Positions 1 through 56,080 of a stretch of DNA of 56,080 nucleotides are shown in pieces. Under the pieces are notes generated by a model, which was not told the origin of the DNA, searched no databases, and saw only the letters and a list, made by a program, of their open reading frames with translations. Numbering within the stretch: position 1 is the stretch's first letter; each line of letters opens with the position of its first letter. The translations under genes and the position numbers were made by a program. This DNA is from Cryptosporangium aurantiacum (GTDB taxonomy: Bacteria > Actinomycetota > Actinomycetes > Mycobacteriales > Cryptosporangiaceae): assembly GCF_900143005.1 (NCBI RefSeq), contig NZ_FRCS01000031.1, positions 1 through 56,080 of the forward strand, given 5' to 3'.

Positions 1-866
1 GCGTACACCCCGGTTTCGTATGCCACGGCGGCCTTCCGGCCACGGCGCCCTCTACTGCACCCCCCGGCGCGGAGCTCGGGCTGCCGCTTCCGTTGTATCC
101 AAAGTGGGCGCATCCAGGCGCCCTATAGGTCCCCCAGATGCGTCCACTCGCCGCGCTGGGTGGCCCGCGCCTCGCAACGATGCGCTCGGCGGCTCGCGAG
201 AGCGAGCCCGAGGCCACATCGTTCCGCGGCGCTGAGCCGGCACCGCAGCCGCGCGCTCCAGCATCGGATCTACCGTTTCGCGGCACAGCGGCACAGCGGC
301 GGCCGCGCGCACCGCGCCGCCACAAAGGGGCGGCGCGAGCCCCGCCGCTGGAGGCGGCCCCCGGACGGCCGGTCGACGGAAACCTTGGTGATCGGCCGTT
401 CGGTGGGGGTCGGCGCGGCGGTCAGCCCGGGGACTAGTCGGTCACCGAGGCCATCAGGTCGCATTCTTTGAATCCAATTCAAGAATTCGCTCGCCACCGC
501 CCATTGATTTCGCGGATTCCGCAATCGATCAAGTCCCGCGCCGGTGAGACGGAACCCGAAACTGCTGATACCTGGTACGACCAGAGCGCCCAATGTGACA
601 CATCCGTCCCACCCAGCGGGACAACCATTCGGGGTGACGCCACTCTTTGTCGCTCCCCTGCACGCATGCTGTAATGCCGTCTACTCTGGTGATGGGCGCA
701 TGGAGGTACACGCACATCGAATCCGCAGCGAAGGGCTTCAGCGGACCGACGGACGGGTAGTTCCGCCCACAGGCTGGTGAACGGCGGCCGGCACCGGATC
801 GGGCGGTACTGCCCTTCGCCCGGCGGAGCGGGCCGGCAGTCCGTCGGGAGGAGGGCTCACGCCCAC
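1..866. other. Gene-free stretch at the window edge
   Basis: I find no convincing gene here. The open frames are short, overlap on both strands, have arginine- and proline-rich compositions typical of random GC-rich translation, and match no family I recognise. The first 430 bases are extremely GC-rich with short direct repeats such as a doubled GCGGCACA near 285-300. The next 300 bases are less GC-rich and read like an intergenic region leading to the PAS-like gene. The 5' end could be the tail of a gene that lies outside the window, which cannot be judged from here. Confidence 0.5.
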
Positions 867-1328
867 ATGACCCACATCGACATGTCCGTCGCTGCCTCCG
901 AGGTGGCCCCGGATGTCGTCCCGACGTTGCGACTTGTCGGAGGCGTCCGGCCGCTGGAGAACTGGCTGCAGACGGTGAGTGAAGCCGAAGAGCCCTGCCT
1001 GTTACTCGACCGGGATGGTGTCGTCCTGGCTGCGTCCTCGACCTGTCATGCCGTGCTCGGCGTCGTATCGGCCAGGGGCGGCCTCGTCGGGCGCGGCCTA
1101 CTCGAAGACGTCATCGACCTGATCGATTTCAGCGCCGCCCGCACGCGTCTGCGCCCGGACGAGGTGGAACGTATCCCGCCGCTCTTCGCGCTGTCGACCG
1201 GCGCGCTGGCGCGGGGCCTGATGCGCATTCGATCGGGCACTAGCACGTGGACGCTCGACGCGATCGCGACACCGCTCCGCGTCGGCGGATCGGTACTGGG
1301 GTCCCTGACGTTCTTCCACCGGGTCTGA
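867..1328 (+). CDS. Small PAS-like domain protein
   Basis: A 153-residue soluble protein that is essentially one PAS-like sensor domain (residues about 30-150). The segment 'CLLLDRDGVVLAASS' followed by a hydrophobic 'AVLG' is typical of the PAS N-terminal cap and first strands, and the C-terminal 'LRVGGSVLGSLTFFHRV' fits the last PAS strand. There is no output domain, so it probably acts by protein contact or binds a small ligand. The ATG at 867 has a purine-rich GGGAGGAGGG about 12 bases upstream; an in-frame start at 777 would add an unconserved-looking arginine-rich tail and was rejected. It stands alone, 78 bases before pheA. The ligand and partner cannot be told from sequence. Confidence 0.8.
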   Translation: MTHIDMSVAASEVAPDVVPTLRLVGGVRPLENWLQTVSEAEEPCLLLDRDGVVLAASSTCHAVLGVVSARGGLVGRGLLEDVIDLIDFSAARTRLRPDEVERIPPLFALSTGALARGLMRIRSGTSTWTLDAIATPLRVGGSVLGSLTFFHRV

Positions 1329-1406
1329 TCCGCAGCGGTTCCCCTTCGCGCGGGCTAGCCCGAAATGTCGTCTCGGGGTGGCCTGCCGTCCGGATAGGCT
1401 CCGGGC

Positions 1407-2342
1407 ATGTCTGCTGCGCTCACCCGATATGCCTATCTGGGACCCTCCGGCACGTTCACCGAGCAAGCGCTCCGAATGGTCCCCGAGGCAGCCGACGCCG
1501 AGCTAGTCCCGATGGTGACCGTGCCCGAGGCGCTCCGTGCGGTGCGGGACGGTGAGGCCGACGCCGCGCTGGTGCCGCTGGAGAACTCGGTCGAGGGCGC
1601 GGTGCCGCCGACCCTGGACGGTCTGGTCAGCGGTAAGCCGCTGATGATCAACCGTGAGGTCCTGCTCCCGGTCACGTTCAACCTGTACGCCGCTCCTGGC
1701 GCCGATCTTGGGTCGCTCAAGAACGTCGCGTCGCATCCCCACGGGCTCGCCCAGTGCCAGGGCTGGCTGCGCGAGCACGTCCCGGCGGCCGAGCTCGTGG
1801 CGTCGTCGTCCACCGCGGACGCCGCCGAGGGCGTCGTCCGGGGGGATTGGGACGCAGCGGTGTGCGCGCCGGTGGCCGGACAGCGTCACGGGCTGGTCGA
1901 GTTGGCCGTCAACGTGGCCGACAACGCGGCGGCCGTCACGCGCTTCGTCCTCGTCACCCTGCCGGGGCGTCCGCCGGCGCCGACCGGGGCCGACGTGACG
2001 TCGCTGGTCGCCTTTATCGCGCACGACCGCACCGGCGCGTTGCTCGAGGTGCTGACCGAGTTCGCCGTCCGCGGGATCAACCTGACCCGCATCGAGTCGC
2101 GTCCGACCAAGGAGCGGATGGGCAGATACTGCTTCTTCCTCGACTGTGACGGCCACATCGAGGACGCGCGGGTGGGCGAGGCGCTGATGGGTCTGCGACG
2201 GGTGTGCGCCGACGTGCGGTTCCTCGGCTCCTATCCGCGGGCCGGTGCCGATCACGAGGGTGACGGACGCGCCGAGCCGTCGGACGACGACTTCGCCGAC
2301 GCCGCGGCGTGGCTGGACCGCGTCCGCGTCGGCGGGGCGTGA
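1407..2342 (+). CDS. pheA: Prephenate dehydratase PheA
   Basis: Catalyses prephenate to phenylpyruvate in cytosolic phenylalanine biosynthesis. At 311 residues it has the length of the monofunctional actinobacterial enzyme, with no chorismate mutase domain. The catalytic PDT domain fills residues 1-190: 'GPSGTFTEQA' near the start, 'ENSVEGAV' around 53, and the catalytic Thr-Arg-Phe in 'AVTRFVLV' near 175. The C-terminal ACT domain (about 200-280) contains 'GALLEVLTEF' and the 'ESRP' signature, where phenylalanine binds as feedback inhibitor. The TGA stop overlaps the ATG of the next gene by one base, so the two are probably translationally coupled. Confidence 0.97.
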   Translation: MSAALTRYAYLGPSGTFTEQALRMVPEAADAELVPMVTVPEALRAVRDGEADAALVPLENSVEGAVPPTLDGLVSGKPLMINREVLLPVTFNLYAAPGADLGSLKNVASHPHGLAQCQGWLREHVPAAELVASSSTADAAEGVVRGDWDAAVCAPVAGQRHGLVELAVNVADNAAAVTRFVLVTLPGRPPAPTGADVTSLVAFIAHDRTGALLEVLTEFAVRGINLTRIESRPTKERMGRYCFFLDCDGHIEDARVGEALMGLRRVCADVRFLGSYPRAGADHEGDGRAEPSDDDFADAAAWLDRVRVGGA

Positions 2343-2971
2343 TGCGGCGGCGAGGCTCTCGAAGGCTGATCATCGTCCGGCACGCGCAGAGCGAGGCCAA
2401 CGCGATCGGAAGCCTGCACTGCACCGTTCCCGGGCCCGAGCTCACCGAGCAGGGCCGGGAACAGGCCGAAAAGCTCGTCGCGTCGCTGGCCGACGAGGAC
2501 GTGCGGTCGGTGTGGTCGTCGACGATGACTCGTGCCCAGCAGACGGCAGAGCCGCTGGCCGCCGCTCGCGAGCTCGACTTACGGGTGCACGACGGCTTCA
2601 AGGAGTCGTACCTCGGTGACCTCCACGACCGGCGGGACGCCGAGGCGCACGAGGCGTTCGACGACGTCTACGCGTCCTGGTTGGTACGCGCGGAGCTGGA
2701 GAACCGGTGCCCCGGCGGTGGTGAGTCCGGTGCCGAGGTGCTCGGCCGCTGGCTCGGAGCACTCGACGAGGTGGTGGTGAGCCTGGACGACGGCGCCGCG
2801 GTGGTCGTCAGCCACGGCGCGGCAACCCGTCTCGCCGTCTCGCGACTCGCCCAGATAGAGCCGACGTGGGCCCTGACGCATCATTTACCGAATACCGGGC
2901 ATATTGTCCTCGACGAGGAGGACGGGCGCTGGGCGTGCCGCAGCTGGGGCGGGCTCCGACCGGGCCTCTGA
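2342..2971 (+). CDS. Histidine phosphatase family protein
   Basis: A 209-residue phosphoglycerate-mutase-like phosphatase. The N-terminal 'IIVRHAQSEAN' carries the phospho-accepting histidine of the RHG motif (here RHA), 'SSTMTRAQQTA' supplies the usual arginine, and 'VVVSHGAATR' carries the second catalytic histidine near the C-terminus. The ATG at 2342 overlaps the pheA stop, which supports co-transcription with pheA; an in-frame start at 2309 lies inside pheA and is less likely. The substrate is unknown; members of this family act on sugar phosphates, cofactors or phosphoproteins. A strong 15-bp hairpin follows the stop and probably ends the transcript. Confidence 0.92.
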   Translation: MRRRGSRRLIIVRHAQSEANAIGSLHCTVPGPELTEQGREQAEKLVASLADEDVRSVWSSTMTRAQQTAEPLAAARELDLRVHDGFKESYLGDLHDRRDAEAHEAFDDVYASWLVRAELENRCPGGGESGAEVLGRWLGALDEVVVSLDDGAAVVVSHGAATRLAVSRLAQIEPTWALTHHLPNTGHIVLDEEDGRWACRSWGGLRPGL

Positions 2972-2990
2972 GAGCGCCGGGAAGTGAAAC

Positions 2991-3029
2991 ACGCCCGGCC
3001 GGGCGGGGCTGAGTCGCCCGGCCGGGCGT
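2991..3029 (+). terminator. 15-bp perfect hairpin after the pheA transcript
   Basis: A perfect 15-bp stem (2991-3005 with 3015-3029) encloses a 9-base loop. Each arm is itself nearly palindromic (CGCCCGGCCGGGCG). No T-run follows, as is common in GC-rich actinobacteria. It lies 20 bases after the phosphatase stop. Confidence 0.75.
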
Positions 3030-3086
3030 ACCAAAGGTGACAAACTAGGTACGGCTCCCCTCGTACCCCAGCAGTTCCCTCTCTGG

Positions 3087-3105
3087 TGCGGTTAGGCTAA
3101 CCTAA
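3087..3105 (+). promoter_or_regulatory. DtxR/IdeR-type iron box
   Basis: The 19-mer TGCGGTTAGGCTAACCTAA matches 17 of 19 positions of the actinobacterial iron-box consensus as I know it (TTAGGTTAGSCTAACCTAA), including the full central palindrome. It sits 46 bases before the start of an FhuF-like iron-reductase gene, so iron-dependent repression by an IdeR/DmdR-type regulator is the natural reading. The match and position are seen directly; the regulator is inferred and is not in the window. Confidence 0.85.
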
Positions 3106-3109
3106 CCTC

Positions 3110-3154
3110 ATGACAAGGTCCAGAGGGTGCCTCGATGTGGGGGTCGTGCGATGA
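3110..3154 (+). CDS. Possible 14-codon leader peptide before the FhuF-like gene
   Basis: An ATG just 3' of the iron box opens a 14-codon frame (MTRSRGCLDVGVVR). Its TGA overlaps the ATG of the FhuF-like gene (ATGA), a coupling arrangement. Arg and Cys content recalls actinobacterial attenuator peptides, but such short frames arise easily by chance and no upstream ribosome site is clear. I list it as a possibility only. Confidence 0.25.
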   Translation: MTRSRGCLDVGVVR

Positions 3155-3921
3155 CGCTGCCGCCCTCGATCGCGCCTCGACCTGCCGTGCATCTCCTCGC
3201 TGACGCGCACGCGCTCCGCAGTTGGATCGTGCGTTACGGGGACCGGCACGGCAGCGCCCGGCTCCCGGTCGCGTCGGCGCTCGCGTTCAAGGCGTATACC
3301 TGGGCGCTGATCGACGTCGCCGTCGGCCGCTGGGTCACCGAGCGCCGGGTCGTGGACGTCTCGCAGTCGCGAGTGTGCGTCCAGATCGAGCCGGACGGCG
3401 AGCCGACGCTGGAGTTCCTCGCGCTGCACTACACGGTGCTGCCCGACGATCCGATGGCCGGCGAGTCCGGCGTGGACGTCGTCGCCACCGAGCGGGAAGT
3501 GCTCGACGTCCTGCGGCGAACGCTGGTCGAGAACCACCTAGTGCCTGCCGTCGAAGCGTTCCGGTCGCTGCGCGGAGGCGGCCCGCGACCGCTGTGGGGC
3601 ACGGTCGCACAGTCGATGGGCTACCCGGCCGCGACCGCCGATCCGGCGTTGCTCGCCGATCGTGCCGACACCGTGCGGCAGCTGCTGTCGATTCTCCCTC
3701 CGGCTGCCGACGGGCTGGTCGAGATCGCCGAACTGGATGAAGGGCAGGGGTGGCGTCCGCTGCTGCTGCGGCGTACCTGCTGCTACGCGTACACGCTGCC
3801 GGCCTACGGCCAGCCGTGTCTCACCTGCTGCCTGTTGGACGACGCCGGCCGCGACGCCGTGGCGGCCGCCGACCAGGTGGCGTGGCGCCGCTGCGAGGGC
3901 TGCGGTCTCCACACCGACTAG
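3151..3921 (+). CDS. FhuF-like (2Fe-2S) ferric-siderophore reductase
   Basis: A 256-residue protein whose C-terminus shows the unusual cysteine cluster of FhuF-type reductases: 'RRTCCYAY' followed by 'PCLTCC', a CC-x11-CxxC pattern close to the CC-x10-CxxC that holds a 2Fe-2S cluster in E. coli FhuF. Two further cysteines ('CEGCG') lie near the end. FhuF proteins release iron from ferric siderophores in the cytoplasm. The iron box 46 bases upstream supports that role strongly. The ATG at 3151 is preferred; an in-frame GTG at 3127 is possible. The gene stands alone between two hairpins, with no siderophore synthesis or transport genes nearby. Confidence 0.85.
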   Translation: MTLPPSIAPRPAVHLLADAHALRSWIVRYGDRHGSARLPVASALAFKAYTWALIDVAVGRWVTERRVVDVSQSRVCVQIEPDGEPTLEFLALHYTVLPDDPMAGESGVDVVATEREVLDVLRRTLVENHLVPAVEAFRSLRGGGPRPLWGTVAQSMGYPAATADPALLADRADTVRQLLSILPPAADGLVEIAELDEGQGWRPLLLRRTCCYAYTLPAYGQPCLTCCLLDDAGRDAVAAADQVAWRRCEGCGLHTD

Positions 3922-4025
3922 CCGCCGGCACCCTGCCGCGCGGCGGCCGACAGCGCCCCGGCGCGCCCCGCGCGGCGCGGCGTCGTGTCTCGGCCCAATT
4001 GGCCGGGAACGCATGCGAGACAAGA

Positions 4026-4059
4026 TCGGGCCGCGACCTCGGAAGAGGTCGCGGCCCGA
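4026..4059. terminator. Bidirectional hairpin between convergent genes
   Basis: A perfect 15-bp stem (4026-4040 with 4045-4059) with a GGAA loop lies between the FhuF-like gene and the convergent AIM24 gene, 13 bases after the latter's stop. It can serve both directions. No T-run is present. Confidence 0.75.
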
Positions 4060-4072
4060 CGTATGTACGGCG

Positions 4073-4807
4073 TCAGTCGAACAGACCACCGAGCACGCCG
4101 CCGCTACTGCTCTGCTGGCCGCCACCGCCGGCGCCGAACCCGGCCGGCTGCTCGGACGGCTGCACCACGACGAAGCCCTGGCCGGCGAAGCTCATCGTGA
4201 ACGCCTCACCGGTGGTGCGGCCGAGCAGCGTGCCCAGGCCGAGCTGGTCGGCGCGGTGGTACCCGGTCTGCAGCGACGCCGACCAGCACACCGCCGCCTG
4301 CGGGTCGGCGTAGGTCGGCTGGTCGACCCGCAGGACGACCGGCGTGCCCTTGCAGGTGACCGCGATCCGACCCTGGCCGGAGAAGACCGTGTTGAACGCA
4401 CCCTGTGCGGAGAACATGCCTGCGCCCTGGACCATCTTGATGTCCCACTGCAGCGTCGGCTCGAACGCGAGCACGTTCGCGCCGTTGATCGTCAGACCGT
4501 CGTGCGGGCCCTCGAGGTCGATCAAGTAGATGTCGGATGCGGCGTCGGCGAGGAAAACGTCACCGTGGCCGACCGCCTTCATCAGCGGGACGCCCTCACC
4601 GGTGAGCTTCGACTTCAGGAACTTGCTGAGCCCACCGGAGCCCTGGGCCTGGAACTGGACGTTTCCCTGGTACGCGACCATCGAGCCGACTCGGGCGAAC
4701 ACCTCGCCGCGCAGCTCCACCTTCAGAAGCTTCGAGTTCTGCAGTCGCAGGCCCGGCTGCGCCGACTCCTGCTCCATGTTCGAGGCGGCGAACAGTTCAG
4801 AGCGCAT
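4073..4807 (-). CDS. AIM24 family protein
   Basis: A 244-residue member of the AIM24 (TerD-like fold) family, widespread in actinobacteria and of unknown biochemical role. 'GEVFARVGSMVAYQGNV' near residue 33 and the spaced beta-strand segments ending in 'FVVVQPSEQP' are typical. The last 25 residues are a Gly/Ser/Gln-rich flexible tail ('GAGGGGQQSSSGG'). There is no signal peptide or membrane segment. It is last in a minus-strand run after the small metalloprotease, with a 57-base gap. The function is not known. Confidence 0.88.
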   Translation of the reverse strand: MRSELFAASNMEQESAQPGLRLQNSKLLKVELRGEVFARVGSMVAYQGNVQFQAQGSGGLSKFLKSKLTGEGVPLMKAVGHGDVFLADAASDIYLIDLEGPHDGLTINGANVLAFEPTLQWDIKMVQGAGMFSAQGAFNTVFSGQGRIAVTCKGTPVVLRVDQPTYADPQAAVCWSASLQTGYHRADQLGLGTLLGRTTGEAFTMSFAGQGFVVVQPSEQPAGFGAGGGGQQSSSGGVLGGLFD

Positions 4808-4864
4808 GGTTTTCCCTCCACTGACAGTGGCTTCAGGGTAGAACCCACCAGCCAGCGGAGACTC

Positions 4865-5209
4865 TCAGGCCCAACCGAGTTCGTGCAGGCGCTCGTCCGG
4901 GATGCCGAAATGGTGGGCGATCTCGTGGACGACGGTGATCGCGACCTCGTCGACCACGTCTTCCTCGGTCTCGCAGATCCTGAGCGTGGGGTTGCGGAAG
5001 ATCGTGATCCGGTCCGGGAGCACGCCGGAGTAGTCCCACCCACGGTCGGTCAGCGCGTGGCCCTCGTAGAGCCCGAGCAGCCCTGGCTCGGGAGCGTCGT
5101 CCTCGACCAGGACGACAACGTTGCTCATCCGGTCGAGCAACTCCGCGGGAATGGCGTCCAGTGCATCTCCGACGAGTTCTTCGAAACGCTCCCGGCTCAT
5201 CTCGACCAC
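4865..5209 (-). CDS. Small zinc metalloprotease-like protein (HExxH)
   Basis: A 114-residue 'minimal zincin' of the actinobacterial metallopeptidase family. The C-terminal 'VVHEIAHHFGIPDERL' is an HExxHxxGxxD zinc-binding and catalytic motif. 'DRGWDYSGVLPDRITIF' in the middle is also typical of the family. No signal peptide is visible, so it is cytoplasmic. It begins 9 bases after the stop of the acetoacetate-CoA ligase and is likely co-transcribed with it, though the functional link is unclear. Proteolytic activity in this family is largely inferred from the motif. Confidence 0.88.
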   Translation of the reverse strand: MVEMSRERFEELVGDALDAIPAELLDRMSNVVVLVEDDAPEPGLLGLYEGHALTDRGWDYSGVLPDRITIFRNPTLRICETEEDVVDEVAITVVHEIAHHFGIPDERLHELGWA

Positions 5210-5218
5210 GGAACCAGC

Positions 5219-7147
5219 CTACGGCCGGTACTCGTCGAGGATGTCGGGGTCGACCAGCGCACCACGGTTCGCGACCTTGTCCGGGTCGGCGCCGAGCAGG
5301 ATCCGCCGCACCGGCACCTCCAGCTTCTTGCCGGACAGCGTCCTGGGTACGCCGCGGACCACGCGGGTCTCGTCCGGGACGTGGCGCGGAGACAGCTCCG
5401 AGCGCAGCGTCGAGCGCAGCCGGGCGATCACCTCGTCGTCCAGCGTCTCGCCGGCCGCGGGAACGACGAAGAGCAGCAGCCGGCCTTCCGAGCCGAGCTG
5501 CCCGGTGTCGACGACCAGCGAGTCCGCGATCTCGGCGAAACCCTCGACGATCCGGTAGAAGTCGGCGGTGCCCATCCGGACGCCACCCCGGTTGAGCGTC
5601 GAGTCGGACCGTCCGTAGACCACCGCACCACCGTCGGGGCGGATGCGGACCCAGTCGCCGTGCCGCCAGACACCCGGGAACATGTCGAAGTACGCCTCGC
5701 GGTACCGGGAGCGGTCGGCGTCGTTCCAGAACATGACCGGCATCGACGGCATCGGCGCGGTGACCACGAGCTCGCCGACTTCGTCGACGAGCGGCTTGCC
5801 TGCGGGGTCGTACGCCTCGACGCGAGCGCCGAGCTGGCGGCAGGGCAGCACGCCCGCGCGCACCGGCAGCAGCGGCACCGAGCCGAGGAACGCGGTGCAG
5901 ACGTCCGTGCCGCCGGAGACCGACCCGAGCAGGACGTCGGAGCCGACCCGCTCGTACACCCAGGCGAAACCCTCGGGCGGGAGCGGCGACCCGGTCGAGC
6001 CCACGAAGCGCAACGCGGACAGGTCCAACTCGTCGGCCGGGCGCAGGTCCTGCTTGGCGCCGGCGGTGAGGAACGCCGCGCTCACCCCGAAGTGGGTGAT
6101 GCGGGTGTCGGCCGCGAGCCGCCAGAGCGCCAGCGGGTCGGGATGGGCCGGGCTGCCGTCGTAGAGCACGGTCGTCGAGCCGACGAGCAAGCCGCCGACC
6201 AGCAGGTTCCACATCATCCAGCCGGTCGTGGTGAACCAGAACAGGGTGTCGTCCTGGCCGACGTCAACGTGCAGCGACAGTTCCTTGAGGTGCTCCAGCA
6301 CGATGCCACCGTGGCCCTGGACGATCGGTTTGGGCAGGCCGGTGGTGCCGGACGAGTAGAGCACCCAGAGCGGATGTTCGAACGGGACCTCGGTGAACTC
6401 CGGCTCGCGAGCGGACGTCCCGGCGCCCAGCGAGGCCCAGGAGACTGCGGCGGTGCCCGGGACGGCGTCCAAATCGGCTACGAGAACCAGGGCGCGGAGG
6501 TTCGGCAGGGCAGCGGCGATCGACGCGACAGCGTCGCTCCGGTCGAAGGACCGGCCGTTGTACCGGTACTCGTCGACGGCGAGAAGTACCGCGGGTTCGA
6601 TCTGGGCGAAGCGGTCGACGACCGCGGAGACGCCGAAATCGGGTGAGCAGGACGACCAGATCGCCCCGAGGCTCGCGGTGGCGAGGAAGCCGATCACGGC
6701 CTCCGGGATGTTCGGCAGGTAGGCGGCGACCCGGTCACCCTGGCCGACGCCGAGTTCGCGCAGGCCGGCGGCTACCCGGGCCACCTCGCGGTTCAGCTCG
6801 CCGTACGTGATCGGGCGGCGTTCACCGGACTCGTCGGTGGCGATCAGGGCAACCCGCGCGGGGTCGTGCCGGAGCGCGTTGCGGGCGTAGTTGAGCGTGC
6901 TGCCGGCGAACCAGTGGACGTCGGGCATCTCGTGGCCGGTGACGACCGGGCCGTTCGCGTGGAAGCCGAGGACGTCGAAGTGGGTCCAGATCGAGTTCCA
7001 GAAGCCTTCGAGGTCGGTTACCGACCACTGCCAGAGGGTGTCGTAGTCGCCGTCGAGGCCGATGCGGCTCTGGTACGCGGTGATGTGGGCGCGGGCCTGG
7101 ACCTGGTCGCTCGGGCTCCACAGCAGTGCGCCTTCGGTGACGTCCAT
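5219..7147 (-). CDS. Acetoacetate-CoA ligase
   Basis: A 642-residue ANL-superfamily adenylate-forming enzyme. The length, the N-terminal 'DLEGFWNSIWTHFDV', and 'VHWFAGSTLNYARNAL' identify the acetoacetyl-CoA synthetase branch rather than acetyl-CoA synthetase. The AMP-binding P-loop is 'LYSSGTTGLPKPI' near residue 270, and the conserved lysine lies in the C-terminal 'LSGKKLEVPVRRIL'. It activates acetoacetate with ATP and CoA in ketone-body or PHB use and polyketide precursor supply. One base separates it from the upstream AlkD-like gene and 9 bases from the downstream metalloprotease, so all three look like one operon. Confidence 0.93.
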   Translation of the reverse strand: MDVTEGALLWSPSDQVQARAHITAYQSRIGLDGDYDTLWQWSVTDLEGFWNSIWTHFDVLGFHANGPVVTGHEMPDVHWFAGSTLNYARNALRHDPARVALIATDESGERRPITYGELNREVARVAAGLRELGVGQGDRVAAYLPNIPEAVIGFLATASLGAIWSSCSPDFGVSAVVDRFAQIEPAVLLAVDEYRYNGRSFDRSDAVASIAAALPNLRALVLVADLDAVPGTAAVSWASLGAGTSAREPEFTEVPFEHPLWVLYSSGTTGLPKPIVQGHGGIVLEHLKELSLHVDVGQDDTLFWFTTTGWMMWNLLVGGLLVGSTTVLYDGSPAHPDPLALWRLAADTRITHFGVSAAFLTAGAKQDLRPADELDLSALRFVGSTGSPLPPEGFAWVYERVGSDVLLGSVSGGTDVCTAFLGSVPLLPVRAGVLPCRQLGARVEAYDPAGKPLVDEVGELVVTAPMPSMPVMFWNDADRSRYREAYFDMFPGVWRHGDWVRIRPDGGAVVYGRSDSTLNRGGVRMGTADFYRIVEGFAEIADSLVVDTGQLGSEGRLLLFVVPAAGETLDDEVIARLRSTLRSELSPRHVPDETRVVRGVPRTLSGKKLEVPVRRILLGADPDKVANRGALVDPDILDEYRP

Positions 7148-7148
7148 G

Positions 7149-7841
7149 TCACATATTCTTCAGCGCTTCCCGGCGGGAGAGGGGGGAAAGCCGATCCTCG
7201 TGCGCGTCGACGTAGGCGCGGACCCAGCCCGGGTCGGTCCAGGCGTACTGCCGCAGCGCCCAGCCGATCGCCTTCCGCAGGAAGAAGTCACGGTCGGTGA
7301 GGTTCGGTTCGATCACGTCGGCGAGCAGCGCCAGGTCGGTGTCGGCCTTGAACGTGAGCTGGGACAGGATCGCGGTCCGGCGTAGCCACTTGTCAGGGTC
7401 GGTGCTCCAGGTGCGGATCAACGGCTCGACGTGGTGCCGGTCGGCGCGCAGGATCGGGCCGACGCGGTTGCTCGCGAGCTCGTCGACGTAGTCCCACCAG
7501 GCGCCGTCGACGATCAGTTCGCGGTAGAGCGGCAGCGTCTCCCGGTCCTGGTAGGGGCGAGCGCTCCGGTGGCCGGTCAGCGCGATCGCGGCGTAGCGCT
7601 CCTCGCGGTACGTGGCGCCGTGCCAGAGTTCGCGGACCGCGGCTTCCCACTCGTTGCGGTCCGCGAGCTGGTGATCGTTGAAGACGAGCTTGAGCACCGC
7701 GGCCCGCGGTGTCTTCTGGACGCCGAGGAACGGCATCGTCGACTTCATGTAGGCCTGCATGCCGGGCGCCTTCGCCGGGTCCGCTACCTCCACGAGGCCG
7801 GAGCGGACCGCGGCGACGAGCGCATCGACGGGCATGGGCAC
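7149..7841 (-). CDS. AlkD-like DNA alkylation repair protein
   Basis: A 230-residue all-helical protein of the AlkD/DNA-alkylation-repair HEAT-like family. Family signs are 'MPFLGVQKTPRAAVLK' near residue 36, 'WWDYVDELASNRVGPIL' in the middle, and 'RDFFLRKAIGWALRQYAW', the lysine/tryptophan/glutamine segment that lines the DNA-facing concave surface. AlkD enzymes excise cationic N3- and N7-alkylpurines. It is first in the operon with acetoacetate-CoA ligase, with a 1-base gap. The ATG at 7841 gives a full-length family member; the shorter 'MPVDAL' start is possible. Confidence 0.9.
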   Translation of the reverse strand: MPMPVDALVAAVRSGLVEVADPAKAPGMQAYMKSTMPFLGVQKTPRAAVLKLVFNDHQLADRNEWEAAVRELWHGATYREERYAAIALTGHRSARPYQDRETLPLYRELIVDGAWWDYVDELASNRVGPILRADRHHVEPLIRTWSTDPDKWLRRTAILSQLTFKADTDLALLADVIEPNLTDRDFFLRKAIGWALRQYAWTDPGWVRAYVDAHEDRLSPLSRREALKNM

Positions 7842-7862
7842 GAAGTATGGCGGAGCCGACGG

Positions 7863-9389
<1,527 letters not shown>

Positions 9390-9493
9390 TCACCCTCCTG
9401 GAACGATCCCGTAATCCGGTCCGCCGAGGATTGGTCCCGTCACCGGCTCCACTGCCGCAACCCGGGGACGCCAGATGACTCCAGGGGGACTTC

Positions 9494-10522
9494 GTGACGC
9501 TTTGGCACATTCGTACCGTTGTTGATGACGAGCCGGGCCGGCTGGCCGCGCTCGCCGGGAGCCTGGCCGACCTGTCGGTCAACATCCTGTCGGTGCAGGT
9601 CCACCCCGTCGTGGCCGGCGCGGTCGACGACTTTGTGGCCGACGCTCCGCCGGAACTGACCGAGGAGGACCTGGCAGCGGCGGTCGCGGCCGGGGGCGGA
9701 CGCCGCGCGACGGTCCGTCCCGCCGACGTCCACGGCCTGGCCGATCCGCCGACCAGGGCGCTGCAGCTCGCCGCCCGGCTGGTGCGGGACCCGGAGAGCC
9801 TTCCGCTGGCCCTGTCCGACCTGCTCGACGGCAGCGCGGTCTCATGGTCGCCGGCGGGGGTGCCGGTAGCCGAGGACGGCTTCTGCTTGCGTGATCCGCG
9901 CGGCGGGCACCTGCGCGTGGCCCGGATGGACGCCCGGCTGACGCCGTCGGAGGCCGCTCGGGCCCGCGCGCTGGCCGACCTGGCGACGCTGCTCGCTGCC
10001 TCCGGGGAAGACGTCGTCACCTGGCGCCGGGCCGGGGTCGGCGACCTGGACGCGATCGCCGACATGCACACGCGCTGCTCGGACGAGACGCGCTTCCGCC
10101 GGTACCACTCCGGGGTTTCGCGCCTGACCGCGCGGCAGCTCGCGCGCCTGGTGAACCCGCGGCTGGGCGTCGCGCTGGTCGGTGAGGCGCCGGACGGCCG
10201 GATCGTCGCGCTCGGGAACCTGATGTGGTGCGGTTCGGACGATACGACGCCGGCCGAGCTGGGCCTGCTGGTGGAGGACGCCTGGCAGTCCCGGGGGCTC
10301 GGCACCGCGGTGACCCGGCGGCTGCTCGCCGCGGCGCTGGATGCCGAGTGCGATCAGGTGCACGCGTTGGTTCGGCCCGACAACGTGCCGATGCTGCGGC
10401 TGCTGGCCGGTCTGGGCCTGCCGACCCACCGTCGCTACGAGGACCGAACCCTCACCGTCACCGTGGACCTCAGTGGGCGGCCCGCTGAGAGCGACGCTGC
10501 CGGCCGTCTCGGTCGGTTGTGA
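9494..10522 (+). CDS. ACT-domain GNAT acetyltransferase
   Basis: A 342-residue fusion of an amino-acid-binding ACT domain (residues 1-75, opening 'LWHIRTVVDDEPGRLAALAG') with a GNAT acetyltransferase domain (about 175-325). The GNAT acetyl-CoA loop is 'EDAWQSRGLGTAVTRRLL' and 'DNVPMLRLLAGLGL' is the last motif. Related ACT-GNAT proteins of Micromonospora and Streptomyces are lysine acetyltransferases whose activity responds to amino acids, so this is probably an amino-acid-sensing protein acetyltransferase. The GTG start has a good AGGGGGA four bases upstream. The end of the gene is the left arm of a long inverted repeat that leads into serS. Confidence 0.92.
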   Translation: MTLWHIRTVVDDEPGRLAALAGSLADLSVNILSVQVHPVVAGAVDDFVADAPPELTEEDLAAAVAAGGGRRATVRPADVHGLADPPTRALQLAARLVRDPESLPLALSDLLDGSAVSWSPAGVPVAEDGFCLRDPRGGHLRVARMDARLTPSEAARARALADLATLLAASGEDVVTWRRAGVGDLDAIADMHTRCSDETRFRRYHSGVSRLTARQLARLVNPRLGVALVGEAPDGRIVALGNLMWCGSDDTTPAELGLLVEDAWQSRGLGTAVTRRLLAAALDAECDQVHALVRPDNVPMLRLLAGLGLPTHRRYEDRTLTVTVDLSGRPAESDAAGRLGRL

Positions 10523-10580
10523 CCACAGAACGGTCACGGCCCTCCCTGCGACGGAGCGGCAGCGCCGCTCTCAGCGGGCT
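10480..10580. repeat. Long interrupted inverted repeat spanning the ACT-GNAT stop
   Basis: The 23 bases at 10480-10502 pair with 10557-10579 with one mismatch, enclosing about 54 bases. Inside the loop a short GTGACC/GGTCAC stem forms around the stop codon. The left arm is coding. It may act as a terminator or a transcript-processing structure between the acetyltransferase and serS; no T-run follows. Confidence 0.6.
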
Positions 10581-10594
10581 CCATGAATCGAACC

Positions 10595-10615
10595 TCGGCG
10601 GCTGCAGGCCGCCGA
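10595..10615 (+). promoter_or_regulatory. Short hairpin in the serS leader
   Basis: TCGGCGGC and GCCGCCGA form an 8-bp stem with a five-base loop, 43 bases before the serS start and just after the long inverted repeat. It could be part of a leader structure. There are no T-box hallmarks that I can recognise. Confidence 0.35.
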
Positions 10616-10658
10616 TTATCGTGAAGAGCGGGAGCGCGGTCGCTTGTAGGCTGGGGCG

Positions 10659-11915
10659 GTGATCGATCTTCGCTTGCTCAGGGACAATCCGGACCTCGTA
10701 CGCGCCAGCCAGCGGGCTCGCGGAGAGTCCGAGTCCCTGGTGGACGAGCTGCTCGCAGCCGACGAGAAGCGCCGGGCCGCGGTGGCCAAGGCCGACTCGC
10801 TGCGCGGCGAGCAGAAGGCGGTCTCGAACAAGGTCAAGGCGGCATCGAAGGACGAGCGTCCGGCGCTGGTCGCCGCCGCTCGCGAGCTCGCGGCGACGGT
10901 CAAGGCCGCGGAGTCGGAGCAGGGTGAAGCCGACGCGGCGCTCCGTGAGGCCCACCTCGCGGTGCCGAACATCGTCGAGGACGGCGTGCCGGTCGGCGGC
11001 GAGGACGACTACGTCGTACTGCGCGAGGTCGGAACGATCCCCGGCCTGGAGAACCCGCTCGACCACCTCGCGATCGGCGAGAAGCTCGGCGCCATCGACA
11101 TGGAGCGGGGCAGCAAGGTCGGCGGCTCGCGGTTCTTCTTCCTCACCGGCGTCGGCGCGCTGCTCGAGCTCGCGCTGCTCAACATGGCGATCGCCCAGGC
11201 TGTCGAGTACGGCTTCACGCCGATGATCACGCCGACGCTGGTCAAGCCCGAGATCATGGGCGGCACCGGTTTCCTCGGCGCGCACGCCGACGAGATCTAC
11301 CGGCTCGAAGCCGACGACCTCTACCTGGTCGGCACCAGCGAGGTCGCGCTGGCCGGCTATCACGCCGACGAGATCATCGACCTCTCGAACGGCCCTAAGC
11401 GCTACGCCGGCTGGTCGACCTGCTATCGGCGCGAGGCGGGCTCGTACGGGAAGGACACTCGCGGGATCATCCGTGTCCACCAGTTCGACAAGGTGGAGAT
11501 GTTCTCCTACACCACGCTGGAGGCGTCGCAGGAGGAGCACCAGCGCCTGCTCGCGTGGGAGGAGGAGATGTTGGCCAAGGTCGAGATCCCCTATCGCGTG
11601 ATCGACGTCGCCGCCGGTGACCTGGGCTCGTCGGCAGCTCGCAAGTTCGACTGCGAGGCCTGGCTGCCGAGCCAGAGCCGGTACCTCGAGCTCACGTCGA
11701 CGTCGAACTGCACCGACTTCCAGGCCCGCCGGCTCAACATCCGGCACCGCGGCCCGAGCGGGAAGCCGGAGCCGGTCGCGACGCTCAACGGCACGCTGGC
11801 GACCACCCGCTGGATCGTCGCGATCCTGGAGAACCACCAGCAGCCGGACGGTTCGGTGAAGGTTCCGGAGGCGCTTCGGCCGTTCTTGGGTGGCCGGGAC
11901 GTGCTCGCTCCGTGA
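10659..11915 (+). CDS. serS: Seryl-tRNA synthetase
   Basis: A 418-residue class II aminoacyl-tRNA synthetase that charges tRNA-Ser (and tRNA-Sec where present). The N-terminal coiled-coil arm (residues 30-105, '[17 protein letters not shown]') grips the long variable arm of tRNA-Ser. Motif 2 includes '[22 protein letters not shown]' and motif 3 has '[15 protein letters not shown]'. The GTG at 10659 has GGGGCGG upstream. A class II tRNA-Ser(UGA), one of its substrates, lies at 44.4 kb in this window. The stop overlaps the GTG of the following HAD gene by four bases (GTGA), suggesting coupled translation. Confidence 0.97.
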
Positions 11916-12727
11916 GGCGACGTCTCGACCCCGGCTGGCGTCCCAAGCTCGTCGCTCTCGACCTGGACGGAACGGTCGTGCCCTACGGGCCGGCAGGCAC
12001 GCGGCCCAGCCTGGCGGTCGCGGCCGCGGTCGGCCGGGTGATCGACGCCGGTGTGCCGGTCGTCGTCGCGACCGGCCGTGCGGTGCCGGACGCCGTTGAT
12101 ACCGCTGTTGCGCTCGGCATCCGCGGTGTCGAGCTGGTGTGCACGAACGGCGCGGTGGTGTATGACGCCACGGAAGCTCGGATCACGCATCGAGTGACGG
12201 TGGACATCGCGCCGGCCGCCGCGGCGCTCGCTGCGCGCATCCCGGAGGCGGTGTTCGCCGCCGAGCGTGATCCGCACGGGTTCGTGACGACCGACGGCTT
12301 CCACCGCGAGTTCACGGTCGGCCGCGAGGAGGTCGTCGACCTCGCGACGCTGGTCTCCGAACCGGTCGTCCGGCTGGTGTGCGTGGCGCCCGGCTGGGAC
12401 GCCGTCGCGATGGGCGCGGTCGCCGCCGAGGTGCTCGACCCCGCGCAGTACAGCTGGGACCTCGGTTACAGCGCCTGGCTCGACGTCCAGGCGCCGGGCG
12501 TCTCGAAGGCCACCGGCACCGCGATGGTCTGCGAGGACCTCGGCGTCGACCCGGCCGACGTGCTCGCGATCGGTGACGGCACGAACGACATCGAGCTGTT
12601 CAAGTGGGCCGGTTGGGCGGTGGCGATGGGGCAGGCGCTGGAGGTCGTCCAGGACGCCGCCGACGAGGTCACCGACCCGGTCGAGCTGGACGGCTGCGCG
12701 ACGGCGCTCGGCCGGTGGTTTCCCTAA
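11912..12727 (+). CDS. Cof-type HAD-IIB phosphatase (1)
   Basis: A 271-residue haloacid-dehalogenase hydrolase of the Cof/IIB type. Motif I is 'VALDLDGTV' (nucleophile Asp), motif II is in 'VVVATGRAV', motif III is the lysine in '[10 protein letters not shown]', and motif IV is '[11 protein letters not shown]'. The C2B cap lies between motifs II and III. It overlaps serS by four bases and is followed 32 bases later by a second HAD of the same class. HAD-IIB enzymes dephosphorylate sugar phosphates or flavin/nucleotide precursors; the substrate here is unknown. Confidence 0.92.
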
Positions 12728-12759
12728 GTGCTGGCGGCCGCTCGGTCGATGGGAGCAAG

Positions 12760-13560
12760 GTGCCCGTTTTGCCCGCGCTGGTGGCCACTGATCTGGACGG
12801 CACACTGATCCGTTCCGATGGAACCGTGTCGGCCTACACCCACGACGTGTTGCGCCGGGTGCGGGACGCCGGTGTCGAGGTCGTCGGCGTGACCGGACGC
12901 GGCCCCAGGCTCCGCACGCTCTCCGCGGCGGCCGTCGACGTCTCGCGGTACCTGGTGTGCGCGCAGGGCGGGTTCGTGCTCGACCTGGAGACCGGCGGTG
13001 TGCTGAAGGCGACGAAGATCGCCGGCGCGGTCGCCGCCCAGGCCGTGCAGATGATCGAGGAACGGGTCGGGCCGGTGCTGGTCACGGTGGAAGCCGGCGA
13101 AGTCGACCACGCCCCGCTGCACGGCGACCCGTCGTTCGAATGGCCGTTCCCCGACCCCTGGGAGCCCGCGGACCGGGAGACGATGTTCTCCGGCGAGCTG
13201 CTGAAGCTGTTCGTCGCCAAGCCCGGCTTGGACGTCGAGGAGTTCTTCGCGGTGGCCAGGACAGCGGTGCCGGACGTGATCGGTGAGGTCACGTACGCCG
13301 GGCTGGGGTTCCTGGAGATCTGTCCGACCGGTGTCACGAAGGCGGCCGGGCTCGCGGTCGTGTGCGACCGGGTCGGGGTGGCCGCGGCGGACGTGCTGGC
13401 GTTCGGCGACATGCCCAACGACGTCCCGATGCTGGCCTGGGCCGGGCGGGGCGTCGCGGTGGCGAACGCGCATCCGGAGCTGAAAGCGGTCGCGGACGAG
13501 GTCACCCGCTCCAACGACGAGGACGGCGTCGCCCGCTACCTCGAAGCGCTCCTCGCCTAG
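12760..13560 (+). CDS. Cof-type HAD-IIB phosphatase (2)
   Basis: A 266-residue paralogue of its neighbour. It has 'VATDLDGTLIRSDG' (motif I), 'GVTGRGPR' (motif II), 'GVTKAAGLAVV' (motif III lysine) and 'AFGDMPNDVPML' (motif IV). The GTG at 12760 follows GGGAG by four bases and starts just before motif I; an upstream in-frame start would overlap the preceding HAD gene. It resembles the third HAD at 17.4 kb more than the adjacent one (shared 'AFGDMPND' and 'SDxTVS' segments). Its stop overlaps the stop of the convergent kinase gene by four bases. Confidence 0.9.
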   Translation: MPVLPALVATDLDGTLIRSDGTVSAYTHDVLRRVRDAGVEVVGVTGRGPRLRTLSAAAVDVSRYLVCAQGGFVLDLETGGVLKATKIAGAVAAQAVQMIEERVGPVLVTVEAGEVDHAPLHGDPSFEWPFPDPWEPADRETMFSGELLKLFVAKPGLDVEEFFAVARTAVPDVIGEVTYAGLGFLEICPTGVTKAAGLAVVCDRVGVAAADVLAFGDMPNDVPMLAWAGRGVAVANAHPELKAVADEVTRSNDEDGVARYLEALLA

Positions 13561-16500
13561 AAGTTCGACATCACGTCGCCGAGGACGGACTCGATGTTGC
13601 GGGGGTCGTTGGACTGGTAATAGCGGCCGCCGGTCGCCATCGCCATCTGGTTCAGCACGTTCTTTCCCGTCGCGCTCAGGTCGTTGCCGAACGCGATCGG
13701 GTACACCCGCACGGCCGGCTGCCCGGACTTCGGACGCAGCTCGGCCAGCAGCGTTGCCGGGCTGATGCTGCCGGGGTCCTGGTTGTCGCCGTCGGTGAGC
13801 AGGACGACCGCGTTGATGCCGTCGGCGTCGGACTGCGACCGCACGGCGTCGACGGCCGCCCGCGCGGTGTCGTACAGGCCGGTGGCGTTCGCCGGTCGCA
13901 GGCTCTTCAGCGCACGGGTCAGCGCTTCCTCGTCCTTCATGCTGAGCGGGACGAGCTGGCGATGGTCGACCGTTCCGGCCAGATGGGTGGAGAACTCCCA
14001 GAGCCCGACCGCGTCGTTGGACCCGAAGTACGAGAGCGACGCCGCGGCGGCCTGCGTGGCCAGCTGTAATCGGGTGGAGTTCGTGCCGGCGACCTTCTCC
14101 TTCATCGAACCCGACGTGTCCAGGACGACCAGCACGTTCGCCTGCCGGTTCAGGTCGCGCCAGGCGGTGAGCAGCGCTGCCACCGCGGCGGGCTGCGGTG
14201 ACGCGAACGTCGTCGCGGACTTCTCGCTGAGCAACCCACGCGATTTCGCGACCACGTCGGGGTCGAGCTGGTCGTCGCTGTCCCGGAAACCCGCCGCGCG
14301 GAACGTGGCCTGCTGGTCGTCGTCGAGCAGGAAGTCGAGGAAACGATCGGCCGCCGTGCGCTTCGCGGTGGTCACCCAGGGCGCGTCGATCACGCTGTCG
14401 ACGGTGACGTACGGGTGGTCGGAGACCAGCGTCCCGTCGCGGGGGTGCATCGCGACCAGTTTCTGCTTCGGTGCGGGCAGGTGGCTGCTGCCCGCGCTCA
14501 TCGGTTCGCCCTGGTTGTAGGCCCAGACGGTCTGCTCCTCGACGGCGAGCGCGGAGACCGACGACGGCTCGGACTGTTCCTCCTGCTGGCGCAGGGTGTC
14601 CAGGAACGTCAGCGTGGTGTCGCCGTAGCGGTCGGTCGACCGTTCCAGCGTCCGGAGGAACAGGCGCACGCTGGTGCGCTTCAAGTCGGATTCGACGTCC
14701 CCGGTGCGGCCGGGTGCGGCGAGGTAGGCGGCGAGCGTCGCGTGCAGTCCGGACGTGGAGACCAGCGGATTGGTGCGGGCGAACAGGAACGGAGTCGACG
14801 AGCCGCTGGCCGCTTTCCACGCGGCGTCGTTGCCGGCGTAGCGGGCGATGTCCTGCCAGCTGGGAGACTTGGTGGGCCAGCCGAGGGTCTTCGCGGTGGC
14901 CTCCGGGGCGGCGATCACCAGCGGTGAACGGGCCAGGCTCGGGGCCTTGGGCGGCGCACCGATCGCACCGACGTGTTGCCCGACCAGCCCCACCCAGACG
15001 CTGGACGCCGGGGACCAGACGTCCGGGCGGACGCCGTAGTCCGCGCTGGGCCAGCCCTTGGCCAGCGCCTCGACCGCCTCTCCGGACTTGACCGTGACGA
15101 TCTGCACGTGGACGCACTTGCCATCGACCTCGGCCGGATCGGCGTTGTACCGGTCGGCGAGCGCACCGACGACACCGGCCTTCTCGGGCGACGCGGCGAC
15201 GACGAGCGGCAGCTCGCCGCTGCAGCCGACGACCGAGTCGAGCAGGCTGCGGCCGGCGACGACGGTTCCGACCATGAGCACGAAGACGACGCCCGCGGCG
15301 ACCGGGACGACCCAGCGGCGACGCTTGCGAGGCGCGTCCGGGGGCGGCACCGGAACGGGCGGTCCGGTCGGGGGTGGCGGTCCGCTCCGGGAGGTGGCGC
15401 CGGGGCGGGACCCGGAGGCGTACACGCTGGGGATCGGCACCGGGCTGCCCGGCGCGGACGGAACCCGCCCGGGTGTGGGCGGCGCCGGCGGCCGCCCCCC
15501 GGTCCGAGCCCCGGAAATCGGCGGCCCCGACACGGGCGGCCCGGAGATCGGTGGCCCGGAAATCGGCGGCCCCGACACGGGCGGCCCGGAGATCGGTGGC
15601 CCGGAAATCGGCGGCCCCGACACGGGCGGCCCGGAAATCGGCGGCCCGGAGATCGGCGGCCCGGAGATCGGCGGCCCGGAGATCGGCGGCCCGGAGATCG
15701 GCGGCCCGGAGATCGGCGGCCCGGAGATCGGCGGGCCTGAGACCGGGCGGCTCAGCTGGGACGGGATGAACAGCGGAGATCCGGACGTCGGCGTCACGGT
15801 CGTCGGCGGCGCCGACAGCGCCGCGGTGTCGCTGAGCACCCGCGCCAACTCGGCCGCGGACGGCCGGTGCGGCGGGTCCGGGTCGAGGCAGCGATCGACG
15901 GTCGCGGACAGGCTGTGCGGAAGCCCCGGTAAGTCGTACGCGAGCGACCGGTACCGCCCCGACTGGATCGCGGTGATCAGCGCTCCGAGCGTCTCCTGCT
16001 CGAACGGACGCCGTCCGGACAGGCTCTCGTAGAGCATGACGCCGAACGACCAGACGTCCGCAGGCGGCTCGGCCGCGTGCCCCTCCAGGCACTCGGGCGC
16101 GGTGTAGGCGAGCGTGCCGACGATGTCACCGGGCCGGGTCAGGCCGGTCGCCTCGGTCGACTTCGCGATGCCGAAGTCGGCCAGCTTCGCATCGCCGTCG
16201 CCGGTGAGCAGGACGTTCGCCGGTTTGATGTCGCGGTGGGTGACGCCGACCGAGTGCGCGGCCGCCAGCGCCCTGGCGACCCCGACCAGCGCGCCCGCCA
16301 CCCGCTCCGGCGAGGGCCGCACACGGCTCATCTCGTCTTTCCAGCTGCCGCCGGTGAGGAGCTCCATCACCAGGAACGGCGTCCCGACCGCGACGTCGAC
16401 GGTGTCGCGCTCGTTGATCCGCCCGACGTCGTGGACCGCGACGATGTTCGCGTGGTTCAGGCGGGCGGTGATGCGGGCCTCACGCTGGAAGCGTTCCGGC

Positions 16501-16661
16501 GTGGTGAGCGTGTCACCGGCCTCGACCAGAATCTTGATCGCGACCGGGCGGTCGAGGTGAACGTCGTGAGCGGCGTACACGGCACCGGTCGCCCCGCGAC
16601 CTAGTACCCCACCGAGGACATAACGGTCTCCGAGGCGAGGTCCGGCGTCCTCTGATGTCAC
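13557..16661 (-). CDS. Transmembrane Ser/Thr kinase fused to solute-binding and VWA ectodomains
   Basis: A 1034-residue receptor-like kinase. The Hanks-type kinase domain (1-285) is intact: G-loop 'GRGATGAV', Lys43, 'THRDIKPANVLL' with catalytic Asp144, and 'ADFGIAK'. A cytoplasmic linker at 305-384 is 16 tandem pentapeptides (PPISG/PPVSG), then a Pro-rich stretch, 'RKRRR' and one membrane helix (about 450-470). The ectodomain starts with a bacterial solute-binding-like region ('ELPLVVAASPEKAGVVGAL') and ends with a von Willebrand A domain whose MIDAS motif 'DTSGS' is intact, with 'LLTDGDNQDPG' further on. It would couple ligand or metal-dependent adhesion outside to phosphorylation inside. 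Substrates are unknown. Confidence 0.92.
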   Translation of the reverse strand: MTSEDAGPRLGDRYVLGGVLGRGATGAVYAAHDVHLDRPVAIKILVEAGDTLTTPERFQREARITARLNHANIVAVHDVGRINERDTVDVAVGTPFLVMELLTGGSWKDEMSRVRPSPERVAGALVGVARALAAAHSVGVTHRDIKPANVLLTGDGDAKLADFGIAKSTEATGLTRPGDIVGTLAYTAPECLEGHAAEPPADVWSFGVMLYESLSGRRPFEQETLGALITAIQSGRYRSLAYDLPGLPHSLSATVDRCLDPDPPHRPSAAELARVLSDTAALSAPPTTVTPTSGSPLFIPSQLSRPVSGPPISGPPISGPPISGPPISGPPISGPPISGPPISGPPVSGPPISGPPISGPPVSGPPISGPPISGPPVSGPPISGARTGGRPPAPPTPGRVPSAPGSPVPIPSVYASGSRPGATSRSGPPPPTGPPVPVPPPDAPRKRRRWVVPVAAGVVFVLMVGTVVAGRSLLDSVVGCSGELPLVVAASPEKAGVVGALADRYNADPAEVDGKCVHVQIVTVKSGEAVEALAKGWPSADYGVRPDVWSPASSVWVGLVGQHVGAIGAPPKAPSLARSPLVIAAPEATAKTLGWPTKSPSWQDIARYAGNDAAWKAASGSSTPFLFARTNPLVSTSGLHATLAAYLAAPGRTGDVESDLKRTSVRLFLRTLERSTDRYGDTTLTFLDTLRQQEEQSEPSSVSALAVEEQTVWAYNQGEPMSAGSSHLPAPKQKLVAMHPRDGTLVSDHPYVTVDSVIDAPWVTTAKRTAADRFLDFLLDDDQQATFRAAGFRDSDDQLDPDVVAKSRGLLSEKSATTFASPQPAAVAALLTAWRDLNRQANVLVVLDTSGSMKEKVAGTNSTRLQLATQAAAASLSYFGSNDAVGLWEFSTHLAGTVDHRQLVPLSMKDEEALTRALKSLRPANATGLYDTARAAVDAVRSQSDADGINAVVLLTDGDNQDPGSISPATLLAELRPKSGQPAVRVYPIAFGNDLSATGKNVLNQMAMATGGRYYQSNDPRNIESVLGDVMSNF
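15510..15749 (-). repeat. 15-bp tandem repeat encoding PPISG/PPVSG pentapeptides
   Basis: Sixteen in-frame copies of a 15-bp unit (GGAGATCGGCGGCCC and close variants) encode the kinase juxtamembrane linker. The part at about 15520-15640 has a higher-order 45-bp period (one PPVSG per two PPISG). The part nearer the kinase domain is almost perfectly uniform, a sign of recent expansion or slippage. Confidence 0.95.
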
Positions 16662-16764
16662 CCGACCCTCCCTCCACCGCTTGGCGACAGGATAGGCGGC
16701 AAGGGGGAGTGCACCGGCGCCGCGTCAGGCACCGTTCTGTCGGACTTCGGTCACACGTCCCGGT

Positions 16765-17244
16765 CTAGCTCGACCCACCGAACTGGTCGGCGAGACGTGG
16801 CGGGAAACCACCGGTGGAAATCGGGCTCCACCGCTCGATCGTGATCCGGATGAGGCATTTGCCCTGCCGCTCCATCGCGGTCCGGTAGCCGTCCCAGTCC
16901 GGGTGTTCACCGGAGATGACCCGGTAGTACTCGACCAGCGGTTCCAGGGCCTCGGGCAGGTCGAGCACCTCGGCGACGCCGTCCACCTGGACGTACGGCC
17001 CGTTCCAGTCGGACGAGAGCACGCAGATGCTCGCCCTGGCGTCACGGCGGGCGTTGAGCGACTTCGCGCGGTCGGGATAGGTCGACACCACGATGCGGCC
17101 GTCGACGTCCACCCCGCAGGTGACCGGCGACAGTTGCGGCCGACCGTCTTTCCGCGTGGTCGCGAGCAGGCCGTGGTGGCGGTGTCGCAGAAACGTCAGC
17201 AACGTGTCCCGGTCCACCACGTCGGCGGTCGCGTAGTTCGGCAC
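16765..17244 (-). CDS. PPOX-class (F420- or FMN-dependent) oxidoreductase-like protein
   Basis: A 159-residue split-barrel protein of the pyridoxamine-phosphate-oxidase-like superfamily. 'GLLATTRKDGRPQLSPVTCGVDVDGRIVVST' with a following 'AKSLNARRDARASICV' is the pattern of PPOX-class F420-dependent proteins in actinobacteria, which bind deazaflavin F420 or FMN at the dimer interface. The GTG at 17244 gives the usual length. It is transcribed divergently from the third HAD gene, 111 bases away. Whether F420, FMN or heme is bound cannot be decided from sequence. Confidence 0.87.
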   Translation of the reverse strand: MPNYATADVVDRDTLLTFLRHRHHGLLATTRKDGRPQLSPVTCGVDVDGRIVVSTYPDRAKSLNARRDARASICVLSSDWNGPYVQVDGVAEVLDLPEALEPLVEYYRVISGEHPDWDGYRTAMERQGKCLIRITIERWSPISTGGFPPRLADQFGGSS

Positions 17245-17355
17245 GCGGACAGCCTAACCACCAATTCGTCGCCCAAACCCCCAGCGAACCACGGATCCCG
17301 TCCATGTTCTGACATCGAGGCGGTGGGTTGTGTCCCCGCGTGTAAGGCTTGAGGT

Positions 17356-18174
17356 GTGTTCGTGCCCAAGCTGGTCGCCACCGATCTCGACGGAACGCTG
17401 CTGCGATCGGACCTGACCGTCTCGGACCGGACGCTGGCGACGTTCGAGCGCCTCGAGCAACTCGGTATCACGCTGGTCTTCGTCACCGGCCGCCCGTGGC
17501 GCTGGATGGACCCGGTGCTCGCCCAGACCGGACGCCGTGGCCGCGTCGTCTGCGCCAACGGCGCAGTGGTGCTGGACGGGGCATCCGGCGAGGTGCTGCA
17601 GAACTGGACGATCCCTGCGGAGACGCTCCGCTCGGTCACCGGCGCGGTCCGGGAGGCGATTCCCGGCGCGATCTTCGCGGTCGAGCGCGGGCTGCGGATG
17701 ATGCACGAGCCCGACTATCCGGTCCGGCACGACCTCGGTCGCACCGACGAGGACGAGGTCTCCTACGACGAGCTGGTCAGCGCGCCTGCCGAGAAGTTGC
17801 TCGTCCGCGCCCCCGACGTGGAGGCGGCCGAACTCTGGACGACGTGCGGCGGTCTGTTCGACGGGGCGGTCACGCCGACCCACTCGGGCTTCCGCGGTCT
17901 GATCGAGGTCTCCGCGGCCGGCGTCACGAAGGCCACCGGCCTCGCCTGGGTCGCCACACGCTGCGGCGTCGACCCGGACACCGTGCTCGCGTTCGGCGAC
18001 ATGCCCAACGACATCCCGATGCTCAGCTGGGCCGGGCGCGGCGTCGTCGTCGCCGGTGCCCACCCGGAAGCCGCCGCGGTCGCACACACGGTGACCACCG
18101 GGAACGACGCTGACGGGGTGGCGACCTACCTCGACGCCCTGCTGGACGAGGCAGACGCCGCCACCCCGCGCTGA
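17356..18174 (+). CDS. Cof-type HAD-IIB phosphatase (3)
   Basis: A 272-residue HAD-IIB hydrolase with 'VATDLDGTLLRSD' (motif I), 'VFVTGRPWRWM' (motif II), 'GVTKATGLAWV' (motif III) and 'AFGDMPNDIPML' (motif IV). It closely parallels the HAD at 12760 in motif wording, so the two are probably older duplicates. The GTG at 17356 is used; GTG at 17362 is an alternative. Substrate unknown. It converges with the Bpa gene, with one base between the stops. Confidence 0.92.
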   Translation: MFVPKLVATDLDGTLLRSDLTVSDRTLATFERLEQLGITLVFVTGRPWRWMDPVLAQTGRRGRVVCANGAVVLDGASGEVLQNWTIPAETLRSVTGAVREAIPGAIFAVERGLRMMHEPDYPVRHDLGRTDEDEVSYDELVSAPAEKLLVRAPDVEAAELWTTCGGLFDGAVTPTHSGFRGLIEVSAAGVTKATGLAWVATRCGVDPDTVLAFGDMPNDIPMLSWAGRGVVVAGAHPEAAAVAHTVTTGNDADGVATYLDALLDEADAATPR

Positions 18175-18175
18175 G

Positions 18176-18739
18176 TCAGAGGTACTGACCGGTGCCGTGC
18201 GGCGTCGGCGAGCCCTCACCGGGCACGATGCCGCCGAGCCCCGGCGGGAGCGCCGGGCGTCCGCGCATCTGCTCCAGCTGCATCCGGGCAGCCATCTGCT
18301 GCGCCACCAGCGCGGCCTGAATGCCGTGGAACAGCCCCTCCAGCCAACCCACCAGCTGGGCCTGGGCGATCCGCAGCTCGGGCTCGGTCGGCGTCGCGTC
18401 GTCGGTGAACGGGAGCGACAGCCGTTCCAGCTCCTCGCGGAGCTCCGGCGCCAGCCCGTCCTCCAACTCGGCGATCGACCGCGCGTGGATCTCCTTGAGC
18501 CGGGCGCGGCTCGCCTCGTCCAGCGGAGCCGCCCGCACCTCCTCCAGGAGCTGCTTGATCATGCTGCCGATCCGCATGACCTTGCCGGGCTGCTCGATCA
18601 GCCGCGACGGATCGTTGTCGCTGTCTTCCTTACCGGCTTCCACTGGCATCGCGCCGACCGGCGAGCCATCGGGGCCCATCACCATGACGGTTTGACCGGG
18701 GATGTCGGGAAGCTCGTTGGGGGACTGAGTGTCGGTCAT
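18176..18739 (-). CDS. bpa: Bacterial proteasome activator Bpa/PafE
   Basis: A 187-residue member of the Bpa (PafE) family. In Mycobacterium this forms a dodecameric ring that opens the 20S proteasome gate without ATP and feeds it unfolded substrates. The C-terminus ends 'GTGQYL', the GQYL motif that docks into the proteasome alpha ring. The central helices ('MRIGSMIKQLLEEVRAAPLDEASRARLKEI') are typical of the family. The ATG at 18739 has GGGGGAGGA about 8 bases upstream; a TTG at 18757 would sit upstream of that site and is less likely. Its presence implies that the organism has a 20S proteasome, which is not in this window. Confidence 0.93.
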   Translation of the reverse strand: MTDTQSPNELPDIPGQTVMVMGPDGSPVGAMPVEAGKEDSDNDPSRLIEQPGKVMRIGSMIKQLLEEVRAAPLDEASRARLKEIHARSIAELEDGLAPELREELERLSLPFTDDATPTEPELRIAQAQLVGWLEGLFHGIQAALVAQQMAARMQLEQMRGRPALPPGLGGIVPGEGSPTPHGTGQYL

Positions 18740-18799
18740 ACGACCATCCTCCCCCAATCATGTTGTGCGTGCGGACGCTGGTAGCGGAGGGTGCAGGGT

Positions 18800-19783
18800 A
18801 TGCCCATTCAGTCCGATGCCAGTCCTGCGATTTCCGCCGTACCCGGGCTGACCGTCCGGTCCGCGGTGATCGCCGACGCGCCGGCCATCCGTGCGCTGAT
18901 CAACGAGGTCGACCTGGTCGACGCCGGTGACGGGGGGTACGGCCTCGAGGAGGTCGAAAGCGACCTGCGGCGGACCGGTGACTTGGCGCGGGACTCCTGG
19001 CTCGCGTTCGACGGCGACCGGTTGGTCGCCTACGCCGTGCTCTGGCCCGCGTCGGCCGGCTACCGGCTCGACGTCGATCACTACGTACTGCGGGACGCCG
19101 TCCCGGCGGGCATTCATCTGTTGGACCTGCTCACCGCACGTGCCGCCGAGATCGCGGCCGCCGCGAACGCCGAGCGGGCCGACCTCCACCTGGCGCTCAC
19201 GCCGGACTCGGTGCTGGCCGTGCACGCGCTGCCCGCGCGTGGCTGGCGGAACATCCGACGGCACCACGTGCTCACCCGTCAGGTCACCGTCGAGACCGAC
19301 GAGCCGCCCGCACTGCCGGAGGGCGTGACGGTCCGGTCCGTGTCGTCGCCGGAGGACGAGGAGGTCGCGTACCGGCTCGTGCAGGAGACGTTCGCGGGGC
19401 ACTTCGGCTTCGAGGCGATGCCGTACGCGGATTGGCGCAAGCGGATGGACGCCGACCACCGGGACTGGTCGCTGACCTGGATCGCGTCCCGAGTCGACGC
19501 CACCGGCCGTCCGGTCGACGTCGGCGTGCTCGTCGGCCACAACGAGCGCGAGGCGACGGGCTGGGTGCAGAACCTCGGCACGGTCGCCGCCGCACGGGGC
19601 AGCGGCATCGCCACGCTCCTGCTGCGCACCGCGTTCGCCGCGTTCGCCCGTCGGGGCCGGAGCGCGATCGGTCTCGGCGTGGATACCGAGAACGTGAACA
19701 ACGCGCTGCGGTTCTACACCGGGCTCGGGTTCGAACTGCAGTTCGCGGCCGACACCTGGCGCCTGCTGGTGCCGAGGGCCTAG
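18800..19783 (+). CDS. Tandem-GNAT acetyltransferase
   Basis: A 327-residue protein with two GNAT-like halves, the layout seen in mycothiol synthase-like proteins. The first half (15-160) lacks a clear acetyl-CoA loop. The second half (175-327) has 'NLGTVAAARGSGIATLLLRTAF', which fits the Q/RxxGxG/A loop, then 'NVNNALRFYTGLGFEL'. The ATG at 18800 lies 9 bases after GGAGGG; a GTG at 18791 would abut that site and is not favoured. It is divergent from bpa, with 60 bases between starts. The substrate is unknown. Confidence 0.88.
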   Translation: MPIQSDASPAISAVPGLTVRSAVIADAPAIRALINEVDLVDAGDGGYGLEEVESDLRRTGDLARDSWLAFDGDRLVAYAVLWPASAGYRLDVDHYVLRDAVPAGIHLLDLLTARAAEIAAAANAERADLHLALTPDSVLAVHALPARGWRNIRRHHVLTRQVTVETDEPPALPEGVTVRSVSSPEDEEVAYRLVQETFAGHFGFEAMPYADWRKRMDADHRDWSLTWIASRVDATGRPVDVGVLVGHNEREATGWVQNLGTVAAARGSGIATLLLRTAFAAFARRGRSAIGLGVDTENVNNALRFYTGLGFELQFAADTWRLLVPRA

Positions 19784-19787
19784 GCGG

Positions 19788-20762
19788 TCAACGGACCAGG
19801 AGGACCTTGCCGGACGCCTCGCCTGCCTCGAGAACACGGTGGGCCTCGGCGGCGTCCGGCAGAGCGACCGCGCGGTCGATGATCGGCCGGATCTTGCCGA
19901 AGCTGATCAGCGGCCAGACGTGGGTCTTCACGTCCTCGACGATCTCCGTCTTCTCGCTGATCGGTCGGGCCCGCAGCGAGGTGGCGGTGATCGAGGCGCG
20001 CTTGGCCAGCAGCGCACCGAGGTTCAACTCCCCCTTGACGCCGCCCTGCATGCCGATGACGACCAGCCGACCGTTGGTCGCCAGCGCGGTCACGTTCCGG
20101 CCGAGGTACTTCGCCCCCATGTTGTCGAGGATCACGTCGACGCCCCGGCCGTCGGTGGCGTCCTTGACGATCTCGACGAAGTCCTCGGAGCGGTAGTCGA
20201 TCGCGCGTTCCGCGCCGAGCGCGAGGCACAGGTTGTGCTTCGCCGCGCTCGCGGTGCAGAACACCCGGGCGCCGTAGGCCGAGGCGAGCTGGATCGCGGC
20301 GGTGCCGATGCCGCCCGCACCGCCGTGCACCAGGAACGTGTCGCCCGGCGCCAGGCGTCCGACCGCGAAGACGTTCGACCAGACCGTGCAGTACACCTCG
20401 GGGAGACCGGCTGCTTCGGCCAGCAACACGCCGTCGGGCACCGGCAGAACCTGCCCGGCCGGCACCACCACCTGCTCGGCGTACCCGCCGCCGGCCAGCA
20501 GCGCGCAGACCTCGTCGCCGACGTTCCAGCCCTCGACGCCGGGCCCGACCGCGGCGATCCGGCCGGAGCACTCCAGCCCCGGGTACTCGGACGCGCCGGG
20601 CGGCGGCGGGTAGGCGCCCTGCCGTTGCAGCAGGTCAGCGCGGTTGACGGCCGAGGCAGCCACGTCGATCAGGACCTCGCCGGGGCCGGGTTCCAGGTCG
20701 GGAACCTCGGTCCAGCGCAGCACCTCGGGTCCGCCAGGTTCCGTGATCGTGATCGCGTGCAT
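19788..20762 (-). CDS. NAD(P)H-quinone oxidoreductase, PIG3/zeta-crystallin type
   Basis: A 324-residue medium-chain dehydrogenase/reductase without the zinc ligands of alcohol dehydrogenases. 'VNRADLLQRQGAYPPPPGASEYPGLECSG' split over residues 40-70 is the PIG3-like quinone oxidoreductase signature. 'FLVHGGAGGIGTAAIQLA' is the nucleotide-binding Rossmann loop, and 'YCTVWSNVF' precedes it. The probable role is NADPH-dependent reduction of quinones or reactive carbonyls in the cytosol. It converges with the tandem-GNAT gene, 4 bases apart. Confidence 0.93.
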   Translation of the reverse strand: MHAITITEPGGPEVLRWTEVPDLEPGPGEVLIDVAASAVNRADLLQRQGAYPPPPGASEYPGLECSGRIAAVGPGVEGWNVGDEVCALLAGGGYAEQVVVPAGQVLPVPDGVLLAEAAGLPEVYCTVWSNVFAVGRLAPGDTFLVHGGAGGIGTAAIQLASAYGARVFCTASAAKHNLCLALGAERAIDYRSEDFVEIVKDATDGRGVDVILDNMGAKYLGRNVTALATNGRLVVIGMQGGVKGELNLGALLAKRASITATSLRARPISEKTEIVEDVKTHVWPLISFGKIRPIIDRAVALPDAAEAHRVLEAGEASGKVLLVR

Positions 20763-20833
20763 GGCGCCACAGTACGGAAACGTCGGTCTTCAGTCCGGCT
20801 AAGGCGGGAGGGCGGGGGTGTAGGACCGGAGGA

Positions 20834-20876
20834 AACTAGAGAGGGTCCCGCGCGGTGCGCGGGACCCTCTCTAGTT
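20834..20876 (-). terminator. 20-bp perfect hairpin upstream of the quinone oxidoreductase
   Basis: A perfect 20-bp stem (20834-20853 with 20857-20876) with a 3-base loop, ending in CTAGTTC. It lies 71 bases before the oxidoreductase start. It probably terminates the minus-strand transcript of the small zinc-finger gene that ends at 21049. Confidence 0.8.
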
Positions 20877-21048
20877 CAGTTGGGGAAGGACACTGCGGTG
20901 ATCGGTACTGCGCCGCCGGTCGGCCCTGATCACGGTCCCGGGACCGGTCCCGGGGTACATCCGGGTGGTCGTCGGGGCGTGCTCGGGTCCGGCCCGGCGG
21001 CCGACTGCATCGTGCGAGGAACTAGCGAGTAATGCTGCTCACTACCGT

Positions 21049-21222
21049 TCAGTGCTGACGGGTCACCCTCCGAAAAAGGTTCCAGCCGGCCATCCGGACC
21101 GTTGCTACCGGACGACCGCGGTGGAGCATCTGGTTGTGCGTGTTGGCCAGCGCCTGTACCTCGCGACGGTTGGTTCGCGTAACGCCGGGCCGTGCGCACT
21201 CTGGGCAGTGCAGCCGGTACAT
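21049..21222 (-). CDS. 57-residue C2H2-type zinc-finger-like small protein
   Basis: A short protein opening 'MYRLHCPECARPGVT' and containing 'ANTHNQMLHRGRPVA'. Together these give CxxC and HxxxxH pairs about 20 residues apart, a plausible single zinc site. Similar small CxxC/HxxxxH proteins occur in actinobacteria, usually uncharacterised. The ATG at 21222 has GAGAGGAA about 6 bases upstream, which decides the start against longer in-frame ATGs at 21237 and 21318. It is transcribed away from the DEAD-box helicase and probably ends at the 20-bp hairpin at 20834-20876. The function is unknown; nucleic-acid or protein binding is possible. Confidence 0.7.
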   Translation of the reverse strand: MYRLHCPECARPGVTRTNRREVQALANTHNQMLHRGRPVATVRMAGWNLFRRVTRQH

Positions 21223-21684
21223 CGCGGTTCCTCTCATGCGACGGCCCGCCTCAGCGAGCTGGCTGTTCCCCGGTACTCGGCCGGGTCCACCTGTTCCCAT
21301 ACCGAAGACGGTAGGCACCTCGCACCACTCAGACCAGCCGACCCGCTGTGAGAAAGATGTGGCCTATCGGTGGTTGTGATGAGCCGTCCGGGTGATCGAA
21401 AGCACGCTGACCGGGCGGTCAGCGGGGCGAGGCGCGTCACGCGCTCGGTCGGGGAACACGAGGACCAGGTACTCTTGTTGTGTCCAGGCCTCCTCGGAGA
21501 ACCCAGAGCAGCTCATGGGGTCCGAGAAACTTGGCGAAGTGTCCTTTCGAGGTTTCGTCGCAAACCCGTGTCCCGGTAGTCCGTATGTCCGGTGGTCAGT
21601 GGGTTCGACGTTGCGATCCCCCGTTTACCCCGACCGGGGTGGATGACCCCTGGCTGCTGTGTCGTCTGCCCGGAAAGCCGTTCT
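21223..21684. other. 462-bp divergent intergenic region before the DEAD-box helicase
   Basis: No gene is supported here. It must hold the promoters of the small zinc-finger gene (minus) and the DEAD-box helicase (plus). Its base composition is noticeably less GC-rich than the genes around it. If the helicase start at 21685 is right, the mRNA may have a long 5' leader, as cold-shock helicases often do, but I see no strong conserved hairpin. Confidence 0.45.
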
Positions 21685-23409
21685 GTGCCAACGCTGTCTG
21701 CTGTATCTGAACTGCCCGATTTTTCGACCGAAGAGGTCACCCCCGAGGCCGTCGTCACCGACGACGAACTCACACTCGAAACACTCGAGGCGGACGTCAC
21801 CGAGGACACCCCCGCCGCCGTTCCCTTCGCGGACCTCGGTCTCCCTCGCGGGATCGTCACCGCGCTCGAGCGGGAAGGGCTCACCAACGCCTTCCCGATC
21901 CAGGCCGCCACGATTCCCGAGGTGCTGGCCGGCCGTGACGTTCTCGGCCGCGGCGCCACCGGCTCCGGCAAGACGCTGGCGTTCGGGCTTCCGCTGGTCG
22001 CCAAGCTCGCCGGTGCCCGGGTCCGCCCGGGTCGCCCGTTGGGCCTCGTGCTGGTCCCCACCCGCGAGCTCGCGCTCCAGGTGACCGACGCACTGGCTCC
22101 GCTGGGCCGCGCGGTCGGCGTCCGGGTGCGCCCGGTCGTCGGTGGCGCGGCCATGTCCCGCCAGCTCGAGGACCTGCGGCGCGGCGTCCACGTCGTCGTC
22201 GCGACCCCGGGTCGCCTGGAGGACCACATCCGGCGCGGCAGCGCGGTGCTCGACGACGTCGAGATCACCGCGATCGACGAGGCCGACCAGATGGCCGACA
22301 TGGGCTTCCTGCCGGTCGTCCGCGGTCTGCTCGACCAGGTCCGGCCGGACGGGCAGCGGCTGCTGTTCTCGGCGACGCTGGACAACGACGTCGACACGAT
22401 CGTCCGTGAGTACCTCACCGACCCGGTGACCCACTCGCTGGCCCCGTCCACGGCGTCGGTCGACACGATGGAGCACCACATGCTCCAGGTGACCCACCAG
22501 GACAAGGTCCGGGTGGCCGCCGAGCTGGTGAAGTCGACCGGCCGCACGATCATGTTCGTGAAGACCCAGGCCGGCGCCGACCGGCTGGCCGAGCAGCTCA
22601 CCGAGCGCGGCGTCTTCGCCGAGCCGCTGCACGGTGGCCGGACGCAGGGTCAGCGCAACCGCGTGCTGTCGAACTTCAAGAACGGGCGTGCGCCGGTTCT
22701 GGTCGCGACCGACGTCGCCGCCCGCGGTGTCCACGTCGACGGCGTCGGCCTGGTCGTGCACTTCGACCCGCCCACCGACCCGAAGTCCTACCTGCACCGG
22801 GCCGGGCGTACGGCGCGGGCCGGAGCGTCCGGTGTGGTCGCCACGCTGGTCGCGCCGTACAGCCGTCGGGCCGCGCACCGGCTGGCGAAGCTCGCCGGTA
22901 TCAACCCGATCCGGTCGACGATCACTCCGGAGGCCCCGCTGCCGAGCGTGCTGCTCGACGCGTTGCCGCCGGCCCCGCCGCCGCCGACCGCGGAGGAGCT
23001 GGCGGCTGCCGAGGCGCGTCGTCGGCGGAGCCGGGACTTCGACTCCGACCGTGGCCGTGGTGGCCCGCGTCGGGGGCCGCGCAGCGGCTCGGGCGAGCGC
23101 ACCGGTGGTTACCGGGGTGGCCCGCGTCGCTCGGACGGGCCGCGCTGGTCCGAGCGCAGCGACCGTGGCGACCGCGGCTTCGACCGTGGAGACCGTGGCG
23201 ATCGGGGCTTCGACCGTGGAGACCGCAGCGGTCGCCCCGAGCGGGACAACCGGGTCGAGCGGGCTGACCGTCGGCCGGCCCAGCGGTCCGGTGAGTACCG
23301 GACCGACGGCCCGCGCGACAACAGCTCGGAGGGCTACCGGGCACGGCGTCCGCGGTGGACGCCCGAGCAGCGTTCGTCCCGCCGCGGCGAGGACCGACCC
23401 GCTCGCTGA
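21685..23409 (+). CDS. DEAD-box RNA helicase with RGD-rich tail
   Basis: A 574-residue ATP-dependent RNA helicase. Motifs in order: Q motif region 'FADLGLPRGIVTALEREG', Walker A 'ATGSGKT', 'PTRELA', 'TPGR', 'DEAD' in 'AIDEADQM', 'SAT', 'ATDVAARGVHVD' and 'HRAGRTARAG'. After residue about 440 comes a basic disordered tail rich in RGD/RGG-like units ('RGDRGFDRGDRGDRGFDRGD'), typical of RNA-annealing tails. The start is uncertain: the GTG at 21685 has GGAAAG 7 bases before it, and in-frame ATGs lie at 21592 and 21643. The probable role is RNA remodelling or ribosome assembly in the cold. A strong hairpin follows the stop. Confidence 0.93.
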   Translation: MPTLSAVSELPDFSTEEVTPEAVVTDDELTLETLEADVTEDTPAAVPFADLGLPRGIVTALEREGLTNAFPIQAATIPEVLAGRDVLGRGATGSGKTLAFGLPLVAKLAGARVRPGRPLGLVLVPTRELALQVTDALAPLGRAVGVRVRPVVGGAAMSRQLEDLRRGVHVVVATPGRLEDHIRRGSAVLDDVEITAIDEADQMADMGFLPVVRGLLDQVRPDGQRLLFSATLDNDVDTIVREYLTDPVTHSLAPSTASVDTMEHHMLQVTHQDKVRVAAELVKSTGRTIMFVKTQAGADRLAEQLTERGVFAEPLHGGRTQGQRNRVLSNFKNGRAPVLVATDVAARGVHVDGVGLVVHFDPPTDPKSYLHRAGRTARAGASGVVATLVAPYSRRAAHRLAKLAGINPIRSTITPEAPLPSVLLDALPPAPPPPTAEELAAAEARRRRSRDFDSDRGRGGPRRGPRSGSGERTGGYRGGPRRSDGPRWSERSDRGDRGFDRGDRGDRGFDRGDRSGRPERDNRVERADRRPAQRSGEYRTDGPRDNSSEGYRARRPRWTPEQRSSRRGEDRPAR

Positions 23410-23424
23410 CACCCGTTGAACGAC

Positions 23425-23462
23425 CGACCGGCCGGATGCTCGCACGAGCATCCGGCCGGTCG
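23425..23462 (+). terminator. Hairpin terminator after the DEAD-box helicase
   Basis: A 17-18-bp perfect stem (arms about 23425-23442 and 23445-23462) with a very short loop, 15 bases after the helicase stop. It would also lie inside the coding region if the next gene began at an in-frame ATG at 23416, which argues against that start. Confidence 0.8.
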
Positions 23463-23499
23463 CGTTAGGGGCCACCGAGTCGTCCGGCAAGAATGCGGC

Positions 23500-24687
23500 A
23501 TGGCTTCTGCGCGGCAACTGATCCGCACCGACCGCGGGCTGGACCGCATCGTCGCCGGTCTGCTCGCGATCGGAGCGGTCGGCGACCTCTACGGCGCCTA
23601 CCGCTACCTGGGCGAGGTTCTGCGACTGCACGACGCGCTCCGGGTCGGAGACGGGTCGGTCGAGAACCTGGATCCGGGCACCGCACTGCCGACCGTGTAC
23701 GTGCTCGGTGGGTTCGCGCTCGGGTTCGCGGTGCTGTCCGGCTTGGTCGCGGTGCTCATCGTCCGCGGGATGCCGGTCGGGCTCGCGGCGCTGCGCGGTG
23801 GGGTCGCCGTGCTGCTGCCCGCGCAGTTGCTGGCGTTCCTGGCCACGTACATCCGCTATCAGGAGTACGTGGACGCGATGCCACCGCAGACCCGGGATCC
23901 GGCGTACCAGAGCGCGATCACCGGGCAGGTATTCGGCACGGGCGTCGGCGCGGCCGGCGCCGCTGCGGCGGTCGTGGTGTTGCTGGGGGCTGCCCTGGTG
24001 CGGTGGTTCCGCCCTCGGACGGAATCGTGGCCGGTACCGGCCGGGCGGCGTCCGGAATCGAACGCGCCGATCGGGTCGTCCGCGGCCGCGCTCAACGTGG
24101 CGCGGATCCTGGCGCTGGCCGGAACCGCGATCGTGATGCTCGTGCCGGTGGCCTGGGTACGGCCACTGAACCACCAGGACGAACTGCCCCCCGAATGGTC
24201 GCTCCTCTCGGTGATCAGCGGTTTGCTCGCGGTTGCCGCGCTGGTCGGGGCCGGGTTGGCCATCCTGGCCCGGCCGGGGCGGCTGCTGTTCCGCTGGTTC
24301 GCGCTCGGTGTGCTGGCGCTGGTGGCCGCCGTCGTGTGGGCGGTGACGCTGTGGCAGGCGTTCTACGCGGACGTCGCGTACGGAACCGAGCGGGTCGACG
24401 GCGTCGCGGTCGCCTGGACCGCCGCGATCATCTGCGGCCTGGTCGGCAGCGCGCTGCTGACGGCCGCGGTCGTCACGCTCACGCTCCCGGGTGATCCTCC
24501 GGAGCCCGCGGAGGAACCCGTAAAGCGCCCCAAGCCCGAGCGCATCGGCGAGTCGTCTCCCGAGCCCGCCTGGCAGGCGTTTCCCGAGAAGTCAGCGGCC
24601 ACCCGCAAACGCAAAAAGCCCAAACGCAAAGCGACGAGCGACGAGGACGCTACTCGTACGGCTGGGCCGGAGTCGGAATCCCGCTGA
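23500..24687 (+). CDS. Uncharacterised multi-pass membrane protein
   Basis: A 395-residue integral membrane protein with about seven hydrophobic segments, for example 'LLAIGAVGDLYGAY', 'YVLGGFALGFAVLSGLVAVLIV', 'GVAVLLPAQLLAFLATY', 'AAAAVVVLLGAALV', 'ILALAGTAIVMLVPVAWV' and 'LLAVAALVGAGLAIL'. The C-terminal 70 residues are charged and end in a very basic stretch ('RKRKKPKRKA'), probably cytoplasmic. I do not recognise the family. The ATG at 23500 is chosen because an earlier in-frame ATG would place the helicase terminator inside the gene. Its 3' end overlaps the convergent TIGR03943 gene by 38 bases. Confidence 0.78.
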   Translation: MASARQLIRTDRGLDRIVAGLLAIGAVGDLYGAYRYLGEVLRLHDALRVGDGSVENLDPGTALPTVYVLGGFALGFAVLSGLVAVLIVRGMPVGLAALRGGVAVLLPAQLLAFLATYIRYQEYVDAMPPQTRDPAYQSAITGQVFGTGVGAAGAAAAVVVLLGAALVRWFRPRTESWPVPAGRRPESNAPIGSSAAALNVARILALAGTAIVMLVPVAWVRPLNHQDELPPEWSLLSVISGLLAVAALVGAGLAILARPGRLLFRWFALGVLALVAAVVWAVTLWQAFYADVAYGTERVDGVAVAWTAAIICGLVGSALLTAAVVTLTLPGDPPEPAEEPVKRPKPERIGESSPEPAWQAFPEKSAATRKRKKPKRKATSDEDATRTAGPESESR

Positions 24688-25459
24688 CCGTGGTGGCCTT
24701 GAGCAGCGGCACCGCCTTCCACGGATCGCTCGACGTGCTCGCCACCCAGGTACCGGTCACCTTCACCCACGCGTCGCGGGTCACCCGGACCGGCGAGTCG
24801 ACGATCTGCACCTGGTAGGGCCGGGCGTCCGCGGCGCAGCAGTTGACCTTCATCCGGGTCAGGTACCAGGCGCCACCGCTGTGCGGCGTCACGAACCCGC
24901 TCAGCTCGACGGTGCGTCCGGTCAGCGTCCGGCCGGAGTCCCAGACCGCGCGCTGGGCGTAGTCGTGCACCTCGAGCTCCACCGGACCGGGTCCGCTCAG
25001 CGCCGAGTACGTCACCGACTGCGGCGGCTTCGGCACGGTCACCGCGCCGCGCTCGGCCGCGAACGACCCGAGCGCGGGCGGTGGCACCAGCACCAGGACG
25101 AAGACCGGAACGACCCAGAGCCATCCGACGCCGTGCCCGTCACCGGTGTGCGTGTGGCCGCTCTCGTGCGCGTCGTCCTCGTGGGTAACCGCCTGCTGAT
25201 CGGCGTCCGGATCTGCGCCTGGACCGTGCGTTCGGACGCGGGCCTCGGCCGACCGCTGCCTGGACCGGTCGGCCGCATCGCGGCCGCGCCAGTCGCGTGC
25301 GAACCCCAGCACACCGAAGGCCATCAGCAGTACGCCGGTGACGATCAGCGGGATCCGGAGCAGGCTCTGGACGTAGTTCAGGTACTCCCCGGAGATCACC
25401 AGCTTCAGCAGCACCGCGCCGAGGAGGACAAAAACGATCGCCTGAACTTCCCGCCGCAT
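24650..25459 (-). CDS. TIGR03943-family partner of YraQ-type permease
   Basis: A 269-residue protein with two N-terminal membrane helices ('AIVFVLLGAVLLKLVI', 'LIVTGVLLMAFGVLGF'), a histidine-rich linker ('HEDDAHESGHTHTGDGHG'), a third helix ('WLWVVPVFVLVLVPPPAL') and an exported C-terminal domain with 'MKVNCCAADARPYQVQI'. This is the standard partner of the YraQ/DUF318 permease, and the pair is often zinc-regulated in actinobacteria. The ATG overlaps the permease stop by one base, so they are coupled. The His-rich linker suggests divalent metal binding. Transported substrate unproven. Confidence 0.88.
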   Translation of the reverse strand: MRREVQAIVFVLLGAVLLKLVISGEYLNYVQSLLRIPLIVTGVLLMAFGVLGFARDWRGRDAADRSRQRSAEARVRTHGPGADPDADQQAVTHEDDAHESGHTHTGDGHGVGWLWVVPVFVLVLVPPPALGSFAAERGAVTVPKPPQSVTYSALSGPGPVELEVHDYAQRAVWDSGRTLTGRTVELSGFVTPHSGGAWYLTRMKVNCCAADARPYQVQIVDSPVRVTRDAWVKVTGTWVASTSSDPWKAVPLLKATTVSGIPTPAQPYE

Positions 25460-26499
25460 CAGGCCACTCCGATCAACACGCCGGTCGTCACCGCGGCCGT
25501 GACCGCGACGACGAACGTCAACGGGGCGAACCGGGCCGCGAACGCCCGCCCGAACGTCCCGGTCTGCAGCGCGATCAGCTTCAGGTCGACCACCGGGCCC
25601 ACCACCATGAACGCGAGCTGGGCAGGCATCGGGAACCCGGTGAGGCTGGCCGCGACGAACGCATCGGCCTCCGAGCAGATCGAGAGGACGACGGCCAGCA
25701 ACGCCAGCACCAGGATCGAGAGCACCGGGACGCCCGCGACCGTCGTGATCCAGTCCGGTGGGATGACGACGTTCATCGTCGCCGCGGCCGCCGCGCCGAT
25801 CACCAGGAAACCGCCGGCCTCGAAGAAGTCGTGCGCGACCGCGAGCCGGAACGTCTCGAAGCGGGACGTCGCCGGTCCGTCGGGGTCCGGCATGCGACGT
25901 GCGACGTAGCGCTCGAGCCACTCCGGCCGGCCGAACCGAGCCCAGATCCAGCCGACGATGACCGCGGTCGCCAGCGACGCGACGAACCGGCCCACGACCA
26001 TGCCCGGCTGGCCGGGGAACGCGACCGCGGTGGAGATCAGCACGATCGGGTTGATCGCCGGAGCGGAGAGCAGGAACGCCAGCGCGGCGGCCGGGACGAT
26101 CCCGCGCTGGATCAGGCGGCCCGCGACCGGCACCGAGGCGCACTCACAGCCGGGCAGAAACGCGCCGGCCGCACCAGCCACCGGCACGGCGAACGCCGCG
26201 CGTCGGGGCAGGATCGCGGAGAACACCCGGGCCGGTACGAACGCGGTGATCGCGCCGGAGAGCACGACGCCGAGCAGGAGGAACGGCAGCGCCTGCACGA
26301 CGATCGCGCAGAACACCGTGGTCCAGGTCGCGACGCCGCCGCGGCCCGAGATGAGGTACGAGAGAACCTGGCGGCCGATCAGCACCGCCACGATCGCGGC
26401 GATCAGCAGCGCGATCACTCCGCTGTACGAATCCGTGGCGCCATTTCCAGGGGCGCGATTTCCGGTGGCCCGAGCCCCGACCGGCGTGCGCGACGACAT
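25459..26499 (-). CDS. YraQ/ArsP-type permease
   Basis: A 346-residue permease of the YraQ/ArsP_1 (COG0701) family with about eight membrane helices in two halves. Characteristic segments are 'LPGCECASVPVAGRLIQRG' with a paired CxC, 'LSAPAINPIVLISTAVAF' in the first half, and 'ICSEADAFVAASL' in the second. Relatives include a methylarsenite exporter and zinc-related transporters. The ATG at 26499 gives a short Arg/Pro/Gly-rich cytoplasmic N-terminus; a start at 26610 would run into the VOC gene and over the palindrome. It is the first gene of a two-gene operon. Confidence 0.9.
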   Translation of the reverse strand: MSSRTPVGARATGNRAPGNGATDSYSGVIALLIAAIVAVLIGRQVLSYLISGRGGVATWTTVFCAIVVQALPFLLLGVVLSGAITAFVPARVFSAILPRRAAFAVPVAGAAGAFLPGCECASVPVAGRLIQRGIVPAAALAFLLSAPAINPIVLISTAVAFPGQPGMVVGRFVASLATAVIVGWIWARFGRPEWLERYVARRMPDPDGPATSRFETFRLAVAHDFFEAGGFLVIGAAAAATMNVVIPPDWITTVAGVPVLSILVLALLAVVLSICSEADAFVAASLTGFPMPAQLAFMVVGPVVDLKLIALQTGTFGRAFAARFAPLTFVVAVTAAVTTGVLIGVA

Positions 26500-26522
26500 G
26501 CGCCGACCGTACGCCACGGCCC

Positions 26523-26544
26523 TTTGGTTGAACGCTAAACCAAA
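26523..26544. promoter_or_regulatory. Palindromic operator-like site between divergent genes
   Basis: TTTGGTT-N8-AACCAAA is a perfect 7-bp inverted repeat with partial symmetry in the centre (GAACGCTA). It lies between the permease start (26499, minus) and the VOC gene start (26587, plus) and is AT-rich against its surroundings. The size and the TTGAAC core recall MarR-family operators; the regulator is not in the window. Confidence 0.55.
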
Positions 26545-26586
26545 CGCGCGTATCGTCGGTGATACCCGATCGAGTCGGAGGCCCCC

Positions 26587-27102
26587 ATGCCGATCCAACG
26601 TCTGAACCACGCCGTGCTCTACGTGCGTGACGTCGCCCGCAGCGTGGCGTTCTACCGCGACGCGCTCGGGTTCGACGTCATCGAGGGCGGCGACGTGTTC
26701 GCCGGGGCGGCGTTCTTACGGGCCGACGGTTCGACGAACGACCACGACCTCGGCCTGTTCCAGATCGGCGCGGAGGCCGGGCCGTCTGCGGCGGGCCGCA
26801 CCACGGTGGGGCTGTACCACCTGGCGTGGGAGGTCGACACGCTCGCCGAACTGCAGCGGATCGAGGCGCGCCTGATCGAGCTCGGTGCGCTGGTGGGGTC
26901 GAGTGATCACTCGACGACCAAGGCGCTCTACGCGAAGGACCCGGACGGGCTCGAGTTCGAGGTGTCCTGGCTGGTCCCTGCCCAGCTCCTGACCGACGAG
27001 ATCAGGTCCAAGCGAAACGAGATCCACCGCCTGGACCTGAGCGCCGAGATCGACCGCTTCGGCGCCCACACCCGCGGCGGGGTCGGGGTCTCGATCAGCT
27101 GA
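26587..27102 (+). CDS. VOC-family dioxygenase/glyoxalase-like protein
   Basis: A 171-residue vicinal-oxygen-chelate protein resembling catechol-2,3-dioxygenase-like (CatE) proteins. 'LNHAVLYVRDVARSVAFYRDALGF' opens the first beta-alpha-beta unit with a metal-ligand histidine, 'GLYHLAWEV' supplies the second histidine, and 'KDPDGLEFEVSW' the glutamate. This is the classic H/H/E metal site. It is a stand-alone gene, divergent from the permease pair, and overlaps the convergent GGDEF-EAL gene by 8 bases at the 3' end. The substrate is not predictable. Confidence 0.92.
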   Translation: MPIQRLNHAVLYVRDVARSVAFYRDALGFDVIEGGDVFAGAAFLRADGSTNDHDLGLFQIGAEAGPSAAGRTTVGLYHLAWEVDTLAELQRIEARLIELGALVGSSDHSTTKALYAKDPDGLEFEVSWLVPAQLLTDEIRSKRNEIHRLDLSAEIDRFGAHTRGGVGVSIS

Positions 27103-29380
27103 CCGCGACGACCGGGGTGCCCGCCGAGAGCCAGGGCACCACCTCGGGCTCGTTGAGCGGCTTCGCCAGCGCGTAGCCCTGGCCGTACCGGCAGCCCATC
27201 CGGCGCAGCTCAGCCAACTGCGTCGGACGTTCGATGCCCTCGGCCACCGTGTGCAGGCTGAGCGCCGTCCCCAGCCCGACGATCGACCGGACGAACGCCA
27301 GGCCCTCCGGTGACGTGTCGACGTCGACCAGGAACGACCGATCGATCTTCACGCAGTCGACCGGGAGCTGGCGCAGGTACCGCAGCGACGAGAACCCGGT
27401 GCCGAAGTCGTCGACCGCGACCGAGACCCCCAGCTCCCGCAGCGCGTAGAGCGCGTCGGCGGCCTCGTCGTGCTCGCGTACCAGCTCGTTCTCGGTGACC
27501 TCGATCGTCAGCCGGGTCGGTTCGAGGCCGGCTGCGGCGAGCACGCTCGCGATCTCGTCGACGGCTCCGGGCAACCGCAGGTGGGACGCCGCCATGTTGA
27601 CGCTGATCCCCAGCCGCGGCCCGGGAAGCGACTCGTCCCATCGGCGCGCGGCCGCGACCGCCTCCCGGACCACCCACCGCCCGATCGAGGCGATCAGGCC
27701 GGTCTCCTCGGCCAGCGGGATGAACGACGCCGGGAACAGGACGCCACGCGTCGGGTGGTTCCACCGCGCCAGCGCCTCGAAGCTCACCACCCGTGCCGTC
27801 TCCAGCTCGACGATCGGCTGGTAGACCAGGAACAACTCGCGCTGGTCCACGGCCCGACGCAGGTCGGCCTCCAGATCCAGCCGCTCCATCAGCACCGCGT
27901 GCATCTCCGGGTGGAATACCTCGACGCATCCGCGGCCGTGCTGCTTCGCCCGGTACATCGCGACGTCGGCGTCGCGCAGAACCTCGTCGGCGGTCGGCGG
28001 CTCCTGCGAACCGACCGCACCGGCGACGGTCACGCCGATGCTCGCCCCGACCGAGCACTCCCGCCCCGCCAGGACGAACGGCGGCAGCACCGCCGCGAGC
28101 ATCCGCTCCGCGAGTTCGGTCACCTCGGACACGTCCGACACCACCCGGTCGACGAGGACGACGAACTCGTCACCGCCGTATCGCGCCACCGTGTTGTCCG
28201 GCCCGGCGACCTCGCGGAGCCGGGCGGCGGTCTCCACCAGCAGCTGGTCACCGGCTTCGTGGCCGAGGCTGTCGTTGACCAGCTTGAACCGGTCGAGGTC
28301 GACGAACAGCAAACCGCAGGGCCCCCGCCGGAGCGCGTGACGCAGCCGCTCCTTCAGCAGCGTGCGGTTCGGTAGGCCGGTCAGCGCGTCGTGGTGCGCC
28401 TGGTGCAGCGCCTGGACGCCCCTGGCGTCGGTGAGCGCCATGCTGACGTGGTCGGCGAAACCCTGCAGCATCTCGGCGTCCGACTCGTCGTAGACGCGGT
28501 CGGCGTCGAACGAGGCCACCAGCAGGCAGCCGACCCGGGCGCCGTCCTCGCTGACCGGTGCGATCATCGCGGCCTGGACGGCGTCGACGATCCGAGGCGC
28601 GCGCGTGTACTGGCCGATCCGCTCCCGGTCGGCCACCAGGATCTCGCCGGTCGTCAGCACCCGTTGGAAGCCGCCCTCGGTGACCGGCATCCGCCAGGCG
28701 CCGGTCACGTACCAGGTCGGCATGCCGCTATGCGAGGCCAGCAGCATCCACCGCGGATCCTCCGAGTCCACCAGCCGCAGCGACACCATGTCCTTCTCGA
28801 ACAGGGCTCTGGCGCCCGTGGTGATCGCGTCCAGGATCACCTGCAGCGGCGCGCGGGTGGTTATCGCCCGCTGGACCCGGCCGAACTCCTCCAGCAGCCG
28901 CTGGCGTCGCTGCAGCGTGTGCACCAGGCCCTCGTACTCCTGGCGCAACTTTCGTTCGCTGCCGAGCGTCCGGATCTGGCGCAGTTGCAGGCCGAGGATG
29001 CGGCCCATGCCGCGCAGCAGGCTCAGTTCCTCCGCGCCGAACGGCCGTTCGCACCGGGCCACCAGCAGGTGGCCGGCAGTGTCGGCACCCAGGCCGACCG
29101 AGGCGCTGTGGCACGGGCCCAGGCCGGGGACGTGCACGACCGGGTGCCGTTCGGTCGCGGCCGCGGTCAGCTCGGCCGCCGGCGCGGCGCCGCGGGGGAA
29201 CCCGATCTGCGCCTCCAGCGCGTCGCCGAGCACGACGGCGCCGACCTCGGCCTCCATCAGCTCGGCCGCCCACTCCGCGGCCACACCCGCGGCAGCGGCG
29301 ACGTCCGGCCGGGAGGAGACCACCGCGAGGTACTCCGGTAGTTGCTGGGCGGCCCAGCTGGATCCTCCGGATGCGCTCAA
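27095..29380 (-). CDS. GAF-GGDEF-EAL c-di-GMP protein
   Basis: A 761-residue cytosolic protein. A degenerate GAF-like region (1-130) leads to a short coiled coil (135-165), a second GAF domain (165-320), GGDEF (335-490) with intact 'RYGGDEF', and EAL (505-755) with 'FEALARW', 'EVTENELV' and 'VDDFGTGFSS'. Both catalytic signatures are present, so it could make and break c-di-GMP. Start: a TTG at 29380 overlaps the FIST gene stop as TTGA, implying coupled translation. No good ribosome site precedes it, so a start slightly further in remains possible. It probably signals from the FIST sensor encoded just upstream. Confidence 0.9.
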   Translation of the reverse strand: MSASGGSSWAAQQLPEYLAVVSSRPDVAAAAGVAAEWAAELMEAEVGAVVLGDALEAQIGFPRGAAPAAELTAAATERHPVVHVPGLGPCHSASVGLGADTAGHLLVARCERPFGAEELSLLRGMGRILGLQLRQIRTLGSERKLRQEYEGLVHTLQRRQRLLEEFGRVQRAITTRAPLQVILDAITTGARALFEKDMVSLRLVDSEDPRWMLLASHSGMPTWYVTGAWRMPVTEGGFQRVLTTGEILVADRERIGQYTRAPRIVDAVQAAMIAPVSEDGARVGCLLVASFDADRVYDESDAEMLQGFADHVSMALTDARGVQALHQAHHDALTGLPNRTLLKERLRHALRRGPCGLLFVDLDRFKLVNDSLGHEAGDQLLVETAARLREVAGPDNTVARYGGDEFVVLVDRVVSDVSEVTELAERMLAAVLPPFVLAGRECSVGASIGVTVAGAVGSQEPPTADEVLRDADVAMYRAKQHGRGCVEVFHPEMHAVLMERLDLEADLRRAVDQRELFLVYQPIVELETARVVSFEALARWNHPTRGVLFPASFIPLAEETGLIASIGRWVVREAVAAARRWDESLPGPRLGISVNMAASHLRLPGAVDEIASVLAAAGLEPTRLTIEVTENELVREHDEAADALYALRELGVSVAVDDFGTGFSSLRYLRQLPVDCVKIDRSFLVDVDTSPEGLAFVRSIVGLGTALSLHTVAEGIERPTQLAELRRMGCRYGQGYALAKPLNEPEVVPWLSAGTPVVAVS

Positions 29381-30552
29381 CTGAGCGCCAGGACGACGAG
29401 AGCCTGATTGTGGAACCCGACGGCGCCGCGCTTCCGCGCGATCTCCCCGTGGCTGTAAAAGCCGGCGAGCGGCGCGGTGCCTGCGTACTTGGCCATGCGC
29501 GTGACGTCGCTGGTGCCTTCGGGTGCGAACACCTGACGCCTGCCGATGCAGTCGAACACGAGCAGGCCGGCGAGCGGCCGGTCGCCGAGCGCGGCGATCG
29601 CCTCCTCGCACGCCTGGTCGGTGGCGGCCAGCAGCGAGTCGGGGTCGCCACGCATCAGCCAGGCGACGCTGTCCTCCGGCACATCGGCGGCCGAGGAGAT
29701 CGATCGCTCGACGTAGTCCGGCCATGCCACCACCCGCATCTCCTCACCGCTGGGCCGCCGGATGCCCAGCGGGTGCCGCAACGAGAAGCGCTGGAACGCA
29801 CCCTCGTCGGTCCAGCACGCAGCCGGCGCGTCGAGACGCTCCAGGTAGTGGTCGAGCGCGGGACGGTTGTCCAGCTGCAGCACCCGGTTGCGGACGCTGG
29901 AGGTCACCTCGACGGTCTCTCCGGTCCGCTCCCAGCCGTGCCGGACGCCGATGCCGAACGGGTTGTCGCAGGCGATCGACGCGGCGACCACGCTGTTGCC
30001 CCAGAGCAGCTGGTCGCTGTGGAGAAGCGGGGCGGTGATCGTGGACCCGAGTGAGATCGTCGCGCCGCACCCGCCCACCAGCGGAACACCGGCGCCGAGC
30101 GCGCCGTACGCGCCACGGAGGAGATCCTGTTGGTTGCCGCCCTGACCGTCGGTCAGCAGCAGAACCAGCCGGTGTTCGCCGCCCTCGAGGTCGGCCAGCG
30201 GCGCGACCACCTGCGCGCCGACGTCGCGCAACGCGTCGGAGTCCGGACCGAATCCGGCGATGGCCGCGGTCTGGACCGCGATGCCGGGACCGCCGAGAGC
30301 CATCACGACGACCGAGCCGTCACCCGCCCAGTCGCCGACGATCTCGCCGCCGGTCGGGCAGCCCATCAGCGGCACGGCGTCGGCGACCGAGCGAACACCG
30401 GCCAAGACCTCAGCCGGATCGTGGGTGAGCGAGAAGAAGACGACGATCAGCTTCGGGTCGTCAGCGCGGAGCGCGGCACGCGCTGCCCCCGCGGCGGCGA
30501 TCCGTGAGTCGGTGTCGGCGGAGCACCCGACGTTCACCCATGACGCTGCCAC
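29377..30552 (-). CDS. FIST sensor domain protein
   Basis: A 391-residue protein made of FIST_N (about 20-210) and FIST_C (about 215-360) domains, a small-ligand sensor found in prokaryotic signalling proteins. 'VVFFSLTHDPAEVLAGVRSV' and 'LMGCPTGGEI' belong to FIST_N; 'FDCIGRRQVFAPEG' and 'GFYSHGEIARKRGAVGFHNQALVVLAL' are the conserved FIST_C end. The GTG at 30552 follows GGGAGG by four bases and gives a sensible start; an ATG at 30624 lacks such a site. It overlaps the downstream GAF-GGDEF-EAL gene by four bases, so the pair probably forms a sensing and c-di-GMP output unit. Confidence 0.91.
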   Translation of the reverse strand: MAASWVNVGCSADTDSRIAAAGAARAALRADDPKLIVVFFSLTHDPAEVLAGVRSVADAVPLMGCPTGGEIVGDWAGDGSVVVMALGGPGIAVQTAAIAGFGPDSDALRDVGAQVVAPLADLEGGEHRLVLLLTDGQGGNQQDLLRGAYGALGAGVPLVGGCGATISLGSTITAPLLHSDQLLWGNSVVAASIACDNPFGIGVRHGWERTGETVEVTSSVRNRVLQLDNRPALDHYLERLDAPAACWTDEGAFQRFSLRHPLGIRRPSGEEMRVVAWPDYVERSISSAADVPEDSVAWLMRGDPDSLLAATDQACEEAIAALGDRPLAGLLVFDCIGRRQVFAPEGTSDVTRMAKYAGTAPLAGFYSHGEIARKRGAVGFHNQALVVLALS

Positions 30553-30735
30553 CCGACCTCCCGGAACTGGTCCTACTTCGGTCCCTATCGGCAACGGGGC
30601 GTCGTGATAAAGGTCGAGTGCCATGTCGCCGGGCTGACTCGTCGGAGGAAGGTGAGAGGATCGGGGTAAGGCTGGTCGTCGTCGTCCCCGGCGAGCGCCC
30701 GACCGGCTGGTACCTCAGAGTCAGTGGAGGCGGGG

Positions 30736-31353
30736 ATGGACGTGCTGGAAAAGGCGCGGGCTCGCCGTACGGCCGCCAGAGCTGCGGCCGAGCGAGCTGC
30801 CTTGGACTGGCAGGATGCCGTCGTCGAGAGCATTGATCAACTGGTCGACCAACTACGGCTGGCCGGTGTCGACCGGCTGGCCTGCTTCGAAGCTGCCGTG
30901 CGCCCGGCTCTCGACGGAGAAGCCTGGGAAGAGCGCGAAGACCTCGTGACCGTCGCGTTCGCGTCCGACGCGGGCGTGCTGCGGTTCACACCCTCCGACG
31001 ACGAGCGGTGGGCCACCTCCGTGGAGCTCTGGGACGACCTGCGGTCGGCCCTCTCCCGGATCCACGGCACCGACGTGCCCGCGAGCCTGGTCGTCGATCT
31101 GGACGCCCGGGTAGCGGTCGGTTACGAGCCGCTGCACTGCCCGGACGTGGGCATCGAGCCGGACCTGGTGTTGCACCTGGTCCGGGCGGATTCGAACGAG
31201 CCGTTCGCCTCGCTGCTGCTCGAACTGCCGGATCCGGATGCGGCCATCGACCGGGTGAACGACCTGCTCGACCGCTACGGTCTCGAACCGCCGACCCGGC
31301 CGGAACACGAGCCGGGCGAATGCGACCTCGGCCTCGGCGAGGAGGACGACTGA
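30736..31353 (+). CDS. Hypothetical acidic protein
   Basis: A 205-residue soluble, acidic protein that I do not recognise. The N-terminal 60 residues are strongly helical ('KARARRTAARAAAERAALDWQDAVVE'); the remainder alternates predicted strands and helices and ends in an acidic tail ('GLGEEDD'). The ATG at 30736 has GTGGAGG five bases upstream. It is divergent from the FIST operon. Its stop is followed directly by a displaced copy of the 3' end of the neighbouring SGNH hydrolase gene. Confidence 0.8.
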   Translation: MDVLEKARARRTAARAAAERAALDWQDAVVESIDQLVDQLRLAGVDRLACFEAAVRPALDGEAWEEREDLVTVAFASDAGVLRFTPSDDERWATSVELWDDLRSALSRIHGTDVPASLVVDLDARVAVGYEPLHCPDVGIEPDLVLHLVRADSNEPFASLLLELPDPDAAIDRVNDLLDRYGLEPPTRPEHEPGECDLGLGEEDD

Positions 31354-31355
31354 TC

Positions 31356-31441
31356 AGCGCAGCTCGGAGGCGCGCTGACTGAGTTCGGCCAGGTCCGGGC
31401 GCTTGGCGGTGCAGGTGGCTCAGTGCCGCTGGAGCGCCCGG
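31356..31441. repeat. Displaced copy of the SGNH hydrolase 3' end
   Basis: The first 56 bases (31356-31411) are identical to 31447-31502 inside the SGNH hydrolase gene. After a divergent 14-base patch, a further 16 bases (31426-31441) match 31512-31527. Read on the minus strand it still encodes the hydrolase tail 'AKRPDLAELSQRASELR' and a stop, but upstream it is closed by an in-frame TGA. It is a non-functional partial duplication. Confidence 0.93.
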
Positions 31442-31444
31442 AGG

Positions 31445-32236
31445 CTAGCGCAGCTCGGAGGCGCGCTGACTGAGTTCGGCCAGGTCCGGGCGCTTGGCGG
31501 TGATCGTATCTCCGCTGGAGCGCCCGGTCAGGCGGCGTCCGATCCAGGGCGCCAGGTGAACGCGCGCCCACTGCAGGTCGGCGCGGCGCGCGGTGAACCA
31601 CCGATCGGGGCGGGCCGCGGGTAGCGCGGCCCGCCAGTCCGGATCACACTCGACGCCCAGCACCGACAGGACGTGGTGTGCGACCCGGCGGTGGCCCCCG
31701 GCGTTGAGGTGCAGCCGATCGATGCTCCACAGCCGCCGGTCGCGGAAACCCTGGTCCGCCCACAGGTCGACGAGGTACGTGTCGTACTCCTTGGCCACGC
31801 GCTGGACGAGCTCGATGAAGAACTCGATGCGCGGCGTGAGGTAGCGCTGCGCCGCCGGGTAGTTCACCGTGACGTCCGCCGGGGTGAACAGCACGACCGA
31901 CGCGCCGCTCGACGTCAGACGGTCGACCGCACCCTCGAAGGACTCGGTCATCCGCACCGGGTCGAACCGACGCCGCAGCGAGTCGTTGCCGCCCGCGGAG
32001 AACGACACCAGGTCGGGACGCATCGCCGCGGCCAGCGGGACCTGGGCGTCCACCACCGCAGGTAGCAGCCGGCCGCGCACCGCGAGGTTCGCGTAGCGGA
32101 ACCCCGCGCTCTCCTTGGCCAGGCAGCCCGCGACGAGATCCGCCCATCCCCGGAACGTGCCGTCGCCGTACGGATCGTCCATTCCCTCGGTAAAACTGTC
32201 ACCGATCGCCACGTAGCTGGCCCAACGCCCGGGCAC
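31445..32236 (-). CDS. SGNH/GDSL hydrolase
   Basis: A 263-residue esterase-like protein. Block I is 'YVAIGDSFTEGMDDP' with the nucleophilic serine, block II glycine lies in 'NLAVRGRLL', block III is 'SAGGNDSL', and block V is 'SIDRLHLNAGGH' with catalytic Asp and His. No signal peptide is visible, so it is likely cytoplasmic. Typical roles are deacylation of small esters or carbohydrate deacetylation. The final 27 codons are duplicated just beyond the stop. Confidence 0.93.
   Translation of the reverse strand: MPGRWASYVAIGDSFTEGMDDPYGDGTFRGWADLVAGCLAKESAGFRYANLAVRGRLLPAVVDAQVPLAAAMRPDLVSFSAGGNDSLRRRFDPVRMTESFEGAVDRLTSSGASVVLFTPADVTVNYPAAQRYLTPRIEFFIELVQRVAKEYDTYLVDLWADQGFRDRRLWSIDRLHLNAGGHRRVAHHVLSVLGVECDPDWRAALPAARPDRWFTARRADLQWARVHLAPWIGRRLTGRSSGDTITAKRPDLAELSQRASELR
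31447..31527. repeat. Parental copy of the duplicated segment
   Basis: This is the 3' end of the SGNH hydrolase gene, matching the downstream copy at 31356-31441 with a 9-versus-14-base difference in the middle. Only five bases (31442-31446) separate the two copies. Confidence 0.93.
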
Positions 32237-32356
32237 GGGAAACCTCCGCGATAGCCGACAATCGGCCTCGACTATGCCACCGCGCGGAACGAGGTGTCAG
32301 GTCGATATCCGTTAGCCGACGGTAACGTGAGCCGCCTCACGCAAGGCCTAATCGAC

Positions 32357-35260
32357 CTATTCGCCACTTTCCTGCCTCGCGCGGCGTAGTCGTCCGGCTA
32401 GGACCTCCGCGAGGTGGTGCGCGTCACGTTCGGTGTTCTGCCGAATCTGCGTGCGACAGCTGAAGCCGTCCGCGAGGACGATCGTCTCCGGACTCGCGGC
32501 CCGCACCGCAGGCAGCAGGACCCGTTCACCGGCCGCCTGCGCCATCTCGTAGTGACCGGCCTCGAACCCGAAGTTGCCCGCCACACCGCAGCACCCGGAG
32601 TCCAGCACGGTCAGGTCCACGCCTGCCTGCGCCGCGAGCGACCGATCCGCTTTGTCGCCGAGCACGGCGTGCTGGTGACAGTGGATCTGAGTGATCGCGG
32701 GCCGATCGGTCTGCGGGGGCGTCCAGTCGGGCGCATCCCGTTCCAGCAGACCGGCCAACGTGATCGACAGCGACGCGAGTTTCTTCGCCCGAGGGTCGTC
32801 GGGCAGCAGCGCGGGCAGGTCGTGTTTGAAGTTGGCCAGGCAGCTGGGCTCGAGCCCGACGATCGGGATGTCGGCGTCCAGGTGCGGTTCGAGCGCGTCC
32901 AACGTGCGACGAGCGACCGCGCGGGCGACGTCGAGCTGGCCGGTGGAGACCCAGGTCAGGCCGCAGCACAGCTCGCCCTTCGGCACCCGGACGACGAACC
33001 CGGCTGCGGCCAGCACCTCGACCGCGGCCTCGCCGATCTGCGGGTCGAAGAACTGGGTGAACGTGTCCGGCCAGAGCAGCACCTCTTTCCGGCCGGGCTC
33101 GGCGGCGCTGCGGGTCTTTCCGCCGAACTTGCGCCGGAGACGCTGCTTGAACGTCCCGCCGGTCGCGAACCGCGGCACCGACCGCTCCTGCGCGATGCCC
33201 GCGACCTTTTTCATCAGCGTGGCGGCCGGCTGGTACGCGGTGATCGCGTTCGCGAGCTTCGGCGCCAGCGCCGCGCCGCGCAGAGCGACCGGCAGGAAGC
33301 CCATCGCGTAGTGCACCGCGGGCCGGAGCTTTCCCTTGTACCGCTGGTAGAGGAACTCCGATTTGTACGTGGCCATGTCCACGTTGACCGGGCAGTCGGT
33401 CAGACAGCCCTTGCACGAGAAGCAGCCGTCGAGCGCCTCCGCGACCTCGTCGGACTGCCACCCGTCGGTGATCACCTCACCGCGCAGCATCTCCAGCAGC
33501 AGCCGCGACCGGCCGCGGGTGGAGTGCTTCTCGTCGCCGGTCGCCTGGTAACTCGGGCACATCACGCCGCCGGGCGTGTGGTCGTTGCGGCACTTGCCGA
33601 CGCCGACGCAGCGGCGCACCGCCCGGTCGAACTCGCCGCCGTCCTCCGCGTAGGAGAAGCCGTTCACCGGCAGCAGCTTGGGGGTGTAAGCGATCCGGAT
33701 CATCTCGTTGACGGCAGGCGGATCGACGATCACCCCCGGGTTCAGCGCCTTCTGCGGATCAAGAGCGCGCTTGAACTCTCCCATCAGCGAAACGGCCTCG
33801 GGGCTGTAGACGTCGGCCAGCAGCGCCGAGCGCGCGATGCCGTCGCCGTGCTCGCCGGACGGCGAGCCGCCGTGCTTGAGGATGAGCTGCGCGGCGCGGT
33901 GCAGGAACGACTGGTAGCGGTCCCGCCCGGTCACCGAGACCAGGTCGAAGTCGAGTCGGACGTGGACACAGCCCTCGCCGAAGTGACCGTAGGTGACGCC
34001 CTGGTAGCCGTACTCGTCGGTGAGATCGGCGAACTCCCGCAGGTAGTCGGCGAGCCGCTCCGGCGGGACCGCGGAGTCCTCCCAGCCCGGCCACGCCTCG
34101 GAGCCGTCGGCCATCCGGGTGGCCAGGCCGGCGCCCTCCTCGCGGATGCGCCAGAACGAGCGCATTTCAGCTGCGTCGGTGACGACCCGGGGAGCGCCAG
34201 GGGCGGCCTTCGCCAGCTTCGCGGCGGCGTCCGCGGCCTCGGCTGGTGAGTCGCCGCCGACCTCGACCAGCAGCCAGGCATGGCCGGTCGGCAGCGGCGC
34301 CGGCTTGCGGCCGCGCATCAGGAGCGCGTCGACCAGCGCCTGGTCGATGCCTTCGATGGTCAGCGGCTTCAACGGGATGATGGCGGGCGCGGCCGCCGCC
34401 GCGGCGATCGCGTCCGCGTAACCGAGGACGACGAGCGCGCGGTGGCGCGGAGCCCGGTTGAGGTGCAGGGTCGCGCCGAGCACGACCGCGCACGTTCCCT
34501 CGGTACCGACCAGGGCCCTGGCCAGGTGGCCGTGTTGCTCCGGCAGCAGGCGGTGCAGCGGGTAACCGGAGATCTGCCTGCTGAACCGGCCGAACGTGGT
34601 GCGGATCAGCGCGAGGTTGCCGTCGACGAGGTTCTTGAGGTCCGCGTACAGGCGGCCTTCGCGGGTGGGCTGCGACGCCAGCCGGGCCCACTCGTCCTTC
34701 TTGGTCGGGCCGAGGTTCAGCCGTGTCCCGTCGGCGAGGACGACGTCCAGCGCGTCGGTGTTGTCCGACGTCGTTCCCCAGGCGATCGAGTGCGAGCCGC
34801 ACGCGTCGTTGCCGAGCATGCCGCCGATCGTGCAGCGGCTGTGCGTCGAGGGATCGGGGCCGAAGTCGAGGCCGTCCGGCGCGATCCGGCGGCGCAGCAC
34901 GTCGAGTACCAGGCCTGGCTCGACGACCGCCGCGCGCCCGGCGATGTCGACGTCGAGGATCCGGTTGAGGTAGCGGGAGGTGTCCAGGACGACCCCGGGA
35001 CCGATCGCGTTGCCCGCGATCGTCGTCCCGCCGCCGCGCATCGTGACCGGGACGCCGTCCTCGCGGCAGATCGCGAGCGTGGCCAGCACGTCGTCGACGT
35101 TTCGCGGCAGTACGACGCCCGCGGGTACCCGCCGGTGGTTGGACGCGTCGGCGGAGTAGAGCGCGCGGGCACCGGCGTCGAACGCGACGTCGCCGGCGAT
35201 TTCAGCGCGCAACCGCCGCTCGAGCCGACCAGCGTCAACACCCTCGGAGATCGTCGTCAC
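32357..35260 (-). CDS. FAD-linked oxidase fused to Fe-S/CCG subunit (GlcD-GlcF-like)
   Basis: A 967-residue fusion. Residues 1-540 are a flavin oxidase of the GlcD/D-lactate dehydrogenase type: 'VPVTMRGGGTTIAGNAIGPG' and 'RCTIGGMLGNDACGSHS' bind FAD, and 'SGEHGDGIARS' lies near the end of this part. Residues 560-967 resemble GlcF/LutA: 'CVGVGKC' with a following CP and 'CFSCKGCLTDCP' hold two 4Fe-4S clusters, and two CCG-type motifs ('GELCCGLTW', 'DSGCCGVAG') follow. It should oxidise a 2-hydroxy acid such as D-lactate or glycolate and pass electrons to the respiratory chain. GTG start at 35260; divergent from the kinase at 35331. Confidence 0.93.
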   Translation of the reverse strand: MTTISEGVDAGRLERRLRAEIAGDVAFDAGARALYSADASNHRRVPAGVVLPRNVDDVLATLAICREDGVPVTMRGGGTTIAGNAIGPGVVLDTSRYLNRILDVDIAGRAAVVEPGLVLDVLRRRIAPDGLDFGPDPSTHSRCTIGGMLGNDACGSHSIAWGTTSDNTDALDVVLADGTRLNLGPTKKDEWARLASQPTREGRLYADLKNLVDGNLALIRTTFGRFSRQISGYPLHRLLPEQHGHLARALVGTEGTCAVVLGATLHLNRAPRHRALVVLGYADAIAAAAAAPAIIPLKPLTIEGIDQALVDALLMRGRKPAPLPTGHAWLLVEVGGDSPAEAADAAAKLAKAAPGAPRVVTDAAEMRSFWRIREEGAGLATRMADGSEAWPGWEDSAVPPERLADYLREFADLTDEYGYQGVTYGHFGEGCVHVRLDFDLVSVTGRDRYQSFLHRAAQLILKHGGSPSGEHGDGIARSALLADVYSPEAVSLMGEFKRALDPQKALNPGVIVDPPAVNEMIRIAYTPKLLPVNGFSYAEDGGEFDRAVRRCVGVGKCRNDHTPGGVMCPSYQATGDEKHSTRGRSRLLLEMLRGEVITDGWQSDEVAEALDGCFSCKGCLTDCPVNVDMATYKSEFLYQRYKGKLRPAVHYAMGFLPVALRGAALAPKLANAITAYQPAATLMKKVAGIAQERSVPRFATGGTFKQRLRRKFGGKTRSAAEPGRKEVLLWPDTFTQFFDPQIGEAAVEVLAAAGFVVRVPKGELCCGLTWVSTGQLDVARAVARRTLDALEPHLDADIPIVGLEPSCLANFKHDLPALLPDDPRAKKLASLSITLAGLLERDAPDWTPPQTDRPAITQIHCHQHAVLGDKADRSLAAQAGVDLTVLDSGCCGVAGNFGFEAGHYEMAQAAGERVLLPAVRAASPETIVLADGFSCRTQIRQNTERDAHHLAEVLAGRLRRARQESGE

Positions 35261-35330
35261 GAGTTCATGGTGCCAGCCCTGAATGCGACGCTGCGTTGGG
35301 CTACGTCCGGTATCCCCGCTACGGTGACTG

Positions 35331-36911
35331 GTGGTGCGTGAGGTAACTGAACCAACGCGAGCGCCGGGGCGTGCCCCGGCGCGGATGGTTGGTGGGCGCT
35401 ACCGGATCGAGGACGTCGTCGGCACCGGCGCGATGGGAACGGTCTGGCGCGGTTTCGACACCCGGTTACGGCGTCCGGTCGCGGTCAAAGAGGTCAACCT
35501 CCCGGCGACGGCCACCGACGACCAGCGGACGGTGCTCACTCGACGGGCGATGTCGGAGGCACGGCACGCCGCTCGTGTCGCCCATCCGAACATCGTCGCG
35601 GTGCACGACGTCGTCGCCGATCACGGGCTGCCCTGCCTGGTGATGCGGTTGGTCGAGGGCCGTTCGCTGGGTGAGTCGGTGCGGGCCGAGGGGCCGGTGA
35701 GCCCGGCCCGCGCCGCGCAGATCGGAATCGCGCTGGTCGATGCGCTCGCGGCCGCTCACCGCGGCGGGGTCGTCCACCGCGATGTGAAACCGTCGAACGT
35801 GCTGCTCACCGACGACGGCGAAGTGCTGCTCACCGACTTCTCGATCGCCACCGACTCGTTCCGCGGCACGATGTCGGCCGGCAGCGGTGCGCTCGGCTCG
35901 CCCGGTTACATCGCCCCAGAACGGCTCAACGGCCACCCGACCGGCCCCGAGGCCGACCTGTTCGGCCTCGGCGCGACGCTGTTCTGCGCGGTGGAGGGCT
36001 CCGGCCCGTTCGACCGCACCGACCCGCTGGCCGCGCTGCTCGCGACCGCGACGGCCCCGCACCCGGCGCCTCGGCGGGCGGGCGCGCTGGCCCCGTTGCT
36101 CGACGTGCTGCTCGACAAGGACCCCGCCGCGCGTCCGGATCTGGCCCGGACACGGGCCGCGCTGGTCGCGGTCGCGCATGCTCCGGAGCCGGTCGTCGAT
36201 GACGCTCCGACCGAAGAACTACAGAAAACCGAGGCGGACGACGAGCCGAGCACGCCGCCGCGCAGCGCAGTAGCCAGCCACGCCGCCCCACCGAGCGGTC
36301 GACGGATCCGGACGATCATCGCTGGGTTGGCCGTCGCCGTGTGCGCGGCCGTCGTCCTCGCGGCCGTCGTGCTGCAATCGGGCGGCGGCAAGGACGATGG
36401 GCGCGTGGCGGCGACCGCGTCGCTAGCCGCACCAGCGCCGAGCGGCCCGGACCAGTCCGCCTCACCGGCGGTCGGCTCGCCGTCGCCGTCGGCCAGCAAG
36501 TCCACGACGCCGACGCCGACCCCCCCGGCGTCCGCATCGAAGTCGGCGGCACCCTCGCCGAGCGCGTCACCGGAACCGGTCGGCCGGGTGACCGCGGCGG
36601 AGCTCTCGGTCTCGCCGACGAGCTACCTCGGGTCCTGCGCCGGGCCGGTGCCGTTCACGGTCGACCTCTCGGTTGCGGTGAGTGACGCTCCGACCGACGT
36701 CCGGTACACGATCTCGCTGGCGCCCGGCGACAGCGAGGTGGCGGGCGGCGGTGGTTCGGTCTCCGACGCCGAGCGCACGTTCGACACCTCTGACCAGGTC
36801 GGATTGGAATTCAGCCAGGGGAGCGGGACGTACGCTGTGCAGGCGATCGTGGAGTCTCCGACCCGCTATTCGCCGGTTCCCGCCCAGATCCGCGTTGTCT
36901 GCGTCGGTTGA
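35331..36911 (+). CDS. Transmembrane Ser/Thr kinase with DFS motif (1)
   Basis: A 526-residue Hanks-type kinase. The kinase domain (24-290) has 'GTGAMGTV', Lys53, and 'HRDVKPSNVLL' (Asp151), but the metal-binding DFG is DFS ('LLTDFSIAT', Asp169-Ser171). One membrane helix lies at about 325-345 ('IIAGLAVAVCAAVVLAAVVL'). A Ser/Thr/Pro-rich stalk follows, then a roughly 110-residue exported domain with a cysteine near each end ('GSCAG', 'VVCVG'), probably an Ig-like sandwich with one disulfide. No PASTA repeats. GTG codons at 35331 and 35334 are both possible starts. The next gene encodes a close structural relative. Confidence 0.9.
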   Translation: MVREVTEPTRAPGRAPARMVGGRYRIEDVVGTGAMGTVWRGFDTRLRRPVAVKEVNLPATATDDQRTVLTRRAMSEARHAARVAHPNIVAVHDVVADHGLPCLVMRLVEGRSLGESVRAEGPVSPARAAQIGIALVDALAAAHRGGVVHRDVKPSNVLLTDDGEVLLTDFSIATDSFRGTMSAGSGALGSPGYIAPERLNGHPTGPEADLFGLGATLFCAVEGSGPFDRTDPLAALLATATAPHPAPRRAGALAPLLDVLLDKDPAARPDLARTRAALVAVAHAPEPVVDDAPTEELQKTEADDEPSTPPRSAVASHAAPPSGRRIRTIIAGLAVAVCAAVVLAAVVLQSGGGKDDGRVAATASLAAPAPSGPDQSASPAVGSPSPSASKSTTPTPTPPASASKSAAPSPSASPEPVGRVTAAELSVSPTSYLGSCAGPVPFTVDLSVAVSDAPTDVRYTISLAPGDSEVAGGGGSVSDAERTFDTSDQVGLEFSQGSGTYAVQAIVESPTRYSPVPAQIRVVCVG

Positions 36912-37047
36912 CCCGATCGTGCTGCCGGACGCTTTGTCGTACCGGTGAAATAGTGTCTCCCGTGCGGCCTGTCCGGTATCCGATTTGACCGTCGGAGCTG
37001 TGTGCACAGTGCAGCTACCGTCGTGCGGGACGACAGATGGCGGAGGA

Positions 37048-39159
37048 ATGGCTGAGCAGAGGACAGTCCACGACCGGTACCGCCTGGACGAAGTAGTCGG
37101 TTCGGGTGGCATGGGTGTGGTCTGGCGTGCCTTCGATCTGCGTCTCGGCCGCACCGTCGCGGTCAAGGAGGTCCGTTTCCCCTCGACGATGACCGCCGAG
37201 GAGCGCACGAGCCTGACCAAGCGCGCGCTGCTGGAGGCCCGGAGCGCCGGGCGGCTCGACCACCCGAACATCGTGCCGGTGCACGACGTCATCATCAACG
37301 ACGAGCAGCCGTTCATCATCATGCGCTTCGTCGAGGGCCGGTCGCTCGACCAGACCGTCGCCGCCGACGGGCCGCTCACCGACCAGGTCGTCGCGCTGAT
37401 CGGCATGCAGTTGCTCGACGCGCTGGGCGCGGCGCACGCGGCCGACGTCATCCACCGCGACGTGAAGCCCCACAACGTCCTGATCCAGAAGGACGGCGTC
37501 GCGCAGCTGACCGACTTCTCGATCGCGTCGGTGTTCGGCACCGAGACGCTCACCAAGACCGGTGCGCTGCTCGGGTCGCCGGGGTACATCGCGCCGGAGC
37601 GGTTGATGACCGGCGAGACGACGCCGGCCGGCGACCTGTTCGCGCTCGGGGCGACGCTGTTCTTCGCGGCCGAGGGAATCGGGCCGTTCACGGCCAAGGA
37701 GACGATCGTCGGGCTGTTCGCCAGCGCGACGCAGCCCCATCCGCGCCCGAAGCTGGCCGGGTCGCGCCTCACCGCGGTGATCGACGGCCTGCTGGAGAAG
37801 GACCCTGGCGACCGGTTCGACCGGGACAAGGCCCGCGCGCTGCTGAAGGCCATCGCCGACAACGAGGACGACGAGGACGCGGCGACCCGAGCCGGTGAGT
37901 TCGTGCCGCCGCCGCCCGGCCGCGTCGACACCGACGACAAAGCCGGGCCGACGCAGGTGCGGCGCGGCTCCGCCCCGGTGCCGGGTCTGCCGCAGGGCGA
38001 TCCGCCGTCCGAGAACAGCACGGCGGTGTTCGCCGGTCAGGCGCCGACGCAGTTACGTCCGCTGGCGTGGCAGTCGGGTGAGAGGAACAGGCGCGACTCC
38101 GGGGAGATCCCGCGGCCGGTCTCCGGGTCGGCGCCGATCTCGGGTGGCACGGTCTACGGTCGTCCGGTCTCCGGTGCGCCGGTGTCGGGTGCGCCGATCT
38201 CCGGCGGTGGGTTGGCTTCCGGGCCGCCGGTCTCGGGTGCCGGCGTCTACGGTGGCCCGGTCTCCGGCGGTGGTGTTCACGGTGGCCCGGTCTCCGGCGC
38301 CGGGGTTTCGGGTGGTCCCGTCTCGGGTGCTGGGGTTTCCGGTGGGCCGGTCTCGGGTGGGCCCGTCTCCGGTGGGTCGGTGTACGGAACGCCGGTGTCC
38401 GGCGGCGCGGGTGGTGGCGCGCGGGAGCTTGCGTGGGCGCCGGGTGCGGTGTCGGGTGGCGCGTCGGGCGGTCAGCCGCCCACGTTCCGGCCGCCGTCCC
38501 CGTCCTCGTCGCCGCCTGCCGGGCAGCGCTGGAGACGAGCGCTCGGCGTGCTGACGATCATCGTCCTGGCGCTGGGTGCGGGCGTCATCGCCAACCTCGT
38601 CGTCACCCAGGAGCGGACCGAGAGGGCCAACCGCGCCGGTTCGACGGTCGACGGCGTGTCGCTCGACGACGAGCCCTCCACGCAGCCGACGCCCGGCCCG
38701 GCGACGGCGACCAGCAACGGTGCGAAGCCCGTGCCGAGCGACGATGCGCCCCGCCCGACCCCGACGACGTCCGGCCCCACCACGTCCAGCGCACCGCCGC
38801 CCGAAGGCAAGGTCACCGACGCTTCAGTCGCGGCCCCGGCCGAACTCAAGCCCAAGGACTGCACGGCGCCGCTCGAAGTGTCGGTCACGGTGACGATCGC
38901 CGTGTCGAACCCGGCTCGGGTCGCGTGGACGGTCGGTCAGGTCGGCGGAGACAGCCTGACCGGCGCCGGTGCCACGAAGGCATCGCCGGACACGATCACC
39001 AAGACCTATCCGTTCGTCCAGGCCAAGCCCGCGACCGGCACCTTGACGTTCACGCTCTCGGTCACCACCCCGAACGGCGTCAAGGCTGCTCCGGCCGAGG
39101 TCCAGGTGACCTGCCCACCGGTGGAGACGAGCGTGCCGCCGGACCCGACCAACCCCTGA
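37048..39159 (+). CDS. Transmembrane Ser/Thr kinase with DFS motif (2)
   Basis: A 703-residue kinase with the same plan as its neighbour: 'GSGGMGVV', Lys40, 'HRDVKPHNVLI' (Asp138), and DFS in place of DFG ('LTDFSIAS', Asp156-Ser158). A long cytoplasmic linker contains about 95 residues of VSG/ISG-rich low complexity (around 38113-38405). One membrane helix follows ('ALGVLTIIVLALGAGVIANLVV'), then a Thr/Pro-rich stalk and a roughly 105-residue exported domain bounded by cysteines ('KDCTAP', 'VTCPP'). The ATG at 37048 sits very close to a CGGAGGA, so the GTGs at 37000 or 37009 are alternatives. The pair is probably a tandem duplication that diverged in the linker. Confidence 0.9.
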   Translation: MAEQRTVHDRYRLDEVVGSGGMGVVWRAFDLRLGRTVAVKEVRFPSTMTAEERTSLTKRALLEARSAGRLDHPNIVPVHDVIINDEQPFIIMRFVEGRSLDQTVAADGPLTDQVVALIGMQLLDALGAAHAADVIHRDVKPHNVLIQKDGVAQLTDFSIASVFGTETLTKTGALLGSPGYIAPERLMTGETTPAGDLFALGATLFFAAEGIGPFTAKETIVGLFASATQPHPRPKLAGSRLTAVIDGLLEKDPGDRFDRDKARALLKAIADNEDDEDAATRAGEFVPPPPGRVDTDDKAGPTQVRRGSAPVPGLPQGDPPSENSTAVFAGQAPTQLRPLAWQSGERNRRDSGEIPRPVSGSAPISGGTVYGRPVSGAPVSGAPISGGGLASGPPVSGAGVYGGPVSGGGVHGGPVSGAGVSGGPVSGAGVSGGPVSGGPVSGGSVYGTPVSGGAGGGARELAWAPGAVSGGASGGQPPTFRPPSPSSSPPAGQRWRRALGVLTIIVLALGAGVIANLVVTQERTERANRAGSTVDGVSLDDEPSTQPTPGPATATSNGAKPVPSDDAPRPTPTTSGPTTSSAPPPEGKVTDASVAAPAELKPKDCTAPLEVSVTVTIAVSNPARVAWTVGQVGGDSLTGAGATKASPDTITKTYPFVQAKPATGTLTFTLSVTTPNGVKAAPAEVQVTCPPVETSVPPDPTNP
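38113..38405 (+). repeat. VSG-rich degenerate repeat in kinase linker
   Basis: The kinase linker is built of imperfect 5-10-residue units such as 'GPVSG', 'AGVSG', 'APISG' and 'GGVHG'. At DNA level the units share GGTCTCCGG or GGTGTCGGG cores but vary more than the 15-bp array in the kinase at 13.6-16.7 kb. The same VSG/ISG wording in two kinases of different ancestry in one window is notable. Confidence 0.85.
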
Positions 39160-39160
39160 T

Positions 39161-40177
39161 TCAGGCCGCTGCGGTGAGGTGGGCGTCCACGAGGGAGCGG
39201 ATCTCCCGCTCGAGGACGTCCGGCGCCTCGACCGGCGTCATGTGACCGACGCCCTCGATCTCTACCAGCCGTGCCTGCGGCAGGTCCTCGGCGAGGCGCC
39301 GTCCGTGCCGAGCCGGGGTGAGCCGGTCGAGCGTGCCGGTGACGACGGTGGCAGGCACGTCGAGGTGCGGCACCGCGGTCCGCAGGTCGAGCGACGCCAG
39401 CGTGGCCCCGAACCCGCCCCGGACGTGGCGCGGGGTCTCCATGACGACGTGGGCGCAGAACGCGACCTGCTCCGGCGTCGCGCTCGGCGCCAGCCCGATG
39501 TATCGCATCAACGCCATCGAAGCCGCCGTGGGACGCCGTCCCAGCGGCAGCGAGGAGGCGAGCAGTTTGCGTCCGACCGGGGCGGTGAGGCGGCGTAAGC
39601 CGTCCGGGCCCGGCTGGAGCAGCGAGCCGGTGACCAGGTCGGTGACGCCGGTGTTCGCCAGCATCGCTGCGGCCACCTTCCGGTGCAGCAGCCCGCGGTG
39701 CTTTGCGGCCAGTGCCACGATGCTCATCGCGCCCATGCTGTGCCCGACGACGACCGCCTTCCGGCCGTCCGGGACGGTGGCCTCGAGCACCGCTGCGAGG
39801 TCGTCGGCGAGCGCGTCGGTGGTGAACTGCCCCTTGCCCGGCACGGCGCTGCCACCGTGGCCGCGCAGGTCGTAGGCGACGACGTGCAGGTCGCGGGAGA
39901 GCGCACGGATCTGGTTGGTGTAGAAACCGATCGCGCACGTCCAGCCGTGGGCGAGCACGACGGTCGGCGCGTCGGTGGGGCCGTACTCGGCGACGTGGAT
40001 CGCGGTGCCGTCGGTGGAGCGGACGGTTCGTTCTGCCCGCGGCGACACCGGCGCCATCGCGTCCAGGCGAGGATCGGTGAGCGCTTCGGCGTCCACCTGC
40101 GCTTGACGGCGGACGTAGTACGCCGCGCCCGCCACCGCCGCTGCACCCACCAGGACCGCCGTCCGCTTTGCTCGCAC
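39161..40177 (-). CDS. Alpha/beta hydrolase
   Basis: A 338-residue alpha/beta-fold hydrolase. A short N-terminal hydrophobic stretch ('TAVLVGAAAVAGAAYYV') may anchor it in the membrane. 'VVLAHGWTCAIGFY' forms the oxyanion region, 'VVGHSMGAMS' holds the nucleophilic serine, 'VVTGTLDRLTP' the catalytic aspartate, and 'EGVGHMTPVEAP' the histidine. It may be an esterase, lipase or thioesterase. It converges with the second DFS kinase, with one base between the stops, and follows a strong terminator upstream. Confidence 0.92.
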   Translation of the reverse strand: MRAKRTAVLVGAAAVAGAAYYVRRQAQVDAEALTDPRLDAMAPVSPRAERTVRSTDGTAIHVAEYGPTDAPTVVLAHGWTCAIGFYTNQIRALSRDLHVVAYDLRGHGGSAVPGKGQFTTDALADDLAAVLEATVPDGRKAVVVGHSMGAMSIVALAAKHRGLLHRKVAAAMLANTGVTDLVTGSLLQPGPDGLRRLTAPVGRKLLASSLPLGRRPTAASMALMRYIGLAPSATPEQVAFCAHVVMETPRHVRGGFGATLASLDLRTAVPHLDVPATVVTGTLDRLTPARHGRRLAEDLPQARLVEIEGVGHMTPVEAPDVLEREIRSLVDAHLTAAA

Positions 40178-40248
40178 GTCCCTACTCCCCTCGCCGGCCG
40201 ACGGGCCGAATCCTACTCGCGAGTAAGGTCGTGCCGCCGGGAAACAGC

Positions 40249-40283
40249 AAGGACCCCATCGGCAAAGCCGGTGGGGTCCTTTT
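40249..40283 (-). terminator. Hairpin terminator after the small 64-residue gene
   Basis: AAGGACCCCATCGGC pairs with GCCGGTGGGGTCCTT (15 bp, one G-T wobble) around an AAA loop. T-rich ends occur in either direction (TTTT on the plus side). It lies 13 bases past the stop of the minus-strand gene at 40296-40490. Confidence 0.8.
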
Positions 40284-40295
40284 GGAGGAGTGAAC

Positions 40296-40490
40296 TCAGG
40301 CCGCCGTGGCGGTGATGCTCGGTGCGGTGCGCGCGACCCAGCTGTAGACCGAGAAAAGCTCGATCGGGGTGGGGGCGGCGCCGCTCGACGGCTCCACGTA
40401 GAGGTAGTCGTCGGCGACGCGATAGGTCACGTCATCGAAGGAAGCATCCGACCCGTCGGAGTAGTAAACGGTGAGATGTGAAGGGGACAT
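40296..40490 (-). CDS. Small hypothetical protein (64 residues)
   Basis: A compact protein opening 'MSPSHLTVYYSDGSDASFDD' and ending in an Ala/Thr-rich tail. The alternating pattern suggests a small beta-sheet domain; I recognise no family. It has GAGG about 10 bases before the ATG, GC-rich codon use like its neighbours, and a dedicated terminator downstream, which together favour a real gene. Confidence 0.65.
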   Translation of the reverse strand: MSPSHLTVYYSDGSDASFDDVTYRVADDYLYVEPSSGAAPTPIELFSVYSWVARTAPSITATAA

Positions 40491-40625
40491 CGTCGAACAC
40501 CTCGCTCCCAGTACGGCGATGAACTCGTGCAGTATTCATGCCGTTTACGGACGATCCTCAAACACGAATCCTTGTCCGTTCCTACGATTCGTCGACCGGA
40601 TCGGTTCAGGCCCTCCGAAGTGGAC

Positions 40626-41231
40626 TCAGATCCACCCGAGACGGCGGGCCGTCGCGACGGCCTCGTGCCGGTTCGTCGCACCGAGCTTGCCCGCGGCGGA
40701 CGAGAGATAGTTCCGGACCGTGCCCGGTGAGAGCGAGGCGCGCTGCGCGATCTCCTCGACCGGAGCCCCGCCCGCGGCGAGTTCCAGGACGTCGGCCTCC
40801 CGCGGGGTGAGCGGGCTGTCGCCCGCGGTGATCGCGTCGGCGGCGAGCTCCGGATCGACGTAACGGCCACCGCCGTGCACGGAGCGGATCACGGTCGCCA
40901 GTACCGGGCCGGACGTCGTCTTGGGGAGGAAGCCGCGGACGCCGACCTCCAGCGCGCGCTTCAGGTAACCGGGCCGGCCGTGGCTGGTAAGGATGACCGT
41001 GCGGCAGGTGGGGAGGTCGCGCTGGAGTGCGGTGGCCACTGCGATCCCGTCCAGGACCGGCATCTGAAGGTCGAGAACGGCGACGTCCGGCTGGTGCAGC
41101 ATCGCCATCGCGACCGCTTCCGGACCGGTCGCCGCCTGCGCTGCCACCTCGAGTTCCTCGTCCAGATCGAGCAGCGTCGCCAACGCCGTCCGCACCAGGT
41201 GCTCGTCGTCGGCGAGCAGCACACGAATCAT
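40626..41231 (-). CDS. NarL/LuxR-type response regulator (DesR-like)
   Basis: A 201-residue response regulator. The receiver domain (1-118) has the acidic 'ADDE' pocket, phospho-acceptor Asp in 'AVLDLQMPVLDG' and the lysine in 'FLPKTTSG'. A LuxR-type HTH (about 137-195) follows: 'LTPREADVLELAAGGAPVEE' and 'LSPGTVRNYLSSAAGKLG'. It overlaps the histidine kinase gene by four bases (ATGA) and would control the ABC transporter operon or its own genes in response to an envelope signal. Confidence 0.95.
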   Translation of the reverse strand: MIRVLLADDEHLVRTALATLLDLDEELEVAAQAATGPEAVAMAMLHQPDVAVLDLQMPVLDGIAVATALQRDLPTCRTVILTSHGRPGYLKRALEVGVRGFLPKTTSGPVLATVIRSVHGGGRYVDPELAADAITAGDSPLTPREADVLELAAGGAPVEEIAQRASLSPGTVRNYLSSAAGKLGATNRHEAVATARRLGWI

Positions 41232-42514
41232 CGTTCGCCTCCCAGCGGTACCTCGGCGACCAGCGTGAAGCTATCCGGCGGCAGGCTGCGGACGCGAAGT
41301 GAGCCACCCCGGGCGGCCAGCCGCTCACGCAGTCCCGCCAGCCCGTTGCCGTCGGTGCTCTCGGCGGCGCGGGCGCCGTCGTTCGTCACGGTGAGCACCG
41401 CCCGCCGGGCGTCGGCGCGCAGGACGACGTCGCACCGGGTGGCCTCGCTGTGCCGCAAGACGTTGGTCGCGGCTTCCCGCACCACCCACGCCAGCGCCTC
41501 CTGGGCCGCGCGGTCCAGCGGGACGCCGTCCGAGGTCGGTTCACACTCGACGCCTGCCGCCCGCAGCAACGAAGCGGAGCCCGCCAGCTCGGTCGCGAGG
41601 TCCGCGCGCCGGTACCCGGACACGACCTCCCGGACCTCGCGCAACGCCCCGTGCGCGAGTTGGCGCACCTCACCGGCCTGGTCGACGACGCTGGGCAGCC
41701 CGCGCCGGGCGAGTTCGGCGACCAGTTCGCTCTTCACCGCGATCGCCGAGAGCTGGCTGCCCAGGACGTCGTGCAGGTCACGGGAGAAGCGCAGCCGCTC
41801 CTCCGCCACCGCGAGCGCCGCCCGGGTCTGCTGCGCTTCGGCCAGATCGCCGATGACCCGGAGGATCCAGATCGATAGCTGGTAGCCCAAGCCGAGCGTG
41901 ATCGCCATCAGCGCGGTCGTCGTGCCGAGCTTGACGGTGTCCGAGGAATCCAGCCCCCGCCCGATCCCCACCAGGCCGACCAGCGTCCCGGCGAGCCCCC
42001 CGAGCAAGCCCACCAGGCTGCTGCGGATCACCGGGCTGGCTGCGGCGATCAGGAGCACGGCCAGCGCGCCGATGGTGGGAACCGCCGGATCGACCTCGGG
42101 ACGGCCGCTCGGGCCCGGCGCGACCGGCGGCAGCAGGGCGGGGACGAGCAGCGCCAGCAGGCCCAGCGCGACCGTGAACGCGGTCGCCGCTCCCAGCAGC
42201 CGTCGCGGTATGCCGGTCTCCCGCACCGAGGCGGTGATCGTGGTGTGCAGGGTGGTCAGGCAGAGCCCGGTGTGCAGCAGCGTCAGCGCGATGCCGACGC
42301 TCGTCGCCCAGGTACGCGGGCCGTCGAGATAGAGCGTCAGGACGAGTAACTCGCTCGCCTGGATGACGTAGAGCGTCCCTCGCGTGTAGTAGTCGACGCG
42401 GGAGACGCTGTCCCGGCCCGCCCACACGCGGCGCCACCAGCGCTCCGGCGTTGCCCACACGCTGGCAGTCTCCCATCCGGCTCTTGTTGCCGTCCTGGTG
42501 AGCGGCCCGGTCAT
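41228..42514 (-). CDS. DesK-type sensor histidine kinase
   Basis: A 428-residue membrane histidine kinase. The N-terminal half has about six hydrophobic helices ('YVIQASELLVLTLYL', 'LLGAATAFTVALGLLALLVPALL', 'IGALAVLLIAAASPVI' and others). The HisKA_3 dimerisation helix carries the phosphorylated His in 'RFSRDLHDVLGSQLSAIAVKS', and the ATPase domain has 'NVLRHSEAT' and 'DGNGLAGLRERLAARGG'. Its ATG overlaps the stop of the ABC permease by four bases and its stop overlaps the response-regulator start, so the four genes form one coupled operon. It probably senses membrane or drug stress via the transporter. Confidence 0.94.
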   Translation of the reverse strand: MTGPLTRTATRAGWETASVWATPERWWRRVWAGRDSVSRVDYYTRGTLYVIQASELLVLTLYLDGPRTWATSVGIALTLLHTGLCLTTLHTTITASVRETGIPRRLLGAATAFTVALGLLALLVPALLPPVAPGPSGRPEVDPAVPTIGALAVLLIAAASPVIRSSLVGLLGGLAGTLVGLVGIGRGLDSSDTVKLGTTTALMAITLGLGYQLSIWILRVIGDLAEAQQTRAALAVAEERLRFSRDLHDVLGSQLSAIAVKSELVAELARRGLPSVVDQAGEVRQLAHGALREVREVVSGYRRADLATELAGSASLLRAAGVECEPTSDGVPLDRAAQEALAWVVREAATNVLRHSEATRCDVVLRADARRAVLTVTNDGARAAESTDGNGLAGLRERLAARGGSLRVRSLPPDSFTLVAEVPLGGER

Positions 42515-43266
42515 GCCCGTGCCTGCCAGCGGAACCAACGCCGTGCCGCGAGGATCCCGACGGCCGCCCACGCGAGCCCGACGGCGAGCGGCAGCGGGAG
42601 CGCCTCCAGCACCCCGGTCTCCGCCTCGCCCGGGATCGTCCCCAGCCAGCCGAGCTGGGTCAGTTCGACCATCGGCGTCATCGGCATCACCCGCATGAGC
42701 AGCTCGGGCAGGAAATCCGGCCGGCCGAAGACACCGGACGCGATCGCGCAGACCGCGATCAGCGGCAACGACGTCACCTGGGCGGCCTCCACGTTGCGGG
42801 TGATCAGCGTGGTCAGCAACGCCAGCCCGACGAACGTCAGGCAGCCGAGCAGCACCGCGCCGAGGAGCACGACCGGCTGCGCGGGCACCGGCAGATCGAG
42901 CGCGGCGAGCCCGGCGAGCACCAGGATCGCGACCTGCCCGAGCGCGATGACGACGGTCGGGATCGCGGTGCCGGTGAGGATCTCCCCGTCCCGGCACTCG
43001 CCGGCGCGGAGCCGGACCAGCACCCGCTCCTCCCGCCGAGCGACGTAGGCGCAGAGCAGGTTGAAGTAGACGACGATCAGCAGCGTCATCGCGATGAACG
43101 ACCCGATCAGCATCGCCTGCGCGTCGGGATCCGTCGCCTCGTTCTGACTCGCCACCAGCAGCCCGATCAGTCCGACCGGGAACAGCACCGCGTTGAACAG
43201 CATCACCTTGTTGCGTCGCAGGAGGACCATCTCCGCCCGCGCGAGCGCGCTCAACCGCTGGATCAT
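42511..43266 (-). CDS. ABC-2 type transporter permease
   Basis: A 251-residue permease with six membrane helices, including 'VMLFNAVLFPVGLIGLLVAS', 'LIGSFIAMTLLIVVYFNLLCAYV', 'TAIPTVVIALGQVAILVLAGL', 'VLLGAVLLGCLTFVGLALLTTLI' and 'LAVGLAWAAVGILAAR'. 'EERVLVRLRAGECRDGEIL' is the cytoplasmic segment usual for ABC-2 permeases. ATG at 43266 (or GTG at 43269) overlaps the ATPase gene stop. It works with the ATPase encoded just upstream, probably as an exporter of a lipid or drug. Confidence 0.93.
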   Translation of the reverse strand: MIQRLSALARAEMVLLRRNKVMLFNAVLFPVGLIGLLVASQNEATDPDAQAMLIGSFIAMTLLIVVYFNLLCAYVARREERVLVRLRAGECRDGEILTGTAIPTVVIALGQVAILVLAGLAALDLPVPAQPVVLLGAVLLGCLTFVGLALLTTLITRNVEAAQVTSLPLIAVCAIASGVFGRPDFLPELLMRVMPMTPMVELTQLGWLGTIPGEAETGVLEALPLPLAVGLAWAAVGILAARRWFRWQARA

Positions 43267-44210
43267 CACACCGTCACCTCGTCTCGAATCTCGCTCTGTA
43301 GCCGGCCGTTCCGCTCTGCGCTCAGCGCGAGGAACGCGGTCTCCAACGTGGCGGGCGTCGCCGCCAGGTGCGCCAACTCGATCTGCGACGCGGCGGCCCA
43401 GGCCAGCAGCGCGGTGAGGCTGCCCTGCAGCGAGCGGGTGAGAATCGTGACTCGATCGCCCTCGACGGTCACCGTCTCGTTGCCCACGAGCGTGGGCGGC
43501 CGTAAACCGTGGTACCGGATCTGCGCCGGGTGGGCCGCGACGACGTCGTCCACGGTCCCGGCCGCGACCACCAGGCCTTCGTGCAGGATCACCAGCCGGT
43601 CGGCGAGACGCTCGGCTTCCTCCAGGTAGTGGGTCGTCAGCAGCATCGAGGTGCCCTCGGCCAGCAACGTCGCGAGGAGCGACCAGGTGGCCCGCCGGCT
43701 CTCCGGGTCCAGACCGGTGGTCGGCTCGTCGAGGAACAACACCTTGGGACGCCCGAGGACCGCCAGAGCGAGGTCGAGCCGACGCTGCTCGCCGCCGGAC
43801 AGCTGCTTGACCGCGGTGCCCGACTTCTCGGTGAGCCGGACCAGCTCGATCGCCTCGTCGACCGGACGCGGAGCGGTGCACGTACCGGCCCACAGCTGCA
43901 GCGACTCGGCCACCGTGAGGTCACCGGGCATGCCGCTGGACTGCAGCATGATGCCGACGTCCGGCCGGACGGTGGTGCGGTCGCGGATCGGATCGCGGCC
44001 GAGCACCCGGACGCTGCCGCCGCTCGGTCGCGCCAGCCCTTCGATCACTTCCATCGTCGACGTCTTGCCTGCGCCGTTCGTCCCCAGTAGCGCGACCAGC
44101 TCACCGCGCCGGACGGTGAACGAGACGCCACGTACCGCCTCGAACCCGCCGTGGTAGCGGCGGCGCAGGTCCGAGACCTCGACAGCTGCGGTATCGGGTG
44201 ATGTCGTCAT
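43266..44210 (-). CDS. ABC transporter ATP-binding protein
   Basis: A 314-residue ATPase of the DrrA/NatA-like class. Walker A 'LLGTNGAGKTST', signature 'QLSGGEQRRLD', Walker B 'VLFLDEPTTGLDP' and switch 'LTTHYLEEAE' are all present. The C-terminal 90 residues form the extension common in drug and antibiotic exporters. It is first in the operon: ATPase, permease, histidine kinase, response regulator. All junctions are 1-4-base overlaps, as in LnrJKLMN/YvfSTU-type stress export systems. Confidence 0.95.
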   Translation of the reverse strand: MTTSPDTAAVEVSDLRRRYHGGFEAVRGVSFTVRRGELVALLGTNGAGKTSTMEVIEGLARPSGGSVRVLGRDPIRDRTTVRPDVGIMLQSSGMPGDLTVAESLQLWAGTCTAPRPVDEAIELVRLTEKSGTAVKQLSGGEQRRLDLALAVLGRPKVLFLDEPTTGLDPESRRATWSLLATLLAEGTSMLLTTHYLEEAERLADRLVILHEGLVVAAGTVDDVVAAHPAQIRYHGLRPPTLVGNETVTVEGDRVTILTRSLQGSLTALLAWAAASQIELAHLAATPATLETAFLALSAERNGRLQSEIRDEVTV

Positions 44211-44387
44211 GGCTTCACCCTGGAGCCGGTACTAGGCGGGTTGCAGTGTGCGATGTCAGCACTCGCAGGGGCATCCGCACGGGTCGGGGATGACATCTGT
44301 CATCAGGGCAGGTGCGACTTGGCGGAGGTGCCGTCGATCGGACAGGGGCGCATGACAGACTTGCGCCTGGTCGCCACGCGCGGCCGA

Positions 44388-44476
44388 GGAGGGCTCGCCT
44401 AGTGGCCGATGGCGGCAGTCTTGAAAACTGCTACACCGGGGAACCGGTGTCGTGGGTTCGAATCCCACGCCCTCCG
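44388..44476 (+). tRNA. tRNA-Ser (anticodon UGA)
   Basis: A complete class II tRNA. The 7-bp acceptor stem is GGAGGGC/GCCCTCC with discriminator G. The anticodon stem GCAGT/ACTGC presents loop CTTGAAA with anticodon TGA (44422-44424). The long variable arm is ACACCGG/CCGGTGT, and the T-arm is GTGGG-TTCGAAT-CCCAC. CCA is not encoded. It reads UCA and related serine codons and is a substrate of SerS, encoded at 10.7 kb. A defence-like gene pair begins just past it; tRNA-Ser genes are common integration sites, although I found no repeated 3' tRNA end nearby. Confidence 0.97.
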
Positions 44477-44594
44477 CCCCACCCCGCTCCGGGCTAGCCG
44501 GGGCTCCGGGCCGTCGGGTGACGGGTTCTCGGGCCGTAACGGGCGCTTAGAGGCCGCTTTCGCGTGCTTCGGCGTCGAGCTGTAGCCCGGCTCC

Positions 44595-45236
44595 TTACGT
44601 CCCCTTCGACGTGACGGCGTCGACGAGGCGGTGCATCCCGGAGGACGGGTTGTCGTTTGGGAACGAGACGTCGTTCTGTCGATGCCGCTCCTCAACCAAC
44701 TTGGCCCGCCGGCTCGCGTCGTGTTTGTGGGGCATGTAGTGGACGCTCGACACTCCCTTGTTGTCCTGGCCGTCGCAGGCTCGGCGCAAGCGACTGGCGC
44801 CGGCGGTGTCGATGAACGACGTGTGGTCACGGAAGTGCCACACCAGCCAAATCTCGAAGCACGGGTTCGAGATGGCCAGGCTGATTCCCGCGCGCTGAGC
44901 CGTCTCGACTGCGCGAATCAGGCCTGGATGGTGCTGCGGCCATTCCACGTCGAAAACGCACCAGAACTCGTCCACTTCGCCCTGCTCACGCGTGTTCCGG
45001 TCCTTCGCCTCGATGGCCAGCTGAACCAGGGCTAACGGTGTGGAACTCTTGACAGAGGACTGGATTCGCAGGTCGACTGCGGCAGCATCCCGCACCTCGG
45101 GATCCCGCTTGAGCTCCTCCAAGTACTCCGGCTCGGTACGGCGCCCTTCGCAGTAGATGACGAAGGTCTTGCGCGGCCGACGAAAGCCGGTTCGCCGCTT
45201 CAGCGAGCTGGACGGCCGCCGCGACCTCGTAGTCAT
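44595..45236 (-). CDS. RloB family protein (AbiLii-like)
   Basis: A 213-residue RloB-domain protein. 'FVIYCEGRRTEPEYLEELK' near residue 25 is the RloB signature, with a glutamate placed as in TOPRIM-like nucleases. 'FWCVFDVEWPQHH' supplies the DxE pair, and 'SNPCFEIWLVWHF' is the other strongly conserved block. In lactococcal AbiL phage-abortive-infection systems, an AAA ATPase (AbiLi) is paired with an RloB protein (AbiLii). Here the ATG overlaps the ATPase stop by four bases, the same pairing. It is probably the nuclease-like effector of a defence system. It ends about 120 bases from the tRNA-Ser gene. Confidence 0.88.
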   Translation of the reverse strand: MTTRSRRPSSSLKRRTGFRRPRKTFVIYCEGRRTEPEYLEELKRDPEVRDAAAVDLRIQSSVKSSTPLALVQLAIEAKDRNTREQGEVDEFWCVFDVEWPQHHPGLIRAVETAQRAGISLAISNPCFEIWLVWHFRDHTSFIDTAGASRLRRACDGQDNKGVSSVHYMPHKHDASRRAKLVEERHRQNDVSFPNDNPSSGMHRLVDAVTSKGT

Positions 45237-46498
45237 CCGGGATCCTGCGGTTGGACACCGAGATAGGCCTTGAGCGCCTGCTGGTCCAGTTCCGGAACGG
45301 CTCCGAAACGCCCCTGCAGATAGGCCTTTTCGAGATTTAGTGAGCGCCGAACCTTGTCGCCGCCGAAATCGGAGAGGGGAGTCAAGGAGGTTGCGCCGCG
45401 AATCCCTTTATCGGTCAGCCATACCTCATCACGATTCAAATGGTTCAGTAAACTCGTGTCGTGGCTAGTGAACACGAGTTGGGCGCCCGAAGGGTTCGTC
45501 CTGGGGTCTTGGAAGAGTTCGAGGAGCTTCGCTGAGAGACGCGGATGGAGGCTCGCGTCGATCTCGTCGAAGAGCATCGTGCGCCCGGCTTTGAGCGCAC
45601 GTAGCACCGGCCCGATTAGTCTGAACCACGTCCGTGTGCCCTCGGATTCGTCGTAGAGGTTGAACGCGATTTTCTGGTCTTCCACCCGGTGAACCAGTCG
45701 AATCTGTCGACGAATCGGGGCATCGACGGCGTCGTCGACGGCCTCTTCCACCACTTCGACGTCATCGATTCCCAGATCCGCGAAGCGCAGCAGGCCGAGG
45801 CCTTGTGTGCGGCCGCGCTGGTCGGAACTCTCGACGAATAGGCGCTCGGTCTCAGATGCGCGGTACAACACTGGCGACGAGTACGCGTACCAATCAACAG
45901 TACGAGGCCTTCGGGGACGCGTGCCGAGAACAACGACGTTGGCAAGTTTGTGGCCGAACGGACTCACGTCAGGCTCGCGGAATCGCATTGCCGCCGAGAG
46001 TGCGAGCGTCGTCGGCGTCAGCAGTTCCCGGACGCCCGATAGCGCGGAGCCGAGGCCGCGCCGGAAGTGGATGTTCAAACCCTCTCGCTCGAACAGGAGA
46101 CGCTGGCGTCGTTCCGGGTAGCTGTAGAGCGCTTCGGTGGTCACCTCTTTGTCGGTCAGTTCGAGCTGGTAGGCGTATCGGACTCCGTCGACCATCATTT
46201 CGGCTTCGAAGGTGGTGGGTAGTCCGGCCGCGCTGGAGAATTTGAACGGCTCGCGCGGAATTGTCTCGTCCCACGCTCGTAGGGAGCGTCCGACGGCGGC
46301 CGAGAGCCAGGCGAGCGCGTCGACGACGTTCGACTTTCCGGAAGCGTTCGGACCGTAGATTCCGGCTACCGTGAGCACGCTCTCGTTCAGCAGGTCGAAC
46401 CGGCGGGCGGCTTCGCGATCGTCGTCGACGGCGACCATCGATAGCTCGACGGGCTCGTTGATCGAACGGTGGTTCGAGACCGCGAATCTCAGGAGCAC
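45233..46498 (-). CDS. AAA ATPase, RloA/AbiLi-like
   Basis: A 421-residue ABC/SMC-like AAA ATPase of the RloA type. 'LLRFAVSNHRSINEPVELSM' is the typical opening. Walker A is 'GIYGPNASGKSNVVDAL', Walker B 'MLFDEIDASLHPRL' and the switch 'VFTSHDTSLLN'. The GTG at 46498 is chosen because GGAGG sits six bases before it and it opens with 'LLRF' as in relatives; ATG at 46510 and GTG at 46525 are in frame. Codon use is visibly less GC-rich than in the flanking core genes, consistent with acquisition. It is probably the sensor/ATPase of the pair. Confidence 0.9.
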   Translation of the reverse strand: MLLRFAVSNHRSINEPVELSMVAVDDDREAARRFDLLNESVLTVAGIYGPNASGKSNVVDALAWLSAAVGRSLRAWDETIPREPFKFSSAAGLPTTFEAEMMVDGVRYAYQLELTDKEVTTEALYSYPERRQRLLFEREGLNIHFRRGLGSALSGVRELLTPTTLALSAAMRFREPDVSPFGHKLANVVVLGTRPRRPRTVDWYAYSSPVLYRASETERLFVESSDQRGRTQGLGLLRFADLGIDDVEVVEEAVDDAVDAPIRRQIRLVHRVEDQKIAFNLYDESEGTRTWFRLIGPVLRALKAGRTMLFDEIDASLHPRLSAKLLELFQDPRTNPSGAQLVFTSHDTSLLNHLNRDEVWLTDKGIRGATSLTPLSDFGGDKVRRSLNLEKAYLQGRFGAVPELDQQALKAYLGVQPQDPG

Positions 46499-46640
46499 TG
46501 CCGCCTCCATGCGTCGGACGTGCACTCTCGCGCCACTCTACGTCAAACTCCGACGGGATCAGGCGTCTGTATGCGCTTCGATGGGCCTGGGTGATAGCCT
46601 CGCCGGCAGCGTCGCGTGCCGGTAACGGTCAGCGTTAGGC

Positions 46641-46676
46641 ATGGAGGCGCCGGATCCAAAGGAAGCTCGGACATGA
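46641..46676 (+). CDS. Possible leader mini-ORF (1) before hemerythrin
   Basis: An 11-codon frame (MEAPDPKEART) whose TGA overlaps the ATG of the next mini-ORF. It could be chance; it is listed because the ATGA overlaps form a chain leading to the hemerythrin start. Confidence 0.2.
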   Translation: MEAPDPKEART

Positions 46677-46699
46677 GGACCGCTCCGACCACGCGGTGA
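46673..46699 (+). CDS. Possible leader mini-ORF (2) before hemerythrin
   Basis: An 8-codon frame (MRTAPTTR) whose TGA overlaps the hemerythrin GTG as GTGA. The GGAAG at 46661-46665 could serve as its ribosome site. Low confidence. Confidence 0.22.
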   Translation: MRTAPTTR

Positions 46700-47157
46700 C
46701 CCGGGACCGCGCACAAGCCTGGGGCCGCCAACTCCACCTTGTGCACCAGGCCCTCCGCCTGCGAATGACCAGGCTCCGCGAGTCGATCACCGATGGTGAA
46801 CCGCGCGAGAAACTCTCCACCGAACTCGGGCTGTTCTGCCTCGGGTTCTGTACCGCCCTCAACAGCCACCATCGCGCGGAGGACGGCGAACTGTTCCCCC
46901 GAATTCTGGCGGAACACCCCGGCCTCGCCCCGGTCGTCGCCAAGTTGAACGAGGACCACGTGTTGCTCGGGTACTTGCTCACCGACCTGGAACGAGCCGT
47001 GGCCACCGCGGACGCCGACGAGCTGCTCAGACACCTCGACGGAATCGAGGCGATCATGGACTCCCACTTCGGCTTCGAGGAACGGCAGATCACGGCCGTT
47101 CTCGATGCGATGACCACGACGGACGCGGACATCGTGCGCCTGCTCGGCGCCGATTAA
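46696..47157 (+). CDS. Hemerythrin domain protein
   Basis: A 153-residue four-helix hemerythrin-like protein. Likely di-iron ligands are His17 in 'LHLVHQALR', the HHxxE motif in 'NSHHRAEDGELFPRI', the His in 'LNEDHVLLG', and HxxxE in 'DSHFGFEERQI'. Such proteins bind O2, NO or peroxide. The GTG at 46696 is the only start codon in the open frame. It lies alone between the RloAB pair, read divergently, and the Y-RNA-like region. A hairpin follows the stop. Confidence 0.87.
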   Translation: MTRDRAQAWGRQLHLVHQALRLRMTRLRESITDGEPREKLSTELGLFCLGFCTALNSHHRAEDGELFPRILAEHPGLAPVVAKLNEDHVLLGYLLTDLERAVATADADELLRHLDGIEAIMDSHFGFEERQITAVLDAMTTTDADIVRLLGAD

Positions 47158-47163
47158 CTCAGT

Positions 47164-47187
47164 TGCCCGGTGCGCCCGCACCGGGCA
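47164..47187 (+). terminator. Hairpin after the hemerythrin gene
   Basis: TGCCCGGTGCG pairs with CGCACCGGGCA (11 bp, 2-base apex), starting 7 bases after the hemerythrin stop. It separates that gene from the downstream non-coding RNAs. Confidence 0.65.
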
Positions 47188-47201
47188 CTCTCAATGGCGC
47201 A

Positions 47202-47305
47202 CCTCCCGGTGCGAAGACCACGGCTACTTCTTTGGTGAAAAGGCCCGCATCAGGGCCTGCGAGTTCGAATCTCGCGCTGCCGCGGTCATCTTTGATCTCG
47301 GGAGG
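47202..47305 (+). ncRNA. Y-RNA-like RNA 1 (reduced tRNA-like module)
   Basis: The ends pair: CCTCCCG (47202-47208) with CGGGAGG (47299-47305). An internal loop with GTGCGAA on the 5' side and ATCTTTGATCT on the 3' side follows, then a second helix GACCACGGC/GCCGCGGTC (47216-47224 with 47279-47287, one mismatch). Inside are a 6-bp hairpin (47241-47258) and a canonical tRNA T-arm, GCGAG-TTCGAAT-CTCGC (47259-47275). There is no D-arm. GGTGCGAAG resembles the GGUCCGAAG strand of the Ro60-binding helix of animal Y RNAs. Position upstream of a Ro60 gene fits a bacterial Y RNA. Exact ends are not known. Confidence 0.75.
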
Positions 47306-47323
47306 CTCGAACTACACGGCGGT

Positions 47324-47464
47324 GCCCGTCCGGTGCGAAGTACAGGGTTACTTCCACTCGAAAAATGGGATGGTTATCGGTTCGAATCCGGTCGGCGCCT
47401 TCGGACGCTGTAGCTCAATTCGGTAGAGCATCACGTACCTTGTGCGATTTGATCTCGGCCGGGC
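47324..47464 (+). ncRNA. Y-RNA-like RNA 2 (YrlA-type, permuted tRNA mimic)
   Basis: The end helix is GCCCGTCCG/CGGCCGGGC (47324-47332 with 47456-47464, one mismatch). The same GGTGCGAAG and TTTGATCTCGG strands as in RNA 1 recur (offsets 124 and 157 bases). The interior is a tRNA in permuted order: T-arm ATCGG-TTCGAAT-CCGGT (47376-47392), an acceptor-like stem CGGCGCC/GACGCTG capped by TTCG (47393-47410), then TA and a D-arm GCTC-AATTCGGTA-GAGC (47411-47429). T- and D-loop bases needed for the tRNA elbow are all present. This is the layout described for YrlA RNAs. Confidence 0.8.
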
Positions 47465-47486
47465 TCCGCCGTGTAGTTTCGCCTTC

Positions 47487-47503
47487 CCTCCGACAAATGG
47501 AGG
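47487..47503 (+). promoter_or_regulatory. Hairpin that can hide the Ro60 ribosome binding site
   Basis: CCTCC (47487-47491) can pair with the GGAGG ribosome binding site (47499-47503) around a 7-base loop, 7 bases before the Ro60 ATG. It is only 23 bases past the end of Y-RNA-like RNA 2. Confidence 0.55.
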
Positions 47504-47510
47504 TCGAGCC

Positions 47511-49055
47511 ATGTCCAAGTTCAACCGCAACACCGTGCGGCCCGCCGCCAACTCGCCGATTGTCGGCGAGACGGTCGCGTCGGGCGTCACCTACGAGGGT
47601 GGCCCGGGATTCGCGCGCGACGTCAAGTCGGAGCTCTTCCTGCTGGCCGTGACCAACATGGTCGGCGAGGACACGTTCTACGAGGCCGGCGCGAAGCGCG
47701 ATGCCCGGTATGAGCGGCTCGTGCGCGCAGCGACCACCGCGGACCCGGACTGGACGGCCCGTTTCCTGCGGTGGCTGCGCGGCGATGCCAACATGCGCTC
47801 GGCGTCGCTGGTGGGCGCCGCCGCGTTCGCTGCGGAGCGGGTCCAGCGGCGGCAGCCGGGGATGACCCGCCAGGTTGTCGCCTCGGTGCTGCAGCGTGCC
47901 GACGAGCCGGGTGAGCTGCTGGCCTACTGGACATCCCGGTACGGCCGGTCGATCCCGAAGCCGGTGAAGCGAGGCATCGCCGATGCGGTGGTTCGCCTCT
48001 ACGACGAGCGGTCGCTGCTCAAGTACGACGCGGACACGCGCGGCTTCCGGTTCGGTGACGTCCTCGAACTCGCTCACCCCTCGCCTCGGGCGTCCTGGCA
48101 AGGGGCGCTGTTCCGGTACGCGATCGACCGGCGCCACAACCGGCCGAACGCGATCCCGGACGAGCTGTCCGTGCTCCGTGCGCGGGCCGAGCTGACCGCA
48201 CTGCCGGTCGACGAGCGGCGCGCGGCACTCGACCCCGAGCGGCTGCGCGCGGCCGGGATGACGTGGGAGTCGGTCGCCGGCTGGCTGCAGGGCCCGATGG
48301 ATGCCGCGGCCTGGACGTCGCTGATCCCGACGATGGGTTACATGGCGCTCCTGCGTAACCTGCGGAACTTCGACGAGGCCGGCGTCCCGGACGAGGCCGC
48401 CGCTCAGGTCGCTGCGCGGCTGGCCGACCCCGCACAGGTCGCGAAGTCCCGGCAGCTGCCGATGCGGTTCCTGTCCGCGTACCGGGCCGCACCGTCGCTG
48501 CGGTGGGGTAAGGCGCTCGAGTCCGCGCTGGCAGCGAGCCTGGCGAACGTCCCTGCACTGCCCGGGCGGACGCTGGTTCTCGTCGACCGGTCCGGGTCGA
48601 TGTTCGACCGGATGTCGGCCCGGTCGGAGCTGACCCGTGCGGATGCGGCAGCGCTGTTCGGATCCGCGCTGGCGGTGCGGGCCGAGAATCCGACGCTCGT
48701 CGAGTTCGGTACCCGCTCGCGCGAGGTGCGGCTGCCGCGCGGCACGTCCGTGCTCCGGATGCTGGAACGCTTCGGCGACCTGGGCGGCACGAATACGGCG
48801 TCGGCGGTGGGGAAGCACTACCGGAAGCACGATCGGGTCGTGATCGTCACCGACGAGCAGGTGTGGGGCGGCCGTTACGGCGCCGAGCCGACCAGCGTGG
48901 TGCCGCCGAACGTGCCGGTTTACACCTGGAACCTCGCGGGCTACCGGTATGGGCACGGTCCGTCCGGCGTCGCCAACCGGCACACGTTCGGCGGGCTCTC
49001 GGACGCTGCCTTCCGGATGCTTCCGCTGCTCGAAGCGTCCACCTGGCCGTTCTGA
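47511..49055 (+). CDS. rsr: Ro60/TROVE domain RNA-binding protein
   Basis: A 514-residue Ro60 orthologue. The N-terminal two thirds are the HEAT-repeat TROVE ring ('VTNMVGEDTFYEAGAKRD', 'WTARFLRWLRGDANMRSASLVGA', 'IPTMGYMALLRNLRNFDEAGV'). The C-terminal third is a von Willebrand A domain with MIDAS 'LVDRSGSM'. Ro60 binds Y RNAs on its outer surface and the 3' ends of misfolded RNAs in its channel; in Deinococcus a Y RNA tethers it to PNPase. ATG at 47511 has GGAGG 7 bases upstream. Two Y-RNA-like sequences lie directly upstream. No rtcB or pnp gene is in the window. Confidence 0.95.
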   Translation: MSKFNRNTVRPAANSPIVGETVASGVTYEGGPGFARDVKSELFLLAVTNMVGEDTFYEAGAKRDARYERLVRAATTADPDWTARFLRWLRGDANMRSASLVGAAAFAAERVQRRQPGMTRQVVASVLQRADEPGELLAYWTSRYGRSIPKPVKRGIADAVVRLYDERSLLKYDADTRGFRFGDVLELAHPSPRASWQGALFRYAIDRRHNRPNAIPDELSVLRARAELTALPVDERRAALDPERLRAAGMTWESVAGWLQGPMDAAAWTSLIPTMGYMALLRNLRNFDEAGVPDEAAAQVAARLADPAQVAKSRQLPMRFLSAYRAAPSLRWGKALESALAASLANVPALPGRTLVLVDRSGSMFDRMSARSELTRADAAALFGSALAVRAENPTLVEFGTRSREVRLPRGTSVLRMLERFGDLGGTNTASAVGKHYRKHDRVVIVTDEQVWGGRYGAEPTSVVPPNVPVYTWNLAGYRYGHGPSGVANRHTFGGLSDAAFRMLPLLEASTWPF

Positions 49056-49057
49056 TC

Positions 49058-49087
49058 GCGGCCGGTCGACTTCGGTCGACCGGCCGC
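49058..49087 (+). terminator. Hairpin terminator after Ro60
   Basis: A perfect 13-bp stem (GCGGCCGGTCGAC and its complement) with a TTCG loop, two bases after the Ro60 stop. No T-run. Confidence 0.85.
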
Positions 49088-49147
49088 ACCGCGTAAACAC
49101 ACCGGGATGGGATAGGAGTAGAGGAACCACCCGGAGAGGACGTGTCG

Positions 49148-49780
49148 ATGCGGTTCCAGAAGTTCGGCCATGCGTGCCTTCTCGTCGAGGAGGCGGACGC
49201 CCGGGTGCTGATCGACCCCGGCGTGTTCTCGCCGGGTTGGGAGAACCTCCGGGACGTGACCGCGGTCCTGGTCACCCACCAGCACCCCGATCACCTCGAC
49301 CTCGACCGGCTGCCCGGACTCCTCGACGCCAACCCGGACCTCGTCATCCACACCGATCAGGCCAGCGCCGGGATCCTCACGGACAAGGGAATCCGCGCCG
49401 AGGGCGTCGCGGCCGGCGCAGCCTTCGACCACAACGGCCTGAGCATCGAGGCGATCGGCGTCGACCACGCGGTGATCCACCCGGACATCCCGGTCATCCC
49501 CAACGTCGGCTACCTCCTCGGCGGCCGCTTCTTCCACCCCGGTGACGCGCTCACCGTGCCGGACCGGCCGGTGGAGCTCCTCGGTGTGCCGACCGCGGCG
49601 CCCTGGCTGAAGCTCTGGGAGGCCGTCGACTACCTGCGCGCGGTAGCACCCCGGATCGCGATCCCGATCCACGAGAAGGCGGCCGCGTTCCCGGCGATGT
49701 ACTACCAGAACATGACGAAGCTGGCCCCGGAGAGCACCGCCGTCGAGATCATCGACGACGGTGAGCCGCGGGAGTACTGA
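49148..49780 (+). CDS. UlaG-like metallo-beta-lactamase-fold hydrolase
   Basis: A 210-residue MBL-fold enzyme. 'RFQKFGHACLLVEEADARVLIDPGVF' is the N-terminal sandwich, 'VLVTHQHPDHLD' the HxHxDH metal motif, 'FFHPGDAL' a further ligand, and 'IPIHEKAA' the last histidine. Relatives cleave cyclic or lactone substrates or act as small metal hydrolases. The ATG at 49148 lies 7 bases after GGAGAGGA; the GTG at 49142 is less well spaced. Its stop overlaps the next start by one base. Confidence 0.92.
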   Translation: MRFQKFGHACLLVEEADARVLIDPGVFSPGWENLRDVTAVLVTHQHPDHLDLDRLPGLLDANPDLVIHTDQASAGILTDKGIRAEGVAAGAAFDHNGLSIEAIGVDHAVIHPDIPVIPNVGYLLGGRFFHPGDALTVPDRPVELLGVPTAAPWLKLWEAVDYLRAVAPRIAIPIHEKAAAFPAMYYQNMTKLAPESTAVEIIDDGEPREY

Positions 49781-50829
49781 TGGCCGACCAACTGCGGGTC
49801 GCGCTGCTCGGGTACGGCACCGCGGGTGCTCACTTCCATGCGCCGCTGATCGCGGCCGTCGACGGTCTCGTGTTGACCGCCGTTGTCACCTCCAACCCCA
49901 CCCGCCGCGATCAGGTGCACCGTGATTTTCCGGACGCCATGGTGCTCGCCGATCCGGGTGAGGTGTGGGCCGATCGGCAGTCGTACGACCTGGTGGTCAT
50001 CGCAACCCCGAACGGCACCCACGTGCCGCTCGCCAAGGCCGCCGTGGAAGCCCGGCTGCCCGCTGTCGTCGACAAGCCGCTCGCGAGCAGCGCCGGGGAG
50101 GCGAAGGCCCTGGTCAGGCAGGCCGAGGCTGCGCGCGTCCCGCTCACCGTCTACCAGAACCGACGCTGGGACGGCGACTTCCGCACAATGCGACGGCTCA
50201 TCCAGGCGGGGGCGATCGGGCATCCGCTGCGGCTGGAGAGCCGGTTCGACCGGTGGCGTCCGGCGGTGGCAGCCGGTGCGTGGAAGGAGAACGCGGCCGA
50301 CGCGGGCGGCATCCTGCTGGACCTCGGCACGCACCTCGTCGACCAGGCGTTGGTGCTGCTCGGCCCGGTGCGGTCGGTCTACGCGGAGATCGATACCCGG
50401 CGCTCGGGCGCGTCGGTGGAGGACGACGTCTTCCTGGCGCTGACCCACGCGTCCGGTGTGCACAGCCACCTCTGGGCCTCCGCGCTCGCGGGACAGCTGG
50501 CGCCGCGGTTCCGGCTGCTCGGCGACGCCGGAGCCTATGTCACCTGGGGCATGGACCCGCAGGAGGAGGCGCTGCGAGCTGGGCGGAAGCCCGGGTCGCC
50601 GCACTTTGGCGAGCGGCCGGCCGCCGAGTGGGGCACGGTCGGTGCGGGGGACGCCGCCCGGCCTTACCGGACGCTCACCGGCGAGTGGACGCGGTTCTAC
50701 GAGGGCGTGCTGACGGCGCTCACCTCGGGGGCTCCGATGCCGGTCGATCCCCGGGACGCCGTCCGCGTCCTGACGATCCTGGACGCCGCCCGACGCAGTG
50801 CATCCACACGCACGGTTGTGGATATCTGA
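49780..50829 (+). CDS. Gfo/Idh/MocA family oxidoreductase
   Basis: A 349-residue NAD(P)-dependent dehydrogenase. 'VALLGYGTAGAHFHAPLI' is the Rossmann nucleotide loop, 'VVIATPNGTH' and 'VVDKPLASS' (with the EKP-like catalytic lysine) follow, and 'GGILLDLGTHLVDQALVLLG' is the C-terminal domain motif with the catalytic histidine. Family members oxidise sugars, inositols or amino sugars. It is coupled to the MBL-fold gene by a TGATG overlap. The last 10 bases reach into the cluster of DnaA-box-like sequences. Confidence 0.93.
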   Translation: MADQLRVALLGYGTAGAHFHAPLIAAVDGLVLTAVVTSNPTRRDQVHRDFPDAMVLADPGEVWADRQSYDLVVIATPNGTHVPLAKAAVEARLPAVVDKPLASSAGEAKALVRQAEAARVPLTVYQNRRWDGDFRTMRRLIQAGAIGHPLRLESRFDRWRPAVAAGAWKENAADAGGILLDLGTHLVDQALVLLGPVRSVYAEIDTRRSGASVEDDVFLALTHASGVHSHLWASALAGQLAPRFRLLGDAGAYVTWGMDPQEEALRAGRKPGSPHFGERPAAEWGTVGAGDAARPYRTLTGEWTRFYEGVLTALTSGAPMPVDPRDAVRVLTILDAARRSASTRTVVDI

Positions 50830-50972
50830 GTTATCCACATAATCCACAGCCTGTGGAGAACTTCGTCCCCAGCTGTGGATAACGCCTGTGCACAGCTGTG
50901 GATGACGCCCTCGGTGAACCCCCGGCGGGGCTGGCCGTGGCATGAAAGTGCCTCTGCTGAATCTGTGGACAT
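50817..50972. promoter_or_regulatory. Cluster of seven DnaA-box-like sequences
   Basis: Two perfect TTATCCACA boxes (50831-50839 plus strand; 50874-50882 minus strand) and five with one mismatch to TTATCCACA or TTGTCCACA (50817-50825, 50840-50848, 50852-50860, 50897-50905, 50964-50972) lie within 156 bases, in both orientations. The region is AT-richer than its neighbours and lies mostly between the oxidoreductase and acyl-CoA dehydrogenase genes. There is no dnaA, dnaN or rpmH here, so this is probably not the origin itself but a DnaA-binding locus. DnaA titration or reactivation is the likely role. Confidence 0.8.
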
Positions 50973-51089
50973 CAGGTTTCACAGCCGTCCCACAGAACGC
51001 GTCGAATGCCACAGAAGGCACAACTCCATGCACAGTGCGGGGCGTTCTGCGGTACGCATGTATCCCGCACCGCACACCCGGGAGCCGTG

Positions 51090-52265
51090 ATGACGCCGCC
51101 GTTCGATCCGTCCGACCCCATCGGCATCGACGACCTGTTGACCGAGGACGAGAAGGCGATCCGGGAAGCGGTTCGGACGCGGTGCGAGGCCGTCGTCGCC
51201 CCGCACATCGCCGACTGGTTCGAGACCGGCCACATCCCGGCGCGTGAGTTGGCCAAGGAGTTCGGTGACCTGGGCGTTCTCGGCATGCACCTGACCGGCT
51301 ACGGCTGCGCGGGCATGAGCGCGGTCGAGTACGGGCTCGCCTGCCTGGAGCTGGAAGCGGCCGACTCCGGGCTGCGGTCGCTCGTCTCGGTGCAGGGGTC
51401 GCTGGCGATGTACGCGATCTGGAAGTTCGGCAGCGAGGAGCAGAAGGAGCGCTGGCTGCCGTCGATGGCCGCCGGCGAGTCGCTCGGCTGCTTCGGACTG
51501 ACCGAGCCCGACCACGGTTCCGACCCGGCAGGCATGCGCACCCGCGCGCGCAAGGACGGCGGCGACTGGGTGCTCGACGGCCGCAAGATGTGGATCACGA
51601 ACGGCTCGGTCGCCGACGTCGCGGTGGTCTGGGCGCAGACCGACGACGGCGTCCGCGGGTTCGTCGTCCCCACCGATGCGCCCGGCTTCTCGGCGCCGGA
51701 GATCACCCACAAGCTGTCGCTGCGCGCCTCGGTCACCAGCGAGCTGGTGCTGGACGGCGTCCGGCTGCCGGAGGACGCGGTGCTGCCCGGCGTCCGCGGG
51801 CTGAAGGGGCCGCTGTCCTGCCTGAACGAGGCCCGCTACGGCATCGTCTGGGGCGCGATGGGCGCCGCCCGGTCGGCGTTCGAATCAGCGCTCGCCTACG
51901 CGAAGAACCGGGAGCAGTTCGGCAAGCCGATCGCGGCGTTCCAGCTGACCCAGCAGAAGCTCGCCGACATGGCCGTCGAGCTGGCGAAAGGCCAGCTGCT
52001 CGCACTGCACCTCGGCCGCCGGAAGGACGCCGAACGGCTGCGACCCGAGCAGGTGAGCGTCGGCAAGCTCAACAACGTCCGCGAGGCATTGGAGATCTGC
52101 CGGACCGCCCGGACGATCCTCGGCGCGAACGGCATCTCGCTGGAGTACCCGGTGATCCGGCACGCGGCGAACCTCGAATCGGTGCTCACGTACGAGGGCA
52201 CGGTGGAGATGCACACTCTCGTGCTCGGTCAGGCACTCACCGGCCACGCGGCATTCCGGGGCTGA
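51090..52265 (+). CDS. Acyl-CoA dehydrogenase, glutaryl-CoA dehydrogenase-like
   Basis: A 391-residue flavoenzyme. 'GCFGLTEPDHGSDPAGMRT' binds FAD and substrate, 'KMWITNGSVADVAVVWAQ' follows, and 'NREQFGKPIAAFQLTQQKLADM' is the helix-bundle signature. The catalytic glutamate lies in 'TYEGTVEMHTLVLGQAL'. Wording in the middle ('KLSLRASVTSELVLDGV', 'LNEARYGIVWGAMGAA') is that of glutaryl-CoA dehydrogenases, which convert glutaryl-CoA to crotonyl-CoA in lysine and tryptophan degradation. ATG at 51090 follows GGGAG. DnaA-box-like sequences lie upstream and could influence expression. Confidence 0.92.
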   Translation: MTPPFDPSDPIGIDDLLTEDEKAIREAVRTRCEAVVAPHIADWFETGHIPARELAKEFGDLGVLGMHLTGYGCAGMSAVEYGLACLELEAADSGLRSLVSVQGSLAMYAIWKFGSEEQKERWLPSMAAGESLGCFGLTEPDHGSDPAGMRTRARKDGGDWVLDGRKMWITNGSVADVAVVWAQTDDGVRGFVVPTDAPGFSAPEITHKLSLRASVTSELVLDGVRLPEDAVLPGVRGLKGPLSCLNEARYGIVWGAMGAARSAFESALAYAKNREQFGKPIAAFQLTQQKLADMAVELAKGQLLALHLGRRKDAERLRPEQVSVGKLNNVREALEICRTARTILGANGISLEYPVIRHAANLESVLTYEGTVEMHTLVLGQALTGHAAFRG

Positions 52266-52311
52266 GTAGATCCTCCCGTTCTGATCCCCTCGGACAACGA
52301 CTCACACACCC

Positions 52312-54288
52312 TTGTTCTACGCCGATGTCAGAAATGTGCTGACCTGGTTTGGCCGTAGCTTCTGGCAGAAGCTCCCCCGGGGTCGTCCGCCAGGCGATCC
52401 GACGTGGGCGTCCCGGCACCGGGCGATCCTCGGGCTGCTGATCGCCCACGTCGTCGTGCTGCCGGTCTACGGTCTCGTCCAGGGGTACAGCCTGACGCGA
52501 TGCCTGCTGTCGGTGTCACCGCTGGCGCTGCACGCCGCGATCGCCGCCGCGGACCACCTGAGCCAGCGGGTGCGCGCCGGGGCTGCGACGCTCGGCGTGA
52601 TGGCGTCGTCGGCGGTCGTCGTGTCGTTCTCGCACGGCATGACCGAGGCGCACTTCCACTTCTTCGTGATGCTGTTCGTGATCACGCTGTACCAGGACTG
52701 GCTGACGTTCCTGCTGGCCATCGGCTTCGTGTTGTTCGAACACGCGATCGTCGGGCTGTTGACGCCCGGCGACGTCTACGGCCACTCGGCTGCCGTGCAC
52801 GACCCGGTCAAGTACGCGCTCATCCACGCGGGTTACGTCGCCGGCGCCGCCGTCGCCGCGGTCGCCAACTGGCGGATGACCGACCGCGCCGAACAATCCA
52901 CTCGCCAGCTGACCAGGCAGCTGGAGTACGAGGTCAGCCACGACCCGTTGACCGGGGCACTGAACCGGCGGGAGTTCGAGAACCGGATCACCGACGTGCT
53001 GACTCGGGTCGAAGATTCGGACGCCACCGTCGTCTGCGTCCTCGACCTGGACCGCTTCAAGATCGTGAACGACACCTGCGGGCACCCCGCCGGAGACCAG
53101 CTGCTGGTCGAGGTCTGCTGGGTGCTCAGCGATGTGCTCGCCCCCGAGGACACGCTGGCCAGGCTCGGTGGTGATGAGTTCGGGCTGCTGATCGAGCGTC
53201 CGACCGTGGAAGACGCAGTGGCGATGGCCGAAACGGCCTGCGCCGCGCTCACCGCGTACCGCTTCCGGACCGACGACCGGACGTTCTCGGCCGGCGCCAG
53301 CATCGGCGTGCTGCCCCTGTTCGGGCAGGTCGAGTACGTGGAGGAGGCCCTGCAACTGGCCGACGCCGCGCTGTACACGGCGAAGGAGGCCGGCCGCGGC
53401 CGGGTGCACGTTCACCACCAGGGCGACGCCGAGCTCAACCGCAGGCAAAGCGATTCGATCTGGGCGGGGGCGCTGCTGGACGCCCTGCACGAGGACCGGA
53501 TCGAGCTGGTCTACCAGCCGATCGTGCCCACCACGCCGACGGAGGAAGAGACCGGCCGTATCGGGGAGATCCTGGTCCGGCTGTGCGAGTCCGACGGCGC
53601 GCTGATCTCGCCCGGGCTGTTCTTCCCCGCCGCCGAGCGGTACGACCTGCTGCCCGCGCTCGACCGCCGGGTGGTCGCCAAGGCGATGTCGCTCCTCGCC
53701 GCGCACTACCCGCCCGATACGCCGACGAACGACGACCTCTACACGATCAACCTGGCCGGCCCGTCGATCGGAGACGAGGCGTTCTTGGCGTTCGTCCACG
53801 CCCAGCTGGCCGAGCACCGGCTGGCACCCAGCCTGCTCTGCTTCGAGATCACCGAGACCGTCGCGATCACCAACCTGCGGGTCGCGCGCCGGTTCATCAC
53901 CGAGCTGCGCAGCACCGGCTGCCGGTTCGCGCTGGACGACTTCGGCAGCGGCCTGTCGTCGTTCGCCTATCTCAAGAATCTGCCGGTCGACTTCTTGAAG
54001 ATCGACGGACGGTTCGTCCAGACGATCACCCATGACCCGGTCGACCGCACGATGGTCGCCGCGGTCAACCAGATCGGCCACGAGATGGGTCTGCGGACGG
54101 TGGCCGAGTTCGTCGAGGACGACGAGACGCTCGCCGTGCTGCGGGAGATCGGCGTGGACTACGGGCAGGGGTACGGCCTGGGTCGTCCCGGGCTGCTGAC
54201 CAGCTGGCTCGCCGATCGGCGTCCGTTGTCGGGCGCGCGCGGTGACGACGCGACGCGCGCCGCCGGGACCGCCGCCGCACTGGCGTAG
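52312..54288 (+). CDS. Membrane GGDEF-EAL c-di-GMP protein
   Basis: A 658-residue protein with a membrane N-terminus of about five helices (40-185), including 'EAHFHFFVMLFVITLYQDWL', seen in other actinobacterial signalling proteins. GGDEF (about 205-365) is intact ('RLGGDEFGLLIE'). EAL (about 390-640) has 'ELVYQPIV', 'EITETVAIT', 'LDDFGSGLSS' and 'FLKIDGRFV', but the name motif reads EIL ('GEILVRL'). It may be a dual or phosphodiesterase-biased enzyme. Start uncertain: TTG at 52312 or GTG at 52336; neither has a clear ribosome site. Confidence 0.88.
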   Translation: MFYADVRNVLTWFGRSFWQKLPRGRPPGDPTWASRHRAILGLLIAHVVVLPVYGLVQGYSLTRCLLSVSPLALHAAIAAADHLSQRVRAGAATLGVMASSAVVVSFSHGMTEAHFHFFVMLFVITLYQDWLTFLLAIGFVLFEHAIVGLLTPGDVYGHSAAVHDPVKYALIHAGYVAGAAVAAVANWRMTDRAEQSTRQLTRQLEYEVSHDPLTGALNRREFENRITDVLTRVEDSDATVVCVLDLDRFKIVNDTCGHPAGDQLLVEVCWVLSDVLAPEDTLARLGGDEFGLLIERPTVEDAVAMAETACAALTAYRFRTDDRTFSAGASIGVLPLFGQVEYVEEALQLADAALYTAKEAGRGRVHVHHQGDAELNRRQSDSIWAGALLDALHEDRIELVYQPIVPTTPTEEETGRIGEILVRLCESDGALISPGLFFPAAERYDLLPALDRRVVAKAMSLLAAHYPPDTPTNDDLYTINLAGPSIGDEAFLAFVHAQLAEHRLAPSLLCFEITETVAITNLRVARRFITELRSTGCRFALDDFGSGLSSFAYLKNLPVDFLKIDGRFVQTITHDPVDRTMVAAVNQIGHEMGLRTVAEFVEDDETLAVLREIGVDYGQGYGLGRPGLLTSWLADRRPLSGARGDDATRAAGTAAALA

Positions 54289-54467
54289 AACAGCCCCGAT
54301 CGTCCAGGGTGCGCACCTCGGGATCGTTACAACAACTGAAGGTGGAATACTCCGTAGGCGGACACGGACGGTGCAGTCCGCACCGTCTTGCGGAATTCGC
54401 TGGGCACCAGCTCTCGCTCCGCACGTGACAACACAGACGGGCGCTGGACGAAAGGGGAGTTCCGGGC

Positions 54468-55286
54468 ATGGCCAGCCGACCAGACAGCGAGCAGGCAGGC
54501 GAGTACCGGATCAACGACCTGGCCCGCGAGTCGGGTATTCCGGTGCGCAACATCCGGCTCTATCAGGAGCGCCGCATCCTGCCGCCGCCGATGCGCCGCG
54601 GACGCGTCGGGTGGTACAGCGAGGCTCATCTGGCTCGGCTCCGCCTGATCGCCAGGCTGCTCGACCGCGGCTACTCGCTCGCGCACATCGGCGAGCTGAT
54701 CTCGGCCTGGGAGCGCGGTCGCGACCTGGCGGACGTGCTCGGACTGGAAGCGGCGCTGACCAGCCCGTGGAGCGAAGAGCCGCAGACCGTGATCTCGGCC
54801 GGTGACCTGCAGCGGATGTTCGGCAAGCAGGAGGAACGCGGGTCGCTGGACCGGGCGATCGCGTCCGGCATGCTGCGGCCAGACGGCACGCGGTTCCGGG
54901 TGGCCAGCCCACAGCTGCTGGACATCGCCGTGCAGCTGGTCCAGGCGGGTTACCCGCTGTCGGTGGTCATGAAGGTCGCCGAGGACAGCATGCACGACAT
55001 CGAGCGGGTGGCCGAGCGGTACGTCTCGCTGGTCAAGGCGACGATCACGCCGAGCCTGTCGCCGGGCGAGATCGGGGACGCCGCGATCGGCCCGACCGAC
55101 GATCACGCCGAGATCGACGATCCGGCTGCGGCGGCCGCGCTGGTGCAGCGGTTGCGGCCGCTGGCACGCAAGAGCGTCGACGCGATGCTCGCGATGGCGA
55201 TGGAGAACGCGGTCAACCAGGTGCTAGGCGACGCGGTGAGCGCGCTGGCCAAGGAGGGCCGCACGTCGTCCGAGCCGGAGCACTGA
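54468..55286 (+). CDS. MerR-family transcriptional regulator
   Basis: A 272-residue regulator. The MerR HTH is at residues 13-80: 'YRINDLARESGIPVRNIRLYQERRILPPPMRRGRVGWYSEAH' in segments, then 'LARLRLIARLLDRGYSLAHIGELISAW'. The C-terminal 190 residues form a large effector domain, unlike metal-sensing MerR proteins that end in a short cysteine loop, so a bulky organic ligand or multidrug sensing is likely. ATG at 54468 has AAAGGGGAG upstream. A strong Rho-independent terminator follows. Target genes are unknown. Confidence 0.92.
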   Translation: MASRPDSEQAGEYRINDLARESGIPVRNIRLYQERRILPPPMRRGRVGWYSEAHLARLRLIARLLDRGYSLAHIGELISAWERGRDLADVLGLEAALTSPWSEEPQTVISAGDLQRMFGKQEERGSLDRAIASGMLRPDGTRFRVASPQLLDIAVQLVQAGYPLSVVMKVAEDSMHDIERVAERYVSLVKATITPSLSPGEIGDAAIGPTDDHAEIDDPAAAAALVQRLRPLARKSVDAMLAMAMENAVNQVLGDAVSALAKEGRTSSEPEH

Positions 55287-55288
55287 GC

Positions 55289-55327
55289 GAGTCCCGGGAG
55301 CTCTGCTCCCGGGACTCCAGGGTTTTG
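55289..55327 (+). terminator. Rho-independent terminator after the MerR gene
   Basis: GAGTCCCGGGAGC pairs perfectly with GCTCCCGGGACTC (13 bp, TCT loop), followed by CAGGGTTTTG. It starts two bases after the stop. Confidence 0.88.
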
Positions 55328-55591
55328 TCAGGTCGGTTTACTGCCCGGTGGTAGTGCGGCGATATGGTCCGCGTACGCGTTGAGTTCCCGCATATTCGGG
55401 ACGACGCCCATGCGCCGCAATCGGCCGTGGAGTTCGAGCGCGATTTCGTCCGCGGGCGCACCGGCCTTCTGGCGTGCCACCTGATTGACGATGTACTGGA
55501 CCCGCTGCGCGATCTGCCAGCCGAGGCGCGTGGCCGAGCTTTCGCTGGAGTCGAGGCTGGATAACCCGTTGATCGTGAAATGAGAGCTCAT
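55328..55591 (-). CDS. Hypothetical 87-residue protein
   Basis: A small protein, probably largely helical ('LGWQIAQRVQYIVNQVARQ', 'ADEIALELHGRLRRMG') with a Ser-rich N-terminus. Codon use is strongly G/C at third positions, which supports a real gene. I recognise no family. It converges on the MerR gene across the shared terminator. The ribosome site is weak (CAGGGC). Confidence 0.65.
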   Translation of the reverse strand: MSSHFTINGLSSLDSSESSATRLGWQIAQRVQYIVNQVARQKAGAPADEIALELHGRLRRMGVVPNMRELNAYADHIAALPPGSKPT

Positions 55592-55762
55592 GCCCTGATG
55601 ATTGGCAGCAGAGCGCCCGGAGGCGAGGGGTCGCCCTGCGGTGCTACGGGATCGCTCCGTGCGGTCCGGGCGCAGGCAACTCGCCTAGGTCGGCAACCGA
55701 ATCGCAACCCACCGGCTCCGTCGCTCCGATTGGAACGACGGGGCCGGCGACCTTGGGAAGAG

Positions 55763-55801
55763 GGCGCGATCCTGCCTACCGGGTAGCGACAGGATCGCGC
55801 C
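55763..55801. terminator. 12-bp hairpin in intergenic region
   Basis: GGCGCGATCCTG pairs perfectly with CAGGATCGCGCC around a 15-base loop that itself can fold slightly. It lies about 172 bases upstream of the start of the 87-residue protein gene. Orientation uncertain. Confidence 0.6.
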
Positions 55802-55928
55802 ACTACGAGCGTCGCTCACTGAGCGCGCGCGAACCATACCTCCGTGCATACCGCTCAGTCGGCGGTGACGCGATGCGGTATTCGAGGATTTGCTACCTGC
55901 CGGGGCACTGATGCCGCAGGGCATGAAA

Positions 55929-55960
55929 CGGCCGGGGAGCCCGTTGGGGCTTCCCGGCCG
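55929..55960 (-). terminator. Hairpin terminator after the partial minus-strand gene
   Basis: A 14-bp stem (55929-55942 with 55947-55960, one G-T wobble) with a GTTG loop. It lies 23 bases past the stop of the gene that enters from the right edge. Confidence 0.75.
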
Positions 55961-55983
55961 GTTGCTGCGTTATCGGGTTCGGC

Positions 55984-56080
55984 TCAGTAGCCGTAGTCCC
56001 AGCAGTAGTCACGCTTCTTGTGGTGGCGGCGACGGCGGCGCGGCTTGTAGCAGTCGTTGTAGTCGTAGTCGTTGCAGTGG
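55984..56080 (-). CDS. 3' end of a Tyr/Asp/Arg-rich gene cut by the window edge
   Basis: Only the last 31 codons are inside the window. The residues read 'HCNDYDYNDCYKP', then five Arg, 'HHKKRDYCWDYGY' and a TGA. The mix of Asp-Tyr and Cys with a central Arg/His/Lys block is distinctive. A terminator-like hairpin follows at the expected place. The protein could be a small secreted or spore-coat-like peptide, but family and start cannot be seen from here. Confidence 0.6.
   Translation of the reverse strand, partial: HCNDYDYNDCYKPRRRRRHHKKRDYCWDYGY

Follow-up and report, generated by a model that had tools for sequence, protein, structure and literature searches.

Does the DNA between the hemerythrin-like gene (46696-47157) and the Ro60 gene (47511-49055) of this window, the 56,080-nucleotide stretch analysed here, encode two Y RNAs, and if so, in what respect is the pair unusual? 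We think, with a probability of roughly 0.85, that both units flanked by these genes on the + strand are tandem bacterial Y RNAs (Yrl) lying in the Ro60 leader region, with Ro60-docking stems and differing tRNA-like effector heads. The features are listed below; L085 is a locus of a second genome of the genus, and R1 and R2 are covariance models of our own.

47202..47305, + strand: putative Y RNA unit 1, reduced core (variable-arm-like hairpin and T arm); evidence from motifs, fold, covariation (n=9) and model R1
47242..47257, + strand: hairpin of unit 1, GGCCC-GCATCA-GGGCC, a lookalike of the class II tRNA variable arm
47259..47275, + strand: T arm of unit 1, GCGAG-TTCGAAT-CTCGC
47309..47322, + strand: outer stem of unit 2, 5' strand, partner 47466-47479; evidence from fold and a compensatory change in L085
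47326..47462, + strand: putative Y RNA unit 2, permuted tRNA core; evidence from the Rfam YrlA match (37 bits), model R2 and covariation
47352..47370, + strand: anticodon-arm-like hairpin of unit 2, TTCCA/TGGGA with the nine-nt loop CTCGAAAAA
47376..47392, + strand: T arm of unit 2
47393..47410, + strand: acceptor-like stem of unit 2, CGGCGCC/GACGCTG, six of seven positions paired, closed by a TTCG loop
47411..47429, + strand: D arm of unit 2 (TAGCTCAATTCGGTAGAGC)
47466..47479, + strand: outer stem of unit 2, 3' strand
47499..47503, + strand: GGAGG, ribosome-binding-like site of the Ro60 gene (sequence)
47511..49055, + strand: Ro60 (TROVE) gene, 514 aa; Pfam TROVE (PF05731), E 5.6e-15, and TROVE chains in PDB

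Sequence and fold of the two units

The original prediction had described two non-coding units with shared 5' and 3' motifs, a constant distance to TACTTC, and end pairing, placed directly before a TROVE/Ro60 gene. The gene was confirmed by the Pfam match listed above and by matches of its protein to two TROVE chains in PDB (E 5e-27). The shared motifs were also found as described. GGTGCGAAG occupies 47208-47216 in unit 1 and 47332-47340 in unit 2, and TACTTC follows at 47225-47230 and 47349-47354, in both cases 17 nt from the start of GGTGCGAAG. TTTGATCTCGG lies at 47291-47301 and 47448-47458, so that the units have in common CGGTGCGAAG, an equally spaced TACTTC, and then TTTGATCTCGG. The original prediction also likened the 5' strand of the units to GGUCCGAAG, the strand by which animal Y RNAs bind Ro60.

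Both units can close by end pairing, as had been proposed. Unit 1 is closed by CCTCCCG/CGGGAGG in a structure with a minimum free energy (MFE) of −51.3 kcal/mol (z −4.46), and none of 200 shuffles was as low. For unit 2, the pairing is significant only when the outer stem is included (47308-47484; −79.7, z −4.97, 0 of 200 shuffles). The MFE structure of 47322-47468 closes as well, at a value no better than chance (z −1.05, 29 of 200 shuffles), and the MFE structures of the trimmed sequences 47326-47462 (z −0.49, 65 of 200) and 47328-47461 (z −0.08, 93 of 200) were unclosed. Single-sequence folding of unit 2 lacking the outer stem was therefore set aside as uninformative, its z values being at chance level. 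A local GAAG...CTTC hairpin in every unit was also considered and dropped, because many units have GCGCAG and cannot form it.

Matches to known RNA families

At the Rfam gathering score nothing was matched at the locus, the only match in the window being a tRNA at 44388. A relaxed search detected YrlA (RF02553) in unit 2, the match spanning 47369-47432 and scoring 37.0 bits against a gathering score of 69 bits (E 1.3e-6); it is the best YrlA match in the whole 9.58-Mb genome (E 6.3e-6). Unit 2 contains the permuted T arm - acceptor - D arm core of the YrlA type. Unit 1 has neither a D arm nor an acceptor stem, and hence no such core; it gave no match to YrlA or animal Y RNA at E ≤ 10, and the animal Y RNA covariance model (RF00019) was not among the four locus matches at that threshold. 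The three overlapping Rfam matches to unit 1 are all at chance level (E 1, 4.8 and 9.2). Accordingly, we rejected tRNA-Sec (13.5 bits, E 9.2) as an identity for unit 1, and likewise the remaining two overlapping matches, the better of which has E 1 and is on the opposite strand. The covariance-model check proposed with the prediction thus gave a match for unit 2, below the gathering score, and no significant one for unit 1. Neither ARAGORN nor RF00005 called a tRNA at the unit locus. R1 and R2, trained on Ro60-adjacent units, score unit 1 at 89.1 bits and unit 2 at 114.6 bits, each unit being itself a training sequence of the respective model.

Among the 28 actinobacterial Ro60 loci scanned with Rfam at gathering score (of 81, the window aside), none contained a YrlA match; in one of the loci (L014), a unit was reported by Rfam as a tRNA scoring 29.9 bits.

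A second permuted tRNA-like element occurs elsewhere in the same genome (C4:670611-670716; L135 103-223), with 36.4 bits for R2 and 30.3 bits for RF02553. It adjoins a tRNA-like gene with the anticodon TCA, and the only TROVE match of the genome is that of the window. The genome also has arrays of 13-16 unusual tRNA genes (C2:493350-495250 and C3:1500-2950). Some weak YrlA matches arise at tandem tRNA junctions because a T arm followed by a D arm mimics the permuted order.

Conservation and covariation in relatives

A Ro60 gene is present in two of the five genomes of the family that were examined, one being the window's own and the other that of L085. Both units are kept in L085, with identities of 85.6% (unit 1) and 89.9% (unit 2). 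The 20-nt spacer between the units, which includes part of the outer stem, is as well conserved as the units themselves (90.0%). Of the surrounding sequence, the part immediately before the units is 61.5% identical, the hemerythrin gene 74.7%, the leader 70.0% and the initial 380 nt of Ro60 82.9%. Unit 2 has, in its outer stem, a compensatory change from G-C to A-U in L085.

Covariation in relatives, another element of the prediction, was found for both unit types. In the alignment of the unit 1 type (n=9), 87.3% of the cells are paired and 8 of 31 pairs show two-sided change, a number reached in 3 of 500 shuffles. The covariation score of 0.207 was matched by none of 500 shuffles and by none of the slid controls, and one of five measures, further pair types, was not above the shuffles (218 of 500). 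The unit 2 type (n=16) is 92.3% paired, with two-sided change in 24 of 44 pairs, and on each of the five measures all 500 shuffles stayed lower. The misfits in this alignment are pair 14-135, which fails in 15 of 16 sequences, and pairs 26-120 and 27-119, which fail in 7 of 16. When RNAalifold was applied to it with no structure given, the stem, anticodon-like arm, T arm, acceptor stem and D arm were all predicted. Most of the units in this alignment were chosen for 5/5 pairing in the anticodon-like arm, so that pairing and covariation of the arm are biased there, and the unbiased test for the arm is therefore the register and shuffle count given below. The alignments show the predicted end helix of each unit (GGTGCGNAG / GATCTCGG) to be conserved and to covary in relatives, and in both unit types covariation backs this helix together with its conserved internal-loop motif.

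Tandem units are the rule upstream of the actinobacterial Ro60 genes examined

To the best 80 of 463 actinobacterial Ro60 loci found, we added L085 and the window, and the 900 nt upstream of Ro60 in these 82 loci were searched for units by motifs and end pairing. There were 179 units upstream of the 82 Ro60 genes, compared with 16 hits in 1,473,684 nt of control sequence; therefore, the two mismatch-free units of the window are not a chance occurrence. Two units were found in 64 loci, three in 12, four in 3 and one in 3, some of the units being wrongly ended by the finder (lengths of 170-200, one incomplete). A looser version of the finder, some of whose units are artefacts, gave two in 41 loci, three in 33, four in 5, one in 2 and five in 1 (29 control hits in 1,469,462 nt elsewhere). 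Since 79 of the 82 loci have two to four units, it is usual among these relatives for units with unlike cores to stand in tandem, and the claim that a tandem pair is a rarity in this clade has to be abandoned.

Four types of core were seen: permuted tRNA cores of about 125-150 nt; cores like that of unit 1, with a hairpin and a T arm, of 83-94 nt (the window, L085, L024, L051, L006, L008, L009, L036 and L012); small T-arm variants of about 100 nt; and minimal units of about 60 nt with no likeness to tRNA.

An anticodon-like arm in the permuted core

The order of elements in the core of unit 2 is anticodon-like arm, V loop, T arm, acceptor stem and D arm, as in a circularly permuted tRNA that has been opened between positions 26 and 27 with the helix inserted there. 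The core of unit 1 consists only of the V-arm-like hairpin and the T arm. The description of the pair as one full and one reduced tRNA mimic is therefore accurate, with unit 2 the full mimic.

We scanned 128 permuted units for an anticodon arm, defined as a 5-bp stem that begins with the TTC of TACTTC and closes on a 7-nt loop, with 3-7 nt left before the T stem. A canonical arm (5 bp, 7-nt loop) before the T arm was found in exactly that register in 39 of the 128 units; the other registers or loop lengths tried gave at most four cases each, and 300 shuffles gave a mean of 0.95 and a maximum of 5. In the loops of the 39 arms, which are phylogenetically non-independent, position 33 is T in 37, position 37 is a purine in 38, and position 38 is A in all 39. 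Pair 31-39 is AT in 29, TA in 4, CG in 3 and GC in 3, and pair 30-40 is CG in 29, GC in 7, TA in 2 and AT in 1. Named loci account for 23 of these units (nine named genera plus a MAG), L085 for one, and other genomes for 15. The arm of unit 2 in the window has the TTCCA/TGGGA stem and a loop widened to nine nucleotides where L085 has the 7-nt CTGATAA, and hence unit 2 is not itself among the 39; the L006 type, with four of five pairs, is also outside this set.

When the cores were re-ordered as acceptor-D-anticodon-T, ARAGORN reported a tRNA in 108 of 128, comprising all 39 arm-bearing cores and 69 of the 89 others. The same cores gave no call in their natural order (0 of 128) or after shuffling (0 of 128, one shuffle per unit). 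The totals of 128 in the arm scan and in the ARAGORN analysis result from different filters on 259 distinct sequences; for ARAGORN, 126 were skipped and 133 used, 128 of them with a D arm. In the anticodon-arm units, the acceptor stem is fully paired (7/7) in 36 of 39, and the acceptor ends are linked by 2-11 nt (search range 2-18).

The consensus line of Rfam YrlA has no anticodon arm, its closing pairs running straight into the V loop and T arm, and the excerpt of PMC8394870 used here describes the tRNA-like part of bacterial Y RNA as D, T and acceptor arms. Against both of these, the anticodon-bearing core looks new. YrlA units at three loci of other phyla were inspected for the arm. An alphaproteobacterial YrlA (L260) has an insert at the arm position that we read as a TCG-CTTATGA-CGA hairpin, and therefore the arm may be older than, or not special to, actinobacteria. 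The Deinococcus gobiensis unit also has an insert at this position, in our reading one that differs in having no canonical 7-nt anticodon loop.

Likeness to tRNA isotypes

The D arms of 95 units of at least 115 nt were compared with 49 of the 78 tRNAs from the window's genome, the 29 tRNAs of the two odd arrays being left out. The D side is nearest to tRNA-Leu in 21 of the 95 units, and these may represent a single inheritance because all 21 are from Streptomyces loci. In 15 of the 21, a hairpin of at least five pairs that resembles a class II variable arm stands just before the T stem (for example, ATGAGGG-AAAA-CCCTCGT in L069), a count that has no shuffle control. The D side is nearest to tRNA-Glu, with wide margins (e.g. 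42 vs 19), in three of the 95 units (L005, L010 and L014). The 3' half of unit 1 (hairpin and T arm) is also nearest to tRNA-Leu, with a score of 35 (Ser, 30). Leu is best in only four of the nine units of this type, the others being L024, L051 and L012 and not L085 or the four Rhodococcus units; thus, an isotype reading of unit 1 was rejected and the likeness is kept as a resemblance.

Linkage of the units to Ro60

A survey of 394 genomes of the class included 51 with a Ro60 protein match at E ≤ 1e-20. R1 at E ≤ 0.01 matched 36 genomes, all of which are among the 51, some of the matches being far from the Ro60 gene. Full-length R2 matches of at least 62 bits occurred in 49 genomes, 47 of them among the 51; in the other two (G319 and G387), the units are directly followed by divergent TROVE + vWA_Ro60 genes. 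A strong R2 match is missing from four of the 51. At E ≤ 0.001, R2 matched at least 244 of the 394 genomes, and many of the R2 matches listed span only positions 27-105, the tRNA-like core. Strong unit matches are confined to Ro60 genomes, and weaker full-length R2 matches (about 48-60 bits) occur in some genomes with no detected Ro60.

What the units are likely to be

Taken with the covariation and the sub-gathering YrlA match of unit 2, the co-occurrence with Ro60 upholds the identification of the units as Y RNAs. A different view would be that they are not separate RNAs but cis-acting leader structures controlling the Ro60 mRNA, such as an attenuator or a Ro60-bound autoregulatory site. Their position, about 50 nt before the start codon and on the same strand, is what one would expect of a leader. 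In addition, no sigma-70-like promoter was found in 47000-47560 by a search that covers actinobacterial promoters poorly, and both terminator-like sites of this region lie within the units. We nevertheless consider the leader explanation unlikely. Units also occur away from detected Ro60, for instance at the 5' end of a priA-like frame; tRNA-mimicking heads would be superfluous in a leader that merely binds a protein; and the Yrl RNAs known so far bind Ro60 orthologues as separate RNAs, according to the excerpt of PMC4726728 used here.

The likeness to tRNA raises two further alternatives, both of which we regard as very improbable. The units could be decayed tRNA genes or the debris of a tRNA array that came to lie upstream of Ro60 by chance, given that a YrlA-like order arises at tandem tRNA junctions and that weak YrlA matches of this kind exist in this genome. 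Debris would hardly be expected to show covariation in stem and arms, conservation above that of most flanks (in L085), and a repeated linkage to Ro60 in 82 loci, and in their natural order the cores were never called as tRNA. Alternatively, they could be real tRNA genes in permuted form whose products work as tRNAs, in keeping with rotated cores that read as complete tRNAs with plausible anticodons. The short linkers that join the acceptor ends, the helix of Ro60 type that interrupts positions 26/27, and the difference in the anticodon-like loop between the window (CTCGAAAAA) and L085 all argue against functional tRNAs.

The reading that we favour is that of two Y RNAs that would serve one Ro60. 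Binding of Ro60 by the stem and recruitment of effectors by the head are inferred because of the analogy with Deinococcus and Salmonella, in both of which Rsr binds the Y RNA stem; the Deinococcus Y RNA tethers Rsr to PNPase (excerpts of PMC4726728 and PMC8394870). One could envision that the units are cut out of a precursor, possibly one that includes the Ro60 mRNA leader, and that they are bound to the Ro60 ring through the end helix, so that the tRNA-like head projects as an effector-binding module. The head might then keep an enzyme beside the ring, either a nuclease, which in the known case is PNPase, or one that recognises tRNA, and two heads would give Ro60 two different effector contacts. 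A complete tRNA-like head would suit an enzyme that reads whole tRNAs. The anticodon arm would fit the idea of Hughes et al., who suggested the YrlA tRNA-like domain as a competitive inhibitor of anticodon nuclease (excerpt of PMC7790460).

A more general hypothesis, which we put forward only tentatively, is that arrays of two to four Y RNAs serve actinobacterial Ro60 as a repertoire of tRNA decoys or adaptors, many of the heads being complete permuted tRNAs with an anticodon arm and of differing isotypes (Leu-like in the D arm and with a variable arm of class II type; Glu-like; or generic). If this is true, the repertoire would let Ro60 sense tRNAs, protect them from anticodon nucleases, or direct enzymes specific for tRNA. 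Work on bacterial Y RNAs has so far covered few species, and an anticodon arm with a canonical loop, occurring in arrays whose heads are diverse, opens to direct test the question whether the Ro60 RNP acts on tRNAs or imitates them.

Comparison with known systems

With YrlA (RF02553), unit 2 shares the long end helix, the permuted T arm - acceptor - D arm core, and the adjoining Ro60 gene; it differs in scoring below the 69-bit gathering score and in having the anticodon-like arm added between helix and T arm. Unit 1 departs further, having no D arm and no acceptor stem. In Salmonella, the rsr-yrlBA-rtcBA operon likewise combines two Y RNAs with one Ro60 ortholog, and YrlA has a tRNA-like domain; unlike that operon as described in the excerpt of PMC7790460, the RNAs here are upstream of Ro60, and the neighbours are hemerythrin and metallo-beta-lactamase-fold genes rather than rtcBA. 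The Deinococcus Y RNA of RYPER has a modular design of a Ro60-binding stem and an effector-binding head (excerpt of PMC4726728), like the one proposed for the units here. The same excerpt describes a Yrl RNA of Mycobacterium smegmatis, also an actinobacterial Y RNA, as bound by Rsr. The ordinary aspects of the locus are thus the Y RNAs adjoining Ro60 and their tandem arrangement. What is notable is that permuted tRNAs bear an anticodon arm, that the other head is of a different kind, and that no YrlA match at gathering score was obtained in the loci scanned.

Additional observations

A perfect hairpin, TGCCCGGTGCG-CCC-GCACCGGGCA, lies between the hemerythrin gene and unit 1 (about 47163-47192) and is not kept in L085. 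ARAGORN reported a tRNA-Ala at 48636-48724, inside the Ro60 coding sequence; the call has no Rfam tRNA support and is probably spurious. On the − strand, the neighbouring AAA_21 and RloB genes (44595-46525) were matched by PADLOC to AbiLi/AbiLii, an abortive-infection system (E 5e-91 and 1.7e-26). That RloB-like proteins adjoin a tRNA-mimic locus may be a coincidence.

The units at the priA-like frame belong to one genus (L227, L228, L231 and L233, and also L230). PriA_3primeBD was identified in the first four, and metK on the other side was confirmed by Pfam only in L231.

Ro-like loci were also found in six actinophages (L234-L238 and L241), with annotated tRNA genes on both sides in L234, L235 and L237. 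Five of the six have at least two full-length R2 matches at E ≤ 0.01. L238, in which an RNA ligase gene adjoins the Ro-like gene, has one full-length match; in L237, R2 matches lie downstream of the Ro-like gene, one of them covering two annotated tRNAs. The tRNA-Arg annotations that precede the Ro-like gene in Streptomyces phage GiJojo (L234 1264-1410) and Gordonia phage VanLee (L236 1203-1340) overlap full-length R2 matches, and these genes therefore look like Y RNA units. Such labels in two of the six phage loci, together with YrlA being missed at the Rfam gathering score in 28 of 28 scanned actinobacterial Ro60 loci, point to a gap in current annotation.
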